Part shown: positions 1 to 64,000 of the stretch, piece after piece
Numbering within the stretch: position 1 is the stretch's first letter
How the letters are laid out: each line of letters begins with the position of its first letter
Source of the DNA: Bacteroidota bacterium
GTDB lineage: Bacteria; Bacteroidota; Bacteroidia; Cytophagales; Cyclobacteriaceae
DNA: 64,000 nucleotides
NCBI GenBank assembly: GCA_016178785.1
Contig: JACOSO010000096.1
Coordinates: 62,001-126,000, forward strand
Direction of reading: 5' to 3'
Program-made: the position numbers and the translations under genes
Notes under the pieces: model-generated
Database searches by the model: none
The model's input: the letters and a program-made list of their open reading frames with translations, nothing else
What the model was told of the DNA's origin: nothing

Positions 1-1343
1 TTATCGTGAGCCTTTTGCGCGAGGTCTTTCACCTCAAGCGCTATATGCGACAATGATTTGTTGTCAGCAAAGCGAACTACTGGCACAAGCAATCCATCTT
101 TCACGGCAACGGCAACACCAATGTGAATATGATGATTCTTGCGCATCTTGTCGCCCAGCCAGCTCACATTCACGTCAGGATGCTGACGGAGGGCAGCCGC
201 CACGGCTTTGATCACCATGTCATTGAATGAAATTTTTACCGGTGCAATTTCATTCATGCTTTTACGTGCTTCAACCGCCTTGTCCATGTTGATCTCCATG
301 GTGAGATAGAAATGAGGAGCGCTGAATTTACTTTCGGCCAATCGCTTAGCGATGGTCTTGCGCATTTGAGAAACGGGAACTTCTTCGAAGCTTTCTTGGC
401 CTACTACTTGAGGTAATATTACAGGTGCTGATGTTTTTGCATCGGCCGATTTTGAAGGCTGCGATGACGGCTTATAATTTTCTACATCATGTTTTGTAAC
501 ACGTCCGTGATCGCCAGTTCCCTGAATTTTGTTGATGTCATATCCTAAATCTTTCGCCATCTTCTTGGCCAAAGGCGATGCCTTTAATCGTCCATTGGTT
601 GACGGAGAACCATTTGACGAGGTCGTTGAAGGAGCAGCCGTTTGAATTGAAGCTGGAGCAGTCGATGTCGAAGCAACAGGCTTTGCTGCACCAGATGCTT
701 TTGCCTGATGAGCTTTCAATAACGTTTGCCAGTCTGCATTTTTATCACCTATAATGGCGAGCACATCGTTGATCTTCACCGCTTCTTTCTCTTTTGCACC
801 TATGTATAGCAATGTGCCTGTATTGTACGATTCGTAATCCATCGTGGCTTTATCGGTTTCTATTTCTGCCATCAACTCACCCGACTTCACCTGGTCTCCC
901 ACTTTTTTGTGCCACTTGGCGATAACTCCTTCTGTCATCGTGTCGCTCATTTTAGGCATCAAAGCGACTTCAGCTTTAATTCCTGAGGTATCAATTGCAG
1001 GGGTTTCAGCCACTGCTGTTGCTACTTCAGTTTTGGTTTCTGTTTTTCCTCCAGCTGTAGCAATCGATGTTTGTGCGCCCGCAAGCAGGGAAGAATAGTC
1101 TTCACCTTTATTTCCTACAATGGCCAGAACATCATTAATCTTCACGGCCTGGCCTTCTTTTGCCCCGAGATATAAAACTGTGCCTGAGTTAAACGACTCA
1201 TAATCCATCGTGGCCTTGTCGGTTTCAATTTCGGCCATCAACTCACCCGACTTCACTGTATCCCCCACTTTTTTGTGCCACTTAGCGATCACTCCTTCCT
1301 TCATCGTGTCGCTCATCTTGGGCATTCGAACAATCTCTGCCAT
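1..1343 (-). CDS. pdhC: Pyruvate dehydrogenase E2 (dihydrolipoyl acetyltransferase), 3' end beyond window
   Basis: E2 core of the pyruvate dehydrogenase complex, which transfers acetyl groups from lipoyl-lysine to CoA. The start ATG lies at 1341-1343 and the frame is open to the window edge, so the C-terminus is missing. Two lipoyl domains are visible, near residues 1-75 and 125-200, each with the ETDKAT motif (lysines about 43 and 165). Ala/Pro/Thr/Ser-rich linkers follow, then an E3-binding domain near 253-290 (SPLAKKMAKDLGYD) and the start of the catalytic domain from about 320 (RKTIAKRLAESK). The active-site HxxxDG would lie off the window. The two lipoyl domains are very similar even at DNA level. 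A 2-oxoglutarate or branched-chain E2 is less likely, because two lipoyl domains and this linker layout fit pyruvate dehydrogenase. Confidence 0.9.
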   Translation of the reverse strand, partial: MAEIVRMPKMSDTMKEGVIAKWHKKVGDTVKSGELMAEIETDKATMDYESFNSGTVLYLGAKEGQAVKINDVLAIVGNKGEDYSSLLAGAQTSIATAGGKTETKTEVATAVAETPAIDTSGIKAEVALMPKMSDTMTEGVIAKWHKKVGDQVKSGELMAEIETDKATMDYESYNTGTLLYIGAKEKEAVKINDVLAIIGDKNADWQTLLKAHQAKASGAAKPVASTSTAPASIQTAAPSTTSSNGSPSTNGRLKASPLAKKMAKDLGYDINKIQGTGDHGRVTKHDVENYKPSSQPSKSADAKTSAPVILPQVVGQESFEEVPVSQMRKTIAKRLAESKFSAPHFYLTMEINMDKAVEARKSMNEIAPVKISFNDMVIKAVAAALRQHPDVNVSWLGDKMRKNHHIHIGVAVAVKDGLLVPVVRFADNKSLSHIALEVKDLAQKAHD

Positions 1344-1355
1344 CTTCTTATTCCA

Positions 1356-1376
1356 GATTTAAGATTTAAGATTCAT
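1356..1376. repeat. 7-bp-period tandem repeat (GATTTAA units)
   Basis: Three consecutive heptads (GATTTAA, GATTTAA, GATTCAT) lie 12 bp upstream of the E2 start codon. It is the shortest member of the heptad-period intergenic repeats described for 12441-12530. No inverted partner arm is seen here. Confidence 0.55.
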
Positions 1377-1427
1377 TGAACTTCAAAAATAGGCGATTTT
1401 CGAGTAATGTGAAACGTTTTATTTCAG

Positions 1428-4400
1428 TTAGAAATTGATCGTGCCTATTAGTACTTCAAACAATGAAGTAGCTGGTGTCAGCCCTTTTGAATAACGGAAA
1501 CCAATATCCAGTTGTGGAAGAAGGCGCATCACATTGATATCTAACTTGACCTCCACACCCGTGGACATATAAGTTTGACTGATTGCCCTTGAAAAAACAC
1601 TTCTGCCAAATCCATAATCAAAAAAACCGTTAACTCTCAGTCGCTGAATATTTAACAATGGGCCAATGGCAATGTCGGGGTACCAAACCGGCAGCGTGTA
1701 GTTAGCTGACATCGAATAAAAATTTTGAAAACGTGAGACCCCAACTCCGCCACGGGGTAATGGTATTTGGTTACGGAATTGATAATTCCCGTTATCTGAA
1801 ATCGCTGAGCCTGCCTTATTCGCATAACGTAATTGATCGACTTGAGAATTTTGATAACCCCAATACCCCCAAAGTGAATGGTGCTTCATCAAGCCTGGAA
1901 AATAAAGCAGTCCATAAAATGAAAACTGTGATCCGGAATAATCACCTCCATAAGGTGTATTGTATGCATTCAAGAAAAAAGCCTGACCAAACTTGCTGTT
2001 GATATCACGCCTGCTTTGTTTAAGCAAACGATAGGCAGAAACACTAAAATGATTATAGACTAGATTTCCGTCAGCCGTATGATCTGATAAGAAATAAATT
2101 CCATGGTTGGCATCCGTTTCGATTGTGTCGTTGACAAACAATGTTGGGACAATCCTTCCGCTATTGATCGTGTTTGTAAAATTGCTGGTTTGAGTGACCC
2201 CAACTGCATTGCCCAAATTTATATTACCAAAATACTTGGAGGTAGTAGTGTTGAGTGGAAGACGCAATCCTCCCTCCATATTTTTCTCACTCCATTTAAA
2301 GGTTAGATTTTGAGTTGTACTTGTATGTGCATAGTTTGGTCTGGTGCCTGTATAACTGTCTATTGTTACATCTCCTTCGTTGACCTTACGGTCACTTTGA
2401 CTCGCAGAAAAATCAAGAATGGGATACCGACCCTGATAGCTTACCAATGCTTTCCATGCTCCGGTGTTCTCGGTTTTATCAAACTGATATCCTGCACTAA
2501 TAATTGTCGTGCTCAATATATCTTGTGAGGTAACTCCTACAAAAGCTGTTGTGAGAGAGGTGCTCACAGTACCTCCCCAACTATAGGGATTAATAATTCC
2601 CTTCCACCGATGATAGCGTTTTGTACTGTATTGTTGTTGCTTCAAGTTATTTAATAATGAAGGGTGTCCTTCCTGCTCGACCAAGTGCACAAAATTATTT
2701 TGAGGTTGTTCACGCTGAGACCATAATTTCCATGAGGATGGATCGAATGGAATTTTTACTACGTCCATTCCATCACGTCCTTGGTTGTTATAATAAATTG
2801 CCTTGCCATCCTTTGTTATCATCGGATTATAAGCTCCGTATTTGCTGCATGTAATTTGAAAACGTTTTCCCGATTTTGTATCAAGGGCATAGACATTATC
2901 AATTCCGCTAACCGGGGAATTGTACAGAATATAATCCCCGGAAGGAACGGGGTGACCGATATTCTCATTGGAGAAATCAGTCAGCATCGTCATAATCCCT
3001 GATTCTAAATTAAATTTCACAATTGCCTTGCCTTTTATATTGGTGAGCAGCGTCACAATTTCCTTTCCATCCAATGTCCAGCGAGGCATGGAAATAAAAT
3101 CATTGCCTGTGTTTTCGAAGGTTTTCAATACTCGGCCACTAAAATAATCCAGTACCAACAACCTGGTTTGATATTCGGTACTAGTCTCAATGGTGGCAAC
3201 CTTATATCCATCAGGCGAAATTGTGGCCGATGCGTATCGACCTTTCCTTGCAATCACTTGTTTCTTTTTTGCGTCCAGGTCATAACCCACGATGGCCGAA
3301 TAATTTCTCACCTGCCAACGCGGATCAAACCGGTATTCATTCCAAACAATTCTGTTGCGTGTTGCAGACAGCATTGCAGCTTCATTGATAATACCTTGAG
3401 TAAAAACTGTTTTCTCTTCTCCATTCTTCAGTGCGACTAATTTTTCGATGTCGCCAATTCCGGATTTGCGCACCACTATGCTTCCGTTCTCCAACTCTTG
3501 TGGGTACATGTAATCGGTATAGGCTTTTGTGGTTCTCGGATTTATTTTTTCAAATGAATTGATTTTAAGCGAGTCTAGTTGAGTTTTATATTCCTTTTGA
3601 AGAGTGGCAGCCATTTCATTATACAAATCTTTCACATAAAGACCAGTTTCTTTTTTCAAAGCTGAAGAGAACCGAAAAGGTATGAAGGGAACGTTCCAGG
3701 CACGAGCAGTCACTTTGTCCCAGATCAGGGGATCATTTGTTTTTTTTCGCAGATACGAAACCATACTGTAGCCCAGCACATAGTGATTGGTGATATTGTT
3801 TTTGTACGATCGCAAATATTGTTTGTGGTAATTGAATGACCTTCCTTCCTGCAGGTTCGTGCGAAAGACAAGATCAAAGTTGGGGATTCGTCCGCGCCCC
3901 GATGAAGTGAAGGCTGTTTCCGTTGCCACTGCATCGCCTTCCCAAAACCATTGAGGAGCCGCCACATAAGACATGCCCGCCAGCACATTGTAGCCAAACG
4001 CATATTTTAACAATTTATTGAACCCCCTTGCTGCGTGCTGAAACTGCGCCATGTGGCGATACTCATGCGAAGCAAGCAAGCTTAGCCAATCATTATTGCC
4101 AATGAAATTGTAATCCTGCGTAGGCATCGCATAAAATTCAGCCCTGCGCGGAGCAATGGAAACAAAAGCATTGGAAAGAGAAGATTGATTCTGCAGTACT
4201 ATGGTGATTTTTTTTGGAAGAGAGCCGATTGTTCTTGCTTCGGGCTCTCGAATACTTTCGAGCGTGTTTGCCATGCGCTGGGCTTGTCCATCAAAGCCCT
4301 GCGGGTAAAGCAAGCGGAAGTTGGGTGTATTCAATTGAAACCATTTCAGTGAGGCAGGGTTTGTCGCGGTTACGGCTGATTCCTGCGCGAAAAGTGTTAA

Positions 4401-4442
4401 CCCAACAAGAGCGATAAGTATAAAGCAAAAGATGAATTTCAT
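1428..4442 (-). CDS. Secreted peptidase-MA-like / beta-propeller / outer-membrane barrel protein
   Basis: 1004-aa exported protein with a signal peptide (about residues 1-19, ending near LFAQ). A gluzincin-type zinc motif HEYRH is at 126-130, followed by WFWEGDAVATE at 165-175, where E168 could be the third metal ligand; this resembles the peptidase MA family. The middle third (about 300-620) has repeated TolB/WD40-like propeller blades (for example ATISPDGYKVATIE, PRWTLDGKEIVTLL). The last 350 residues alternate in the manner of a beta-barrel and end in GTINF, with a terminal aromatic suited to outer-membrane insertion. The combination suggests a surface-anchored metalloprotease or a scaffold derived from one. 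No substrate can be inferred. It is transcribed alone, with no close same-strand partner. Confidence 0.7.
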   Translation of the reverse strand: MKFIFCFILIALVGLTLFAQESAVTATNPASLKWFQLNTPNFRLLYPQGFDGQAQRMANTLESIREPEARTIGSLPKKITIVLQNQSSLSNAFVSIAPRRAEFYAMPTQDYNFIGNNDWLSLLASHEYRHMAQFQHAARGFNKLLKYAFGYNVLAGMSYVAAPQWFWEGDAVATETAFTSSGRGRIPNFDLVFRTNLQEGRSFNYHKQYLRSYKNNITNHYVLGYSMVSYLRKKTNDPLIWDKVTARAWNVPFIPFRFSSALKKETGLYVKDLYNEMAATLQKEYKTQLDSLKINSFEKINPRTTKAYTDYMYPQELENGSIVVRKSGIGDIEKLVALKNGEEKTVFTQGIINEAAMLSATRNRIVWNEYRFDPRWQVRNYSAIVGYDLDAKKKQVIARKGRYASATISPDGYKVATIETSTEYQTRLLVLDYFSGRVLKTFENTGNDFISMPRWTLDGKEIVTLLTNIKGKAIVKFNLESGIMTMLTDFSNENIGHPVPSGDYILYNSPVSGIDNVYALDTKSGKRFQITCSKYGAYNPMITKDGKAIYYNNQGRDGMDVVKIPFDPSSWKLWSQREQPQNNFVHLVEQEGHPSLLNNLKQQQYSTKRYHRWKGIINPYSWGGTVSTSLTTAFVGVTSQDILSTTIISAGYQFDKTENTGAWKALVSYQGRYPILDFSASQSDRKVNEGDVTIDSYTGTRPNYAHTSTTQNLTFKWSEKNMEGGLRLPLNTTTSKYFGNINLGNAVGVTQTSNFTNTINSGRIVPTLFVNDTIETDANHGIYFLSDHTADGNLVYNHFSVSAYRLLKQSRRDINSKFGQAFFLNAYNTPYGGDYSGSQFSFYGLLYFPGLMKHHSLWGYWGYQNSQVDQLRYANKAGSAISDNGNYQFRNQIPLPRGGVGVSRFQNFYSMSANYTLPVWYPDIAIGPLLNIQRLRVNGFFDYGFGRSVFSRAISQTYMSTGVEVKLDINVMRLLPQLDIGFRYSKGLTPATSLFEVLIGTINF

Positions 4443-4488
4443 AAAGCAATAAACCCAAAAGCTACATTCATTTTTTGAAATGAAAAAT

Positions 4489-4537
4489 AGTCAATGGTCT
4501 ATAGCATTTGAACTATGGGCTATCGACTATGAACAGT
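4489..4537. repeat. 7-bp-period tandem repeat (NNNCTAT units)
   Basis: Heptads in register: AGTCAAT, GGTCTAT, AGCATTT, GAACTAT, GGGCTAT, CGACTAT, GAACAGT. The CTATCGACTATG string also occurs at 25384-25395, and a shorter form at 9621-9640. The tract fills the gap between two divergent genes, just upstream of the small ORF at 4556. Confidence 0.65.
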
Positions 4538-4543
4538 TTTATT

Positions 4544-4551
4544 TACTTTTG
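4544..4551 (+). promoter_or_regulatory. Bacteroidota -7 promoter element
   Basis: TACTTTTG matches the TAnnTTTG -7 consensus and ends 4 bp before the ATG of the small ORF at 4556. Transcription would begin at or next to the start codon, giving a nearly leaderless mRNA. No TTTG -33 element stands at the usual distance, so support is partial. Confidence 0.4.
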
Positions 4552-4555
4552 AGTC

Positions 4556-4678
4556 ATGTTCAAAAAACTGAAAGACATCTACCAACAGTACAAAGAATAC
4601 GTGCGCGTGGATTTAGTGATGTATGGTGTGATGATCTTACTGATTATTTTGTACTTTATTTATTCTGTGCTTTTCTAA
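4556..4678 (+). CDS. 40-aa single-span membrane micro-protein
   Basis: Encodes 40 aa starting MFKKLKDIYQQYKEYVRVDL and ending in a hydrophobic helix (VMYGVMILLIILYFIYSVLF) that runs to the stop. A basic amphipathic N-terminal half followed by one transmembrane helix at the extreme C-terminus is typical of a tail-anchored membrane micro-protein. A consensus -7 element lies directly upstream, and a strong stem-loop follows the stop codon by 8 bp. The codons look like normal coding sequence, with no rare-codon runs. Function unknown. It could also be a chance ORF, but the clean architecture and flanking signals argue against that. Confidence 0.55.
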   Translation: MFKKLKDIYQQYKEYVRVDLVMYGVMILLIILYFIYSVLF

Positions 4679-4704
4679 AAAAAGAAGCCCCGATTTCTCG
4701 GGGC
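4677..4704 (-). terminator. Rho-independent terminator for the TonB-dependent receptor
   Basis: Perfect 7-bp stem GCCCCGA/TCGGGGC (4687-4693 and 4698-4704) with a TTTC loop. Read on the minus strand it is followed by a T-rich run (complement of 4677-4686). It closes the receptor gene ending at 4727. It also lies just after the plus-strand small ORF and may block convergent transcription. Confidence 0.75.
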
Positions 4705-4726
4705 CCACTTTCATAAAGTCAAATCT

Positions 4727-7576
4727 TTAGAATTTAAAAACCAACTGGCCATAAAAGGCTGTTCCCAATTGGCTAAACTGAGAGCCGTTATAACCGAGAA
4801 TGCGATAGCGGCCGCTGAATTCCAAAAAGCCCTCCAACAACTGTTTTGCTGTCGGATCATTTAATGTTGCCTGAGCATTTGCATAGTTGGCATTATCAAT
4901 TGTTTGATCCGGATTGTGCGTTAATTCCAACTTCCATTTAGGTAAAACGTTGGCTATGTTGTTTATGGTAAAAGAAGCAGATATGTTTTTGGAAAACTGA
5001 TAGCCGATATTTAAATCTGTCACCACAGCTGGAGAAAACACTTGCTTGATGCACTCCATGTTAGAACCACCATTGTCAAGATCTTGGAATTTAGTAGGCC
5101 CAAAAAGGGTGTTATTCAATGTCACATTAAAATTTCCTATTGCATAATCCAAGCCTAAAATTGTTTTATACTTAGGCCGGCCTTCGGTCAACAAAGACTT
5201 CACTTGTGTATTTAAAATTGTTGCACCTGCATCTTTGATCACTTGTGGATCGTTAGGCGCACCTACAATGTCATTAGTGAGCACATAATTGCCAGCCAAG
5301 TTCATCGCCAATTTACCTGTACCTAGTTCTATGTTTTTATAACTGGCCACGAAGTCTAAACCTTGCGTATGGGTTTTAATGCCATTGATAAAGAACTGGA
5401 CACTGGTCAAATTCCCTGCCGCAAGGATTTTCCCTAACGTGCTGTTAGGATCGCTCGTGGTTATAGAGGAGCTGTAAACAATTCTATCACTAATCGTGAT
5501 GTCATAAAAATCAAGGGTTAAACTTAAGTTACTAATCGGTGTAAGGCCTAAACCAGCTGTAAAGTTCACTGACTTCTCAGCTTTTAATTTAGGGATACCT
5601 AACAAATAGGCCTCTTTACTATTGTTGTTGAATAAACCAGAAAGAACAATAGTTCCGCCAGCAAAGCTTGCCTGGGTTGATTGAGCATATATTTGATGCA
5701 AGAGCGGAGCCCTGAAGCCGCTGGAGATGGAACCTCGAAGAACTAATTTATCTTCAACAAGTTTTAAACGTGTTGAAAATTTACCTACGGTTGCATTTCC
5801 AAAGTCGCTGTATTTTTCCGCGCGAACTGTGCCCTGAATAAGGAACTTTTCTGTAATGTCCCAAGTGGCATCAACATATCCACCAAAATTGAAACGACTA
5901 TTGGTCCTTGCATTTTCAGCCCGAATACCTGGAAACGAATTTGATCCTTCCCTCGAATATGAAGCGGTATCTCCAGCAATAATCTGATAAGTTTCGCTTC
6001 TGGCTTCCGCGCCTACACCAAAATTGAAATTGCTTGTGAGAGATTTATTCAAATCAATATTCCCAACTACATGTTTAAAACTAAATCCACCAGGTTTAAA
6101 AGAAGTAGGGCTTGCCTTTCCTAAGGAGCGATTCACTGTATTATTTACAGAATAAGTTTGCTCATTGCCGCCAACAGTAATGCTTGCATCATGTCTCCAC
6201 CCATTGGTTTCATTTTTTGCACCTAATGTGGCGTTATAATCTTTTAAATCTCCTTCAAAAGTCGGCATGTATCCTACGTAACCCTCATATTTTCCTGCTG
6301 CCTTATCAGCTACAAGCTGATTGTATTGAGTGGTTCCCGGAGCAAAATAATTACTAGGGTCGGACGTGTAATCAGGTGCCCCTGCTACAGGAGTGTGCAA
6401 TAATACCTGATCTACGCGCCAGTAAGGAGTACGATAGTTCGCATTACTGATCACTTTTTTTGAAACAAATGCAGCGTTACCATAGAATTGACCCGTTTCA
6501 CTTATAGGTACGGCAAAATTGGCCAAAAATTTGGCGGATGAAGTTTCGCCTGTTCCATTGAGGTTACCTCCGGTGGGATTAACTTTTAGAAAGTTCACAA
6601 TTCCTGCATTCGCTGGATCTGTCAAAGAAGAAGTTGGTCCCGAATAACTACCGAATGTTGCGATCTCAGTAAGCACGTCTATGTTACCAGACCTGATAGC
6701 ATTGTCTTGCTGCTTTAGTTCAACTGTATAATTCAAGAACCCGCTTTTACCAAGGTTAGCTCCACTGTTCAGCGCCAATCCATACATTCCGCCATCGCCT
6801 TTACCGGTTATTCCAGATTGGAGGGTTAGTGATGAATATTCAAATTTGTCCTTTAAGATCACGTTCATTACGCCTGCTATTGCATCTGAACCGTACTGCG
6901 CTGAAGCACCATCACGCAAAATTTCAACTCGTTTTATTGCCTGGGTCGGAATGCCCGAAAGGTCTGCGCCTGTTTCACCACGACCTGGGGAGAATTGTAC
7001 ATAAAGCAATGAACTTACATTTTTACGTTTTCCGTTAATCAATACTAGCAAGCGGCTAGGCCCAAGGTTCCTTATTTCATAAGGGTCAAGCAAAGTAGTG
7101 GCATCATTCACAGGGGTGTTTACAGTATTGAATGAAGGTACCCTGTACTGAAGGGCTTTGTCAAACGAAGGTTGGCCTGTGGTTACCAAATCTTTGGCAG
7201 TGAAATTATCCACAGGTAGAGGCGTGTCAGTGAATGTTCGTTGTGAACCACGGCCTACGGATACAATTATTTCCTGAAGTTCCTCCGCGCTGCTTTGCAG
7301 AACAACAGCCAAATAGTTAGACGCAGGTACTGTGATCTCCTGTGTTGCAAAACCAATAAATGAAATCGACAGGACAACAGGGTCACCTGTTACATTAATA
7401 GAAAATTTTCCATCGGCATCAGATACAGTTCCTGTAGAGGAGCCCTTTACGGTAATATTAGCTCCAGCCACAGCTGATCCGTCCGTTGATGACGTGACAA
7501 CCCCGGTGACCAGGCGTGTCTGAGCCTGTGCCCAAAAAGCCGTGCAAATCAGACTTAGTAGTAGCAATTTTTTCAT
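4727..7576 (-). CDS. TonB-dependent receptor with CarboxypepD_reg-like domain
   Basis: 949-aa outer-membrane active transporter. It has a signal peptide (about 1-18, ...FWAQAQ) and a CarboxypepD_reg-like Ig-fold domain at about 20-110 (TGVVTSSTDGSAVAGANITV). The plug domain at about 120-240 contains VEILRDGASAQYGSDAIAGV. A 22-strand-type barrel follows and ends in LVFKF. There is no SusD partner next to it, so it is a stand-alone receptor rather than a glycan PUL unit. The substrate is unknown: iron chelates, cobalamin and peptides are all possible. It is divergent from the gene at 7709, with a 132-bp region between them in which I see no riboswitch. Confidence 0.9.
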   Translation of the reverse strand: MKKLLLLSLICTAFWAQAQTRLVTGVVTSSTDGSAVAGANITVKGSSTGTVSDADGKFSINVTGDPVVLSISFIGFATQEITVPASNYLAVVLQSSAEELQEIIVSVGRGSQRTFTDTPLPVDNFTAKDLVTTGQPSFDKALQYRVPSFNTVNTPVNDATTLLDPYEIRNLGPSRLLVLINGKRKNVSSLLYVQFSPGRGETGADLSGIPTQAIKRVEILRDGASAQYGSDAIAGVMNVILKDKFEYSSLTLQSGITGKGDGGMYGLALNSGANLGKSGFLNYTVELKQQDNAIRSGNIDVLTEIATFGSYSGPTSSLTDPANAGIVNFLKVNPTGGNLNGTGETSSAKFLANFAVPISETGQFYGNAAFVSKKVISNANYRTPYWRVDQVLLHTPVAGAPDYTSDPSNYFAPGTTQYNQLVADKAAGKYEGYVGYMPTFEGDLKDYNATLGAKNETNGWRHDASITVGGNEQTYSVNNTVNRSLGKASPTSFKPGGFSFKHVVGNIDLNKSLTSNFNFGVGAEARSETYQIIAGDTASYSREGSNSFPGIRAENARTNSRFNFGGYVDATWDITEKFLIQGTVRAEKYSDFGNATVGKFSTRLKLVEDKLVLRGSISSGFRAPLLHQIYAQSTQASFAGGTIVLSGLFNNNSKEAYLLGIPKLKAEKSVNFTAGLGLTPISNLSLTLDFYDITISDRIVYSSSITTSDPNSTLGKILAAGNLTSVQFFINGIKTHTQGLDFVASYKNIELGTGKLAMNLAGNYVLTNDIVGAPNDPQVIKDAGATILNTQVKSLLTEGRPKYKTILGLDYAIGNFNVTLNNTLFGPTKFQDLDNGGSNMECIKQVFSPAVVTDLNIGYQFSKNISASFTINNIANVLPKWKLELTHNPDQTIDNANYANAQATLNDPTAKQLLEGFLEFSGRYRILGYNGSQFSQLGTAFYGQLVFKF

Positions 7577-7708
7577 AATGAATTTGGTTTAGTTAGGGAA
7601 TAAAGTTTTAGGTTACACCAATGTAAATAAAAAAATTTGAGAATAAACTATTCGGATGCGGGTTTTAGAAAACTACTGGGTTAATTTGCACCAAAGAATT
7701 CCACGCTG

Positions 7709-8491
7709 ATGAATGTTAAATTATTTTCTCCTCTCCTTATTATTACAATGGCTGCAGCATCTTGTGCCTTTGCCCAAAAGGATTATGCATTGTCAGCGAA
7801 GGGAGATACTTTAAAAGGAGAATTAAAAATTAATTCCTTTGACAATTTGGATCGGTTGCAAGTCAATGCTGGAGGGAAAAAATCCAGCTTCACTGCACTT
7901 CAGATCAAAAGCTTTGTTAAGGAAGGCATTACATATCAATCTGTGAAATATGATAACTCCATTCGGTTTATGCGGGTGATCAAGTCAGGCTATTTAAGTT
8001 TGCTTGCCTTCAATCAAACAAATCAAGGCAGTTGGGATGGGCGATACCTCACCAAAAAAGACGGATCAAGTATGGAAGTACCCAACCTCGCCTTTAAAAA
8101 ATTACTTTCTAAATATCTGGGCGATTGCCAGGAAGTACATGACCGGATCGAAAACGGAGAACTTCCTAAACGTGATCTCGAAAAGATTGTAGACCTCTAT
8201 AATGTTTGCCTTCAAGTCAAGACAGAAACACAGACCACGGCAAAACCTTCTTCAGCACCTTCATTCGATAGTGAAAAAATGCTTGCTATCAAGAAGCTCT
8301 CTGAAAAAGTGGAGGCGGAAAATTTCCTTACAAAAAAAGATGTACTTGATTTGCTCAAAGACATTCAAGGAAAGGTTTCCAAAAATGAAGCTGTACCTAA
8401 TTACCTTGCTGAAGGCCTGAAATCTTATCTTGCCGACACACCATCGCTGCTAAAAGAAGCTAACGAGTTAGTAGCTTTACTGAAGAAATGA
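7709..8491 (+). CDS. Exported protein of unknown function
   Basis: 260 aa with a signal peptide (about 1-22, ...SCAFAQ). The N-terminal third looks like a short beta-rich domain (KDYALSAKGDTLKGELKIN), followed by a Thr/Ser/Pro-rich linker near 175-190 and a charged helical C-terminal part. I do not recognise a catalytic motif. Similar proteins that open with a 'D.I....GD...G.I' pattern are common and uncharacterised in Bacteroidota, and are probably periplasmic. Its last 15 bp overlap the convergent DoxX gene. Confidence 0.7.
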   Translation: MNVKLFSPLLIITMAAASCAFAQKDYALSAKGDTLKGELKINSFDNLDRLQVNAGGKKSSFTALQIKSFVKEGITYQSVKYDNSIRFMRVIKSGYLSLLAFNQTNQGSWDGRYLTKKDGSSMEVPNLAFKKLLSKYLGDCQEVHDRIENGELPKRDLEKIVDLYNVCLQVKTETQTTAKPSSAPSFDSEKMLAIKKLSEKVEAENFLTKKDVLDLLKDIQGKVSKNEAVPNYLAEGLKSYLADTPSLLKEANELVALLKK

Positions 8492-8881
8492 CGGTAAATA
8501 TTTTCTGATAAGCTCTGGAATCTGAGTTCTGCTTTTCCAAAAAGAAAATAAGGCACACAGTAATACCACCACGGCATAAAAGAAAAGCTGCCCTCCATCG
8601 TCTCTGAAAATTCCAATCACTGTGAGGTGTGAAAGAATTGCACCCGCCATCAGTCCAATGGCGAGAATTGAACCAATCCAGACTGTTGATGGAATCAGAA
8701 TTAAAATTGAGGCGATCAATTCAAGCATCCCCGAACCGATTCGACCCCAAGGTTCAGCACCAAGTTGACTAAATATTTTTACTGATTCTTCAGCCCCCGT
8801 AAATTTAAAAAATAGGGTTTGCAGCATGATGAACGCGGCAATGATTCGGGCAATCCAAAATAAAACAGTTTGTGGCTTCAT
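8477..8881 (-). CDS. DoxX-family membrane protein
   Basis: 134-aa protein with four predicted membrane helices (about residues 8-25, 48-66, 72-90, 98-115), the usual DoxX layout. KFTGAEESVKIFSQLGAEPWGRIGSGMLEL matches the helix 1-2 loop of the family, quoted here only to show its position at about 27-55. The family includes subunits of terminal oxidases and thiosulfate:quinone oxidoreductases, but many members have no known role, and nothing nearby points to one. It is convergent with, and overlaps by 15 bp, the exported protein at 7709. Confidence 0.8.
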   Translation of the reverse strand: MKPQTVLFWIARIIAAFIMLQTLFFKFTGAEESVKIFSQLGAEPWGRIGSGMLELIASILILIPSTVWIGSILAIGLMAGAILSHLTVIGIFRDDGGQLFFYAVVVLLCALFSFWKSRTQIPELIRKYLPSFLQ

Positions 8882-8938
8882 AAAACAAAAGTAGCATCAA
8901 ACTACAAAAATTATGTCTTACGGATGACTATTCCTATT

Positions 8939-9556
8939 TCAATTCTCCGCGCCCATCTCCCCGAGACGAGGGGCGTCCGAAGAACGAGGACGCGGTGAGG
9001 TGTTGAAAAAATTCATAGTACGCTCTACTCCGATCGCACAAAAAGAATAAACCATTTCGGCAGCCTTGTCCATAACTTCCGGCAGTGCTGTGAATTCTTC
9101 TTTCGAAAAATTACTTAACACAAAATCTACCTGCTGACCTTTGGCAAAATCATTTCCGATACCAAACCGTAGTCTAGAGTAATCTTGACCGCCTAAAATT
9201 TGCTCGATGTTTTTCAATCCATTGTGCCCGGCAGAACTGCCTTTGGTGCGCAAGCGTAAACTTCCAAAAGGCAAGGCGATGTCATCCACTATTACAAGCA
9301 AGTTCTCCTTTCGAATTTTTAGTTCTTGCAACCAGTAGGAGATTGCTTTCCCGCTTAAATTCATGTACGTATTCGGTTTGATGAAATGAAGTTGGCGACC
9401 CTTGTATTTCAGTTCTGCTTTATCAGCCAATCGTTCAGTATGAAAATTGATTTTGTGATTGTCAGCAATCCGGTCGAGTACGAGAAAGCCAATGTTGTGA
9501 CGGGTGAGTTCATACTCAGGCCCAATGTTTCCCAAACCGGCTATCAAATATTTCAT
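8939..9556 (-). CDS. pth: Peptidyl-tRNA hydrolase
   Basis: Releases peptides from prematurely dissociated peptidyl-tRNA so that the tRNA can be reused. The N-terminus [11 protein letters not shown] and TRHNIGF carry the substrate-binding Asn10 and catalytic His20, and [11 protein letters not shown] carries the conserved acidic residue. The core of about 187 aa has normal family length. The last 15 or so residues ([18 protein letters not shown]) are unlike Pth and are encoded by a GC-rich REP-like element, so the native stop was probably lost when the element inserted. It lies downstream of rplY, the usual ribosomal protein L25-pth pairing, but a terminator and a heptad-repeat hairpin separate the two. 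Confidence 0.95.
8946..9001. repeat. REP-like GC-rich palindromic element inside the pth 3' end
   Basis: GC-rich block in an AT-rich setting. On the minus strand it opens CACCTCACCGCGTCC and has two stem-forming parts: GCGTCC/GGACGC (8973-8978 and 8988-8993), and a CCCC/GGGG stem near 8959-8973. The CCTCACC head and CTC/GAG palindromic body resemble the blocks at 54121 and 55018, so I group the three as one REP-like family. The block codes for the last residues of Pth. Confidence 0.55.
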
Positions 9557-9580
9557 ATTGCTCCCTGCAAATTACAGATT

Positions 9581-9651
9581 TAGTCCATAGACTATAGTCG
9601 ATAGTCCATAGCAAAATACAATCGACTATGGACTATCGACCAATGGACCAT
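9581..9651. repeat. Inverted 7-bp-period repeat (TAGTCCA / CGACTAT arms)
   Basis: Left arm heptads: TAGTCCA, TAGACTA, TAGTCGA, TAGTCCA (9581-9608). Right arm: CGACTAT, GGACTAT, then CGACCAAT and GGACCAT (9623-9651). The arms contain a perfect 15-bp inverted repeat (9597-9611 with 9626-9640) around a 14-nt loop. It lies between rplY and pth on the minus strand, so an RNA reading through would form a strong hairpin. Confidence 0.75.
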
Positions 9652-9663
9652 GATTCAGTCCTC

Positions 9664-9698
9664 AAAAAAAATCCCATCCAAAATATGGACGGGATTTT
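9664..9698 (-). terminator. Rho-independent terminator of rplY
   Basis: On the minus strand AATCCCGTCC pairs with GGATGGGATT (10 bp with one G-U) around a short AT loop, and eight T residues follow (complement of 9664-9671). It starts about 20 bp after the rplY stop. The name-bearing T run is on the minus-strand side; the plus-strand side also has a short T run, so it may work in both directions. Confidence 0.8.
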
Positions 9699-9718
9699 TC
9701 ATAAAATGAGGTAGAAAC

Positions 9719-10417
9719 TTATTTCTTCTTCTCGTCCTTCTTAGGGGCTTCAGCTTTCTTAGCATCTGCAGCAGGAGCAGCAGCGCCAGCAGCAGGAGCG
9801 GCACCGGCAGCAGCAGGTGTTGCAGCAGCGCCTTCAGCAGGTGCAGCAGCGGCAGTTTCTTCTGCCATCTTAGCAGCACGAGGCACCTCTACTGCAGCGA
9901 TAGCAGCGGCTTTAGGATCCAGGAATTCAAGGTTCGCGATTTTCATGTCTCCCACTTTAATGGCATGGTGAAAGTCCAACTCTGAACAATCGATATCAAT
10001 ATGGTCAGGCATGTCTTTAGGTAAAGCATATACTTTCAGAGAAGCGCGCTTTCTTACCAAAAGTCCACCCTTCGCAACGCCAGGAGCCTGGCCAACCAAA
10101 CGGGTTGGGATGTCCATTTTGACTTTGCGTTCATCGCTGATGCGTAAGAAATCAACATGCAAAATAATTTCACTCACAGGATGGAATTGAACCTCCTGCA
10201 TAATCGCCTGGCACTCTTCGCCTTCGATGTTCAGGTGAACAAAGTGCGCTTCGTTGGTGTAAACCAAATCACGGAACAAAATCACAGGCGAATAGAAGTG
10301 CACTTGGTTGTCGCCACCGTAAAGCACGCACGGTACATTGCCTTCTTCCCTGATTTTTTGAGCGTCATTCTTGCCGAGATTTGCTCTTCGATACCCTATA
10401 ATCTCTACAGTTTTCAT
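9719..10417 (-). CDS. rplY: 50S ribosomal protein L25 (Ctc/TL5 type)
   Basis: 232-aa long-form L25/Ctc protein that binds 5S rRNA in the central protuberance. The N-terminal L25 domain (about 1-90) has VEIIGYRRANLGKNDAQKIR and CVLYGGD; the TL5/Ctc C-terminal beta domain (about 95-180) has GQAPGVAKGGLLV. After residue 183 there is an unusually long Ala/Pro tail with four or more APA/AAA runs, ending in a Lys-rich KKDEKKK. Such tails are common in Bacteroidota L25 and are probably disordered. It is followed by a terminator and then pth, and preceded by prs at a 35-bp gap. Confidence 0.95.
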   Translation of the reverse strand: MKTVEIIGYRRANLGKNDAQKIREEGNVPCVLYGGDNQVHFYSPVILFRDLVYTNEAHFVHLNIEGEECQAIMQEVQFHPVSEIILHVDFLRISDERKVKMDIPTRLVGQAPGVAKGGLLVRKRASLKVYALPKDMPDHIDIDCSELDFHHAIKVGDMKIANLEFLDPKAAAIAAVEVPRAAKMAEETAAAAPAEGAAATPAAAGAAPAAGAAAPAADAKKAEAPKKDEKKK

Positions 10418-10452
10418 AATGGTTAATTGTTTAAATAGTTAATTGTAAAATT

Positions 10453-11382
10453 CTAAAGTCTGATAAATAACGAACTGATCGACTCGTGATCGTGAATCTT
10501 TCTGATCGCTTTCGCGAAAAGATCTGATACGGTCAATACTTTAATCTTTGATGAATTCCCCTTCAAAGGAATAGTATCGGTCACCGCCATTTCGACCAAC
10601 TCCGATTTCTCAATATTTTCGTAAGCCTTACCTGAAAGAACAGGGTGGGTACAAACTGCACGCACTGAATTAGCGCCCTTTTCCTTCAATAAAGCTGCGG
10701 CCTTGCAAATGGTTCCTGCGGTATCAACCAGGTCATCAACTAAAATCACGTCCTTGCCTTCTACTTCCCCTATTAAGCGCATACTTTCCACTTTATTGGC
10801 TTCTTTGCGGTGCTTATCGCACACAGCCAGGTCAGCATCAAAAAATTTCGCAAAACTGCGAGCACGTTTAATTCCACCAACGTCAGGTGAAGCAAACATG
10901 ATATTTTTAAGATTAAGTGACTTTAAATAAGGAACGAAAATGTAATTCCCGTCAAGGTGGTCTACAGGTATGTCAAAGAAACCCTGAATCTGGTCTGCGT
11001 GAAGATCGCAGGTCATTAATCTGTCAGCACCGGCCGCTGAAATCAAGTTAGCGATCAACTTAGCTGCAATGGCTACGCGCGGCTTATCTTTACGATCCTG
11101 ACGAGCGTATCCAAAGTAAGGAATGATGACGTTTACATTTTCAGCACTGGCTCTTCTGGCCGCATCAATCATGAGCATCAATTCCAGGAAATTGTCGGCT
11201 GGTGCAAACGTAGATTGAACTAAAAAAACATCATGACCACGAACGGATTCAGAAATGTAGGGCGACATTTCGCCATCGCTGAAGTGCTGGTAGTTGACTT
11301 TACCTAAAGGCTCGCCATACGCATCGGCAATTTTTTCTGCCAAATACGTGGTTGCGCTTCCTGAAAATATTTTTACAGCCAT
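10453..11382 (-). CDS. prs: Ribose-phosphate pyrophosphokinase (PRPP synthetase)
   Basis: Makes PRPP from ribose 5-phosphate and ATP for nucleotide, His and Trp synthesis. At 309 aa it has normal class I length. The PRPP-binding loop DVILVDDLVDTAGT is near 212-225, the ATP/flexible-loop region YARQDRKDKPR near 92-102, and CDLHADQIQGFF near 125-136. The start ATG at 11382 gives MAVKIFSGSATTYLAEKIA, the expected family start. It lies between the tRNA-Gln terminator and rplY and is probably co-transcribed with rplY; heptad-like TTAATTG strings occupy the 35-bp gap. Confidence 0.95.
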   Translation of the reverse strand: MAVKIFSGSATTYLAEKIADAYGEPLGKVNYQHFSDGEMSPYISESVRGHDVFLVQSTFAPADNFLELMLMIDAARRASAENVNVIIPYFGYARQDRKDKPRVAIAAKLIANLISAAGADRLMTCDLHADQIQGFFDIPVDHLDGNYIFVPYLKSLNLKNIMFASPDVGGIKRARSFAKFFDADLAVCDKHRKEANKVESMRLIGEVEGKDVILVDDLVDTAGTICKAAALLKEKGANSVRAVCTHPVLSGKAYENIEKSELVEMAVTDTIPLKGNSSKIKVLTVSDLFAKAIRKIHDHESISSLFIRL

Positions 11383-11391
11383 TTTCTAACT

Positions 11392-11431
11392 AAAAACCCG
11401 CGCTGATCCCGAAGTTTCGGGACAAAGCGGG
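11392..11431 (-). terminator. Terminator between tRNA-Gln and prs
   Basis: Minus-strand hairpin: outer stem CCCGC/GCGGG (11397-11401 with 11426-11430) and inner stem TCCCGAA/TTCGGGA with a 2-nt loop, followed by TTTTT (complement of 11392-11396). It lies 9 bp after the tRNA 3' end and 10 bp before the prs ATG, so it ends the tRNA transcript. Confidence 0.8.
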
Positions 11432-11439
11432 CTTGAAAT

Positions 11440-11513
11440 TGGTTGTCCCGCAAGGATTCGAACCTTGAAAAGCAGAATCAAAATCTGCTGTGTTACCATT
11501 ACACCACGGGACA
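11440..11513 (-). tRNA. tRNA-Gln (anticodon TTG)
   Basis: 74-nt cloverleaf with encoded CCA. Acceptor stem TGTCCCG/CGGGACA, T-arm CAAGG-TTCGAAT-CCTTG, and anticodon stem GCAGA/TCTGC with loop TTTTGAT, which gives anticodon TTG for Gln CAA/CAG. D-arm GTG/CAC with TAATGGTAA. The discriminator base is A. A consensus -7 promoter element lies upstream and a strong terminator downstream. Confidence 0.95.
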
Positions 11514-11518
11514 ATAAC

Positions 11519-11540
11519 CTCCAAAACGTAAATTTTGGAG
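11519..11540. other. Stem-loop in the tRNA-Gln 5' leader
   Basis: CTCCAAAA and TTTTGGAG form a perfect 8-bp stem around a 6-nt loop. It sits between the presumed transcription start and the tRNA 5' end (gap 5 bp), so it would be in the leader removed by RNase P. There is no T run, so it is not an intrinsic terminator. Confidence 0.5.
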
Positions 11541-11542
11541 CG

Positions 11543-11550
11543 CAAAGGTA
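11543..11550 (-). promoter_or_regulatory. Bacteroidota -7 promoter element for tRNA-Gln
   Basis: On the minus strand TACCTTTG matches TAnnTTTG exactly, about 30 bp upstream of the mature tRNA 5' end. About 20 bp further upstream is TTTT in place of the -33 TTTG. Confidence 0.45.
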
Positions 11551-11573
11551 GAATTATTTTTGAAAAGGGAAAA

Positions 11574-11661
11574 TCGTTAATGGTTATTAGTTAATTGTTA
11601 ATCGTATGTTTCTCGCAGTCCTTAAGTATACTTTTAACGAATAACGATTAACTGATAACGA
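11574..11661. repeat. Inverted 7-bp-period repeat (TNGTTAA / TTAACNA arms)
   Basis: Left arm: TCGTTAA, TGGTTAT, TAGTTAA, TTGTTAA, TCGTATG (11574-11608). Right arm: TTAACGA, ATAACGA, TTAACTG, ATAACGA (11634-11661). The right arm is the approximate reverse complement of the left, and 25 nt separate them. The tract lies between the sdhB stop and the tRNA-Gln promoter region. Confidence 0.75.
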
Positions 11662-11663
11662 AC

Positions 11664-12434
11664 CTACTCTCCGCCCCCACCCACTTTCACTTCATAGCTA
11701 CTGAACATAGCTGAAAAGTACTCCCGATTCATTCGGGCAATATTGGTCACTGAAATTGCTTTAGGGCACTCTGCCTCACAAGCGCGGGTGTTGGTACATG
11801 CCCCAAAACCTTCTGCATCCATTTGGGCTACCATTTTCTCAACGCGCTCTTTTCGCTCGGCATGTCCTTGGGGAAGGAGCGCCAATTGTGAGACTTTCGC
11901 GCTTACAAATAGCATTGCGGAAGCATTTTTACAGGCTGCTACACACGCTCCGCAACCAATGCAAGCGGCCGCATCAAAAGCTTCGTCAGCTATCTTTTTA
12001 GGAATAGGAATTTCGTTGGCATCAGGAACGCCACCGGTATTCACGGTTACATAACCACCGGCTTGTTGTATCCGATCGAATGCTGTTCTATCAACTACTA
12101 AATCTTTAATTACTGGAAATGCTTTTGCGCGCCAAGGTTCAACAGTGATAGTCTCGCCATCTTTAAAGGTGCGCATGTGCAATTGACAAGTTGTGGTTTG
12201 CTGCGGCCCGTGCGGGTGGCCATTGATGTACAAACTGCACATCCCGCAAATTCCTTCGCGGCAGTCATGATCAAAGTGGATAGGCTCCTCTCCTTTTTTG
12301 ATAAGGCTTGTATTCAGTACATCCAACATTTCAAGAAATGACATGTCAGACGAAACATGATCGGCAACATAGGTCTTAAACTGTCCTTTGGAATTGGCAT
12401 TTTGTTGGCGCCAAACTTTCAGTGTGATCTTCAT
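11664..12434 (-). CDS. sdhB: Succinate dehydrogenase iron-sulfur subunit
   Basis: 256-aa electron-transfer subunit of complex II. The [2Fe-2S] cysteines are C58, C63, C66 (CREGICGMC) and C83. A second cluster set is C158, C161, C164, C168 ([11 protein letters not shown]), and the third is C213, C219, C223 ([12 protein letters not shown]). The pattern and the extended internal loop (about 85-155) match the SdhB/FrdB type paired with a single five-helix cytochrome b. The C-terminal VGGGGE is Gly-rich. It is third in the sdhCAB operon, 100 bp after sdhA, with a heptad-repeat hairpin in the gap. A fumarate-reductase role cannot be excluded, but menaquinone-linked aerobic SDH is the usual assignment in this phylum. 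Confidence 0.93.
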
Positions 12435-12440
12435 GATTAG

Positions 12441-12530
12441 TTAATCGTTAGTCGTTAGTCGTTAGTCGTTATCGGTTAATCGTTGTTCCGTTTCCCATTA
12501 ACCATTAACTATTAACGGATAACGGATAAA
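12441..12530. repeat. Inverted 7-bp-period repeat (TTAGTCG / CATTAAC arms), best example
   Basis: Seven left-arm heptads in exact register: TTAATCG, TTAGTCG three times, TTATCGG, TTAATCG, TTGTTCC (12441-12489). The right arm has five: CATTAAC, CATTAAC, TATTAAC, GGATAAC, GGATAAA (12496-12530). The right arm is roughly the reverse complement of the left, with only 6 nt between them. It fills almost the whole gap between sdhA and sdhB on the minus strand. Confidence 0.85.
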
Positions 12531-12534
12531 CGCT

Positions 12535-14460
12535 TTACTTATAGCTCCTTTGAGTTAGTTTAACATTTTCAAATCTGAGTTCTTCTTTATGCAATACTTC
12601 AGCCTGGTTTTCGCCCTGATATTGCCATGCAGATGCATATGTGAATTCATCGTCTTTGCGCAGGGCTTCGCCATCAGGTGTTTGTGACTCTTCCCGGAAG
12701 TGACCTCCGCATGATTCAGCTCTGTTAAGCGCGTCATCAACCATCAATTCACCAAGTTCAATAAAGTCGGCAACACGTCCTGCTTTTTCCAATTCCATAT
12801 TCAATTCACTGGCCGAACCAAGAATGTTTACATTTTGCCAGAATTCATTCTTTAATTCCTGAATTTTCTTTTTGGCTGTTTTTAATCCCTCCGCATTTCG
12901 CGACATACCACAATACTCCCACATAGTCAAACCCAATTCGCGATGGAATTCATCCACTGTTTTCTTTCCTTTTATGGAGAGGAGTTTACTCACGCTTGAA
13001 TTCACTGCGTTGATAGCTTCCTTGAAGACGGGGTGATCTGTTCCGACCTTATCGTTCCAGCCAATGTTGGCGAGGTAATCACCGATTGTATATGGAATAA
13101 CAAAATAGCCATCTGCCAGCCCCTGCATCAGCGCACTAGCTCCAAGTCGGTTGGCGCCATGATCTGAAAAATTAGCCTCACCAAGCGAGTATAACCCCGG
13201 AACGGTAGTCATCAAATTATAGTCCACCCAAAGGCCGCCCATGGTATAATGCACGGCAGGGAAGATCATCATCGGCATTTCGTAAGGATCATCACCTGTG
13301 ATCTGCTTATACATATCGAACAAGTTGCCATACTTTGCAGCGATCGTGTCTTTGCCATCGCGCTTGATCGCATCTGCAAAATCGAGGAACACGGCCAAAC
13401 CGGTTGCACCCACTCCTCGCCCTTCATCGCACATCATCTTGGCATTGCGTGAAGCAACATCACGGGGAACCAGGTTTCCGAATGATGGATATTTTCTTTC
13501 CAGGAAATAATCGCGGTCAGTTTCTGTAATAGACTTTGCTTCCTTAGCTTTCAAACCTTTGTGAGCAACTTTCGGCACCCAAACGCGTCCATCATTACGA
13601 AGAGATTCAGACATCAACGTAAGTTTCGACTGATGATCGCCTGAAACGGGAATACAAGTAGGGTGAATTTGTGTAAAGCAAGGATTGCCAAACAGCGCTC
13701 CTTTTTTGTGGGCACGCCAGGCGGCAGTTACATTTGAACCTTTCGCGTTGGTTGAGAGATAAAATACGTTTCCATATCCACCTGTGCAAAGCAGAACCGC
13801 ATGAGCGCTGTGTGATTCGATCTTTCCAGTAACGAGATCGCGAGTAATAATTCCTCTTGCCTTTCCATCAACAACAACTACGTCAAGCATCTCAGTACGG
13901 CTGTACATTTTTACCTTACCATTAGCAATCTGGCGGTTCAACGCGCTATACGCACCGAGTAATAATTGCTGCCCGGTTTGACCTCGTGCATAGAATGTTC
14001 TTGACACCTGTGCTCCACCGAATGAGCGGTTGGCAAGCAAGCCTCCATACTCTCTTGCAAATGGAACACCTTGAGCCACGCATTGGTCAATAATATTAAC
14101 ACTCACTTCGGCAAGGCGATATACATTCGCCTCGCGCGCGCGATAGTCTCCCCCTTTTATTGTATCGTAAAACAGGCGATAAACGCTATCGCCATCGTTC
14201 TGATAATTCTTTGCTGCGTTGATCCCGCCTTGGGCCGCAATACTGTGCGCTCTTCTCGGGCTGTCTTGAAAACAAAATGCTTTTACATTGTAGCCTAACT
14301 CGCCAAGCGATGCAGCAGCAGAGGCGCCAGCCAATCCGGTGCCTACCACGATCACTTCATACTTTCTTTTATTGGCTGGATTCACCAGCTTCAAATTGAA
14401 TTTATGTTTGGTCCACTTTTCGGCCAACGGTCCTTCCGGAACTTTTGATTCGAGCTTCAT
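12535..14460 (-). CDS. sdhA: Succinate dehydrogenase flavoprotein subunit
   Basis: 641-aa FAD subunit that oxidises succinate to fumarate. The Rossmann dinucleotide motif [16 protein letters not shown] starts near residue 38. HSIAAQGGI holds His72, the likely covalent FAD attachment site. HPTCIPVSG and a later [20 protein letters not shown] are the usual substrate and FAD regions. The length fits the larger SdhA/FrdA subtype found with Bacillus-like SdhC. It lies between sdhC (39-bp gap) and sdhB. The same operon supplies electrons to menaquinone, which matches the men cluster at 47-53 kb. Confidence 0.95.
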
Positions 14461-14499
14461 ATTGCAATGCTGTCTTATTAAATAAAATCTATTGTTGAA

Positions 14500-15171
14500 T
14501 TAGTCTATCCACCTGAAATATACCGCTATTGGCATCAAAGCGAAGATGAGCGGCACAATGATTGAGAAGGCAGTGCCCACAAACGAAATGATACCATTGT
14601 ATTTTAAGTGATTCAAACCAAGTGATTGAAACGTACTGGCAAATCCATGCAGCAAATGCCAAAACAAAGACACGCATCCAATTACATAGAGGAACACAAT
14701 CCACGGATTTGAAAACACTTCAAACATCATTTTGTAGAGAGGCAACTCTTCGCCTTGCGTAAACTGATTGGTGCGGTTGGGAATCCAGAAGTGCGAGGTA
14801 TGCAAGATCAAAAACAATAAAAGTAGTGTGCCAAGCAAACCCATGCTACGGCTATACCAGGTGCTGTTGGCAGGAGCCTTCGATACGCTATACTTCACCG
14901 GGCGGGCAGCGAGGTTTGCTCTCCAAAGCAAAAGGCCCTGGATGATGTGGATAAGAAACCCAGCCACCAACCCGATTTCTAACGTGCGGATGATGGGGTT
15001 GGTGCCCATGAAATGACCCCAGTATGAAAACGTTTCGCCACCGTCATTAAAAAATATCATGGCATTTATGGTGCAATGAATTACCAGAAAACTGATGAGG
15101 AACAAGCCGGTAAGAGCCATCATCAGCTTTTTTCCAAGTGTACTGGTGAAAAGATCAATAAGCCATTTCAT
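14500..15171 (-). CDS. sdhC: Succinate dehydrogenase cytochrome b subunit
   Basis: 223-aa five-helix membrane anchor of complex II (B. subtilis SdhC/W. succinogenes FrdC type). Helices are near 15-38, 58-80, 105-125, 150-175 and 190-215. His residues suited to heme ligation sit in the helices (H32 in FLVIHCTINA, H75 in LIHIIQG, H122 in LILHTSHFW, H167/H170 in FWHLLHGFAS). It is first in sdhCAB and replaces separate SdhC and SdhD. A good promoter lies about 105 bp upstream. Confidence 0.9.
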   Translation of the reverse strand: MKWLIDLFTSTLGKKLMMALTGLFLISFLVIHCTINAMIFFNDGGETFSYWGHFMGTNPIIRTLEIGLVAGFLIHIIQGLLLWRANLAARPVKYSVSKAPANSTWYSRSMGLLGTLLLLFLILHTSHFWIPNRTNQFTQGEELPLYKMMFEVFSNPWIVFLYVIGCVSLFWHLLHGFASTFQSLGLNHLKYNGIISFVGTAFSIIVPLIFALMPIAVYFRWID

Positions 15172-15277
15172 GTGTTAGTAATTTTTGTTTAGGTCACATG
15201 GAATGAACATTGCCGACACCTTGTTCTTGGCCATTTCATGTGTTGTTGAATTCAGGTTTGGAAATTTTGATACGAGC

Positions 15278-15308
15278 CAAAAATACTCGTCAAAGTTTTA
15301 CCAAACAA
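15278..15308 (-). promoter_or_regulatory. Promoter of the sdhCAB operon
   Basis: On the minus strand TATTTTTG (15278-15285) matches the TAnnTTTG -7 element, and a TTG at 15306-15308 lies 20 bp upstream, the usual -33 spacing in Bacteroidota. Transcription would start near 15272, giving a 5' leader of about 100 nt before the sdhC ATG. Confidence 0.5.
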
Positions 15309-15616
15309 TCTCGGCACAGTTTAAAATGATCTTTAACCTTGATCGCCCCACCAAAAAACCCACGTGATAGCAAATTTATCTCTTGCTCCCATCGAATGAT
15401 TGGCAGGATTTCCATGATAAAAATAAATTTCAATGCATTTCGAGCAGGTCGCCCAATTAATTGATTGACACCTGAATGCATACGGCAAAATCATTGAAAT
15501 CAGATTAGTCACTGCTCAATGCCATAGACACTTTTATGCATGCGGATCCCATGCTTATCACAGTTTAAACCGTTCTAAACAAATGAGGATATGAGCTTAT
15601 GAAAATGTAGCGACTG
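15309..15616. other. Intergenic stretch with no recognised gene
   Basis: About 300 bp between the sdh promoter and the small ORF at 15617. Frames are broken by stops, and I see no tRNA, terminator or period-7 repeat. It may hold promoter elements for the small ORF, but none matches consensus well. Confidence 0.5.
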
Positions 15617-15724
15617 TCAGAGCATCTCGAAAAGAATCACGATCGCGGTGATCGTAGCCGCCATTACCAACAGGAACCATTCTTTCCGGATAATGGCAAA
15701 AAATTGACCAAAGAGCGTTTTCAT
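15617..15724 (-). CDS. 35-aa single-span membrane micro-protein
   Basis: 35 aa opening MKTLFGQFFAIIRKEWF, followed by a hydrophobic helix (FLLVMAATITAIVILF) and a short EML end. A short amphipathic positively charged segment followed by one membrane span resembles the micro-protein at 4556, although the sequences are not alike. It lies in an otherwise empty 740-bp gap between sdhC and dnaE. The ATG is followed by normal-looking codons. Function unknown; a chance ORF remains possible because it is so short. Confidence 0.5.
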   Translation of the reverse strand: MKTLFGQFFAIIRKEWFLLVMAATITAIVILFEML

Positions 15725-15860
15725 AAGAATTTGAGAAATCATACATACGTACTATCCAAAAAAATACCTGATTACATACCCCCTGATTTTCAGATCATTA
15801 CATATTTATTAACATTGAATTTTTTCCAAATTCTGTATGTTTTTTCCAGAAATGGGATGG

Positions 15861-15892
15861 TTTGGCTTCGGTTCTTACTTAGCCTATTTTTA
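15861..15892 (+). promoter_or_regulatory. Putative dnaE promoter
   Basis: TTTG at 15861-15864, a 20-bp spacer and TATTTTTA at 15885-15892 fit the Bacteroidota TTTG/TAnnTTTG consensus with one mismatch in the -7 box. Transcription would start about 15 nt before the ATG at 15913. Confidence 0.45.
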
Positions 15893-15912
15893 CAGTCGCA
15901 ACCACTTTGCAC

Positions 15913-18900
15913 ATGTATTTGATTTTTGACACGGAAACCACGGGTATTCCGCACAACAAGACTGCACCTATCACTGATCTTGACAACTGGCCGCGGCTTG
16001 TTCAACTCGCATGGCAACTTCACGATGCGAAAGGGAAGCTTTTATCGCAACACAATTATATAATACAGCCTGACGGATTTGATATTCCTTTCAAAGCTGA
16101 GCAAGTGCATGGCATCTCAACACAACGAGCGATACAAGAAGGTCACGACCTGAAAAAGATTCTCGGGCTGTTCGAAAATGATTTAGCTAACACCAAAGTT
16201 TTGGTCGGTCACAATATTGAATTCGATATCAATATTATAGGTGCGGAACTGATTCGATCTGCGCTGCCAACTGAAAATTTTCTTTCCCTTCAAAAAATAG
16301 ATACCGGAATTGCTTCTACTGAATTTTGCCAGTTACAGGGTGGGATCGGTGGGAGACTCAAGATGCCTCGCCTTAACGAGCTGCATGAAAAACTTTTCGG
16401 AAAAAAATTTGATGACGCACACGATGCAAGCTATGATGTGGCCGCCACTGCGCGATCGTTTTATGGATTGATCAGCAAGAAAGTAGTAAAGCCTTTTGAT
16501 TCCACTCCGGTTGAAGAAATTGAATATGAAGAGCCCAAATTGGATGCGGGCAATTCAACTAAGCGTGAGCGAGGAAAAGAAATCAATTACAGTTCAGGAG
16601 ATGCGAGCGACCTTACAGAATACCCATTTGTTCACCTTCACGTTCACTCGCAATATTCAGTTTTGCAAGCTACGCCCGATGTGGTAAAGCTGATCATGAA
16701 AGCGAAGGAGCACAACATGTCAGCTCTTGCCATAACCGACTTCGGCAACATGTATGGCGCGTTTGAATTTGTGAGCGAAGCCCTTAAGCATAATATCAAA
16801 CCCATTGTAGGCTGTGAGTTTTATATCTCAACCGATCGCAAGAAATTAAAATTTACCAAAGACGATCCTGACAAGAGGTACAATCAGGTGCTGTTGGCAA
16901 AGAATAAAATTGGCTATCAAAATTTAGCTAAACTCAGTTCGCTTGGATTTGTTGAAGGACTCTACGGCATCTACCCGCGCATCGACAAAGATTTGGTCCA
17001 ACAATATAAAGAAGGAGTTTTTGCAACAACAGGAGGTCTTTTGAGCGAAGTACCTCACTTGATTCTCCATGTTGGCGAGCGACAGGCAGAAGATGCATTT
17101 GTGTGGTGGCACAAAACTTTTGGCGAGGATTTTTACATTGAATTGAATCGCCATGGCACGAGAGAAGAGGAACGAGTGAATGATACGTTGCTCAAGTTCG
17201 CGAAAAAGCATAACGTAAAATTCTTTGCCGCCAATGAGTGCTATTATTTGGAAAAGGAAGAATCTAACGCGCACGATGTTTTGCTCTGCATCAAAGAAGG
17301 AGAATTCCAGTCGACACCAATTGGTGAAGGAAGGGGAACACGTTATGGTCTTGCCAACAATGAATATTATCTCAAGTCGCAAGATGAGGTGAAGCAGCTC
17401 TTCCGCGATTTACCGGAAGCAATCACCACGATCAGCGAGATCATCGATAAGGTAGAGAAGTATGAACTAAAGCGAAATGTACTTCTACCTAAGTTTGACA
17501 TCCCAAAAGAATTTTCATCTGAAGGCGAATATCTCAAACACCTCACCTACGAAGGCGCGAAGAGAAGATATCTGGAAGTAACGCAAGAAATAAGAGAGCG
17601 ACTTGACTTTGAATTGGAAACGATTAAAAAAACAGGTTACCCTGGGTACTTTTTGATAGTACAAGATTTCACTTCGAAGGCTCGCGAGATGGGTGTGAGC
17701 GTAGGCCCGGGTCGCGGTTCGGCTGCCGGTTCGGCTGTTGCGTTTTGCATCGGGATTACCAATGTTGATCCGATTGCGTATGATCTGCTCTTCGAGCGCT
17801 TCCTCAATCCTGATCGTGTTTCCTTGCCAGATATTGATATCGACTTCGATGATGAAGGCCGTGATAAGGTTTTGAAATACGTGATTGAAAAATACGGGCA
17901 TAACCAGGTGGCCCAAATTATCACTTATGGCACGATGGCTGCCAAGTCATCTATCCGCGACTGCGCGCGCGTGATGGAACTTCCGTTGGCAGAAGCAAAC
18001 ATGATTGCCAAGTTAGTGCCTGAGCGCCCGGGCACGACACTCGAAAAGGCATTTGAAGAAGTAAAAGAACTCAGCGAATTCAAAAAAGGAACCGACCTAA
18101 AAGCTCAGGTACTCAAGCAAGCCGTGGTGCTCGAAGGTTCATTGCGCAACACGGGCACGCACGCCTGCGGAGTGATCATCACACCTGACGACATGACCAA
18201 ACTCGTTCCCGTGTCGATGACGAAAGATGCGCAGATGTTTGTCACTCAATTTGACAATAGCGTGGTTGAAAGCGCGGGCTTACTGAAAATGGACTTTCTC
18301 GGGTTGACCACGCTCACCATCATCAAGACCGCTCTGAAAAACATCAAAAAGCGACAAGGCATCGACATCGACATTGATAAAATTCCGCTTACCGATTTAA
18401 AAACTTATCAGCTTTATCAGCGAGGCGAAACTACGGGCACATTTCAGTTTGAAAGTGAAGGAATGATCAACTACCTCAAAGGTTTGAAGCCTGATAAATT
18501 TGAAGATCTCATAGCGATGAACGCCCTGTATCGTCCCGGCCCGATGGAATACATTCCGAACTTCATCGCCCGAAAGCACGGACGCGAACAGATTCGCTAT
18601 GACCTTCCTGAAATGGAAGAATTTCTGAAAGACACCTATGGCATTACGGTTTATCAAGAGCAGGTGATGTTGCTTTCGCAGAAGCTTGCCAACTTCAGCA
18701 AAGGCGATGCTGACGTGCTGCGTAAAGCGATGGGCAAAAAGCAGATTGAGGTGCTCAACAAGATGAAGGACAAGTTCATCGCAGGTTGCAAGACTAACGG
18801 GCATGACGAGCGCATTGCTGAAAAAGTCTGGAAAGATTGGGAGGCCTTTGCTCAATACGCATTTAACAAATCACACTCCACTTGTTATTCGCTCGTTGCG

Positions 18901-20100
18901 TATCAGACGGCATACCTCAAGGCAAATTATCCTGCAGAATACATGGCTGCGGTATTGACCCACTCACAAAATAACCTGGATAGCGTCACGTATTTTATTG
19001 AAGAGTGCCGCAAACAGGGCATCGAAGTGCTCGGTCCGCATGTCAATGAATCGGGAACTTATTTTGAAGTGAATGCCAAAGGTGAAATCCGTTTCGGGCT
19101 TGGTGCGATCAAGGGCACGGGCGATGCTGCTGTTGAATCAATCATTCAAGAGCGAGACGCACACGGCCCCTATGGCGATATATTTGATTTTGCAAAACGC
19201 TTAAGTCAGCGCTCGGTAAACAAAAAAACGTTTGAATGCCTTGCACTCTCAGGGGCATTTGACTGCTTCCCACAATATCACCGAAGACAATATATCGCAG
19301 GTAAGGATGGTGACATTTCCTTGACCGAAAAAGTAATTCGCTATTCAACCAAACTGCAACAAGAAACACAAAGTGCGCAGGCCAGTTTGTTTGGCGGAAG
19401 TTCCGGAACAGAGATGCCGCAGCCGAAAATCGACCCTATCGAGCCTTTCAGTGAAATAGAAAAGCTCCATTTTGAAAAAGAAGTGGTGGGCGTTTACATC
19501 TCGGGCCATCCCCTCGACAATTTCAAATTTGAGATGGACACCTTCACCAATACTCCGGTTAATGAACTCAATGATCTTGACAGCAAAGAAGGTAAAGAAT
19601 GTAAAGTCGCTGGCATCGTTGCTTCCGTGGAACATCGATTGACAAAAACCGGAAAACCTTTCGGTAAACTTGCGCTTGAAGATTATAGCGGCAAATATGA
19701 GTTCACATTGTGGAGTGAAGACTATCTGAAGTACAAATCGTTTTTGATGCCCGGTATTTTTCTTTTCATCGAAGGAAACGTGCTCCGCAAATCGTGGGGA
19801 GACATGAGTCTTGAATTCAAAATCCGAAGCATGGATTTGCTCAACGAAATCGGTGTGAAGCGTGCGAAAGGTTTGCAGATCAGATTGAATTCGGTTCACA
19901 TAAGTCCCGAATTGATTTCACAAATTGAAAAACTCTGCACCGAATTCAGCGGTGGTTGCCCACTCTATCTGAAAATTCAGGACGAGCAAGAGAAAGTCAA
20001 TCTGGAATTGCTTTCCCGAAAATTCAGAGTGAAGCCTGTGAATGAGATGATGGTGAAGTTCAGAAAAATTAAAGATGTGGCGGTGGAAGTGGTGGCTTAA
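15913..20100 (+). CDS. dnaE: DNA polymerase III alpha subunit fused to an N-terminal DnaQ-type exonuclease
   Basis: 1395-aa replicative polymerase with its own proofreading domain. Residues 1-190 are a DEDDh exonuclease: D6 and E8 (FDTET), D105 (HNIEFD), H170 and D175 (HDASYD). A short linker leads to the PHP domain at about 238-310 (HLHVHSQYS; TDFGN has F where catalytic PHP domains have H). The polymerase core has PDIDIDFDD with D640/D642, and D794 in KMDFLG. A helix-hairpin-helix region and an OB fold (about 1230-1310, CKVAGIVASVEHRL) follow. I chose ATG 15913 because its product begins directly at the exonuclease strand; a TTG six bases upstream is also open. Exonuclease-DnaE fusions are known in Bacteroidota. 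Confidence 0.93.
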   Translation: MYLIFDTETTGIPHNKTAPITDLDNWPRLVQLAWQLHDAKGKLLSQHNYIIQPDGFDIPFKAEQVHGISTQRAIQEGHDLKKILGLFENDLANTKVLVGHNIEFDINIIGAELIRSALPTENFLSLQKIDTGIASTEFCQLQGGIGGRLKMPRLNELHEKLFGKKFDDAHDASYDVAATARSFYGLISKKVVKPFDSTPVEEIEYEEPKLDAGNSTKRERGKEINYSSGDASDLTEYPFVHLHVHSQYSVLQATPDVVKLIMKAKEHNMSALAITDFGNMYGAFEFVSEALKHNIKPIVGCEFYISTDRKKLKFTKDDPDKRYNQVLLAKNKIGYQNLAKLSSLGFVEGLYGIYPRIDKDLVQQYKEGVFATTGGLLSEVPHLILHVGERQAEDAFVWWHKTFGEDFYIELNRHGTREEERVNDTLLKFAKKHNVKFFAANECYYLEKEESNAHDVLLCIKEGEFQSTPIGEGRGTRYGLANNEYYLKSQDEVKQLFRDLPEAITTISEIIDKVEKYELKRNVLLPKFDIPKEFSSEGEYLKHLTYEGAKRRYLEVTQEIRERLDFELETIKKTGYPGYFLIVQDFTSKAREMGVSVGPGRGSAAGSAVAFCIGITNVDPIAYDLLFERFLNPDRVSLPDIDIDFDDEGRDKVLKYVIEKYGHNQVAQIITYGTMAAKSSIRDCARVMELPLAEANMIAKLVPERPGTTLEKAFEEVKELSEFKKGTDLKAQVLKQAVVLEGSLRNTGTHACGVIITPDDMTKLVPVSMTKDAQMFVTQFDNSVVESAGLLKMDFLGLTTLTIIKTALKNIKKRQGIDIDIDKIPLTDLKTYQLYQRGETTGTFQFESEGMINYLKGLKPDKFEDLIAMNALYRPGPMEYIPNFIARKHGREQIRYDLPEMEEFLKDTYGITVYQEQVMLLSQKLANFSKGDADVLRKAMGKKQIEVLNKMKDKFIAGCKTNGHDERIAEKVWKDWEAFAQYAFNKSHSTCYSLVAYQTAYLKANYPAEYMAAVLTHSQNNLDSVTYFIEECRKQGIEVLGPHVNESGTYFEVNAKGEIRFGLGAIKGTGDAAVESIIQERDAHGPYGDIFDFAKRLSQRSVNKKTFECLALSGAFDCFPQYHRRQYIAGKDGDISLTEKVIRYSTKLQQETQSAQASLFGGSSGTEMPQPKIDPIEPFSEIEKLHFEKEVVGVYISGHPLDNFKFEMDTFTNTPVNELNDLDSKEGKECKVAGIVASVEHRLTKTGKPFGKLALEDYSGKYEFTLWSEDYLKYKSFLMPGIFLFIEGNVLRKSWGDMSLEFKIRSMDLLNEIGVKRAKGLQIRLNSVHISPELISQIEKLCTEFSGGCPLYLKIQDEQEKVNLELLSRKFRVKPVNEMMVKFRKIKDVAVEVVA

Positions 20101-20176
20101 TCCTTATTTGTAAATCTATTTCAGGACGAGACAATTATTAGTTTTAGTTTCATCATCTTCGAGAAGCTTTAGCCAA

Positions 20177-20317
20177 TCATGACAGACAGCAACTTTTATT
20201 CAGGTTTACCCTTTCATTTTGCAGGGTATTGGCGACTGTCAAAGATGTCAGTGTTATAGAGTTTCCTCCTTCCATTCGGTAGATGATCTTGTAATTCTCC
20301 TCAATGAAACAATCCAT
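20177..20317 (-). pseudogene. Remnant of a ParE/RelE-like toxin gene
   Basis: In the 410-bp gap between dnaE and trxA, a short minus-strand frame (46 codons) reads CFIEENYKIIYRMEGG and then SITLTSLTVANTLQ. This resembles the C-terminal strands of ParE/RelE toxins (NYRIIYRxE...ITIxxVxxTRQ). The expected N-terminal helices are not present in any intact frame upstream, so it looks like a decayed fragment. The rest of the gap (20101-20176 and 20318-20457) shows no recognisable gene. A chance similarity cannot be excluded. Confidence 0.3.
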
Positions 20318-20457
20318 TTAATTCATCCTTTTCAAATTCCTTCCATACTTCTTCCAGATCGCCATTCCTGAACTACTTTCTTCACTAAGTCATTGCCTTT
20401 AGCTCACTTTTGTCAACCACGCGACTTTTAAAATCCAAGAATGGAACTAATTTCATT

Positions 20458-20465
20458 TATATTTG
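20458..20465 (+). promoter_or_regulatory. -7 promoter element for trxA
   Basis: TATATTTG matches TAnnTTTG exactly and lies 45 bp upstream of the trxA ATG. No TTTG is seen at the usual -33 distance. Confidence 0.4.
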
Positions 20466-20510
20466 CGTTGGATAGTTGTGATTTTAATCTAACAATAAAT
20501 AGTATCACCA

Positions 20511-20834
20511 ATGGGAAAAACAATGGAACTCACCGATGCGAATTTTGATCAAGTCATTAAGAGCGATAAACCTGTATTAGTCGATTTTTGGGCTGAATGG
20601 TGCGGTCCTTGTAAAATGATCGGCCCCGTGGTAGAAGAGCTTGCGGGCGATTATGAAGGCAAGGCCGTAGTGGCCAAACTTAATGTGGATGAAAATCCGC
20701 AAGTAACTGCACGCTTCGGTGTGCGGTCAATACCCACCCTTCTGGTTTTCAAAAACGGCCAGATCGTTGACAAGCAGGTTGGCGCAGTACCCAAATCAGT
20801 TCTTGCCTCTAAGCTTCAGGCACAAGTGGCCTAA
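20511..20834 (+). CDS. trxA: Thioredoxin
   Basis: 107-aa cytoplasmic thiol-disulfide reductase. The active site WCGPC is near residues 31-35, the buried Asp lies in VLVDFWA, and the cis-Pro loop is RSIPTLLVF near 73-81. Length and fold order match E. coli Trx1. The family-like start would be at MGKTMELTD, or the second Met four codons later. It is a single-gene unit with its own -7 element and a strong terminator. No signal peptide, so it is not an exported TlpA-like protein. Confidence 0.95.
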
Positions 20835-20858
20835 TTTTTCGATTAATCGTTTTCAATT

Positions 20859-20894
20859 AGCCAATGCATGAAAGTGTGTTGGCTTGATTTTTTT
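20859..20894 (+). terminator. Rho-independent terminator of trxA
   Basis: AGCCAATGCA pairs with TGTGTTGGCT (10 bp, two G-U in RNA) around a TGAAAG loop, followed after three bases by seven T residues (20888-20894). It starts 24 bp after the trxA stop and separates trxA from the convergent lipid operon. Confidence 0.8.
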
Positions 20895-20901
20895 ATTAAA
20901 A

Positions 20902-22140
20902 CTAAATATTCAGGTTATTTGGTCGCGTGTATATTAACTGAACGACTGAAATGTGGCGCTGCCTGAAAATCGCTTCGCAGTATTGCAGATAATAATTCCA
21001 CTTGCGAATAAAGCGATCATCCATTCCCAGTTTTTTCACTTCTACAAGTTTTTCATTGAATGCATCGAACCACATCCGCAAGGTTCTCGCATAGTGAAGC
21101 CCAATGTCTTTCATGTCGAACAATCCGAAATCAGAAACTTCATTGATCGCAGCATGAATAGCAGCCAATGACGGAGTCTGAGAGCCGGGGAAAATATGTT
21201 TTTGTATGAAGTCCACATCTTTGCGAAACTCTGCGTAGCGCTTATCGTGCGAGGTGATCACCTGCAACGCCATGCTTCCGTTTTCTTTCAGCAACTCATC
21301 GCATTTACGGAAGAATACGGGAAGATATTTATGCCCCACGGCTTCGAGCATTTCAATGGACACAATTTTATCATATTGCCCGGTGATGGTGCGATAGTCT
21401 TGCAGAAGAATTTCAACTCTGTCGCTCAAGTTCTCTTTGTCAAAAAGTTCTTTGGCATACTTGAACTGCTCTTCTGAGATGGTGACTGTGGTGATTTTAC
21501 AACCGTAGTTCTTCGCTGCATGCAAAGCAAATCCGCCCCATCCACTGCCTATCTCCAAAATATGATCGGTAAATTTCAATTTTAAACTCCTACAAAGCCG
21601 ATCGTATTTTTCGACTTGGGCATCTTCCAGGGAAGTATCATTTGACTTAAAAATTCCACTGGAGTAAGTCATCGAGCGATCGAGGAAAAGTTTGTAGAAA
21701 TCGTTTCCAAGATCATAGTGCTCGGCAATATTCTTCTTCGACCCGGTAATCGTGTTTTCTCTGGCCGCATGGTAAATCTTGTTGACGAACTTGAAAAAAT
21801 TGGAACTGTATTTTCGCAATCCCTTTCCCGTAAGCACCGGATTGTTATTCAGGTTGATAATAAACCAGGTGATCACATTGGCAATGCTATCGGTGTGCCA
21901 ATCGCCATCCAGATAAGATTCGGCAAAACCGATATCGCCATAGAGTGCGCACTTCGTAAAAAAAGAAGGGTTTGCAATTCGGATGCTCGCCTTTACTTCA
22001 TTGCCTTCACCAAAATAAAACTCACGGCCATCGTGGCCTTGTACCTGAAGGCTCCCTTTTTTCATTTGGCTAAACAAATTGACGAATACGGTTTCGTATA
22101 TGGACAAACGATTGGTAAGCGAAAGTATAGCAGACGGCAT
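20902..22140 (-). CDS. cfa: Cyclopropane-fatty-acid-synthase family methyltransferase
   Basis: 412-aa SAM-dependent enzyme that acts on double bonds of phospholipid acyl chains. The SAM motif LEIGSGWGGFALHAA lies near 190-205. Also visible are SIEMLEAVGHKY (the conserved acidic residue that binds bicarbonate in CFA synthases), and near the C-terminus WNYYLQYCEAIFRQRHISVVQ, quoted only as the typical end of the family. It is last in the six-gene minus-strand operon, 7 bp after the DUF1365 gene. The product may be a cyclopropane or a methyl-branched acyl chain; motifs alone cannot tell. Convergent with trxA. Confidence 0.9.
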   Translation of the reverse strand: MPSAILSLTNRLSIYETVFVNLFSQMKKGSLQVQGHDGREFYFGEGNEVKASIRIANPSFFTKCALYGDIGFAESYLDGDWHTDSIANVITWFIINLNNNPVLTGKGLRKYSSNFFKFVNKIYHAARENTITGSKKNIAEHYDLGNDFYKLFLDRSMTYSSGIFKSNDTSLEDAQVEKYDRLCRSLKLKFTDHILEIGSGWGGFALHAAKNYGCKITTVTISEEQFKYAKELFDKENLSDRVEILLQDYRTITGQYDKIVSIEMLEAVGHKYLPVFFRKCDELLKENGSMALQVITSHDKRYAEFRKDVDFIQKHIFPGSQTPSLAAIHAAINEVSDFGLFDMKDIGLHYARTLRMWFDAFNEKLVEVKKLGMDDRFIRKWNYYLQYCEAIFRQRHISVVQLIYTRPNNLNI

Positions 22141-22147
22141 AAAGAGT

Positions 22148-22945
22148 TTATTTGTAGTGATAAGTTTCTTTTTGCAAGTGTAAATTGAAATTCTTTCGGT
22201 TGAATGGCACGCGCTTCAAACGCAAAACAAAAGCTTGCCAATAAATTGAAGTGATTACTTGAAGAGGAATCAATGGAAAGCGGATTCCGTACCAAAACAG
22301 ATTCGCGTCAGTAAAATCCTTCTTCTTTCCCGATAACGAACTTAGCAAAAACCGTTTTCCATTTTGATAATCATCCACGCGCATGTGCATCGTGTTGCCG
22401 GGGATTTTGAAAATAAAATCAAATGTAGAATCTAGGTCGGCAAAGGGGGAAACATAAAAATATTTTGAAACCATCTTTCGAAATGTTCCTTCCGCTAAAC
22501 TGTCGCTGTTAAGCATATACAATTTCATTTCGCTATGCGTATTGCAAACTTCTGCCACCGAACAAATCGGCTGATCATTTTCGCTAAAGCACAGGTAAAA
22601 AGATATCGGATTGAACGAATACCCAAGAGTTGCCACGTTGGTGAGCAGCATGATTCGATTTACTTTTTGATCTATACCTTGATCTCTCAAGTAAGATTCG
22701 ATGTTTTCACGATTTGTCCTTTGGTCTCTTATGCCAGAAGCCGGCCATTGCAGATGATCGCGGTCACGAAAAGAGAACCAATTGAAACGGTTACGACTGA
22801 ATAACTTTAATTTTTTGTGAAGTGAGTCGATCTCATCCAGGTCGAGATAGAACATGAACACCCGGTAATTGAATTTGTGCTTGCGCGGTGACAAGCGCTC
22901 ATGCATCACTTCGCATTCATACAAACAAGAATTCATATCTACCAA
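22148..22945 (-). CDS. DUF1365 family protein
   Basis: 265 aa. N-terminal MNSCLYECEVMHERLSPRKH and YRVFMFYLDLDEID are the signature of DUF1365. Later VATLGYSFNPISFYLCF and EVCNTHSEMKLY are also characteristic. The biochemical role is not established, but in many bacteria the family is encoded next to a cyclopropane-synthase-like methyltransferase and an FAD amine-oxidase-like protein, exactly as here. It lies 12 bp after the FAD oxidoreductase and 7 bp before cfa, so co-transcription is near certain. Confidence 0.88.
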   Translation of the reverse strand: MVDMNSCLYECEVMHERLSPRKHKFNYRVFMFYLDLDEIDSLHKKLKLFSRNRFNWFSFRDRDHLQWPASGIRDQRTNRENIESYLRDQGIDQKVNRIMLLTNVATLGYSFNPISFYLCFSENDQPICSVAEVCNTHSEMKLYMLNSDSLAEGTFRKMVSKYFYVSPFADLDSTFDFIFKIPGNTMHMRVDDYQNGKRFLLSSLSGKKKDFTDANLFWYGIRFPLIPLQVITSIYWQAFVLRLKRVPFNRKNFNLHLQKETYHYK

Positions 22946-22957
22946 CTTTAAATTAAT

Positions 22958-24241
22958 TTACGAAATAAGTTCCATCTTCGGATTTCTTGCCTCCCATGGG
23001 TTTCGTTCCAATATTCTCTCGCAGAGATTCACTGCGCTGGCAAAGGCGTCTTCATGAAAACCAAACCGAAAATAACTTCCGCAGAAATAAGTTGTGCCGT
23101 TTTCGTTCAACAAAGGAAGGCTGCGCTGGCCTTTCGCTGTAGCCGTTGTGAAAATGGGATGCTCATATTCAATCCTCTGAATTATTTTCGATTGATCAAT
23201 TTTGTTCGGATCATTGATCGAAACAAAATAATTTTTCTTTTGCGAAACGCCCTGCAAGATGTTCATATCGTAAATAGTCGTAGCTGTTGTTTCACCATTA
23301 ATACTTTCAACCCTGTAGTTCCATGCCGACCATATCGATTTTATCTTTGGCATGATCGATTCATCCGTGTGAAGGGTTGCTATGTTTTTTTGGTATTGAA
23401 AATTCAAAAGCACTTTATTTTCAAGGTCAGTTGGATCTGCTAGAATTCGTATGGCCTGATCCGCGTGACAAGCAAGGATTACCTTATCAAAAATCTTTTG
23501 CGATCCATCAGACGCAACAATTCTCACCTTTCCGTCTTCACGATAAATTCTTTTCGCTGCCCTTCCAATCTGGATTTTGCTTTTGAATGGAGCGATTAGC
23601 TTATTTCGATATTGCCAGCTTCCATGATGCACAGTGTACCATTGAAACTGCGTGCTGATGCCAAGCAACCCATGATTTTTAAAAAACTGAACCAGCGCAC
23701 GAACAGGGTATTTCAAAGTGATGTCAATAGGTGTAGACCAAAGAGCCGAACTCATCGGCACAATGTATTTATGGACAAAATCATTGTCATACCTTTTCTC
23801 CCTGATATAATCCAGGAGGGAGTAAGAGGCAAAGCGCTCGTCATGCAGCACTTCTTCCGACTCGCGATAGAAACGCTTGATCTGAAAAAGCATCTTCACG
23901 AACGATGCATTAAAATAATTTTGGGGTTGAGCAAACAATTGTTGGCTTCCATACTCAAGTCGCGAAGGCAAATGCTGAACACTGAACGACATGTTGGTAG
24001 GCTTCACCTCCACATTTAGCTGCTTGAATAACTTTACCAGGTTTGGGTAAGTCTCATTATTAAAAACGATGAATCCCGTATCGATCGGAATTGACTTCCC
24101 CTCTTCTTCGATATACACCGTGTTGGTGTGACCACCTACGTAATCGTTTTGCTCGTAAAATTCAATGTCGTACACTCCATGAAGGAAGTGCCCGCAGCCC
24201 ATGCCGGCTATGCCTGTACCAACTATAGCTATTGATTCCAT
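22958..24241 (-). CDS. FAD-dependent oxidoreductase (amine-oxidase fold), lipid-cluster type
   Basis: 427-aa flavoprotein. FAD-binding VGTGIAGMGCGHFL starts at residue 6, followed by FYEQNDYVGGHTNTV and PIDTGFIVFN, the GG-doublet and substrate regions of the amine-oxidase superfamily. The C-terminal CGSYFRFGFHEDAFASAV is the second FAD contact. Homologues next to DUF1365 and Cfa-like proteins include UfaD-type enzymes proposed to desaturate methylated fatty acids on the route to furan fatty acids. That function is inferred here from context. It sits after an 83-bp gap that carries a heptad repeat and a hairpin. Confidence 0.85.
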   Translation of the reverse strand: MESIAIVGTGIAGMGCGHFLHGVYDIEFYEQNDYVGGHTNTVYIEEEGKSIPIDTGFIVFNNETYPNLVKLFKQLNVEVKPTNMSFSVQHLPSRLEYGSQQLFAQPQNYFNASFVKMLFQIKRFYRESEEVLHDERFASYSLLDYIREKRYDNDFVHKYIVPMSSALWSTPIDITLKYPVRALVQFFKNHGLLGISTQFQWYTVHHGSWQYRNKLIAPFKSKIQIGRAAKRIYREDGKVRIVASDGSQKIFDKVILACHADQAIRILADPTDLENKVLLNFQYQKNIATLHTDESIMPKIKSIWSAWNYRVESINGETTATTIYDMNILQGVSQKKNYFVSINDPNKIDQSKIIQRIEYEHPIFTTATAKGQRSLPLLNENGTTYFCGSYFRFGFHEDAFASAVNLCERILERNPWEARNPKMELIS

Positions 24242-24249
24242 ATTATAAA

Positions 24250-24270
24250 TTCAAGGTTCAAGGTTCAAGG
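24250..24270. repeat. 7-bp-period tandem repeat (TTCAAGG x3)
   Basis: Three exact copies of TTCAAGG in tandem, directly upstream of the FAD oxidoreductase gene. Same period as the other intergenic tracts, but a different unit sequence and no inverted arm. Confidence 0.65.
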
Positions 24271-24283
24271 GTTCTATCCATCG

Positions 24284-24311
24284 CCCTGGTTCGTGTCGAT
24301 ACGAACCATGG
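24284..24311. other. Intergenic stem-loop
   Basis: CCCTGGTTCGT and ACGAACCATGG form an 11-bp stem with one mismatch around a 6-nt loop. No T run follows on the minus strand, so it is more likely an RNA-processing or stability element inside the operon than a terminator. Confidence 0.5.
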
Positions 24312-24324
24312 CTCGATTCCATAA

Positions 24325-25353
24325 TTATCGTTTTTGGAATAAGTAATGACTAACAAACCACTCGTTTCCCTTTTTAAAACCCCACAGTTCAGCGCACGCC
24401 ATAAAGAACACGCGCCAATACACCCACCATTTGATTTTATTCTCTTCACCATAAACTTTGGAGAAGATTTCGAGAATCTCACTCTTGTTTCTGTCGATGT
24501 TCAAAAGCCAGGCCTCAGACGTTTTTTGGTAATGTTGTCCGTTTACACGCCAATGTTTCTCAATCTTGAAATGATCGGGGAAGTACAGAAGCAGATGATC
24601 ACTTGGCATAATGCCTCCGGTGAAAAAATAGTTGGCCATCCAGTCACTCTCATCTTTCACGTCATAGAAATAACTCAAATATTTATGCGTGAAAATGTGA
24701 ATGAACATTTTTCCATCAGGGTACAAGAAGCTCGAGAGCTTTTCCAACAACGATTGATAGTTGCGCATGTGCTCAAACATCTCAACGGACACAATGCGAT
24801 CGAACTTCTCGTTCGTCTCGAACACATTCATGTCTGAAGTGATAATCGTTAAATTGGCAAGTCCGCGTTTCTTTGCTTCTTCATCAATGAAAAGTTTTTG
24901 TGTTCGTGAATTAGAAACTCCTGTGATTTTACTTCCCGGAAATTTCTTTGCCATGTACAAAGACAACGATCCCCAACCGCATCCGCATTCTAAAATACGA
25001 TGATCGTCTTTCAACTCAGCTCGATTACAAGTCAATTCAAGCATGTCATCTTCTGATTGATCGAAAGACACGTTTGCATCTTTCCAATATCCACTGCTGT
25101 ATTTCAAATTTTTTCCAAGAACGAGCTGAAAAAATTTGGTAGGCACTTCGTAATGTTGTTCGTTAGCAGCTTTAGTTTCAATAGCAACGGGGCTTTGCTT
25201 TAATTCCTCTACAAATGCCATAAATTTTTCGTGTTGCTTTTGGAGATCACCAACATTTTCATCGCGAAGTCGCTGCCTGCAATTCAGGCGAATGCCATAG
25301 CGAATCAAGAAATCAGGGATAAGATTCTTCTCAAGAACAGCGGTGTACCACAT
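24325..25353 (-). CDS. Second cyclopropane-synthase-like SAM methyltransferase
   Basis: 342 aa, a different subfamily from the enzyme at 20902: shorter, and closer to the coclaurine-N-methyltransferase-like branch of the CMAS superfamily. The SAM-binding LECGCGWGSLSLYMA is near 116-130; SVEMFEHMRNY replaces the SIEMLEAVG of true CFA synthases. KYSSGYWKD near 80 matches the acyl-binding entry segment. It is third in the operon between the DUF1295 and FAD genes. A second methyl transfer on a lipid substrate is likely; the exact product is unknown. No transmembrane helices. Confidence 0.85.
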   Translation of the reverse strand: MWYTAVLEKNLIPDFLIRYGIRLNCRQRLRDENVGDLQKQHEKFMAFVEELKQSPVAIETKAANEQHYEVPTKFFQLVLGKNLKYSSGYWKDANVSFDQSEDDMLELTCNRAELKDDHRILECGCGWGSLSLYMAKKFPGSKITGVSNSRTQKLFIDEEAKKRGLANLTIITSDMNVFETNEKFDRIVSVEMFEHMRNYQSLLEKLSSFLYPDGKMFIHIFTHKYLSYFYDVKDESDWMANYFFTGGIMPSDHLLLYFPDHFKIEKHWRVNGQHYQKTSEAWLLNIDRNKSEILEIFSKVYGEENKIKWWVYWRVFFMACAELWGFKKGNEWFVSHYLFQKR

Positions 25354-25364
25354 TACTATTTCAG

Positions 25365-25413
25365 ATTTACGATTTAGGTTTTCTATCGACTATGGACTAT
25401 TGACTATCGACTT
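25365..25413. repeat. 7-bp-period tandem repeat (GATTTAN and TNGACTA units)
   Basis: Seven heptads in one register: GATTTAC, GATTTAG, GTTTCTA, TCGACTA, TGGACTA, TTGACTA, TCGACTT. ATCGACTATGGACTAT (16 nt) is identical to 9621-9636. The tract lies between the DUF1295 gene and the methyltransferase, and codes for the last residues and stop of DUF1295. Confidence 0.8.
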
Positions 25414-26190
25414 CTTAGGAAGTGGAATAAAAACTGAAGTTGTTTTCTGATATTCAATGAATGTCTGTCCGCGCGACTTTATCATTTGCTCCTCCGTATT
25501 AGGAATGCCTGTGACCTTTAACAGAAAATATAAAATAAGCAGCGGAGAAATAATGCTTAGCCACCCCCAAGGCGAGCCAAGCGCAAACATGAAATAGGAC
25601 GTCCACACCAGCCATTCAAAAAAATAATTTGGATGACGCGAATAATTCCAAAGCCCAACTTCACATATTTTGTCTTGGTTTTCAGAATTGGATTTGAATT
25701 TCTTCAACTGCGCATCGGCTATACTTTCTCCTACCACACCGATGATCCAAATAGCAATTCCGATCCATTCAATAAAAATGAGATCAGATGTTGGACTAAT
25801 CAGTATCAACGCAAACGGCAAGGAGAGAATCAAGGCAAGGATAGCTTGAAAATAAAAAAAGCGGAGCATCAAAATATTTTGCAGGTTGCCCCACTTCTTG
25901 CGCAGAGCAGTGTAACGAATGTCTTCAGCGTGACTTAACGCACGCACTAATAAATAAGAGGCAAGTCGCATACCCCAAACAAGCACCATACTTAGAAACA
26001 TCACATTGCGAAACGCTGATGAACTGGATTGTAAAAAATAGATTAGCGCAAGTATTGGAAAACTTGCAGCCCAAACTGAATCAACAATTGCTGCGTTTTT
26101 TGTTTTGAGCTGAATCAGCCAAGTCAATGTAAAGATCAAGAACAAAGCAATTGCTCCGTATATAAACAAATGAAGAAGTTGGTCAAGCAT
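25390..26190 (-). CDS. DUF1295 membrane protein (steroid-5-alpha-reductase-like)
   Basis: 266 aa with about six or seven membrane helices. The C-terminal YSRHPNYFFEWLVWTSYF and GIPNTEEQMIKSRG are the DUF1295/ICMT-like signature; the family shares the fold of 3-oxo-5-alpha-steroid 4-dehydrogenases and isoprenylcysteine methyltransferases. In lipid-modification clusters this protein is thought to act on the acyl product in the membrane, although the reaction is not settled. The last residues (SIVNSP) and the stop are encoded by the heptad repeat, so the C-terminus may have been altered by it. It is 3 bp after the DUF1475-like gene. Confidence 0.85.
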   Translation of the reverse strand: MLDQLLHLFIYGAIALFLIFTLTWLIQLKTKNAAIVDSVWAASFPILALIYFLQSSSSAFRNVMFLSMVLVWGMRLASYLLVRALSHAEDIRYTALRKKWGNLQNILMLRFFYFQAILALILSLPFALILISPTSDLIFIEWIGIAIWIIGVVGESIADAQLKKFKSNSENQDKICEVGLWNYSRHPNYFFEWLVWTSYFMFALGSPWGWLSIISPLLILYFLLKVTGIPNTEEQMIKSRGQTFIEYQKTTSVFIPLPKKSIVNSP

Positions 26191-26193
26191 ATT

Positions 26194-26394
26194 TTACTTT
26201 GGCTGAAGTATCTCCACCCATAAAAATATGACCAAGACATTGGCGTAGAAATCCCAAAGTGTGGCGCGCATCCAGGGGATAGAACCCAGGTAATCCCATT
26301 CTTTGAAAAGGCTGCTCTCCAAACTGGTTGACACCACAACATAAACCATAAAAACCCAAATAAGGCTTAAGGATACTTTTAGGAATGCGACCAT
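26194..26394 (-). CDS. Short DUF1475-like membrane protein, probably truncated
   Basis: 66 aa. FKEWDYLGSIPWMRATLWDFYANV is the core of DUF1475, quoted here as positions about 31-54. One helix at about 5-25 and a second near 48-62 are visible. Family members are usually near 100 aa or longer, with a further helix, so this copy appears shortened at the C-terminus (ends VEILQPK). It is the first gene of the lipid operon and is followed after 3 bp by DUF1295. Function unknown. Confidence 0.65.
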   Translation of the reverse strand: MVAFLKVSLSLIWVFMVYVVVSTSLESSLFKEWDYLGSIPWMRATLWDFYANVLVIFLWVEILQPK

Positions 26395-26510
26395 CTGAAT
26401 GTTTTACTGAACTTACGAAAACGATTGCAGACTCGGATTTCCTTAGGGCAACATTCTTTGTTGAACTTTTTTCAATGTAAATCGTTAGCAGAGCGAGTTA
26501 GTTTTTTTTA

Positions 26511-26518
26511 TATTTTTG
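26511..26518 (+). promoter_or_regulatory. -7 promoter element for the gene at 26545
   Basis: TATTTTTG matches TAnnTTTG exactly, 26 bp before the TTG start. No clear -33 TTTG is seen. The rest of the 150-bp divergent gap (26395-26510) shows nothing I can name. Confidence 0.4.
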
Positions 26519-26544
26519 CGGCTTAAATTTTTATTCTTAGTCTT

Positions 26545-27369
26545 TTGATACTTCGCACTCTGCTTCTTACAGTCTCTTATCTCGGGTTGATTGGATTCTC
26601 TGTAGCTCAAGACTTAACTGATCTGAAACCGCGCAAGCAGGGTGAATTTTATTTTTCGTGGGGCTATAATCGCGACTGGTATACGAAGAGTGACATCCAT
26701 GTTTATCGGCATGATGCCGACCCTACAAAGAGTTATGACTTCATGCTCTACAATGCCAAGGCACACGACAAGCCTGACATGCTAAAGTATTGGCAAGTCG
26801 ACCGATTGACGATTCCACAGTACGATCTGACAGCCGGCTACTTCTTTGGCAACAAACGTGATTTGGGTATTGAGATTGGGTGGAACCACTTAAAGTATGT
26901 GGTCACCGATTGGCAGATGGCCCACATCAAGGGTGAGATTCACGGATCGCCCATTGATACCATGATGGCGCTTGATCCGAGGTTCCTTCACATTCAACAC
27001 ACTAACGGAAACAATTATCTTCTCTTCAATTTGGTGAAGAGGCAAAATATCTTCATTACCAATGGCATTCAGATTAATGCAATAGCAAAAGTTGGCGGAG
27101 GCCCATTGATTTCGTACACCATCGATAACATACTTGGCGATTACGATCCGGGTTATTTTCATTACCACGGTTGGGTCACAGCCGTGAGCCTTGGTGCAAG
27201 GATGTACTTTCTAAAATATCTTTTTGTTCAGACCGACTTGCAAGGGGCCTTTGCCAATTACACCAATACCCGACTCGGACACGAGCATCTCGGCATAGCA
27301 ACGCATACTTTCTATTCCTTGCAATGGACATGGGAAGGTGGGGTTAATTTCCCGGTTGGAAGAAAATAA
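26545..27369 (+). CDS. Probable outer-membrane beta-barrel protein, unknown function
   Basis: 274 aa with a signal peptide (about 1-22, ...GFSVAQ). The mature part begins DLTDLKPRKQGEFYFSWGYN and alternates polar and aromatic residues; the C-terminal region has repeated aromatic strands (SLQWTWEGGVNFPVG). I do not recognise a named family; small barrels of this kind are frequent in Bacteroidota. The only plausible start is TTG 26545: an in-frame stop lies at 26524 and no ATG or GTG occurs between them. It is a single gene with its own -7 element. Confidence 0.65.
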   Translation: MILRTLLLTVSYLGLIGFSVAQDLTDLKPRKQGEFYFSWGYNRDWYTKSDIHVYRHDADPTKSYDFMLYNAKAHDKPDMLKYWQVDRLTIPQYDLTAGYFFGNKRDLGIEIGWNHLKYVVTDWQMAHIKGEIHGSPIDTMMALDPRFLHIQHTNGNNYLLFNLVKRQNIFITNGIQINAIAKVGGGPLISYTIDNILGDYDPGYFHYHGWVTAVSLGARMYFLKYLFVQTDLQGAFANYTNTRLGHEHLGIATHTFYSLQWTWEGGVNFPVGRK

Positions 27370-27455
27370 AATCGCTTCTTCAATTGGCACTTCAAAAGAG
27401 CGCCTCTCCCTAATTTATATCATCGGGCTCTAAGACATTATTAATTTTATAAAAC

Positions 27456-27463
27456 TATATTTG
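27456..27463 (+). promoter_or_regulatory. -7 promoter element for the GntP-RidA-D-TA-dipeptidase operon
   Basis: TATATTTG matches TAnnTTTG exactly, 41 bp before the GTG start of the permease. No -33 TTTG at the standard distance. Confidence 0.4.
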
Positions 27464-27504
27464 AGAGGGGGAATATTTTACATGACGCCAATACGCAACG
27501 GCCA

Positions 27505-28818
27505 GTGCATCTTCTGATCATTTCATTTTGCATTATTTTGCTTGTGGTGTTAATCACCAAATTAAAAGTTAATGCATTCCTTGCTTTCTTGGTTATAGCA
27601 ATTATAGCCGGCATTCTATTAGGTATGGATATCGATACCATTATAGTATCGATTCGAAAAGGCATAGGGCAGCTTCTCGGTTCACTTTTAATCATTATCG
27701 TTTCGGGAGCCATGCTCGGAAAACTGGTGGCTGAGAGCGGGGCTGCTCAGCAAATTACAAATGGCATGATGAAAGTATTCGGTACCCGCTATATTCAGTG
27801 GGCGCTGATGGCCACTGGTTTTGTTATTGGCATTCCACTCTTTTACAACGTAGGTTTTGTCTTAGCGGTACCTTTGGTCTTTGCTGTCGCCTATCAAAAT
27901 AAAATACCGGTTGTTTTCTTGGGCATCTCGATGCTAGCCTCACTTTCCGTAACACATGGATTCTTGCCGCCTCACCCGGCACCCACCGCACTCGTAGGGC
28001 AGTTTCATGCTGATATTGGGAAGACTTTGTTATATGGAATCATGATTGCAATACCCACCGTGATTTTGGCAGGGCCAATTTTTGCTTCTACATTAAAAAA
28101 AATTAAGTCGCAGCCGCTAGAAACTTTCAACCCGCCATCATTACCACAAGATCAATTGCCTGGGTTAAGCAATTCATTGATTTCAGCCTTGCTGCCAGTT
28201 CTACTGCTGGCCACCACAGCAATTTGCCAACCCATGTTGCCGTCAGAAGGAAATCTTAAGAAATTTATTTCATTTATCAGTGATGCAGACATCGTGATGC
28301 TGCTCTCATTGATAGTCGCCACCTTTACCTTAGGTATTGGACGAAAGATGTCAGCGGCCAAGATTATGAACGCCTATCACGAAGCAGTTAAAGATGTTGC
28401 ACTAATTTTGTTGATCGTTGCAGGAAGTGGCGCCCTAAAAGAAATTTTAATCGACAGTGGAGTTGGCAATGAAATTGCAATGTCGGTACAATCTTTTAAC
28501 CTGAACCCTTTGCTGTTAGGATGGCTGATTGCAGTAATCATCCGCGTAAGTATCGGATCAGCAACGGTTGCAGGGCTGACTGCTGCAGGCATCATTGCGC
28601 CTGTCCTGACCGCAACACATACTAATCCGAACTTGATGGTACTGGCTGTAGGTGCCGGAAGCTTGATGTTCTCACATGTAAATGACGCTGGTTTCTGGCT
28701 TTACAAAGAATACTTTAACCTCAGCATGAAGGATACCTTCCTTTCATGGTCATTGATGGAGACCATTGTTTCAATAGGTGGACTAATAGGCGTTTTTATT
28801 TTGGAAGCATTCATTTAA
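27505..28818 (+). CDS. GntP-family sugar-acid permease
   Basis: 437-aa inner-membrane transporter with about 12 helices. KLKVNAFLAFLVIAIIAGIL near the start, VTHGFLPPHPAPTAL near 150-165 and SATVAGLTAAGIIAP near 350 are GntP/gluconate:H+ symporter features. The GTG at 27505 gives a start (MHLLIISFCIILL) that aligns with the family. The next gene is 18 bp downstream. In this neighbourhood the substrate is likely a C6 sugar acid or amino-sugar acid such as gluconate or D-glucosaminate, or possibly D-serine, since DsdX is in the same family. Confidence 0.88.
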   Translation: MHLLIISFCIILLVVLITKLKVNAFLAFLVIAIIAGILLGMDIDTIIVSIRKGIGQLLGSLLIIIVSGAMLGKLVAESGAAQQITNGMMKVFGTRYIQWALMATGFVIGIPLFYNVGFVLAVPLVFAVAYQNKIPVVFLGISMLASLSVTHGFLPPHPAPTALVGQFHADIGKTLLYGIMIAIPTVILAGPIFASTLKKIKSQPLETFNPPSLPQDQLPGLSNSLISALLPVLLLATTAICQPMLPSEGNLKKFISFISDADIVMLLSLIVATFTLGIGRKMSAAKIMNAYHEAVKDVALILLIVAGSGALKEILIDSGVGNEIAMSVQSFNLNPLLLGWLIAVIIRVSIGSATVAGLTAAGIIAPVLTATHTNPNLMVLAVGAGSLMFSHVNDAGFWLYKEYFNLSMKDTFLSWSLMETIVSIGGLIGVFILEAFI

Positions 28819-28836
28819 TGATGACATACATTAACC

Positions 28837-29301
28837 ATGACACCTGATCAACGATTTGAAAAACTCAGCCTAACCTTACCACCGGCACCCAAGCCACTTG
28901 GTGTTTACAAACCTTTTTTGATTGAAGGCAATCACGTTTACCTTTCCGGTCATGGAACAGTTAAAAATGATGGCAGCCTGATCATTGGAAAAGTAGGTAT
29001 CGATTTGAATGCCGATGAAGCCAAATTAGCCGCTCGCCAAGTCGGGCTTGCTATGCTTGCCACTATAAAAACCAACCTTACTACTTTTAACAAAATAAAA
29101 CGCGTGATAAAAGTGTTGGGCATGGTAAACGCAGTTCCTGATTTCGAGCGACACCCTTATGTGATTAATGGCTGCAGTGAATTATTTGCCGATATATGGG
29201 GAACTGAAAATGGGGTGGGCGTCCGAAGTGCAGTAGGCATGGGCTCTCTTCCGGATAATATTCCAGTAGAAATCGAGGCCATGTTTGAACTTCACCTATG
29301 A
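28837..29301 (+). CDS. RidA family protein (enamine/imine deaminase)
   Basis: 154-aa member of the YjgF/YER057c/UK114 family. VYLSGHGTVKNDG opens the core, and VRSAVGMGSLPDNIPVEIEA near the C-terminus holds the conserved Arg that binds the substrate carboxylate. Archetypal RidA hydrolyses 2-aminoacrylate and related enamines released by PLP dehydratases. It overlaps the next gene (a PLP enzyme) by 4 bp, so a coupled role in clearing that enzyme's enamine product is a strong inference. The subfamily has an N-terminal extension relative to classic 128-aa RidA. Confidence 0.88.
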   Translation: MTPDQRFEKLSLTLPPAPKPLGVYKPFLIEGNHVYLSGHGTVKNDGSLIIGKVGIDLNADEAKLAARQVGLAMLATIKTNLTTFNKIKRVIKVLGMVNAVPDFERHPYVINGCSELFADIWGTENGVGVRSAVGMGSLPDNIPVEIEAMFELHL

Positions 29302-30422
29302 ATTCTAATGCTGCTATGGATTGGTACAAGGTTTCCAACATTGATGAAGTTGATTCCCCGGCTCTTATTATTTTTCCCGACCGAGTTCAAAAAAATATTG
29401 AGATATTAAAAGCAATGCTGCCCGATTTGCATCGATTAAGGCCTCACGTGAAAACTCATAAGTCTTTCGAGGTTACAAAACTTTTGATGCAATCCGGCTT
29501 TACTCAATTTAAGTGCGCTACCATTGCAGAAGCAGAAATGCTTGGCACCGCTCAAGCCCCCGATGTACTGCTTGCCTATCAACCTGTGGGTCCTAAAGCC
29601 GAGCGACTCGCTTCGTTGGTCGACCAATTTCCTAAAACCGTATTTTCTTGTCTCGTTGATAATATTGGAACAGCCAATCAGTTAAATAGCATCTTCCAAA
29701 AAATAAATCACCAGCTCAGAGTTTATATCGAATTGAATATTGGTATGGATCGCACCGGCATAAAACCAGGAGCAGATGCTGAAGGTCTTTACAAAAAATG
29801 CCAGTCGCTTGGGGGAATTGTTTCGGTTGGACTTCACGCATACGATGGTCATTTGAGAGATGCAGACCTTGATGTGCGAACAAAGAAATGCGATGAAGGT
29901 TTTCTGCCGGTTATAACCATGCAGCAAAATCTGGTTCGTGCAGGTCTTCCGGAACCCGTTATTGTTGTGGGGGGCACCACTACATTTCCCATTCATGCTA
30001 AAAGAAAAAATGTGGTGTGCAGCCCGGGCACATTTATTTACTGGGACAAAGGGTATCACGACACCTTTGCTGAACAGCCATTTGAATTTGCTGCCCTGGT
30101 GGTGACCAGGATCATTTCCAGGCCCACTGAAAATTCGATTTGCATTGATCTTGGGCACAAAGCCATTGCATCAGAAAATCCATTAGACAAACGTGTTTTC
30201 TTCTTGAATGCACAAAACTTAGAACCGATTGGTCATAGCGAAGAGCATATGGTACTGAAAGTAAACGGTCAGAATAATTATCGTGTTGGAGATGTGCTAT
30301 ACGGAGTACCATTTCATATTTGCCCAACCGTGGCGTTGCATGAGAGTGCCACAATTATAATTGATCACCAAGCCTCGGGCGAATGGAACATAATTTCTAG
30401 AAAAAGAAAAATAACAATTTGA
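29298..30422 (+). CDS. D-threonine-aldolase-family PLP enzyme
   Basis: 374-aa fold-type III PLP protein (alanine racemase N-terminal domain). RPHVKTHKS near 48-56 holds the PLP lysine. The C-terminal FHICPTVALHES has the HxC metal ligands used by D-threonine aldolase and DSD1-type D-serine dehydratase. D-glucosaminate dehydratase has also been reported to resemble this family. With RidA upstream and KDG kinase and KDPG aldolase nearby, a dehydratase on D-glucosaminate or a D-hydroxy-amino acid is more likely than plain aldol cleavage. The start at 29298 overlaps ridA; Met at 29316 is an alternative. Confidence 0.85.
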   Translation: MNSNAAMDWYKVSNIDEVDSPALIIFPDRVQKNIEILKAMLPDLHRLRPHVKTHKSFEVTKLLMQSGFTQFKCATIAEAEMLGTAQAPDVLLAYQPVGPKAERLASLVDQFPKTVFSCLVDNIGTANQLNSIFQKINHQLRVYIELNIGMDRTGIKPGADAEGLYKKCQSLGGIVSVGLHAYDGHLRDADLDVRTKKCDEGFLPVITMQQNLVRAGLPEPVIVVGGTTTFPIHAKRKNVVCSPGTFIYWDKGYHDTFAEQPFEFAALVVTRIISRPTENSICIDLGHKAIASENPLDKRVFFLNAQNLEPIGHSEEHMVLKVNGQNNYRVGDVLYGVPFHICPTVALHESATIIIDHQASGEWNIISRKRKITI

Positions 30423-30434
30423 TTTGCAAAGAAT

Positions 30435-31511
30435 ATGTTGATTGTAGATGCCCATCTGGACTTGAGTATGAATGCGATGGAGTGGAACCGCGATCTCACG
30501 CGTCCCATAGAAGAGATCCGCAACCGCGAAAAAGGAATGACTGACAAACCAGATCGCGAAAAAGGTGTAGTTAGTTTTGAAGAACTTCGAAAAGGAAATA
30601 TCGGATTGGTTGTAGCAACTCAAATAGCCCGGTACGTTTCGCCTCAAAATCAATTACCGGGCTGGCATTCGCCCGAGCAGGCGTGGGCTCAAACACAAGC
30701 TCAACTGGCATGGTACAAAGCGATGGAAGAACGAGGTGAGCTGATCCAGGTAAATAATTTGGCTTCACTCGACAATCATCTTCAGCGATGGGAATCAGCT
30801 GAAGACAAATCCAAAATGCCGATTGGTTATATCCTTAGTCTCGAAGGAGCGGACTCCATCGTTACGCTCAAACATGTTGAGAGAGCGTCACACCACGGCC
30901 TTCGCGCTATTGGTCCTGCCCACTATGGGCCCGGCCGTTATGCGCAAGGGACGGATGCCACGGGTGGGATTGGAAAAGCAGGGCGAGAGTTACTGAAAGA
31001 AATGGAGCGACTCAACATTATTTTAGACGCTACACATTTATGCGATGATAGTTTTTGGGAAGCTCTTGAAAATTTTAACGGATCTGTGTGGGCGAGCCAC
31101 AACAATTGCCGAACGATAGTGCCGCACAACCGTCAATTTAGTGATGAACAATTAAAAGAATTGATTCAACGAGGAGCTGTGATTGGCGGTGTGATGGACG
31201 CCTGGATGCTATTGCCCAATTGGGTGCGCGGGGTATCCACACCTCAATCCATGAATTGCGACCTTGAAAAATTAATCGACCACATGGATCACATTTGCCA
31301 GTTGGCAGGAAATACCCTTCATGTGGGGATCGGTTCTGATCTGGACGGTGCATTCGGAAAAGAACAAAGTCCGACCGACATCGAAACAATTGCCGACCTT
31401 ACCAAAATACCAGTCCTCCTTTCACAGCGCGGATACAAAAAAGAAGACATCGAAAATATCACTAGCAAAAATTGGATTAGGTTTCTGAGAAATGCGTGGA
31501 AACGTGCGTAG
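30435..31511 (+). CDS. Membrane dipeptidase (peptidase M19 family)
   Basis: 358-aa zinc dipeptidase-like protein of the renal dipeptidase family. VDAHLDLS near the start gives the HxD metal ligands; LSLEGADSI has the bridging Glu; ASHNNCRTI and GIGSDLDGAFG carry later metal and substrate residues. The family cleaves L-D dipeptides and some amide rings, so it could release D-amino acids. No signal peptide is seen, so it probably acts in the cytoplasm. It is the last gene of the plus-strand operon, 12 bp after the D-TA-family gene. Confidence 0.88.
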   Translation: MLIVDAHLDLSMNAMEWNRDLTRPIEEIRNREKGMTDKPDREKGVVSFEELRKGNIGLVVATQIARYVSPQNQLPGWHSPEQAWAQTQAQLAWYKAMEERGELIQVNNLASLDNHLQRWESAEDKSKMPIGYILSLEGADSIVTLKHVERASHHGLRAIGPAHYGPGRYAQGTDATGGIGKAGRELLKEMERLNIILDATHLCDDSFWEALENFNGSVWASHNNCRTIVPHNRQFSDEQLKELIQRGAVIGGVMDAWMLLPNWVRGVSTPQSMNCDLEKLIDHMDHICQLAGNTLHVGIGSDLDGAFGKEQSPTDIETIADLTKIPVLLSQRGYKKEDIENITSKNWIRFLRNAWKRA

Positions 31512-31516
31512 CCAAA

Positions 31517-32182
31517 TTAGCTCAGTCGAATATCCTTTATCATCCTTAGTGTCTGTTCAATTTTATCGGCAATGGCCTTCCAATTTTTAGATTGAACTAA
31601 ATCGGGTGTAAATAGTTGTGAGCCCATGCCAACACAAAAAACACCAGCCTTAAACCATGCCGAAAGATTCTTTTCATCAGGCTCCACGCCACCGGTAGGC
31701 ATTAATTTCAAATTTGGCAAAATAGGCAGCACAGAAGATACAAAACCTGGACCGAGTACGGACCCCGGAAAAATCTTTATGATCTCTGCTCCTGCATCAG
31801 AGGCAGTTACTATTTCAGTCATCGTAGCACATCCCGGTATCCACAACACTCTTTCTCTGTCACACACTTGGGCAATCTCATTCTTGAAAATGGGCGATAC
31901 TACAAAGTGTGCGCCCGCATCAATAAATTTACGCGCGGATTCCGCATTCATTACGGTGCCTATTCCCAAATACAAATCATGGAACTTGCGACTGTCCTTG
32001 ACTAACTCCTGAAATACTTCGAAGGCATTTGCTCCGCGATTGGCGAACTCAAATACACGAACGCCTCCAAGATAAGCAGCTTCCAATGCATGCCGGGCAA
32101 TTTCCACATCGGCATGATAATACAACGGAACTAATCCGGTTGATTGAATAGCGCCAATGACTTTATCCTTTGTTGGTCTCAT
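31517..32182 (-). CDS. eda: KDPG/KHG aldolase
   Basis: 221-aa class I aldolase: 2-keto-3-deoxy-6-phosphogluconate to pyruvate plus glyceraldehyde 3-phosphate (Entner-Doudoroff end). EIIKIFPGSVLGPGF holds the Schiff-base Lys; LMPTGGVEP is the phosphate-binding loop; VFEFANRGANAFEVF near 42-56 has the general base region. The ATG overlaps the kinase stop by 4 bp (translational coupling). It is convergent with the M19 dipeptidase gene, with only 5 bp between. The gene pair turns KDG into central metabolites. Confidence 0.92.
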   Translation of the reverse strand: MRPTKDKVIGAIQSTGLVPLYYHADVEIARHALEAAYLGGVRVFEFANRGANAFEVFQELVKDSRKFHDLYLGIGTVMNAESARKFIDAGAHFVVSPIFKNEIAQVCDRERVLWIPGCATMTEIVTASDAGAEIIKIFPGSVLGPGFVSSVLPILPNLKLMPTGGVEPDEKNLSAWFKAGVFCVGMGSQLFTPDLVQSKNWKAIADKIEQTLRMIKDIRLS

Positions 32183-33177
32183 CGCAAAAGTTTTCCAGTT
32201 GTCTTTCCGCTCAGCACCTCTTCCACCTCATTTATGGACACGGAATTTACATCGCCTTCGACAGTATGTTTCAACGCGCAAGCTGCAGTAGCGAAATCTA
32301 AAATTGACTGGTCCTCTTTTCCACTCAACTCACCGTAGATCAGACCTGCCATAAAAGCATCGCCCGCTCCTATCCGGTCCACAATGGGAAAAAGTTCATA
32401 TTTTTTGGTTTGAATTTGCCGATCACCTGTACTCATGATTCCCTGAATATGCTGGTGCGAAGAGCTTATTGTTTCTCGTTGTATCGAAGCGATTTTCTTT
32501 ATCGATGGAAATTTTGCAATCACTTTACTACATGCAGAATGAAATTGATCATCATCTATGTTCAAACAATTTTTAAAATCTTCTATTCCTCCCACAATCA
32601 CATTACAATAGCTGATCAACTCCGGCATTACTTCGTTTGCTAATTTTCCATATTGCCATAACACCCGTCTATAATTTATGTCGCCTGAAACTTTCACGCC
32701 ATTTCTTTTCGCAGATTGCAAAGCCTGTAGGCAGACAGCTGCTGCACCTTCTGACACAGCAGGTGTTATGCCAGTCCAATGAAACCAATCTGCACCATTC
32801 ATTATCATATCCCAATTCACTGAACCGGATTGAATGTTAGCAAAAGCCGAATGATACCTATCGTAAATAATTTTCGGGGAACGCACGGCCGAAGCATTCT
32901 CGTAGAAATAAATTCCAATCCTTCCTTCGTGGCGTTGAATATGATCAGTACCCACCCCATGCAATTTCAGTTGCTGAACGGCAGCGGTGCCAAGGTCATC
33001 GTCAGGGAGGACAGTCACGTGCTTTGTTGTTAGGCCAAAGTGCGCACAAGAAACAGCCACATTGGCTTCGGAGCCTGCATAGATAACTTTAAACTGATCG
33101 GCTTGTTGAATCCGTAGGAATCCGGGAGGTGAAAGACGCATTAATACTTCTCCAAACGTGATTAATTTTTTATTCAT
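32179..33177 (-). CDS. kdgK: 2-keto-3-deoxygluconate kinase (PfkB family)
   Basis: 332-aa ribokinase-fold kinase that phosphorylates KDG with ATP. N-terminal KLITFGEVLMRLSPPG and GSEANVAVSCAHFG near 36-49 form the substrate site; DRIGAGDAFMAGLIYG is the PfkB signature 2 with the catalytic Asp (GAGD). The N-terminal motif MRLSPP is typical of KdgK in Bacteroidota. It overlaps eda by 4 bp. The specific substrate is inferred from motif and the eda partner; other 2-keto sugar acids are possible. Confidence 0.88.
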   Translation of the reverse strand: MNKKLITFGEVLMRLSPPGFLRIQQADQFKVIYAGSEANVAVSCAHFGLTTKHVTVLPDDDLGTAAVQQLKLHGVGTDHIQRHEGRIGIYFYENASAVRSPKIIYDRYHSAFANIQSGSVNWDMIMNGADWFHWTGITPAVSEGAAAVCLQALQSAKRNGVKVSGDINYRRVLWQYGKLANEVMPELISYCNVIVGGIEDFKNCLNIDDDQFHSACSKVIAKFPSIKKIASIQRETISSSHQHIQGIMSTGDRQIQTKKYELFPIVDRIGAGDAFMAGLIYGELSGKEDQSILDFATAACALKHTVEGDVNSVSINEVEEVLSGKTTGKLLR

Positions 33178-33293
33178 TATGAATTTTAAGATACACTTAA
33201 TAAAAGCAATGAACTTTCACAGCTAACGAAAAAATCTCATGAAAAATAAAGCATTTAAATCAATGCATCAAATGAAACACCCGTGAAATACAT

Positions 33294-35996
33294 TTATTCG
33301 TATTTCAAACTATTCACGGGATTAGTCCACACCGTCTTCAACAACTGGAAACTGATTGTTGCCAATGCGATCAAAAGTGAAATTGCTCCTGCAAACACAA
33401 AAATGGTGGCTGAGATATTCACTCGATATTCAAATGTTGAGAGCCAGTTTGACATCAGGTACCATGTGATGGGCACTGAAATCGTCAAGCACAAAATTAC
33501 AAGTGTCAAGTATTCTTTTGAAAGAAGGTATAGTAGCGAATTATCTGACGCTCCCATCACTTTTCTTATGCTTATCTCTTTCGTGCGATTTTGCATAGCG
33601 AGCGAAGCTAGTGCATACAACCCAAGACTTCCTATGATGATTGCAAGTAGCGTGGCAACGCTTACGATCTTTCCAAGGTTCCGATCTGCCTTGTACTGTT
33701 TTGCCATCGCCTGGTCTACAAAGGCAAAGGAAAATTCTTCTTCACCGGCAATTTTGTTCCAAACATTTTTAATCTGGTCGATGGTTGCCGCAATATTTTC
33801 GGGTCTCACTCGAATTATCAGCTTAGGAATAGGTGAGTTGTCTACATAAATATTTTCAATGCCGCTTAAAATAATTCCCGGGCTTTCAGTCAATACCAAG
33901 GGCTGCACTTTTGTATATAGCGAAGCATAATTGAAATCTTTCACTACACCGATAATTTCATGGTCAGCGAATTTCTTTCCGGGAATTTTCTTTCCAATTG
34001 CATCAGTCCATCCGTACTCCTTTACAAAAGCTTCGTTCACAATCACCGAGCGCCTTTTATCTGAGGGATTGTCATCGGAAAAATTCCTTCCTTTGCTCAC
34101 TTGTATTTTTAGCGTAGGGATGTAATCGTCATCCACTACGTTCATATCAAAAGTGCGATACACCGTTTTTTCATCGGTGAAACCTAAATTCACCCAGCGG
34201 CCATTTCCAAAATCATGTGACGAGGTGCACACTGCGAGAATATCTGGAAATTTTGCAAGCTCACTTTTAAATCGCTCCCCGGTTACAAAACCTGCCGCTA
34301 CCCGCTTAGCCAGCCCTCCAGTGCGCGGTGCATTCAGTTGAACCGTCACCAGTTGCTCTTTGTCAAATCCCATATTTTTATTTTGCAAAAAGCTTAGCTG
34401 TTTGCGCATAAGCAAGGTGCTCGAAATCAGAAAAATGGAAAGAGCTAATTGAATTCCTACTAATATTTTTCTTACGCTTTGTTTTGCACTTCCTTGCGCA
34501 GCGCCTTTCAGAATAGTGATGGGCTTAAATGACGATAACACCAGGGCTGGGTAGCTTCCGGAAATTAAACCTATGACCAGAAGAAGCGCACCAATTACTG
34601 TGAGCATGAACTTATCGAGAGGAAACAGAAGTTGTTTGCCCGACAGATCATTGAAGAGCGGCAGGTTGATGATCGACAATCCTACACCAATGATTAACGC
34701 CACGAGAGTAACCATAATTGCTTCGCCAATAAATTGAGTAATCAACTGAGTACGGACTGCACCCACTACCTTGCGAATTCCCACTTCCTTGGCACGCTGC
34801 ATTGAGCGCCCGACAGAAAGCGTCACAAAATTGATGCAAGCAACTATGAGAATAAGAGCTGCAATGCCAAAAAGAATGTACGAATATTTTGGATTGCTCA
34901 CGGGAGCGATCGCTACTGGGAATTTGGTGTTTAAATGAATATCAGTAATTGACTGCAGCCCGGGAGCATATTTGCTTTTGGTAAATTCTTCTTCGCCAAT
35001 TGCGGTGCGAAAGATAGGAGGGAATTTACTCTCCACTTTTTTAGGATCGGCTCCGGCCTGAAGTAGAATATAAGTTTCCGGGATGATGTTAAACCATGAA
35101 GAAGTCAGCAGTTGTTCGTTGTAGAGTTTAGGGTAATTCAAATCCGAAATCAAAATATCAAATCTAATGCTGGAGTTGGAAGGAACATTTTTGACAATTG
35201 CTTTTACAGCAAATTCTTCAAATTGCTCACCAAGCTGAATCGATATTACTTTATTAATCGGATCTGCTGACCCAAAATATTTTTTTGCATAACTCTCGCT
35301 GAGCACTACGTTGGCTTGCCCACGCAGCGCTTGCCTCCTGTCGCCCGTGACAAGATCAAAATCAAAGACGTCAAAAAAGTCCTGCCCGGCAATTGCCACT
35401 GATTCATTGAATTGCTGCTCACCCGCCTTGACCTGGGAATTGACGTTATGGAATCGCACATGACTCACAACTTCAGGCAAGTTCGCTTTTAAGGCAGGCC
35501 CCATAGCGAATGGCGTTTCTGTGTAAAAGAATTGTTGCTTCTCGCCCCAATCTTCTCTCCCATAAACACGATAGATTCTGTGAGCTTTAGAATGAAACGA
35601 ATCGAATGTCAATTCATCACGCACGTACAAAGAGATGAGGATACAGCAGCTAATGCCAAGCGCTAATCCGAACACATTAATTATAGTGTGTGCCTTAGCT
35701 CTCCACAGCGAGCGAAAGGCGATCTTCAAATAATTTCTCAACATATAATTTTTGATTAATGGATTTCGAAATTTGTTTCTTAAAATAATACCAGGCCTTA
35801 AAAACCGGAGCGCATTAATCATGCAATTCCATTTAGCCCTTTGCTCTCCTAATTCTGCCAAGTCTTTTTCGAAGCTCTCGAGCAAATCGCCTTCAATACC
35901 TTCATATAATTCTGGCGGGCAAAACCAGTTGAGAAATCGAAGAGCAGCCTTCGATGGCGCGGCTCTTTTCTTTTCTTGAAAATTACTATCACTCAT
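33294..35996 (-). CDS. FtsX/MacB-type ABC permease with prefix domain
   Basis: 900 aa. Residues about 15-75 are a permease prefix domain (RFLNWFCPPELYEGIEGDLLE). Then come MacB periplasmic core and FtsX domains twice, with about eight helices: one near 105, three near 375-480, one near 510 and three at the C-terminus. The motif KEVGIRKVVGA and its repeat KEISIRKVMGA are the FtsX coupling regions. Known relatives act in mechanotransmission or lipid/peptide transport with a separate ATPase. No ATPase gene lies next to it. It overlaps the upstream paralogue by 8 bp. Confidence 0.85.
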   Translation of the reverse strand: MSDSNFQEKKRAAPSKAALRFLNWFCPPELYEGIEGDLLESFEKDLAELGEQRAKWNCMINALRFLRPGIILRNKFRNPLIKNYMLRNYLKIAFRSLWRAKAHTIINVFGLALGISCCILISLYVRDELTFDSFHSKAHRIYRVYGREDWGEKQQFFYTETPFAMGPALKANLPEVVSHVRFHNVNSQVKAGEQQFNESVAIAGQDFFDVFDFDLVTGDRRQALRGQANVVLSESYAKKYFGSADPINKVISIQLGEQFEEFAVKAIVKNVPSNSSIRFDILISDLNYPKLYNEQLLTSSWFNIIPETYILLQAGADPKKVESKFPPIFRTAIGEEEFTKSKYAPGLQSITDIHLNTKFPVAIAPVSNPKYSYILFGIAALILIVACINFVTLSVGRSMQRAKEVGIRKVVGAVRTQLITQFIGEAIMVTLVALIIGVGLSIINLPLFNDLSGKQLLFPLDKFMLTVIGALLLVIGLISGSYPALVLSSFKPITILKGAAQGSAKQSVRKILVGIQLALSIFLISSTLLMRKQLSFLQNKNMGFDKEQLVTVQLNAPRTGGLAKRVAAGFVTGERFKSELAKFPDILAVCTSSHDFGNGRWVNLGFTDEKTVYRTFDMNVVDDDYIPTLKIQVSKGRNFSDDNPSDKRRSVIVNEAFVKEYGWTDAIGKKIPGKKFADHEIIGVVKDFNYASLYTKVQPLVLTESPGIILSGIENIYVDNSPIPKLIIRVRPENIAATIDQIKNVWNKIAGEEEFSFAFVDQAMAKQYKADRNLGKIVSVATLLAIIIGSLGLYALASLAMQNRTKEISIRKVMGASDNSLLYLLSKEYLTLVILCLTISVPITWYLMSNWLSTFEYRVNISATIFVFAGAISLLIALATISFQLLKTVWTNPVNSLKYE

Positions 35997-38592
35997 ACTT
36001 CAAGGTATCTGAAGGATTAATCCATGCTGCTTTTAAGGAATGATAGCTAACTGCAATCCATGCGATGAAAAGAGAACCAAGGGAAGTAATGATGAATACT
36101 CCGGCACCCAATTCCACCCGGTATGCAAAGTCCTCGAGCCATTTTTCTATAGCATAAATTGAAAGTGGCACACTTATTCCCAACGCTAAAAGCACCAGGA
36201 AAGTAAATCGCTTGTTGAGCATGCCAACGATGTGAAGAGTGGACGCTCCCAAAACTTTTCGAATGCCGATTTCTTTGGTGCGTTGCTCAGCAGTGAATGC
36301 CGATAAACCGTACAAGCCAAGGCATGATATGAAAATCGCTAACAAAGCGAAAAAGTTAATGGCCTTACCAAATACCTTTTCTTTGCTAAGCAACTCCCCA
36401 AAGTTGTCATCTACAAAATGATATTGGAAAGGCTCATCCGGGATCAGTTGTTTCCACCTTTCTTCTGCAGTTTTTAAAAAGGAAGGAATTGCCTTTGCTT
36501 CAAGCTTAAATCCAAGCTCCGCCTTTTCCTTAGTCATCATAATCGCAACTGGGGCAATTTTGTTTCGCAGCGACTCCCAATGAAAATCGCTAACTACTCC
36601 AATGACTTTTAAATTTTGATCAAGCACCGCTCCAATCGGTTCGGATACAATGTCAAGTATTTGAACAGCTGCTTCATTTAAGATTACAGAAGCGGTGTCG
36701 GAGACCGAGGCTTTGTTGAAGTCACGCCCCATGACCAATCGCATTCCATTCAGGCTCAGAAAATTTTCATCTCCCAAATAAGTAAAGATGGAAGCGGGAT
36801 GTTCCATTTTTGGAGTTTGATAGGTGCGGAAAGTCAAGATTCGTTTGCTACCTGGCTCACCCATATGAAAGCTTGAACGAGCAACACCGGGAAGATTACT
36901 CAACTCATTTTTGAAAGCCTCGTCTGAAGTCTTTAGTAAATTAATATGATCAATAGTTAGAATATTTTTCTGATCGAATCCCAAATCCTTTGAGGCCATA
37001 AAATGCAATTGATTCTGAACTACAAGTGCACACGAAATCAGCAGGATGGAAACCGTGAACTGGAAGACAACCAAAACATTACGGAATGATGTGCCACCTG
37101 TTTCAACGATTCCTTTCAATACTTTAACTGGACGAAATGAAGTAAGATAAAATGCCGGATAAAGACCGGAAAGAATCCCCACGAAAAATGAAAACGAAAA
37201 GAATAGACCAACTGAATACGGATTCCTCCAGATGGTATCTAGCAGCAATGCTCCTGTCACCACCTCAAAAATCTTTAAGAAAATCTCAGCTAACAACAAA
37301 GCCAAAATCATTGACAGCAAACTTGTGGTGATCGATTCCAATAAAAATTGTCCTACTAATTTGCTTCTTGATGTTCCCATAGCTTTCCGAATGCCTACTT
37401 CCTTGGCTCTTCTTGCAGCGCGCGCTGTAGTCAGGTTAATAAAGTTTACCGCAGCCAGGATTAATATAAAAACTGAGACTGCTGAAAAAATGTAAATGTT
37501 GGATTCATTTCCTCCGGGTGATATTTCAAAATTCAATTTTGATTTGAGATAAATGTCTGTGAGTTTATGAACATAGAATTTGATAGCCATGTCGTTTTTC
37601 TTGTAATCCTCCAGTGACTTGAAGCCCATTGGTTTACCCGACTCTGGATACACATGATGTTCAAAGAGTAGATCGAGCGCCTGGCGCAAATCGGTCTCCG
37701 TGTTTTTTTCTTTTAATAAGACATAATTGTAAAATGCCGATGAAGACCATGCTGGCTCACCTGTGATGAGGCTTTGATTGGAGAGCCAAAGTTCGGTTTT
37801 GAGATGTGAATTGAATCCCAAATCTTTAACTACACCAGCTATAGTAAAAGGTACGGCTTTCTTGCCCACCTCAATTACCTCTCCCACTACATCTTCTCTG
37901 TCAAAAAGTTTAATGGCAAGTTTTTGAGTAACAACTGCTTCATTAGGGCCAACCAATACTTTTTTAGGATCGCCACTAAGAAAAGTATAATTGAAAATCT
38001 TGAAATAAGCGGTATCTGTATAATATGCTGAGGTCTCTTGAAAAGTTAAGTCCTTTATTTTAATGGTAACATCTCGCTCTTTGCGAATTCGCGTAGCTGT
38101 CTCAATTCCATTGAACTCTTTTGGCAAAACATCCAAAAGTTCTTCCGGACCGCTGGCAAACTGACCAATATTAAAAAAAGAGATTCCTATTCTGTAAATG
38201 CGATCGGCTTTCGTGAACCCCTTGTCATAACTCCATTCGCCATAGACAAAAAGAAAAATGACCAGGCTGCAAGCAATACCTATGGCGAGACCCCCGATCG
38301 TAATGGATGAGTAGGCTTTACTTCTCCATAAATTCCGAAAGGCGACTTTAAAATAATTTTGCAGTAATATAGTATTCATAGAATCAACCTTAATTTTATT
38401 TCTAAAAATTATTCCTGGTTGAAAAAACCGGAAGACACGGATAACAAATCTTACTCTGGCTTTTCTTTCCCCTTCGTTCAATTCTTCATTGAACGCCTCA
38501 ATCAAATCACCTTCAATTCCTTCATATAAATCTAAAGGGCAAAACCATCGCAAAAATCGATGAGCAAATTTCGGAGGCCCAATTTTCTTCAT
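35989..38592 (-). CDS. FtsX/MacB-type ABC permease with prefix domain (paralogue)
   Basis: 867 aa, same architecture as the 33294 gene: prefix domain (FLRWFCPLDLYEGIEGDLIE) at about 10-60, helix near 95, MacB core, helices at about 370-470, KEVGIRKAMG, second MacB core and terminal FtsX with KEIGIRKVLGAS. A tandem duplication is the likely origin. It starts 8 bp after the PadR gene. Such PadR-permease sets are expanded in Cytophagales and are often linked to stress or antimicrobial exposure, which is inference for this one. Confidence 0.85.
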   Translation of the reverse strand: MKKIGPPKFAHRFLRWFCPLDLYEGIEGDLIEAFNEELNEGERKARVRFVIRVFRFFQPGIIFRNKIKVDSMNTILLQNYFKVAFRNLWRSKAYSSITIGGLAIGIACSLVIFLFVYGEWSYDKGFTKADRIYRIGISFFNIGQFASGPEELLDVLPKEFNGIETATRIRKERDVTIKIKDLTFQETSAYYTDTAYFKIFNYTFLSGDPKKVLVGPNEAVVTQKLAIKLFDREDVVGEVIEVGKKAVPFTIAGVVKDLGFNSHLKTELWLSNQSLITGEPAWSSSAFYNYVLLKEKNTETDLRQALDLLFEHHVYPESGKPMGFKSLEDYKKNDMAIKFYVHKLTDIYLKSKLNFEISPGGNESNIYIFSAVSVFILILAAVNFINLTTARAARRAKEVGIRKAMGTSRSKLVGQFLLESITTSLLSMILALLLAEIFLKIFEVVTGALLLDTIWRNPYSVGLFFSFSFFVGILSGLYPAFYLTSFRPVKVLKGIVETGGTSFRNVLVVFQFTVSILLISCALVVQNQLHFMASKDLGFDQKNILTIDHINLLKTSDEAFKNELSNLPGVARSSFHMGEPGSKRILTFRTYQTPKMEHPASIFTYLGDENFLSLNGMRLVMGRDFNKASVSDTASVILNEAAVQILDIVSEPIGAVLDQNLKVIGVVSDFHWESLRNKIAPVAIMMTKEKAELGFKLEAKAIPSFLKTAEERWKQLIPDEPFQYHFVDDNFGELLSKEKVFGKAINFFALLAIFISCLGLYGLSAFTAEQRTKEIGIRKVLGASTLHIVGMLNKRFTFLVLLALGISVPLSIYAIEKWLEDFAYRVELGAGVFIITSLGSLFIAWIAVSYHSLKAAWINPSDTLKYE

Positions 38593-38600
38593 TTCTTAAA

Positions 38601-38933
38601 TCAACTTATACTCATCTTCAACTGCGGCACCAGTTTCCACAACTGCATCTGTTGCTCTTTCTTAGCACGCAGCATGGCAAGTCCGGCATTGGTTACTGTA
38701 AAAATTCTTTTACGTCTTCCGCCACGAGCATTTGTTGCGCCTCCCATCCCGGATTTTACCAAGCCTTTGTCTTCGAGGCGATACAGTGTTACATGCACGG
38801 CACTCAAATTAACAACGCGGCCAATGCGCTGTTTTATTTCGGTAACAATGGCATTGCCATAAGCATCTTCCTGTAAGATGCCGACCATGGTCAAGACCAA
38901 TTCTTCGAATTCGCCTAAATATTCCTTTTGCAT
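38601..38933 (-). CDS. PadR family transcriptional regulator
   Basis: 110-aa winged-helix repressor. FEELVLTMVGILQEDAYG near 8-25 and TLYRLEDKGLVKSGMG near 50-65 are the PadR DNA-binding and wing regions; RRKRIFTVTNAGLAML follows. It is the first gene of the operon with the two permeases (8-bp gap) and probably controls them. About 80 bp upstream shows no clear palindrome. Confidence 0.9.
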   Translation of the reverse strand: MQKEYLGEFEELVLTMVGILQEDAYGNAIVTEIKQRIGRVVNLSAVHVTLYRLEDKGLVKSGMGGATNARGGRRKRIFTVTNAGLAMLRAKKEQQMQLWKLVPQLKMSIS

Positions 38934-39027
38934 TAGTATATACTTTGTAAGACTAATGTACGGATTATTATATATTTTGTTAAAGTAATTGTACCGAATT
39001 GATGATTTCAGTACACGAAAAGTTGGT

Positions 39028-39622
39028 TTAATGCATTCTATCGCCCCGAACCTGGAGCGATTTTACGATTCCTGCTTCCTGGGCAAGCAACTCATGCCAT
39101 CGGACATGCACTCGCTGAGGGTCATCGTATTCTTTGGCGAGTAAAAGGAAGTTTTTGTAGTGCCCAGCCTCCGAGACCATTAATTCATTAATAGAATTCG
39201 CTTAGTTCCTTGTCGGTTATATCTTTCCATAATAAGCGGAATCGCTCACAACTCCGCGCTTCGATCATCGCGTTCATCAAAAGTTTTTCTACTAATTGCT
39301 GATCGCGGCTCCCACCCTTCTTCATCAACTTGGCAAGCTGCTCTATATATTCATCTTTTCGTTGCGGACCAAAGGGCAGATTTCGCTTTTTCAATTCCGC
39401 CAGCACACGCACAAAATGATCCCACTCTTCAGCCACCACTGGCGTGAGCATGTCGACCAATTTTTCTTTGTCGTGAAATAACATGATGAGTGAAATACAA
39501 GATGTCGCTGCCTTCTGCTCACAATACGCATGATCAGTAAGGATGTCGCCAATATTTTTTTTAGCGATATCCACCCACCGAGGATCGGTAGGCAACTCTA
39601 AACCAAGAACATGCTTTTCCAT
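39028..39622 (-). pseudogene. miaE: MiaE-like tRNA 2-methylthio-N6-isopentenyladenosine hydroxylase, frameshifted
   Basis: The 5' part (39188-39622, 144 codons) reads as MiaE-like: LELPTDPRWVDIAKKNIGDI, EEWDHFVRV and EARSCERFRLL, with Glu/His residues of the ferritin-like di-iron site. It then stops after SEFY. In a different frame just downstream the sequence continues ELMVSEAGHYKNF and ends VRGDRMH, the conserved C-terminus including an E..H iron ligand pair. One extra A in TATTAATGAATTAATG (near 39180) explains the break; without it the protein would be about 198 aa, the normal length. It follows the porin gene by 9 bp. Real mutation, programmed shift and sequencing error cannot be told apart here. 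Confidence 0.8.
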
Positions 39623-39631
39623 CTGAGTCGA

Positions 39632-41596
39632 TTAATCAAACAAGATCAGTTCAAAGCCGAAATCAACAGTACTGCGCACATTGGGATAGTAAGGCGTGGG
39701 CAAATACCCCTGACCTGTGAACATCTGCACTAAGTTAACATACTTCACAAAAAAACGTCCGCGTTTGATCCGTCCGTTCAGGAAAAAATCAGTTGACCAG
39801 AATGGAGTGTTAATAAAATTGTCCTGAATATAATATTGCTGAATGGCTGGAGCGTAGCCCATTGCCTTGTAAGCTGATTTGTAGTGCGTATCAAATCCAA
39901 CTTGCAATTGTAAGGCGCCTTTAAAAATAATATTTTCGTAACTCAATTGAATGTTGGTGAACCAAGCCGGAATACTCACAGTATGATCATCGTTGTTAAA
40001 CAATGTGGTGTAAATCACATGGGGTCTCAAATGAAAGCGCTTAAAAAATCTAACTTCCATTTTCAACTCGGGTGAAACAATTTGCTGGTTGCCTCCCGAT
40101 TGCATTGGAATTGCTTTCTGACTACTATCCGCATGAAAATAAATATAGTTGTGTAATGCGGTGTAGCTAAATCCCGGTGAAATAAACAATGGGCCAAGCT
40201 TAGCCTTGATCCTGCCACTCAATTGATTTGAAAAGACATCCGTGAAATTATTTGACCACACATTAAAACCCCCACGATACGCTTGTTGCATAAAGCCTGC
40301 TTTGGCAAGGGAACTCCGCAAGTCAGCATCGAGCCATGGAGAACGCAGAGCGCCTTCAATTTTATAATGGCCATCTAAGAGGTATTCGGCTTGCCCGGAC
40401 AAGTAACTGAGCGAGTCGTATTTTAAAGTCACTCTGCTTCCGATATAATTTTCAGTTCCTATCGCACGAGGCGCTTGACCCTGCAGGTTGCTCGTGTTGT
40501 TGCTATAGGTCCGCAACTTGTAATAGAAGTCATAAAACAAAAATGCAGCATTACCTTTCAGGCCCACTTCATTCTGCACCGATTGAAAGGTGTTTACATC
40601 GTTGATGACCGTGGTGTCAATAAAAGAAGTCGAAAAATAATTCGTAGTCTCTTTGCCTTTGACACTGTGAAATGTATTTACCTGGCTGATCACATCAAGA
40701 GCATGATACAACTGCGCAGGCTTCGCCAATTGATATTGATGAAACAGATGAACATTTTTTCGGAGTTCATCAGTAGTTGCTGCTGGCGGAGTGGTTGAAG
40801 AAGTCGAAATGGCAAAATAGGAACCCACATTAGGATCGAAGTAATCTTTGTAAGTAGCAATCGAATCATTTTGAAGAAATACACCCCCATTCTCCTTGAC
40901 ATGATGGCGAATCCTGCGATAGCTCAACAACAATTTATACTTGCTGTTTTTCGATTCGTATGATGTGTAAAAGTCATAGTAGTGGCTCGTCACCTGATAG
41001 TTTTTGTTTCCTGAGTAACCAATTTGAGCTGCTGAAAGAACAGGTCTGTAATTTATCCCAAAATTCCACCGCGAGTTGATGTTGCGTGTGAACTCGATGT
41101 GGGTGATTGAGCGACCTCTCCCACCCCACATTATATTAATACGGGAAAAAGGCGACTTTGTATTATAAAATCTTGGCTCAGCCGATTCGTAATAAAGATC
41201 ATAAACTTTAAATCCGGAAGTTGCTCCAATCATTCCGGAGAGCAATGGAAAAATCGGATTAAGTGCAGTTCCAACATTTCCCAAGTCTTGATATTTGTTT
41301 TCATTTTTCTGTACAAAATCCCAACGGTGCCGATTGAAAATGGAAGTATCAAGGGGTACATAGTTTTTTTTGTTCTCGAATATTTCTTTCTCGGTAGTGG
41401 AAAGCGTTGTCTTAGGGCCGTAAATGATTTTGACAGAGTCATTCACAATTTTCGAGCGCGTCCTTTTTGCTACGCCTTTCTCAGAATCATTTTTAGTTGA
41501 TTGAACAACTTTTCTCCTGCCCGGTGGCAGACCTCCTTCCTGTGCAATGGCATTAACGCCTGCGCAAACAATCCATATAAAAAACAAAAAACGCAC
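39632..41596 (-). CDS. Putative porin (Bacteroidota Porin_10 type)
   Basis: 654 aa with a signal peptide (about 1-18, ...GVNAIAQ), a Gly/Pro/Arg-rich start to the mature protein (GGLPPGRRK) and many aromatic antiparallel strands, ending in GFELILFD. FNRHRWDFVQKNENKYQDLGN and PLLSGMIGATSGFK are typical of the Bacteroidota putative-porin family. No plug domain, so it is not a TonB receptor. It lies 3 bp after lpxK and 9 bp before the miaE-like gene, so all three were probably one transcript. A role in diffusion of solutes is inferred from the family only. Confidence 0.8.
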   Translation of the reverse strand: MRFLFFIWIVCAGVNAIAQEGGLPPGRRKVVQSTKNDSEKGVAKRTRSKIVNDSVKIIYGPKTTLSTTEKEIFENKKNYVPLDTSIFNRHRWDFVQKNENKYQDLGNVGTALNPIFPLLSGMIGATSGFKVYDLYYESAEPRFYNTKSPFSRINIMWGGRGRSITHIEFTRNINSRWNFGINYRPVLSAAQIGYSGNKNYQVTSHYYDFYTSYESKNSKYKLLLSYRRIRHHVKENGGVFLQNDSIATYKDYFDPNVGSYFAISTSSTTPPAATTDELRKNVHLFHQYQLAKPAQLYHALDVISQVNTFHSVKGKETTNYFSTSFIDTTVINDVNTFQSVQNEVGLKGNAAFLFYDFYYKLRTYSNNTSNLQGQAPRAIGTENYIGSRVTLKYDSLSYLSGQAEYLLDGHYKIEGALRSPWLDADLRSSLAKAGFMQQAYRGGFNVWSNNFTDVFSNQLSGRIKAKLGPLFISPGFSYTALHNYIYFHADSSQKAIPMQSGGNQQIVSPELKMEVRFFKRFHLRPHVIYTTLFNNDDHTVSIPAWFTNIQLSYENIIFKGALQLQVGFDTHYKSAYKAMGYAPAIQQYYIQDNFINTPFWSTDFFLNGRIKRGRFFVKYVNLVQMFTGQGYLPTPYYPNVRSTVDFGFELILFD

Positions 41597-41599
41597 AGG

Positions 41600-42646
41600 T
41601 TAATTCTTTAAATAACTTTTGATTTTATCGACAACCATCTTATCAAATTCCGAACCACTATTTATAAATCGGGTCTCGATCGGCAAATAAAACCAAAGAT
41701 TTTTATCAAGGGTCTGTTCCAATTTCACAAAATCTTTTTCCGTGGTGAGAATAGATGCATTAAGCGTTAATGCCTTTTGCTGAATCTCATCAACCTCCTT
41801 TGTTGAATAGACATGGTGATCGCCAAAATTAAAATGGTGACGAAGATTAATTTTTTCTGATACATGATCTACTAAAGGCTTGCTGTTAGCGATGCCCGTC
41901 ACCAAAACCACGTCCTGATAAATTTGAGTATTCCCCAATGAAATTGGCTTGCTGTAACCAATAGCCGAAAAGAAAACAGGCTTGTCGCCAGAATGAGCTT
42001 GAATTTCATTTTTATAATTTAATTCTATCTCGCGTGTCAACGATGTACACTTTGTTACGACAATTACGTTTGCCCCAAAACTTCCCTTGCGCGATTCCCG
42101 CAATCTTCCTCTTGGCAATATATAATCTCTGAAAAAAGGCTTTGAAAAATCGGTTAGTAAAATAGAGAACAATGGTTTCACTCTACGGTGCTGAAAAGCA
42201 TCATCCAGCAAAATAACTTGAATTGATTTTTTTAAAATCAGCAATCTATTAATTCCCTCCACGCGATCTTCGCACACCGCGACCACAACTTTTTCGCTGA
42301 ATTTTTTATAAAACTGAAATGGCTCATCACCAACTGTTGAAGCATTATCAGTTTCACCGGCTAATCGAAAACCTTTTGTTTCCCGCCCATAACCTCGGCT
42401 TAAAATCGCAATCGAATACTCTTTCGAAAGAAGTCGCACCAAATATTCGATCATCGGAGTTTTGCCCGTACCCCCTACACTTAAATTTCCAACCGAAATA
42501 ACTGCTTGGTCAAACGAATACGACTTTTTCCACCCTTTGTCGTACAAAAAATTCCGAATCCGCATAACTGCTCCATAAAGCCAAGAGAAAGGAGCAAGGA
42601 CGATGGACAGCATTCGGTCGGAGTCTTTTTGACCAGGATTATTCAT
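41600..42646 (-). CDS. lpxK: Tetraacyldisaccharide 4'-kinase
   Basis: 348-aa inner-membrane kinase of lipid A synthesis (4'-phosphorylation of the tetraacylated disaccharide). VISVGNLSVGGTGKTPMIEYL has the P-loop GGTGKT, quoted as positions about 40-60. LLDDAFQHR near 145 is the conserved DDxxQHR motif. An N-terminal membrane helix lies near 12-28. Length is usual. The start ATG overlaps the stop of a short upstream ORF (42639-42788). Only one lpx gene is in this window. Confidence 0.93.
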   Translation of the reverse strand: MNNPGQKDSDRMLSIVLAPFSWLYGAVMRIRNFLYDKGWKKSYSFDQAVISVGNLSVGGTGKTPMIEYLVRLLSKEYSIAILSRGYGRETKGFRLAGETDNASTVGDEPFQFYKKFSEKVVVAVCEDRVEGINRLLILKKSIQVILLDDAFQHRRVKPLFSILLTDFSKPFFRDYILPRGRLRESRKGSFGANVIVVTKCTSLTREIELNYKNEIQAHSGDKPVFFSAIGYSKPISLGNTQIYQDVVLVTGIANSKPLVDHVSEKINLRHHFNFGDHHVYSTKEVDEIQQKALTLNASILTTEKDFVKLEQTLDKNLWFYLPIETRFINSGSEFDKMVVDKIKSYLKN

Positions 42647-42788
42647 TTGGAAGGCTTTTGCTAGCCAACTCTGTTACCATATCACCTGAAGAATGATTTA
42701 TTTGATTACCCTGATGAAAAAGAACACTCCTCAGCAATTTATCGAAGGAAGAATTTGACACACTGTTTTTGGTGCTATTAAAATTCAT
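42639..42788 (-). CDS. Possible 49-aa leader ORF overlapping the lpxK start
   Basis: 49 codons from ATG 42786-42788 to TAA 42639-42641, overlapping the lpxK ATG by 8 bp. The product is polar (MNFNSTKNSVSNSSFDKLL...), with no signal peptide or membrane segment. The overlap with lpxK is compatible with translational coupling, but low complexity and the lack of a recognised family leave it uncertain. The rest of the 250-bp divergent gap shows nothing else. Confidence 0.3.
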   Translation of the reverse strand: MNFNSTKNSVSNSSFDKLLRSVLFHQGNQINHSSGDMVTELASKSLPNE

Positions 42789-42897
42789 GGTAATCAATTA
42801 ATCAATATCGAGTTCAAATCCACAAAACAAATTATTAAGTTAAATCGAGTTGCCAATGCTATCCTGGTTTAAATTTGGTTTCAAAATTAACGATTCG

Positions 42898-43998
42898 ATG
42901 GCAACCACAACGATAAAAAATGTAACCGATCACCTGGAGTCGCTCGCGCCCCGCTCCTATCAGGAAGATTATGACAACAGCGGGTTGCTCACAGGGGACT
43001 CGAGCGCACCGGTGAAAGGAGTTTTAGTTACGCTCGATTGCATTGAAGAGGTTGTAGATGAGGCCATTCAAAATAATTGCAACCTGATCGTGGCACATCA
43101 CCCGATCATTTTCCGGGGATTAAAAAGAATCACGGGTCAGAATTATGTAGAACGCACAATAATAAAGGCGATCAAGAATGACATCGCGATTTATGCCGTT
43201 CACACGAACCTCGATAATGTTCATGCCGGAGTGAACAAAAAAATCGCTGAGAAAATCGGGCTAAAGAATTTAAAAATTCTGAAACCAAGAAAAGACACGT
43301 TAAGCAAGCTTGTTACATTCATCCCCAGGGAAAATGCTGGGGATGTGCTCAATGCGCTGCACAAAGCGGGTGCCGGAAACATTGGTGACTACAAAAACTG
43401 CAGTTTTCAGGTGGCGGGCGAAGGGACCTTCAAACCTACAGGAGATGCTCAGCCTTACATAGGTCAAACCAATCAATTGGAACGCGTAGATGAGATCAGG
43501 GCAGAAGTAATTTTTCCCGGGTACATTACCCATAAAGTTCTTCGGGCATTAAAAGAATCTCACCCTTATGAGCAGGTAGCATACTATCTTTCAAGATTAG
43601 AAAATGAAAATCAAGAAGTTGGCTCGGGAATGGTTGGTGAACTTGATAAGGCAATTGAACCATTTGAGTTTCTTGCGGGTTTAAAGAAACAGATGAACGT
43701 AAAAATTATCCGCCACACTCAACCCACTAAGGAAGTCAAGAAAGTAGCAGTGTGCGGAGGAGCGGGAAGCTTTCTTTTACCATCAGCCGTGGCTCAGGGA
43801 GCCGATGTTTTCGTCTCAGCCGATTTTAAATACCATGAATTTTTCGATGCTGATGGAAAGATAATGATTGCAGATATTGGTCATTATGAAAGCGAACAAT
43901 TCACAAAAGACTTGCTAGCCGAGGTTTTAAGGGAAAAGTTTACTACTTTTGCGATCATTTTTTCTAAATCGGTCACTAATCCTATAAGTTATCTCTAA
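42898..43998 (+). CDS. Nif3-like dinuclear metal-centre hexameric protein (YbgI/YqfO family)
   Basis: 366 aa from the ATG at 42898, which gives MATTTIKNVTDHLESLAP, the normal family start; an upstream in-frame ATG adds 16 atypical residues. LIVAHHPIIFRG and AVHTNLDNVHAGVN in the N-terminal half, and ADIGHYESEQ near the C-terminus, supply the two-metal ligands (HH, D, H, E). Between them an inserted PII/CutA-like domain (about 130-230) is typical of the longer YqfO form. The biological role is not established; the next gene is the zinc-ribbon-type coiled-coil protein, a frequent partner. Confidence 0.9.
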   Translation: MATTTIKNVTDHLESLAPRSYQEDYDNSGLLTGDSSAPVKGVLVTLDCIEEVVDEAIQNNCNLIVAHHPIIFRGLKRITGQNYVERTIIKAIKNDIAIYAVHTNLDNVHAGVNKKIAEKIGLKNLKILKPRKDTLSKLVTFIPRENAGDVLNALHKAGAGNIGDYKNCSFQVAGEGTFKPTGDAQPYIGQTNQLERVDEIRAEVIFPGYITHKVLRALKESHPYEQVAYYLSRLENENQEVGSGMVGELDKAIEPFEFLAGLKKQMNVKIIRHTQPTKEVKKVAVCGGAGSFLLPSAVAQGADVFVSADFKYHEFFDADGKIMIADIGHYESEQFTKDLLAEVLREKFTTFAIIFSKSVTNPISYL

Positions 43999-44001
43999 GT
44001 A

Positions 44002-44793
44002 ATGGAAAATCAGACAGTTGCGCAGAAGCTCGAAGCACTTGTAAAACTCCAATCAATCGATTCAAAGTTAGACGAACTAAAAAAGCTAAGAGGCGACCTG
44101 CCCGATGAGGTGCAAGACCTTGAGGATGAGATGGAAGGCTACCGGGTACGTCAGGGCCGATTTGAGGCTGAACAAAAAGAACTCGAAGACGCGATCAAGA
44201 AGAATAAAGAAGGCATTAAAGAGGCCGAAAAGCTGGTGAAAAAGTACAACGACCAGCAGAAAAATGTTAAAAACAACCGCGAGTTTGACGCAATTACTAA
44301 GGAAATAGAGCTACAAGAGCTTGAAGTCCAGATTTGCGAGAAACGGATCAAAGAAGCTAAAGAGAAAATAGAGGCGAAGAAAGTAGAGATTGTAGCTATC
44401 GATGCCCTTATCAAGGACCGTATGCAGGATCTTGACAATAAGAAGAATGAGTTGAAGGGCATACTTGGCGAAAATCAGGAAGAAGAAAAGAAATTGCTGA
44501 CTGATCGCGAAAAAGCAGCCAAGAAAATTGAAGATAAACTATTAAAGCATTACGATCGTTTGCGTGGAAGCCTTACCAACGGATTAGCAGTAGTGCGTGT
44601 GGTGCGTGGAGCAGCGGAGGGATGCAACATTATCATTCCTCCACAAAAAATTGCTGAAATCCGCGAGAAGAAAAAAATTGTGATTGATGAGCACTCGGGC
44701 CGCATTCTTGCCGATGTTGATGTTGAGTCAATGGAAGAAGAAACAAAACCCAAGAAGGCCGCTCCCGTTAAAAGGACAAAAAAGGTTGGCTAA
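44002..44793 (+). CDS. Coiled-coil protein of the C4 zinc-ribbon (DUF164/CdsZ) family with degenerate ribbon
   Basis: 263 aa. Residues about 8-180 form a long antiparallel coiled coil rich in Glu and Lys. The following segment (about 200-235) aligns with the family zinc ribbon, but the usual CxxC-CxxC cysteines are mostly gone: EGCNIIIPPQ keeps one Cys, and DEHSGRIL has D and S where CxxCGRIL is normal. A basic Lys/Pro-rich tail (EETKPKKAAPVKRTKK) ends the protein. Zinc binding is therefore unlikely. Located 3 bp after the Nif3-like gene. Family roles include chaperone-like or trans-envelope functions that are not clear for this branch. Confidence 0.85.
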   Translation: MENQTVAQKLEALVKLQSIDSKLDELKKLRGDLPDEVQDLEDEMEGYRVRQGRFEAEQKELEDAIKKNKEGIKEAEKLVKKYNDQQKNVKNNREFDAITKEIELQELEVQICEKRIKEAKEKIEAKKVEIVAIDALIKDRMQDLDNKKNELKGILGENQEEEKKLLTDREKAAKKIEDKLLKHYDRLRGSLTNGLAVVRVVRGAAEGCNIIIPPQKIAEIREKKKIVIDEHSGRILADVDVESMEEETKPKKAAPVKRTKKVG

Positions 44794-46294
44794 TATCTCA
44801 CCGATAAGAATTTTAAAAAAAGCAGGCCTCATCGTCTGCTTTTTTTTATCGACCACGATTTCTTTCGCGGTTCCTGATCAGGTGTGGCAATTCAGTGAGG
44901 AAATGCTGAAAGCCTATCGGTTGGTACTCAACCTTCAGCCCGACAAAGCTCAGGAGATCCTTAGCAAAATTTCATCGCCTGCTGAAGAGCTTCATAAAAT
45001 TTACGTTTTAAGCCTAAGCGAAACGGTAGATATACTCATTACCGAAGATCAAAAGCGATTTGATCAGCTTGAGACAAATTTTCGCCAGCGACTTCAGCAC
45101 ATTGATAACCTTCCTGAAAGCGCTGAAAAACTTTTTCTTGAGGCTGAATTGAATTTACAAAAAGGCTTCAATCTGCTGAACATGGGGCAGAACCTCAACG
45201 CAGTACTTGCGATCCGCAGGGCCTACAACACCTCACAAGAGTGTATAAAAAAATACCCAACGTTTGCTCCGATCAAAAAAACTTACGGGGTAATTCAAGT
45301 GATGATAGGTTCGGTGCCTGATAAATATCATTGGTTCATGAGTTTGCTTGGTATGCGCGGCTCTGTTGTCAAGGGCCAAAAACTTCTGCAAGAACTTCGT
45401 GAATCGAGATCTTCACTCAGTACGGAGGCTACGATTTTATTTTTCTGCATTAAAGGTTTTATCAATCAACAGTTTGCCGAATCAGCTCTGGGGTTTTCTG
45501 AAATTTTAAAAGAGCAGCCGGAAAATCGCCTGGTGCTTTTCATCGCCATAAACATGTGCATGAAAGATGCGCAAAGCGAAAAGGCTTTGGAATACATGGC
45601 CACATTGGACCATCACAACCAGGGTTTGCAAATGTATTATATTGAATACTTACATGCGGAAGCGCTATTGAATAAAGGAGAGTATCAAAATGCAATTGCC
45701 TACTATCAAAAATTTTTGAGAGGCTATCATAGCCAAAGTTTTAAAAAAGATGCGCATTACAAAATTGCAATTTGCAACTGGCTGTTGAACAATGAGGCAG
45801 AAGCAAAAATCTATTTTGAACGGGCCAAGACGGTTGGCCGTGATCAGGCAGACCCCGACAAAAATGCCGCGATGCAACTTCTCGAAAATAAATTTCCGAA
45901 CAAGAAGTTACTGAGGGTTCGCTATTTTACTGATGGCGGATTTTATAAAGAGGCGCAACATGTTGTCCAGTCCATTCAGTTCACCGAATTGCATTCGCTC
46001 AAAGAGCAAACCGAGTATTTTTATCGCCTCGCCAGGTTGGCACACAAAACTGAAGAATTCTCAGTTGCAAAAATCTACTACGAGGAAACAATTAAGCTCT
46101 CGAAAGAAAACCCGTGGTACTTCGCGCCAAACGCTGCCCTTCAATTAGGTTACATCTATCGCGATCAGAACGATTTTGAGAAGGCAAAAAAATATTTTGA
46201 ATTGGCGATGAGCTATCGCAGGCACGAATACAAAAGCTCAATAGATACAAAATCAAGATCGGCTTTAGATCAAATGAAGGCTTCTAAAGGATAG
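44786..46294 (+). CDS. Exported TPR-repeat protein
   Basis: About 502 aa from TTG 44786, which overlaps the previous gene by 8 bp and gives a normal signal peptide (KKAGLIVCFFLSTTISFA). An upstream ATG inside the previous gene is open but would place the signal peptide mid-protein. The mature protein has TPR-like helices (for example EYLHAEALLNKGEYQNAIAYYQKFLRG as positions about 315-341, and IYRDQNDFEKAKKYFELAM near the end). Probably a periplasmic scaffold; no catalytic domain seen. It overlaps the convergent phosphatase gene by 11 bp. Confidence 0.78.
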   Translation: MANISPIRILKKAGLIVCFFLSTTISFAVPDQVWQFSEEMLKAYRLVLNLQPDKAQEILSKISSPAEELHKIYVLSLSETVDILITEDQKRFDQLETNFRQRLQHIDNLPESAEKLFLEAELNLQKGFNLLNMGQNLNAVLAIRRAYNTSQECIKKYPTFAPIKKTYGVIQVMIGSVPDKYHWFMSLLGMRGSVVKGQKLLQELRESRSSLSTEATILFFCIKGFINQQFAESALGFSEILKEQPENRLVLFIAINMCMKDAQSEKALEYMATLDHHNQGLQMYYIEYLHAEALLNKGEYQNAIAYYQKFLRGYHSQSFKKDAHYKIAICNWLLNNEAEAKIYFERAKTVGRDQADPDKNAAMQLLENKFPNKKLLRVRYFTDGGFYKEAQHVVQSIQFTELHSLKEQTEYFYRLARLAHKTEEFSVAKIYYEETIKLSKENPWYFAPNAALQLGYIYRDQNDFEKAKKYFELAMSYRRHEYKSSIDTKSRSALDQMKASKG

Positions 46295-46940
46295 TACGCT
46301 CCTCCACTTCTGTTTTCGGGGCCTTCAGGTTTATTAAATGATTAGTATCGTTGTATTTAGTAACGCTAAATGCAATGCCATCAAACTCCAGCACATACAA
46401 ACAAACATTGCCGTGCTCAAACATATCCATACTTTTAAGTGGATAACGTAGCAACTGACAAAGTAAAATTCGAATAGCGCGGCCGTGCATGCAAATCAGA
46501 ATGTGCTGGCCTGTTTCCTTGTAAAGTTTTTCCATCACAGGCTGCTGACGCAGGGCCACCTCATCCGGGCTCTCACCCCCTTGAATGCGAAGGCCGGTAT
46601 TCCCACTCTCCCACTGTTGTAGCATCCAGTGATAGTACGCGTCTTCATCAGGAGTTATTTTTTGCCCTTCGTTAACTCCCCAACTAATTTCATTCAAGCC
46701 TGAATAAGACTCATGCGGAATCCCCAGAGCGATAAAATCAGCAATAGTCTCCTTCGTTCGTTTTAATGTAGAAGTAAAAATCTTATCGAATGGAACGGAT
46801 CGATACATTTCAAAAAAGGCCCTTGCCTGCGCACGCCCCATGGCATTGAGCGATGAGTCAACTCCACTTCCTTGCACAATGCCCTGCAAATTGAAATCCG
46901 TTTGGCCGTGGCGGAGGATATATATTTTTTTGCTGCTCAA
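46284..46940 (-). CDS. Histidine phosphatase family protein
   Basis: 218-aa branch of the phosphoglycerate-mutase superfamily. ILRHGQTDFN near 8-17 holds the RHG catalytic His; a later ICMHGRAIRILLC has the second His; the conserved Glu lies in GLNEISWG. Start is TTG (46938-46940) because it is the first in-frame start giving the family N-terminus SSKKIYILRHG. A -7-like TATTTTTG is at 46959-46966 on the minus strand. Substrate not known; could act on sugar phosphates or alpha-ribazole phosphate. Confidence 0.85.
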   Translation of the reverse strand: MSSKKIYILRHGQTDFNLQGIVQGSGVDSSLNAMGRAQARAFFEMYRSVPFDKIFTSTLKRTKETIADFIALGIPHESYSGLNEISWGVNEGQKITPDEDAYYHWMLQQWESGNTGLRIQGGESPDEVALRQQPVMEKLYKETGQHILICMHGRAIRILLCQLLRYPLKSMDMFEHGNVCLYVLEFDGIAFSVTKYNDTNHLINLKAPKTEVEERTIL

Positions 46941-47010
46941 TTTCCGTTAATTTGGGCGCAAAAATAGGGAAATACTTTGATCGGTAATACTCATCCTTAC
47001 TCGCACAATC

Positions 47011-47439
47011 ATGTCAATATTTAAAGTGGGCGTAACCCTTGAGTCACTCAATAAAATGTCGGTCAACACCATGTTGGAGCACCTTGGAATTCAGTTCACC
47101 GAAATTGGAGACGGAACTATTGAGGCACGAATGCCTGTTGATCATCGAACGCATCAGCCTTTCGGAATTTTGCATGGAGGGGCATCGGTTGCGCTTGCAG
47201 AAACATTAGGCAGCGTGGCTGCGATGTGCTGCCTTGATGGGGCGAATCAATATTGCGTTGGTCTTGACATCAATGCCAACCATATTAAAAGTGTGAGAGA
47301 AGGTTTTGTCATTGGAAGAGTAAAATCCGTGCATGTTGGAAAAAAAACACATGTGTGGGAAATCAGAATCACTACAGAAAAAGAAGAGTTGGTTTGCATC
47401 AGTAGAATAACAATGGCCGTTCTCGATAAAAAGATATGA
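47011..47439 (+). CDS. menI: Hotdog thioesterase, probable 1,4-dihydroxy-2-naphthoyl-CoA hydrolase
   Basis: 142-aa PaaI-type hotdog-fold thioesterase. HQPFGILHGGASVALAETLGS near 51-71 is the MenI/YdiI signature with the catalytic Glu (AET), quoted as positions. It overlaps menF by 4 bp and is the first gene of the men operon, so hydrolysis of DHNA-CoA (the MenB product) is the natural inference. Length is usual for the family. Confidence 0.82.
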   Translation: MSIFKVGVTLESLNKMSVNTMLEHLGIQFTEIGDGTIEARMPVDHRTHQPFGILHGGASVALAETLGSVAAMCCLDGANQYCVGLDINANHIKSVREGFVIGRVKSVHVGKKTHVWEIRITTEKEELVCISRITMAVLDKKI

Positions 47440-48614
47440 GAGAAGCAAGCAGTGATATTTCCATTGGCAAAAAAGAGGTCGCAAAAGATCTCATCAATCA
47501 GATATTGGAATTAGGCGGCTCATTAATGTATTGGCGGTTGCCCAACAGTGACGAAAAAACATTGATCATTTGCAACAGTGGCGCTTCAGTCAGAGATGAA
47601 ATTACGCTGGAAGGATCAATGCCCGGATTTGCATTTGCACCATTCAATCCTACCAAGGGTAAATACTTCTTCCACGCAGATCTGGTCTTTCGTTTTAAAA
47701 ATGATGAAATAGTTGATGGGCCGGACATAAACAACACTGCATTCTTTTCTAAGAGAGTTGAATCAGCCAAAGAAAAAAAATCACAGCTGTTCTATTCTTC
47801 CCAAACGAAAAATGAAATTATCACTGTTTTTTCAGCGCTGGTAGAAGCCTGCATCCAGAAAACGGAAAGCGGTCAGATTGAAAAAATCGTTCCTTCGAAA
47901 TTTACTGATATCGACCTCCCCGAAAATTTTGATGTAGTTAAAACCTTCGACAAACTTTGCGAGAAGCATCCGAATGCTTTTGTTTCGTTAGTGACTTCGC
48001 CTGAGACAGGTACATGGATTGGCGCCTCCCCTGAATTGCTTGTCAGTGTTGATGCACAAGAAAAATTCAGAACCATTGCATTGGCTGGAACTCAGAAACA
48101 GCTGCCGAACGTAAATCCAAAATCCGTTGCATGGACACAGAAAGAAATTGAAGAGCAGGCGCTCGTCAGTCGATATATTATTAACTGCTTTAAAAAAATC
48201 AGAGTTCGGGAATATGTTGAGCATGGCCCACACACGGTTGTGGCGGGAAGTTTATTGCACTTGCGCACCGATTATGAAGTGAATATGAACGAAATCAATT
48301 TTCCGCAGCTGGGCTCCGTGATGCTGAAACTTCTCCACCCCACCTCTGCTGTTTGTGGAATGCCGCTCGAACCATCAATCGATTTCTTACAAAACAATGA
48401 AGGCTACGATCGTGAATTTTATGGTGGCTTTCTGGGGCCTGTGGGTTTTGAAAGCGAAAGTAAGCTTTTTGTCAACCTCCGCTGCATGCAGATCTTCGAA
48501 ACCAAAGCACGCATCTACGCTGGGGCTGGTGTAACTGCCGATTCGGTTGTTGAGAAAGAGGTGGAAGAAGTTGAAATGAAAATCATGACACTTTCTCAAA
48601 TCCTCAACTCTTAA
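47436..48614 (+). CDS. menF: Isochorismate synthase
   Basis: 392 aa. Converts chorismate to isochorismate, the first committed step of menaquinone synthesis. GASPELLVS near 195-205, EIEEQALVSRYI, VEHGPHTVVAGSLLHLRTD and SAVCGMPLEPS are chorismate-binding motifs. MenF rather than EntC or anthranilate synthase because of the neighbouring menD/B/E. Overlaps menI by 4 bp and is 3 bp before menD. Confidence 0.93.
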   Translation: MREASSDISIGKKEVAKDLINQILELGGSLMYWRLPNSDEKTLIICNSGASVRDEITLEGSMPGFAFAPFNPTKGKYFFHADLVFRFKNDEIVDGPDINNTAFFSKRVESAKEKKSQLFYSSQTKNEIITVFSALVEACIQKTESGQIEKIVPSKFTDIDLPENFDVVKTFDKLCEKHPNAFVSLVTSPETGTWIGASPELLVSVDAQEKFRTIALAGTQKQLPNVNPKSVAWTQKEIEEQALVSRYIINCFKKIRVREYVEHGPHTVVAGSLLHLRTDYEVNMNEINFPQLGSVMLKLLHPTSAVCGMPLEPSIDFLQNNEGYDREFYGGFLGPVGFESESKLFVNLRCMQIFETKARIYAGAGVTADSVVEKEVEEVEMKIMTLSQILNS

Positions 48615-48617
48615 ACT

Positions 48618-50345
48618 TTGCGCTATCAACCTATCTACGACATTGCCGAACTGTGCGCGCAAAAAGGCGTAACGCAAGCAGTACTTTGTCCGGGCAGTAG
48701 ATGTGCGCCACTCACCATCGCTTTTTCCAGACACCACGACATCACAGTTCGAACTTTTAGTGATGAACGAAGTGCAGCATTCATTGCTTCCGGGATTGCG
48801 CATCAAACTCAATCGCCTGCGATTTTAGTTTGCACGTCAGGATCAGCCGCTTACAATTTCGCTCCTGCTGTGGCTGAAGCATTCTTTCAAGAAATTCCAC
48901 TCATCGTCTTTACAGCTGATCGTCCAAAAGAATGGATCGACCAGCTCGATGGCCAGACGATCAGACAAACTAATATTTTTGGGTCGCACGTAAAAAAATC
49001 ATTTACCCTTCCGGAAGACTATGATCATCCCGATGCGGTTTGGTTCATTCACCGAGCTGTTAACGAAGCAATTAATCTAGCCCGGGAATTTCCAAAAGGA
49101 CCGGTGCACATCAACGCTCCCTTTCGCGAGCCACTTTATCCTGCAAAAGAGGAAAGGATTTCATTCAACAAAAATTTAAAAGTAATTCAATCTAATCATG
49201 TAGCTCAATCCATCTCTGCTGATGAGGTAAAGGGATTTACAAAGCGACTGAATGGTTTCTCAAAAATTCTGATTCTTGCCGGGCAAAATGACTTCGATGA
49301 TGACCTTGGAAAAGCGGTAGAGAAGTTCTCTCAATTAAAACACGCTCCTGTTGCCGGAGATATTCTTTCCAATCTTCATTCACGTCAAAATGTAATCCGC
49401 TATGCCGATACGTTTCTTGGTTCATGCACTGAAGATGTGAAGCGTTCGTTGCAGCCGGAACTGCTGATCACCTTTGGCAAGTCGATCATTTCTAAGAACT
49501 CAAAGCTTTTTTTAAGAAAATACAAACCGAAAGAACATTGGCATATTCAGCCGTTTGGTTCATCGGCTGATACTTTTCAATCATTAACTGAAATTATTCA
49601 CTGCGATCCAAAGACATTCTTTAAAGCTCTTTCTTCAACCGAAATCGAAAAGAAATTTGACAGTCAGAAAAAAGAGAACTTCAAGTTAGTTTGGCAAGCT
49701 GAAGAGCATCGCACGATCCGTTCAATGAATTCCTTTTTTAAAAGTTCCTCATTCTGTGAGATTTCTTTAGTCGAAGAATTTATTTCGCAGATGCCCGCGC
49801 GTTGCAATTTGCATTTGGCCAACAGCATGGCTGTGCGTTATGCCAATCTGGTCGGCATTGCGGCCGGTAAAAAAGGGATTCATGTTTACTCCAACCGCGG
49901 AGCAAGCGGCATCGATGGTTGTACAAGCACTGCGGTTGGTCATGCACTATGCAATGAAGCTCCGAATTTTTTGATCACGGGCGATATGGCTTTCTTCTAC
50001 GACCGCAATGCCTTTTGGCATAATTATCCCTTGCCCAACTTGCATGTGTTGGTACTTAATAATCATGGTGGAATTATTTTTAACATGATCGATGGCCCCG
50101 GCAACGTTCCCGAACTGAATGAGCTCTTTGTGACTGAACAAAAATTAACAGCGCAGCATTTGTGCAACGAATTTGGTTTTGAATATTTGCATGTTGATTC
50201 ACCGAAAAAAATAAAAAACAGCTTGAAAGATTTTTTTGTTTTCAATTCAAAGACAAAAATTTTAGAATTCGAAAGCGGACAGGAAGAAAACAAAGAAGCG
50301 TATGGAAAATTTAAACAACAAATCAAAGAGGGTTATGGAACTTAA
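48618..50345 (+). CDS. menD: SEPHCHC synthase (MenD)
   Basis: 575-aa ThDP enzyme joining isochorismate and 2-oxoglutarate. N-terminal [12 protein letters not shown] and [15 protein letters not shown] form the conserved family start; [15 protein letters not shown] holds the ThDP-activating Glu; a later [16 protein letters not shown] is the GDG-type ThDP-Mg motif. The TTG start is required: no ATG precedes the conserved N-terminus in frame. Overlaps menB by 11 bp. Confidence 0.93.
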
Positions 50346-51159
50346 GCACGATTGGAAACAGGTTAAACAATACCAGGAAATTTTATTTCACAAATACAAT
50401 GGTATTGCACGCATCAGCATCAATCGTCCCAAGATGCACAATGCATTTACTCCCCTCACGGTAAATGAAATGATTGAGGCGATGAACATTTGCCGGGAAG
50501 ATGCATCGGTGGGTGTGATTATTCTCACCGGTGAGGGAGGCAAAGCATTTTGTAGTGGCGGTGATCAAAGTATTCGCGGACATGGAGGTTATGTGGGTAC
50601 CGACACAGTACCCAGATTGAACGTGCTCGATCTTCAAAAAATAATTCGTTCCATCCCTAAGCCTGTTATCGCGGCAGTCGCAGGATGGGCTATTGGTGGT
50701 GGTCATGTGCTACACGTGGTTTGTGACATGACGATCGCAGCTGAGAATGCACGCTTTGGACAAACCGGCCCGAAGGTGGGAAGTTTTGACGGAGGCTTTG
50801 GGGCATCCTACCTGGCTCGAATTGTAGGGCAGAAAAAAGCGAGAGAAATCTGGTACCTCTGCGATCAGTATGACGCCAAAGAAGCGCTTGATATGGGATT
50901 GGTAAACAAAGTTGTGCCCTTGGATAAATTAGAAGAAACATATGTAGAATGGGCCAATAAAATTCTAAATAAAAGTCCGTTGGCGATACGTATGTTGAAG
51001 TGTGCTTTCAACGCTGAACTTGACGGGCAAGCAGGGATTCAAGAGCTTGCCGGAAATGCAACACTACTCTATTACCTAAGTGATGAAGCCAAGGAAGGCA
51101 AGAATGCATTTTTAGAAAAACGTGAACCAGATTTCTCTAAGTTTCCAAAGTTTCCGTAA
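50335..51159 (+). CDS. menB: 1,4-dihydroxy-2-naphthoyl-CoA synthase
   Basis: 274-aa crotonase-fold enzyme that cyclises o-succinylbenzoyl-CoA. [14 protein letters not shown] near 85-98, the oxyanion-hole region [16 protein letters not shown], and [15 protein letters not shown] (the bicarbonate-dependent MenB subtype) are all present. I chose ATG 50335, preceded by AAAGAGGG, over an ATG 33 bp upstream that lies deeper inside menD. Overlap with menD is 11 bp. Confidence 0.93.
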
Positions 51160-51165
51160 TCGACT

Positions 51166-51585
51166 ATGGATGTACTTCGCTCAAACGCTGTCTGCCATAC
51201 TTTTCGTCTGTCACCGAAAAGTGATTTAAGGAAATCAATTCAGGAATTTTCTAAGAGTCACAAAATAAAAGCGGGAAGCATTATTACTTGCGTTGGCAGT
51301 CTTGAGCAGCTTCATGTTCGTTTTGCCAATCGGGAAAAAGGGGAATTGAGAAAAGGTTTTTTTGAAATCGTATCTCTTACAGGAACATTTGCGGACTCAT
51401 CATGTCACTTGCACATTGCTGTGGCCGATACGGATGGTCAAACCATGGGCGGTCATTTGCTCGACAATAACATCATTTACACTACTGCGGAAATTGTTGT
51501 TGCCGAGCTAGTCGATATTGAATTCGCGCGAGCGATTGACAACACTTACGGGTATAACGAACTGGTGATAAAACATCGCGATTGA
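51166..51585 (+). CDS. PPC/DUF296 domain protein
   Basis: 139 aa covering one PPC domain (plants-and-prokaryotes conserved). FRLSPKSDLRKSIQEFSK opens it; CHLHIAVADTDGQTMGGHLLD near 85-105 has the HxH...H pattern that can bind a metal. In plants the domain is joined to AT-hooks; the bacterial single-domain proteins have no clear role. It lies 6 bp after menB and 6 bp before menE, in the slot where menA/menC often occur, so a link to menaquinone synthesis is possible but unproven. Confidence 0.82.
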   Translation: MDVLRSNAVCHTFRLSPKSDLRKSIQEFSKSHKIKAGSIITCVGSLEQLHVRFANREKGELRKGFFEIVSLTGTFADSSCHLHIAVADTDGQTMGGHLLDNNIIYTTAEIVVAELVDIEFARAIDNTYGYNELVIKHRD

Positions 51586-51591
51586 AATTCC

Positions 51592-52659
51592 ATGCCCTCG
51601 CTAAACCTCAACGGAAAAACTTTCTCATTTGAAGAATTAAAAAGTATTTTTCCGGAAGAAAGTCAAAGTGAGTTTGAAAAAACTACATTGAAGTTTTGCA
51701 AAGCGTGGCTAACCGGACAAAAAGAATTTACAATCAACACATCCGGCTCTACGGGTACTCCAAAAGAAATTAGGCTCAAGCGCGGTGCCATGGAGGTCAG
51801 TGCGCAAATGACAATCAACGCACTACACCTTAAAACTGGCGACACAGCATTAGTCTGTCTCGACACTAAATACATTGCCGGGCAAATGATGCTTGTGCGA
51901 AGTTTGGTGCTCGGTATGAACCTCATCGCAGTAGAACCTTCGGCCAATCCATTTGATAACATTGACCAACCCATTGATTTTACTGCACTCGTTCCATATC
52001 AATTGGAAAATATTTTAAATCAGTCACCCGAAAATTTGGACAGCGTTCGTTGTGCAATCATCGGAGGTGCAGCAGTGAGCAATTCGCTGAAAGAGAAAAT
52101 AAAAAAAACAAAGTGCACTGTTTATGCTACATATGGCATGACCGAAACTATCTCACATGTTGCTCTGCAAAAATTGAATGGGCCGGATTTGCAAGAATAT
52201 TTTGAGGCACTTGAAAATGTTCGGTTTAGGGTAGACGAGCGAGGCTGCTTATGCATCAAGGCAAATCATTTGGATCGGGAGATCATCACTAACGATTTAG
52301 TCACGCTCATCAGCAGTCAAAAATTCAAGTGGCTCGGTCGTATTGACAATGTGATCAACTCAGGTGGAATAAAAATCATCCCCGAAAAAATCGAATCCGT
52401 TCTGGAAAAAATATTCGATTCGCTTCAAATCAAAAAACGTTTTTTTGTTGCAGGCTTGCCAGACGAAAAACTCGGACAACGAGTGGTGGCTGTGCTTGAA
52501 GGAGGGCCGCTGGATCAAATAAAGTTGGAAAAAATTCTAAATGAAGCGAGTAAACATCTCACCAAATACGAATTGCCCAAAAAGCTTAAGTTCGTTGAGA
52601 AATTTATCGAAACAAACACGGGAAAGGTAAACCGTGTTGAATCCTTAAATTGTATGTAA
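51592..52659 (+). CDS. menE: o-Succinylbenzoate--CoA ligase
   Basis: 355-aa acyl-adenylate-forming enzyme, shorter than usual AMP ligases, as MenE in Bacteroidota often is. INTSGSTGTPKEIRLKRG near 48-65 is the P-loop-like AMP motif; ATYGMTETISHVAL and GRIDNVINSGGIKI are A5 and A8; the catalytic Lys lies in TNTGKVNRVE near the C-terminus. MenC, which supplies its substrate, is not in the window. Confidence 0.92.
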   Translation: MPSLNLNGKTFSFEELKSIFPEESQSEFEKTTLKFCKAWLTGQKEFTINTSGSTGTPKEIRLKRGAMEVSAQMTINALHLKTGDTALVCLDTKYIAGQMMLVRSLVLGMNLIAVEPSANPFDNIDQPIDFTALVPYQLENILNQSPENLDSVRCAIIGGAAVSNSLKEKIKKTKCTVYATYGMTETISHVALQKLNGPDLQEYFEALENVRFRVDERGCLCIKANHLDREIITNDLVTLISSQKFKWLGRIDNVINSGGIKIIPEKIESVLEKIFDSLQIKKRFFVAGLPDEKLGQRVVAVLEGGPLDQIKLEKILNEASKHLTKYELPKKLKFVEKFIETNTGKVNRVESLNCM

Positions 52660-52676
52660 CATATCCTGAAAAGTAC

Positions 52677-53171
52677 ATGCCTTTAATCCAGCTTGAAACA
52701 ATAATAAAATCGGAAATTCATATTTGCTTTGATCTTTCAAGAAGCATAGATCTTCATAAAATATCCATGGCTCATACAAACGAAAAAGCTGTAGCTGGAA
52801 GAACAAGCGGTCTAATCCAGTTTGGGGAAGTTGTTACCTGGGAAGCAAGGCACTTAGGAATTAAACAAAATCTGACCTCAAAAATTACTGCCTATAACCG
52901 TCCATTTCATTTTAGAGACGAACAAGTGCAAGGGATTTTCAAATCAATCATTCATGATCATAATTTCGAGCAACGCGGTGAAACGGTGATTATGAAAGAT
53001 GCTTTCAATTTCGAATCTCCATTGGGGGTGCTGGGTAAAGTAGCAACAGTATTTTTTAAAAGGTATTTAACCAAGCTTCTCATCAATCGAAATAATACTA
53101 TAAAAGAATATGCAGAATCCCGTAAATGGAAATTGGTAATTGACCCGGTTACTCATCCTCAGCAAACGTGA
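52677..53171 (+). CDS. SRPBCC-family protein
   Basis: 164 aa from ATG 52677 (an upstream in-frame ATG lies inside menE). The pattern SEIHICFDLSRSIDLHKISM, then GEVVTWEARHLGIKQNLTSKI and RGETVIMKDAFNFESPLGVLG, is the Bet v 1/START-like SRPBCC fold described in Bacteroidota as a cell-division-inhibitor-like or SRPBCC protein. A hydrophobic-ligand pocket is expected. Next to menE, it may bind a quinone precursor, but that is speculation. Convergent overlap of 23 bp with the next gene. Confidence 0.78.
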   Translation: MPLIQLETIIKSEIHICFDLSRSIDLHKISMAHTNEKAVAGRTSGLIQFGEVVTWEARHLGIKQNLTSKITAYNRPFHFRDEQVQGIFKSIIHDHNFEQRGETVIMKDAFNFESPLGVLGKVATVFFKRYLTKLLINRNNTIKEYAESRKWKLVIDPVTHPQQT

Positions 53172-53523
53172 GCACATAGCCATTGTTGTCAAAAATAGAA
53201 AACTCAGTGGCTCCGTAAAAAGTTTTGTTCAATTCAGCGATTACTTTCGCTTTGCTTTTGATTTTATCGTGAAAGGCGCGGATGCCTTTAAGCCTGATAT
53301 AAAACAACAATGAGCCTCCCTCCTGCCGACTTATCTCAGGAAGAACATCTCCAAGGCTAGAGTAAGTCTGGAACATGAATGATACATTTCCATTCGATAG
53401 CATAGCCCAATCGTAGTTTCCGGTTTCAGGCACTGACATGATCTTTTCAAATCCGAGGTTTTTATAAAACCCGATCGTTGCATTCATGTCTTTGACAAAA
53501 ATGTTAGGTGATAAGCTTTCCAT
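53149..53523 (-). CDS. VOC-fold (glyoxalase/bleomycin-resistance-like) protein
   Basis: 124 aa from ATG 53521-53523. SLSPNIFVKDMNATIGFYKNLGF is the typical VOC opening, quoted as positions 3-25. The second half (EGGSLLFYIRLKG, ATEFSIFDNNGYVLTFAE) completes the paired beta-alpha-beta units. An upstream in-frame ATG at 53550 would add nine atypical residues. Specific substrate unknown; many relatives are not enzymes. Confidence 0.82.
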   Translation of the reverse strand: MESLSPNIFVKDMNATIGFYKNLGFEKIMSVPETGNYDWAMLSNGNVSFMFQTYSSLGDVLPEISRQEGGSLLFYIRLKGIRAFHDKIKSKAKVIAELNKTFYGATEFSIFDNNGYVLTFAEDE

Positions 53524-53546
53524 AATTTTTTTGTTTATGAGATAAG

Positions 53547-54101
53547 TCAATTATCCATTCCGATTTTAAATCCGATCTTCTTTCTTGGTTCTTGTGGCTG
53601 ATTCAAAAGCTGTTTTAGCGCGTTGAAAATCATTTGAATCTCTTCTTCATGTTTATTTACTTTTTCATCCTGATTAAGAATTGTTCGCTCAAGTTGCGCT
53701 ATTTTCAGAAGTACATCATTGTGGGTTAACAGCACCTCGCGGATGCGGCTGAAGATGCGGATGATTTGTATGTTCACTTCCACAGCAGTCTCACTCTTCA
53801 ACACACTTGATAGCATCGCCACTCCCATCTCTGTAAATACATAGGGTAATTTTCTGATGCCCATCTTCTCCTTATTGGAAGTCACAATTTGTGACATCCA
53901 ATTTTCAAGTTCTTGCGGAGTCATTTGAAACATGAAGTCCGGAGGGAAACGTTCCTTGTTTCGCTTCACTGCCTGGTTCAGCCCTTTCGTTTCAACTCCG
54001 TACATCTGTGCGAGGTCGCGGTCGAGCATTACATTCTTTCCGCGGATCAGATAAATTTTACTGACAACTATATCATCGCTGACGGTTATGGCGTTGCTCA
54101 T
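53547..54101 (-). CDS. ORF6N domain protein
   Basis: 184 aa. KIYLIRGKNVMLDRDLAQMY near 14-33 and VKRNKERFPPDFMFQMTPQE are the ORF6N core, a KilA-N-like DNA-binding module known from phages and accessory DNA. The helical C-terminal half (ILNQDEKVNKHEEEIQMIFNALK) could form a coiled coil. A paralogue is at 56199 (same layout, moderate identity). Likely DNA-binding; the target is unknown. Confidence 0.88.
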   Translation of the reverse strand: MSNAITVSDDIVVSKIYLIRGKNVMLDRDLAQMYGVETKGLNQAVKRNKERFPPDFMFQMTPQELENWMSQIVTSNKEKMGIRKLPYVFTEMGVAMLSSVLKSETAVEVNIQIIRIFSRIREVLLTHNDVLLKIAQLERTILNQDEKVNKHEEEIQMIFNALKQLLNQPQEPRKKIGFKIGMDN

Positions 54102-54120
54102 GATTTTACCTTTAAAGCGT

Positions 54121-54182
54121 CACCTCACCCTAGCTCCTTTCTCCCGTTTACGCCATGGCAAGCTTGAACAGGATGAAAGGAG
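54121..54182. repeat. REP-like palindromic element
   Basis: Opens CACCTCACCCTAGCTCC. CTCCTTTC (54134-54141) and GAAAGGAG (54175-54182) form a perfect 8-bp inverted repeat around a 33-nt loop. The CCTCACC head is shared with the blocks at 8946 (minus strand) and 55018. Confidence 0.5.
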
Positions 54183-54210
54183 TTTATGGGATCGGCTAAC
54201 AACCGCTAAG

Positions 54211-55002
54211 TTATTTCTTCTGATTTTTTTCTGACTTCAACTGAAAGAGTTCCTTTTGCAGATCGAGCACCACGCTCGCCAACTGATCTACCGAAACATC
54301 AGGCTTTGCTTCTACTTCTGGAAACTGAACGCTGATGTACGCCTTTGCTGACCATGCTTCGAGCACATCTTCGCCATCAATTTGATAGGGCGCATACTGT
54401 CGATTATCTGAAACCAGAAAAAATTTTCCGTTTTCCTCAAGGTAGTTGAACACTCTTTTATATACCACGCCTTCGTGCTGCGTTACTAAAATATAGGTCT
54501 TACCACTTTTAATGTCATTCAGCTTTTCAACATACTCGCCCACCACAATTGAACCCGGCATGAGCGGCAGCATCGAGTCGCCTTTGATTTCAAAAGCGCG
54601 ATAAGTACCCTGTTTTAAAATAGGCAGATTAAAACGAGGCAATTCTTTCACGTATTCCGGATCGGCATAGCCGCTCAAATATCCGGCTGATGCTTTCACC
54701 GGTACAAACTCGATATTCTCTTTGCGATGCTGATCAACTGTTACTACCAGCACATCGCGCCCGCGGTTGAACGACACAGGAGGTTTGGGGTCCGACTTTG
54801 TAAGGTCAGTGCCAATGAGTGACTCCATCGACACGCCAAAGAGTACGGCCATTTTTTGCAAGAGCTCAGCGCGTGGCTCGGCTCGGCCTTCTTCGTACGC
54901 GCCTACGAGCGAGCGCTTGATTCCCAGCTTTTGCGCAAATTCATCTTGCGTGAGCTGTAATTTTTTACGGAGGGTGCGGAGGTTTTCATTGAGGCTTACC
55001 AT
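54211..55002 (-). CDS. XRE-family repressor with S24 (LexA/CI-like) peptidase domain
   Basis: 263 aa from ATG 55000-55002. HTH domain near 1-60 (FAQKLGIKRSLVGAYEEGRAEP). S24 domain near 135-230: KGDSMLPLMPGSIVV carries the Ser nucleophile, and EGVVYKRVF the Lys of the Ser-Lys dyad. Such proteins self-cleave after DNA damage or are phage-CI-like. Two matching palindromes (55329 and 55380) upstream of the adjacent gene are good operator candidates. An in-frame ATG eight codons upstream falls in the REP-like block and is less likely. Confidence 0.88.
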   Translation of the reverse strand: MVSLNENLRTLRKKLQLTQDEFAQKLGIKRSLVGAYEEGRAEPRAELLQKMAVLFGVSMESLIGTDLTKSDPKPPVSFNRGRDVLVVTVDQHRKENIEFVPVKASAGYLSGYADPEYVKELPRFNLPILKQGTYRAFEIKGDSMLPLMPGSIVVGEYVEKLNDIKSGKTYILVTQHEGVVYKRVFNYLEENGKFFLVSDNRQYAPYQIDGEDVLEAWSAKAYISVQFPEVEAKPDVSVDQLASVVLDLQKELFQLKSEKNQKK

Positions 55003-55017
55003 ATTGTTTCTGTTTGG

Positions 55018-55062
55018 CCTCACCACGACCCTCTCCAGAGGAAAGGGAGAGATGAGAGTGGG
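55018..55062. repeat. REP-like palindromic element
   Basis: CCTCACCACGACCCTCTCC followed by a GGAAAGGGAGAG counterpart gives a CTCTCC/GGAGAG stem. It lies between the S24 repressor start and the 86-aa gene stop. Third member of the CCTCACC-headed family in this window. Confidence 0.55.
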
Positions 55063-55065
55063 TTA

Positions 55066-55326
55066 CTATTTTTTGAAAATTAAGATCCTTCCTGAATTGT
55101 TTTGACGGTTGCCGAATGAAAAAAGATTGCGTTGCAAATACTTTTCACTGTCGGTCATGGCGCGAATGTGACGGTCAATTTTTTCGATTACTTCTGTCAC
55201 TGAAGTTTGAGGTTCGGCCAAAAGATAGCCGTAATACCCATCAACTAATCCTTCTGTTGAAAACCCTATCTGGAACCGCCCGGACTGAAGTTTTTTGCTT
55301 TTCAGCTTTAGCTTGATTTCACTCAT
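55066..55326 (-). CDS. 86-aa protein of unknown function
   Basis: Starts MSEIKLKLKSKKLQSGRFQI and ends in a basic SGRILIFKK. A mixed beta/alpha pattern; no membrane segment and no family I recognise. It is upstream of, and on the same strand as, the S24 repressor, and the two palindromes before it suggest that they form one self-regulated unit. The 260 bp from 55400 to 55660 downstream of the palindromes show no gene. Confidence 0.6.
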   Translation of the reverse strand: MSEIKLKLKSKKLQSGRFQIGFSTEGLVDGYYGYLLAEPQTSVTEVIEKIDRHIRAMTDSEKYLQRNLFSFGNRQNNSGRILIFKK

Positions 55327-55328
55327 TG

Positions 55329-55344
55329 ACTAAAAATTTTAGCT
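55329..55344. promoter_or_regulatory. Operator candidate 1 (ACTAAAAATTTTAGCT)
   Basis: Near-perfect palindrome directly upstream of the 86-aa gene. It matches the second site at 55381 in 14 of 16 positions (ACTAAAnATTTTAGnT). A likely binding site for the S24-type repressor encoded downstream. Confidence 0.5.
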
Positions 55345-55379
55345 AAATAAATACCTTGTGTGTTAAATTGCAAGTATTA

Positions 55380-55396
55380 AACTAAATATTTTAGTT
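55380..55396. promoter_or_regulatory. Operator candidate 2 (ACTAAATATTTTAGTT)
   Basis: Second copy of the palindrome, starting 52 bp from the first (about five helical turns), so dimers could bind on the same face of the DNA. Confidence 0.5.
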
Positions 55397-55659
55397 TTTA
55401 CACGTGTTCACGACTTTGTTTATAGTCAAATGAGCAATTTTAAGCTCTGGAATGGTCTTTAAGGTTTCAGAATGCAGCTTTGTTGTTTCAGAACTAACCC
55501 AATGTCCTGACAACCTAAATCAATTCTTAACCCAAAGCCTGTCAAGTTTTTTTAGGGCGAGTCAGACTCTGCCCGAAACGCAGGGGTTTTTTTACCTAAT
55601 CCAATCTCATGTGTCTCTCCGCTAAATTCATTAGTCAACTTAAAGTTGAAAAAGCCAAA

Positions 55660-56106
55660 CTAGTCTTCATCCTCATCGTCATGTTCATGTTCTTCATTTT
55701 CATCATGACCATGACTGCCCTGACTAGCCTCCATAATTTTGTGAAACTGATCATGCAAAGCTGTGAGCTTTTCCTTTATCGCATCATCAGAAGCGCCTTT
55801 GGCGATTTCGTCTGCGAGTGACTTAGAATCTGTTTTGAGTTTTTCAAGGTTGGATTTCATTTCATCACTCCTCAGGTTTTCAGGCAATGATGATGATGCA
55901 AGTCGCTCGGCCTCTTCGGCTAATTGTGCAGCAAGTTTTTTTACGGGCTTAAGATCCCCCGAATCTTTTAATGGGTGGAAAACATCTGCCATGATTTTGT
56001 GAAACGAGTCCAGCTCTTTCCATTCTGCTTTCTTCTCATGATGCTCTTTATGAGAACAAGCTGCGCAAAACGACCACAAGACAACAATTGCGATTAAGTT
56101 TTTCAT
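55660..56106 (-). CDS. Small lipoprotein with His/Asp/Glu-rich tail
   Basis: 148 aa. Hydrophobic start followed by FCAAC with Cys17 as likely lipidation site, then SHKEHHEKK. The body is helical (EELDSFHKIMADVFHPLKDS and KLTALHDQFHKIME share a related phrase), and the last 20 residues are almost all His, Asp, Glu and Gly. The tail could bind divalent metal. No named family recognised. Confidence 0.72.
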   Translation of the reverse strand: MKNLIAIVVLWSFCAACSHKEHHEKKAEWKELDSFHKIMADVFHPLKDSGDLKPVKKLAAQLAEEAERLASSSLPENLRSDEMKSNLEKLKTDSKSLADEIAKGASDDAIKEKLTALHDQFHKIMEASQGSHGHDENEEHEHDDEDED

Positions 56107-56198
56107 TTGACAAGTAATTTACGGGTTATTTTTTTTCTGCTGAACGCGTGTGCACAAAAGTGATTATCTCTAAGCATTTGACATAGATTCCAATTTTT

Positions 56199-56729
56199 CT
56201 ATTCTTCGCTCTCGCGCTTAAATCCGATCTTGCGAATGGGTTCTGTTTTTGGGTTCAGTAACTCTTTCAAGTATTTAAAGATAAGTTTAATGTCTCCATC
56301 ATGGCTCATAACTTTTTTCTCCATGTGCTCAAGCTTAAGTAAAATGTCTTTATTAGTAACTAATGTCTCTCGTAATTTCACGAAAATTTCTATAATACGA
56401 ATACTCATAGTTATAGCTTGCTCACTCTTTAAGATGTTAGCAAGCATCAATACCCCGTGTTCAGTAAATGCGTAAGGCAAGTAACCGCCAAGGTGCTGTT
56501 TCGATGGTATCGCATTTTGCGATACCATTTCTTCTACTTCTTTTTCATTTAATTGGAACATGAAGTTTTCTGGAAACCTTTCTTGGTTGCGCTTGACTTG
56601 TTCTCTCAATCGAATAGCTATTACTCCGTAGAGTGTAGCTAAGTCTCGATCTAACATTACCTTTTGCCCCCGAATCAGGTAAATTTTATTCATTACAACT
56701 TCATCAGGGATCTTCAGATTCTTTGCCAT
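56199..56729 (-). CDS. ORF6N domain protein (paralogue)
   Basis: 176 aa. KIYLIRGQKVMLDRDLATLY and VKRNQERFPENFMFQLNEKEV match the paralogue at 53547; C-terminal helices (LEHMEKKVMSHDGDIKLIF) are similar. Both end IRKIGFK/RKKIGFK-like. The pair, with the S24 repressor between them, gives the patch an accessory look. No phage structural genes follow. Confidence 0.88.
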   Translation of the reverse strand: MAKNLKIPDEVVMNKIYLIRGQKVMLDRDLATLYGVIAIRLREQVKRNQERFPENFMFQLNEKEVEEMVSQNAIPSKQHLGGYLPYAFTEHGVLMLANILKSEQAITMSIRIIEIFVKLRETLVTNKDILLKLEHMEKKVMSHDGDIKLIFKYLKELLNPKTEPIRKIGFKRESEE

Positions 56730-56755
56730 GCAGGTAATTAAGCGCTAAAAATAAG

Positions 56756-57940
56756 TCAATAGCCGAATCTTTTTGTTTGTGGATGAAACGTGCGCCATGA
56801 ATGCCAGTACTCCTGATAGGCCTGAACAAAATTCAGCTTAGCATCTTTATGCGAGCCGTCTGCATTTTCTCCCGCCCAATTCCATAAATTATTATTTTGG
56901 TCGATGAGTATTTTGCTTTTCACATCGTATCCGAATTGTAAAGTATCTCTACCAACTATCCGGCTCCATGCGTGGAAAGAAACTGAGTCAGCCTCAAGAG
57001 CGATAACGATGGGCTCGTTTTCAATCACATCGTTGATCACACGCTTCTTCAGTAGGTCATTCCAGTCATAAGCCGTAGCGGATAATCCCTGAGCCACGCC
57101 AACTACCCAAGATTTATCATGCCACGACAGTGAATCATGTCGTTCCAGTTTGCCCTCCATTTTCCCTTCATCGTATTTTTCCAATCCTTTGTATTGTTCC
57201 TTGAAACTACTGTCCGGCTGCAGGACAAATGAATCAGGATGCAGATTCAACCAAACTCCAAGGGTCATTTGCTCGGACGGAATTTCTCTTAGCGTCTTTC
57301 CCTTCAATGGTCCGACAATAGCTTCCCCGTTCGCTTGCCGCCACCAGCTTTTGGTGCGGCCGTCTTCAAACATAGCGTTGAAATGATCCATGCCTACCAA
57401 CCGAAAGATTTCTGGTTGCCCGTCTACAATCGGGCTATAAGCGCGCCCTGTTCGGCATACCGTGCAGTAAGTAATCATCACCATCTCGCCTCCAATGCTA
57501 TCGCGTACTTGATGGTGATATCCAATGTTCTCAATAGGATAGGCTTTTGATTCCCCATGAAGTGAAACACCAATCACCAAATTATTATTTGGGACTTTGT
57601 TCTTATCCTTCCTGGCCAGGATTTTGTGCTCCGGTTGATAAAACATTTTATCCGCCAGAAAACGAAAATTGAATGCATAAACAACGATAGCCCAAAAAAT
57701 AAGCATGGCAATCACTGTGAATTTAAAGCTCGGACTGCTTTTTCTGATATATGAAAAGGAAGGGTAAGCGATCAGCAGCCAACCAACAAACCGAAACAGC
57801 CAAACATAAGTTTGAATAAAATAAGCGAGGAAAATAGTCTCGTCAACCTGGCTTCCCGGGAATGGCATTATAAAATAAACGCGGGCGATCTCCACTCCTA
57901 TCAGGAGTAAAATACCAATGGCAAATAAAAGCGGCTTCAT
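56756..57940 (-). CDS. DUF3179 membrane protein
   Basis: 394 aa. Three N-terminal helices (about 5-24, 40-60, 75-95). YCTVCRTGRAY near 158-168, DHFNAMFEDGRTKSWWRQ and LTLGVWL are DUF3179 hallmarks; the two Cys are conserved in the family. Function unknown. It lies 26 bp upstream of the second ORF6N gene on the same strand. Confidence 0.88.
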   Translation of the reverse strand: MKPLLFAIGILLLIGVEIARVYFIMPFPGSQVDETIFLAYFIQTYVWLFRFVGWLLIAYPSFSYIRKSSPSFKFTVIAMLIFWAIVVYAFNFRFLADKMFYQPEHKILARKDKNKVPNNNLVIGVSLHGESKAYPIENIGYHHQVRDSIGGEMVMITYCTVCRTGRAYSPIVDGQPEIFRLVGMDHFNAMFEDGRTKSWWRQANGEAIVGPLKGKTLREIPSEQMTLGVWLNLHPDSFVLQPDSSFKEQYKGLEKYDEGKMEGKLERHDSLSWHDKSWVVGVAQGLSATAYDWNDLLKKRVINDVIENEPIVIALEADSVSFHAWSRIVGRDTLQFGYDVKSKILIDQNNNLWNWAGENADGSHKDAKLNFVQAYQEYWHSWRTFHPQTKRFGY

Positions 57941-58108
57941 TAATCGGAAAAATAAACAAAATTGTTATGCGCCACTATTCCATATTACCTTTCTTTCTCT
58001 ACAAGTTTGAATGCATGATTTGGGAATTGGCAACAAACACAAGTCTTGATGTAAAAGGCTTTGTTACTCTCTCAGTGATTTATTTACTTGATCTAAAACC
58101 GCAATCCG

Positions 58109-60892
58109 ATGAAAATAGTAATTCGTTCAATAATTATTCTTACTCTTCTCGTAATAAATGGAATTCTCCCCGCACAAGATTTAAAATCAGTTACGGTTAA
58201 TCAATCGAATACAATTGTGGGGGCTGAAACATCCAGTGGAAAAAGGTTTGCAGTTGCATATCCAGTCGTTTCTTTTCAAGTAAAAAAGCACGGTGAGACT
58301 TCTTCAAAGTCAATCCAACTTGCAGCAACCTCAGCGGGTTCCTTTGCAAATTCTCTGAAGTATGTTCTTACATTTCAAAACACTTCAAAAGACACCATCT
58401 CGCTCTATAATATTATTCCTTTTGGTGAATCAAGAGAACGAGTATACATCACAGGCCTCGGCAATCACCTTCTTTCTAGAACCCATCTCTTTATTCCCGA
58501 TAAAAAACCGGTGAATGTGATTGTTCCGGACAATGCATGGGAGTTAGGCTATTCGGAAATAAAATTGGAAAACGACTTACATCTTTGTGCTCTTGCGAGG
58601 CGCGATGCATCATCGATACAAAAGGGAAAAAGAAAAAGATTTGAAACTATTTTATATCCGGGAGGTACCGTCAACTATTTCATTTATTTTGATTTATATT
58701 CTGGTGAGTGGCAGGCAGGCTTGCGAAAGGTCTTTCAGGAAAAAATGCTTTATGATGTTGAACACTTTGATGACTCTCTTTATCAACGCAACGATCTGGC
58801 ATGGATTCGAAAAGCTTACGTCATTCATTTGCTGATGGCGTGGGATAAAGAATACTTTGATTACAAAACAGGAAAATTCAACCTCCAACATTTTGTAAAA
58901 AAGGGTCAATCTATTTTTGGTGGCGATGATGTGGTTTGCCTTTGGCCTACGTGGCCAACACTTGGAATGGATCAGCGAAATCAATTTGATATGTATCGAG
59001 ATCTTCCGGGAGGCTTACCAGCTATTCGCACACTTGCAGACACGTTGAGAAAACTCGGTACAAAGTTTTTCATTGCCTACAATCCATGGGATGCAAGCAC
59101 CCGCGCTGAAGGTCACCTGCGAGGCCTCGAATATTTGATCAGGGAAACATCGGCTGACGGAGTGGTGCTTGACACGCAGGGCGAATCTAGCAGAGAGCTA
59201 CAAGCGGCTGCCGATAAGGCAAAGAGCGGAGTGATTATGTACAGCGAGGGAATGGCTATTCCCAAAAACATGAATGGGATTGCCTCTGGTCGGGTGCATA
59301 ATGCATTGTATTATCCACCGATGCTCAATTTGAACAAGCTCATTAAACCCGACTTCGCAATTTTTCGTGTGGCAGAAGTTTACAAAGAACCGATCGTACG
59401 CGAATATGCCACTTCCTTCTTTAATGGCTATGGCACGGAGATCAATCAATTTGCTCCGGGTCATCCCGATTGGGAGGAAGAGCAATATCGGTTTCTGGGC
59501 AAGACTTCAATGATCCTCCGCGAGAACAGCGACAATTTCCATTCGAAAAGTTTCTCCCCGCTAATCACCACAACACATGACAGCATTTGGGTAAACCGAT
59601 GGCCGCTTAACAACAAAACTGTTTACACTATTTTCAGTTTGAAGCCAGAGGGTTTTAGCGGACTGCTCTTCAAAGTGAAACCGAAGAATGGCTTTCACTT
59701 TGTGGATCTTTGGCATCATAAATTGCTGGCCCCTACTCCAAAAGATTCTTTATTTTTTATTTCTACTGATGTCGGTGCTTTCAATACAAAATACATTGGA
59801 ACAAACAATGAAGGCGCGGTGGATTGTATTGCAGAATTTCCTGAGATCATCAAATTGAAAAAAGAGCGAAATATTCTTACTTATTCTGCAACAGCAGATT
59901 GCACCTTAAAAATTTGGGCTGGCAATCCTACCTACGACAAAAAGCCATTGTTATTAAAATCAAAAGAGGGCAAGGTCGATCTCACCAAAGAATTTGGAAG
60001 TTTTGAGGGGAATATAATTGTACAAGCCTTTCAAAATAATCAACTGCTGGATGAAGCAATTTTAGAAATCAAATCAGGCGAACCTATTCTGATCAGCAGC
60101 ATTGAAAAAACTTCCGAGGCAATTTCTATTCCTCAGGGAATGGTAAAAATTCCTTCAGGAAGATTCACCTATCATTCAACGCATGGTGACGAATTTATCC
60201 GCTACCCCAATGACCAGGAAGGAAAGACTTTTGATATGCCCGGTTTTTTCATGGACAAGTTCCCGGTCACCAACAAACAGTTCAAGGAATTTCTGGATGC
60301 CTCGCAATATATTCCCAACGACACAGCTAATTTTCTCAAGCACTGGAAGAAAAGAAATATTCCACGAGGCCAGGAAAATTATCCGGTCGTGTATGTCTCG
60401 TACGAAGATGCAAGGGCATACGCACAATGGGCCGGTAAACGCTTGCCTACGGAAATAGAATGGCAATATGCTGCGCAGACCAGCAAGAACAACGAATGGC
60501 CGTGGAAGCAAACCAAACCAGTGACGCGCAAAGAAGAAGCGGTCACTGAAACACTGACCGTATTTTCACTCGAAGGCATTGATCCCACATTGTGCAACCT
60601 CGGAGATGGAAAATTGTACCCTGTGGGAAGTTACCCTGCAGGTGCTAATTCCTTCGGACTGCAAGATCTCGTAGGTTGTGTGTGGCAAATGACCAACGAT
60701 CTTTATGAAAGCGGAAGCTATCGCTACATCATGATGAAAGGCGGAAGTTATTTCAAGCCAAGTTCGAGCTGGTGGTATGTGCAAGGCGGACCACGAGAGC
60801 TGCACTACAAACAATATCTGTTGCGTGTATCACAGGGATTTGAAAGAAATGCAACTGTGGGATTTAGGTGTGTGAAGGAAGCAAAGCTTTAG
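58109..60892 (+). CDS. Secreted GH-like protein with C-terminal SUMF1/FGE-sulfatase-type domain
   Basis: 927 aa, signal peptide about 1-22 (...GILPAQ). Residues about 230-560 resemble a TIM-barrel glycosidase region (DDVVCLWPTWPTLGMD, YNPWDASTRAEG, SADGVVLDTQGE), followed by beta domains. Residues about 674-925 are a SUMF1/FGE-type C-lectin-like domain: VKIPSGRF, FFMDKFPVTNKQFKEFL, YVSYEDARAYAQWAGKRLPT, GFRCV. The usual GNVWEW is GCVWQM, and the oxidase Cys pair is not evident, so it is likely a binding rather than an oxidising domain. An extracellular glycan-active protein is plausible; the linkage is unknown. Confidence 0.75.
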   Translation: MKIVIRSIIILTLLVINGILPAQDLKSVTVNQSNTIVGAETSSGKRFAVAYPVVSFQVKKHGETSSKSIQLAATSAGSFANSLKYVLTFQNTSKDTISLYNIIPFGESRERVYITGLGNHLLSRTHLFIPDKKPVNVIVPDNAWELGYSEIKLENDLHLCALARRDASSIQKGKRKRFETILYPGGTVNYFIYFDLYSGEWQAGLRKVFQEKMLYDVEHFDDSLYQRNDLAWIRKAYVIHLLMAWDKEYFDYKTGKFNLQHFVKKGQSIFGGDDVVCLWPTWPTLGMDQRNQFDMYRDLPGGLPAIRTLADTLRKLGTKFFIAYNPWDASTRAEGHLRGLEYLIRETSADGVVLDTQGESSRELQAAADKAKSGVIMYSEGMAIPKNMNGIASGRVHNALYYPPMLNLNKLIKPDFAIFRVAEVYKEPIVREYATSFFNGYGTEINQFAPGHPDWEEEQYRFLGKTSMILRENSDNFHSKSFSPLITTTHDSIWVNRWPLNNKTVYTIFSLKPEGFSGLLFKVKPKNGFHFVDLWHHKLLAPTPKDSLFFISTDVGAFNTKYIGTNNEGAVDCIAEFPEIIKLKKERNILTYSATADCTLKIWAGNPTYDKKPLLLKSKEGKVDLTKEFGSFEGNIIVQAFQNNQLLDEAILEIKSGEPILISSIEKTSEAISIPQGMVKIPSGRFTYHSTHGDEFIRYPNDQEGKTFDMPGFFMDKFPVTNKQFKEFLDASQYIPNDTANFLKHWKKRNIPRGQENYPVVYVSYEDARAYAQWAGKRLPTEIEWQYAAQTSKNNEWPWKQTKPVTRKEEAVTETLTVFSLEGIDPTLCNLGDGKLYPVGSYPAGANSFGLQDLVGCVWQMTNDLYESGSYRYIMMKGGSYFKPSSSWWYVQGGPRELHYKQYLLRVSQGFERNATVGFRCVKEAKL

Positions 60893-60896
60893 TTAG

Positions 60897-62516
60897 TCAA
60901 GAAAATTGCGAGGCTTCCATTATCAGTTTCTGCATTTCATTCATCTGAACCTTGAGTTGGTTCTCATCCCATTGAAGCTTATCTGCCATTTGAAGGATAC
61001 ATTGTTCAAAGATTCTCCTCAACCTTGGCAGATCAAAGTATAACATACCTGTTCTTCGTACAAAAAAATCTGATACCGAAAGTACCATTTCCTTTTCAAG
61101 ACAGAAGTTTAATTCGGCCAGAACTAAACGCGAATCAAATTCATTTCCTTTCTCAGCATCAAACCGGGTTATAATTTCATCCGCTTGCTTTCCATAATTG
61201 CTTACCAAGTAGTCTGTATAAACTTGCAGTTGAAGGGGTTTTAGTCTCTCCTCCACCGCGTGTTTGTATCTTTTTACTTCTTCTGTATTTTTTAAAAAGA
61301 GCGCTGTCAAATGAATCGAACCTGTGAGGCACGATTGCAATGTATCTTCGTCAAAATAATTCTTCACTACGAGGTCAACCACGCGCTCGGCCATTTTGCG
61401 ATATCCTGTTAGCTTGCCTCCGGCAATGGAGATCAATCCTGAAGGTGATTCAAAAATTTCGTCTTTGCGGGAAAGTTCGGATGCGGATTTGCCGTCTTCA
61501 TGAATCAGCGGCCGAAGCCCTGCCCAACTTGATTCAATGTCGTCCAATGTCAAGTCAGCGTTGGTGAAAGTCAGGTTGACAGCATGGATCAGATACTCGG
61601 CATCCTCCTTTTGAGTTCGTACTTCGTCAATGCTTTCTGTATAATTCGTGTCTGTTGTACCAATATAGGTTGTTCTCCCTCGAGGAATTGCAAAAATCAT
61701 CCTGCCATCACCCACATCAAAATAAATTGCCTGCGCTACCGGGAGTTTTTCCTTTGGAACAACAATATGAACTCCCTTTGTCAAATGGAGTTGCTTTCCC
61801 GTCTTAGATTTGTCTTTCTCGCGCAAGGTATCTACCCACGGGCCGGCCGCATTCACAATCGCAGTGGCGCGAACCTCAAAAGTTTCGTTCTTGATTTTAT
61901 CAAGGCATTTGACTCCTACTACTTTCTCATCTTTGTAAATGAAATCCTCAACCTCGCAATAATTGGTAACTGTCGCTCCGTGCTCGCTTGCCGTTTTGAT
62001 TATTTCAATAGTGAGCCGCGCATCATCGGTGCGGTACTCAGCATAGATAGCGCCTCCTTTTACATCAAGTGGGCTAAGCAGGGGCTCTTTCTTCAACGTT
62101 TGCTTGCGTGTAAGCATTTTGCGTTGGTCTTCGGGCTTCACTCCAGCCAGCCAATCGTAGAGTTTCAAACCTAAGGAAGTGAGTGTGCTGCCAAAGCCGC
62201 GCTTTTCATACAAAGGCAGCAACATCTTTTCGGGGATCACCAAATGAGGCGCAAGATTATGAACCACTGCACGTTCACTCCCCACTTCCTTCACCAAACC
62301 GAACTCGAGTTGCTTGAGGTAGCGCAATCCTCCATGAATCAACTTTGTTGAGCGACTGCTCGTGCCATAAGCAAAATCTTTTTTTTCTGCCAACGCTGTT
62401 TTCAATCCACGCGAAGTTGCATCAAGGGCGATGCCTGCGCCTGTGATGCCTCCACCGATGATGAGGAGATCGAATTGTTCAGTTTGAAGTTTTGATATGG
62501 ATGCGCTTCGATTCAA
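60897..62516 (-). CDS. glpD: Aerobic glycerol-3-phosphate dehydrogenase
   Basis: 539-aa FAD enzyme that oxidises glycerol 3-phosphate to DHAP and passes electrons to the quinone pool. LLIIGGGITGAGIALDATSRG near 16-36 is the FAD motif; AYGTSSRSTKLIHGGLRYL follows as usual. The C-terminal region has the helical cap typical of GlpD. It is 99 bp after glpK on the same strand, with a heptad-repeat hairpin in the gap. Electrons would enter the menaquinone made by the men cluster. Confidence 0.93.
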   Translation of the reverse strand: MNRSASISKLQTEQFDLLIIGGGITGAGIALDATSRGLKTALAEKKDFAYGTSSRSTKLIHGGLRYLKQLEFGLVKEVGSERAVVHNLAPHLVIPEKMLLPLYEKRGFGSTLTSLGLKLYDWLAGVKPEDQRKMLTRKQTLKKEPLLSPLDVKGGAIYAEYRTDDARLTIEIIKTASEHGATVTNYCEVEDFIYKDEKVVGVKCLDKIKNETFEVRATAIVNAAGPWVDTLREKDKSKTGKQLHLTKGVHIVVPKEKLPVAQAIYFDVGDGRMIFAIPRGRTTYIGTTDTNYTESIDEVRTQKEDAEYLIHAVNLTFTNADLTLDDIESSWAGLRPLIHEDGKSASELSRKDEIFESPSGLISIAGGKLTGYRKMAERVVDLVVKNYFDEDTLQSCLTGSIHLTALFLKNTEEVKRYKHAVEERLKPLQLQVYTDYLVSNYGKQADEIITRFDAEKGNEFDSRLVLAELNFCLEKEMVLSVSDFFVRRTGMLYFDLPRLRRIFEQCILQMADKLQWDENQLKVQMNEMQKLIMEASQFS

Positions 62517-62521
62517 AGAGT

Positions 62522-64000
<1,479 letters not shown>

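Follow-up and report, generated by a model that had tools for sequence, protein, structure and literature searches.

The repeats between sdhA and sdhB belong to a class of convergent heptad hairpins, that is, intergenic elements of about 50-130 bp in which tandem units of 7 nt form two inverted arms. The phenomenon is real and widespread, and it is only partly explained. Within the window, by which we mean the whole 64-kb stretch of DNA that was analyzed, the initial annotation had described seven heptads between the two genes, followed after 6 nt by five heptads of opposite sense, and direct reading of the sequence bears this out (Table 1): The first arm is made up of GTTAATC, three copies of GTTAGTC, GTTATCG, GTTAATC and GTTGTTC, the second of two copies of CCATTAA, CTATTAA and two copies of CGGATAA, with 6 nt between the arms. 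Both arms have a core in common, while the variable triplets remain unmatched, and the element folds moderately (z -2.6). The identities of the neighboring genes sdhC, sdhA and sdhB were confirmed; the nearest named matches of sdhA come from Cyclobacteriaceae/Cytophagales MAGs (88-89%), and the host genome of the window amounts to 4.47 Mb in 100 contigs.

Table 1. Positions in the 64-kb window of the sdhA-sdhB element, its flanking genes and the other period-7 tracts.
Feature	Position	Strand	Basis or RNA fold
sdhB, iron-sulfur subunit, operon-downstream of the element	11664-12434	-	
Arm 1 of the sdhA-sdhB element, seven GTTANNN-type heptads	12440-12488	+	direct reading, TRF
Arm 2 of the sdhA-sdhB element, five heptads, inverted sense (NNNTAAC type)	12495-12529	-	direct reading, TRF
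sdhA, flavoprotein subunit, operon-upstream of the element	12535-14460	-	
Inverted heptad element of the TAGTCNA / TNGACTA type, bL25-pth gap	9581-9653	.	z -8.4
GTTANNN / NNNTAAC inverted heptad element, between tRNA-Gln and sdhB	11562-11655	.	z -2.5
GTTANNN / NNNTAAC inverted heptad element	62519-62623	.	weak, z only -1.6
Solo array, AGATTTA x2.7	1355-1373	.	TRF
Degenerate solo array, CTATNGA type	4489-4530	.	sequence reading; below TRF threshold
Solo array, TTCAAGG x3	24250-24270	.	TRF
Short GATTTNN run, then CTATNGA array (25383-25412)	25365-25412	.	TRF, sequence reading

The same period had been noticed with other units at 1356, 4489, 9581, 11574, 24250, 25365 and 62522, and TRF recovers all of these tracts except the degenerate one at 4489, its period-7 starts being 1355, 9581, 11572, 11635, 12440, 12495, 12513, 24250, 25383, 62527 and 62602. 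The CTATNGA array that begins at 25383 overlaps the 3' end of an ORF (25390-26190, minus strand). An Rfam scan of window positions 9000-13000 gave nothing but tRNA above the gathering score, and a plasmid search with the 9581 element returned three weak E. coli plasmid matches and nothing else.

The 7-nt step and its near-exclusion from coding DNA extend to the genome at large. Our sample of this genome comprises 856,801 b in 41 pieces (the window and 40 further stretches, about 19% of the 4.47 Mb); with genes called by a simple longest-ORF script instead of a gene finder, it contains 474 gaps. Identity at lag 7 within these gaps is 0.2932, compared with 0.2714 +- 0.0014 in 50 within-gap shuffles (z 16.0). 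Lags 14 and 21 reach z 9.4 and 4.0, lags 6 and 8 reach 8.1 and 2.8, and the remaining lags between 4 and 30 stay within about 6 either way; coding DNA has a lag-7 identity of 0.2523 and is without a peak. Our array caller finds 88 intergenic period-7 arrays and 20 coding ones, although the gaps account for only 67,106 b of the sample, and each of the other periods (5, 6 and 8-13) yields 2-9 intergenic arrays. Lag 7 thus stands above lags 6 and 8, and arrays are far from equally frequent inside coding regions, the two points on which the initial annotation had let its claim of an intergenic 7-bp period depend. Array density is uneven, with 13.7 per 100 kb in this genome and 4.0 in the relative G031, and several congeners (e.g., G002, G007, G008 and G020) have zero arrays in 20-40 kb each. 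The 4.2-Mb genome G054 contains more than 1500 matches to four-unit heptad patterns, far more than other relatives; the array caller reports none in its 20-kb stretch L241 and 2 in L197.

Inverted second arms, which had been described for four tracts of the window, are likewise a property of the genome sample: 43 of the 88 arrays, in 29 of the 67 array-bearing gaps, have an inverted partner with matching unit within 90 nt at score 18, whereas a direct partner at that score accompanies 2 of the 88, and the inverted-partner test on shuffled flanks gives about none. Across a multi-genome sample of 3,101,655 b (118 samples, namely 38 handles and 80 named loci, which are partly redundant, since a few such as L004/G011 and L005/G057 appear identical in genome), 60 inverted pairs have a period of 7, compared with 6 for period 8, a single one for period 9 and none for periods 5, 6, 10 and 11. 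Inverted period-8 arrays of the CGCNAAGC type were observed in G031 (L166:13863-13926 and L167:14727-14786), so that seven is the dominant but not the sole step. The elements have strong folding potential: Sixty of them have a median RNA fold z of -4.1, with 50 below -2 and 40 below -3, whereas 60 array-free control gaps of the own genome have a median of -0.25, with 12 below -2 and 6 below -3.

Stems of this strength, which often lie just behind a stop codon, could be transcription terminators or attenuators; in codirectional array gaps the array begins at most 13 nt from the stop codon in 29 of 48 cases and ends at most 13 nt from the next start in 27 of 48. We regard this reading as highly improbable: Arrays occur in 48 of 308 codirectional, 15 of 103 divergent and 4 of 63 convergent gaps, which is no convergent-gap enrichment and even points in the opposite direction (4/63 vs 63/411 others, Fisher p 0.078), and the sdhA-sdhB element sits inside the sdhCAB operon. 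Moreover, sequence reading on the transcript strand finds no T run behind the 12440 stem, and the 9581 element is adjoined by a separate terminator-like stem that does have one. The initial annotation had suggested RNA hairpins between operon genes. The folding and the sdhA-sdhB position speak for this suggestion, but hairpins in operon RNA cannot be the whole reason, since the elements also lie in divergent gaps.

A second reading concerns dispersal: The elements might be mobile palindromes that are moved by Y1/RAYT transposases, as REPINs are, or by another transposable element. Like REP, BIME and REPIN sequences they are intercistronic palindromes with many copies per genome, and the array index tends to rise with the Y1_Tnp count in a set of 58 genomes (Spearman 0.52, p 3e-5; 0.34, p 0.04 within genus), although the 58-genome correlations are uncorrected and the Y1 figure is confounded by mobile-element load and phylogeny. 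The count of RTs correlates as well (overall rho 0.34, p 0.009; within genus 0.23, n.s.), which points to general mobile-element load, and 14 of the 34 genomes without RT still have an array index of at least 5 per Mb; we read the Y1 correlation as more probably a load in common than a cause. Three further findings make mobility very unlikely. The elements differ from the known families in their 7-nt internal periodicity and in having neither a conserved loop nor conserved ends: The loops of GTTANNN and TAGTCNA elements are mostly unrelated by inspection, and a small set of presence/absence alignments suggests that there is neither a target-site duplication nor a conserved end. Inspection of three Y1 genes (C8 and C85 in this genome, C9 in G008) shows other, GC-rich palindromes (CCCNNNGGG-like) in their flanks, which are free of heptad arrays for 1 kb. 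Arrays also occur without Y1 matches in G018, which is 97% complete, and in the less complete genomes G003, G010 and G046. The GC-rich REP-like palindromes that flank Y1 genes (CCCTACGGGA, GACCCCGAAGGGGTC and GCTCCGTAGGAGC) were seen at L137:10054-10700, in the flanks of 303067-303411 in C85 of this genome (G000) and in L205 near 11334. Three ATTCAAN elements with a common loop (agcttagtccaaca...; L123:13977, L161:16296 and L161:16750) seem to belong to a longer dispersed repeat.

The arrays differ by presence and absence between congeners. Where a gap bears an array in this genome, the orthologous gap of the relative also has one in 3 of 30 cases, one of which (G031) rests on a doubtful 650-nt gap; of the 58 comparisons in which the gap here is array-free, a single one shows an array in the relative. 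Within the genus, sdhA-sdhB arrays were also found in G003, G005 and G021, two of them GTTA-like and one CTTTGAA-like, and most other congeners have spacers of 4-82 nt without an array (29 of 30 loci read). Examination of 60 of the 80 named loci, in which 48 sdhA-sdhB spacers were measured, locates arrays in 14 of the 48, all among the 23 spacers of at least 50 nt; other gaps of 50-400 nt in those loci have arrays in 16 of 306 (Fisher p 5e-11, relatedness uncorrected).

In Hymenobacter, of which 40 of 120 genomes were sampled, the sdhA-sdhB spacer is re-used with different units. The fold z of the 39 spacers of at least 50 nt is below -2 in 38 and below -3 in 37, the best lag is 7 in 28 of the 39, and a strict caller detects arrays in 24 of the 40 genomes, one of them in the non-heptad group. 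By eye, the stems were assigned to about nine families, mostly heptads. On an sdhB tree that is itself weak (45 rows, 150 nt, strong support for 8 of 42 inner branches), the family labels need 27 changes over 44 rows, and in three of the five sister pairs with strong support the two sisters belong to different stem families, Hymenobacter sp. ISL-91 and CCM 8763 (L031, L032) being one such pair. That a hairpin persists while its letters change from one species to another suggests that shape may matter more than sequence at this spacer. The slot is not unique in folding well, since in a control on 13 sdh loci a fold z below -2 is reached by 16 of 31 further codirectional gaps with lengths of 60-200 nt and by 9 of the 11 sdhA-sdhB spacers measured. 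One Hymenobacter family is a non-heptad hairpin that starts near GTCATNCTGAGCG... and is present in 9 of the 40 genomes (L261, L262, L263, L268, L269, L276, L283, L285 and L293); we take it to be a repeat of many environmental genomes.

The initial annotation had considered the arrays a by-product of replication slippage, and this part of its proposal is compatible with the intergenic restriction and with the presence and absence in congeners, yet these observations fall short of a demonstration. In its purest form, a polymerase-related bias toward 7-nt slippage together with hairpin-promoted inverted copying would produce elements that are functionless everywhere. This is a possibility that we take seriously while considering it improbable on balance: It would account for the exclusion from genes, the many unrelated units and the fast turnover, and an origin of heptad excess in the polymerase footprint has reportedly been proposed (Mrazek et al. 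2007, as cited in PMC4679880). The enrichment in a single spacer and the folded Hymenobacter spacers with changing units look like retention instead. Furthermore, in tight families neither arm of an element is a recent copy of the other: The within-element arm match is 18.56 against 18.80 between loci in the GTTA family (8 elements, p 0.58) and 16.0 against 17.9 in the ATAGTC family (4 elements, p 1.0), so that in these two the variable positions are not kept complementary. In the ATTNNA group (6 elements), arms are more alike within elements than between loci (p 0.019). An apparent arm similarity in a loosely defined GTTANNN group (p 0.0002) vanished with clean families. Two candidate factors were rejected separately. 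Loss of SbcD as a permissive factor is not borne out outside the genus, where the array index is not significantly different between 12 genomes with and 10 without the protein (p 0.31), and a Y-family polymerase as driver gives rho 0.23 (p 0.08) in the 58 genomes; over this set the array index is significantly correlated with neither factor. SbcD matches above the cut-off are present in 0 of 36 same-genus genomes, 5 of which have sub-threshold matches, and in 12 of 22 outside the genus.

The explanation that we tentatively favor combines both elements: A 7-nt duplication process would feed intergenic DNA, and some operon spacers would keep the resulting predicted stem. Mutation by 7-nt duplications, whether through slippage or through template switching in replication, would write arrays wherever the sequence is free and turn them over, and inverted arms would arise or persist because of pairing. 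In some operon spacers, such as sdhA-sdhB, selection may then keep the RNA stem as an intercistronic structure, which might serve spacing, the stability of mRNA segments or the separation of sdhA and sdhB translation. If selection acts on the stem itself, any other stem may replace it. In divergent gaps, the arrays would mostly be tolerated by-products. Sequence alignment will miss conserved structures of this kind, and sdhA-sdhB in Hymenobacter offers a natural replacement series for the question whether an RNA stem, regardless of its sequence, matters between two genes of a respiratory complex.

The 5' arm has a preferred polarity, approximately NNN-A-R-T-Y. This best common motif, derived from 27 units (one per family and genome), has an information content of 2.99 bits, compared with 2.62 +- 0.09 (maximum 2.85) for random orientation and 2.41 +- 0.12 for shuffled columns in 40 replicates each; 6 of the 27 units fit better when flipped. 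Two later element sets agree with the polarity (6/6 and 6/7, 7/8 after removing redundancy), the second having been chosen in part by an ARTY pattern match but not by orientation, and an element of G071 is oriented the other way. Of 73 elements, 22 repeat AGT in their 5' arm and none repeats ACT; GTT outnumbers AAC there by 22 to 2, and among 60 elements GTTA outnumbers TAAC by 12 to 0. The 39 Hymenobacter spacers have AGT 5, ACT 0, GTT 7 and AAC 0 in their 5' halves and ACT 8, AGT 0 in their 3' halves. In the own genome, TTRANNN (28+35) matches ARTTNNN (27+26) in frequency, which makes the reversed-pattern control non-neutral and the ARTT core a tendency across elements and not a rule for all arrays. 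In 38 units, the 5' arm tends toward G rather than C (17 to 4) and toward A rather than T (21 to 11); a purine-rich 5' arm as a rule was discarded, being absent from the Hymenobacter halves (20 to 19), and so was self-priming by a self-complementary core with G-T wobble, self-pairing being 4.63 against 4.72 in shuffled units.

The units form a restricted vocabulary. Pairs of array loci in the own genome are alike at 6 of 7 unit letters in 10.7% of cases, compared with 3.3 +- 0.6% for random intergenic 7-mers, 4.6 +- 0.4% for shuffled units and 5.8% between own-genome units and those of other samples. The GTTA core is kept beside 23 distinct heptads in 75 units, a set that was selected on GTTA itself, and the two arms of elements have the core in common while their variable letters mostly differ. 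Omega-type ribbon-helix-helix proteins bind heptads side by side. The restricted vocabulary and the common cores would suit a putative site of 4-5 nt for a trans-acting protein that binds DNA or RNA in this manner, with the variable letters as spacers; we consider such a site unlikely, as a single genome contains several unrelated cores and a single site can exchange one of them for another. Doubtful to a similar extent, and perhaps slightly more so, is a dedicated trans-acting system for writing or reading heptads that would be common to several phyla, with vocabularies drifting by lineage. In that case, an enzyme or protein would set both the step of 7 nt and the polar A-R-T-Y core, and the vocabulary of the moment would keep refilling hairpin slots, sdhA-sdhB among them. 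The acidobacterial locus L042 bears on this question: Its GC content is 68%, and its genome nevertheless contains AT-rich AGTTNNN arrays, with 136 ARTYNNN matches against 19 reversed controls, which purely local slippage does not predict.

For decades, heptad repeats have been described in one genome after another, each time with a different explanation such as quadruplexes, translation control or intron stems. Flexibacter litoralis is a member of the Cytophagales. Direct repeats of TAACTGA occur in Beggiatoaceae, Cyanobacteria and five Bacteroidetes including this species, and a role as translational regulators has been hypothesized for them (MacGregor 2015, PMC4679880). They resemble the present arrays as intergenic heptads of patchy distribution that are mixed with other heptads in some genomes; unlike these, they are mostly direct one-motif arrays upstream of start codons, with one inverted case reported in the Guaymas genome (PMC4679880). 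Neither TAACTGA nor a rotation of it is among the TRF units of the window, which include TAAC-type heptads with other triplets. In Xanthomonas, heptameric GGGAATC repeats with degenerate GGGANTN units are mostly intergenic, lie near stop codons and between aligned genes, and form convergent inverted pairs of repeat sites, 70 in one strain and 75 in another (Rehm et al. 2015, PMC4692102). Intergenic 7-nt units and convergent pairs are thus found in both cases, and GGGANTN fits NNN-A-R-T-Y in the same polarity. Xanthomonas reportedly has one G-rich unit per genome, interpreted as a G-quadruplex, whereas many AT-rich units without G tracts coexist here and differ between species at one site; none of the window units listed has GGG runs in successive copies as the quadruplex heptads GGGAATC and GGGGATT do. 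A third parallel is P6b of the Nostoc tRNA-Leu(UAA) intron, in which both stem sides derive from a degenerate heptad (TDNGATT or NNTGAGT) and motif classes replaced one another repeatedly and independently at the same site (Kaasalainen et al. 2015, PMC4476775). This shares the heptad-built stem and the motif swapping with sdhA-sdhB but concerns a single locus in a group I intron, while the present elements are intergenic and genome-wide, with at least eight heptad families at one site.

The initial annotation had known of no described Cytophagales counterpart. That holds in part: TAACTGA heptads in F. litoralis and inverted pairs in Xanthomonas are precedents (PMC4679880 and PMC4692102), and neither the sdhA-sdhB slot, nor a common polarity, nor any inverted heptad element in Cytophagales turned up in our literature search, which covered few subscription journals. 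Heptad excess, convergent pairs and replacement of stem motifs are each already published in other bacteria (PMC4692102, PMC4476775 and PMC4679880), and this genome has the traits of the Mrazek/Rehm class, an intergenic period-7 excess and convergent inverted array pairs. Two features, both beyond the initial annotation, are worth following: the polarity and the slot that swaps its sequence. Taken with the 7-nt step and the convergent arms, they suggest that one phenomenon underlies these scattered observations, and the question "why seven" gains a testable form. As a minor observation on a neighboring gene, the bL25 coding region ends with an alanine-rich 21-bp repeat (window 9768-9855).
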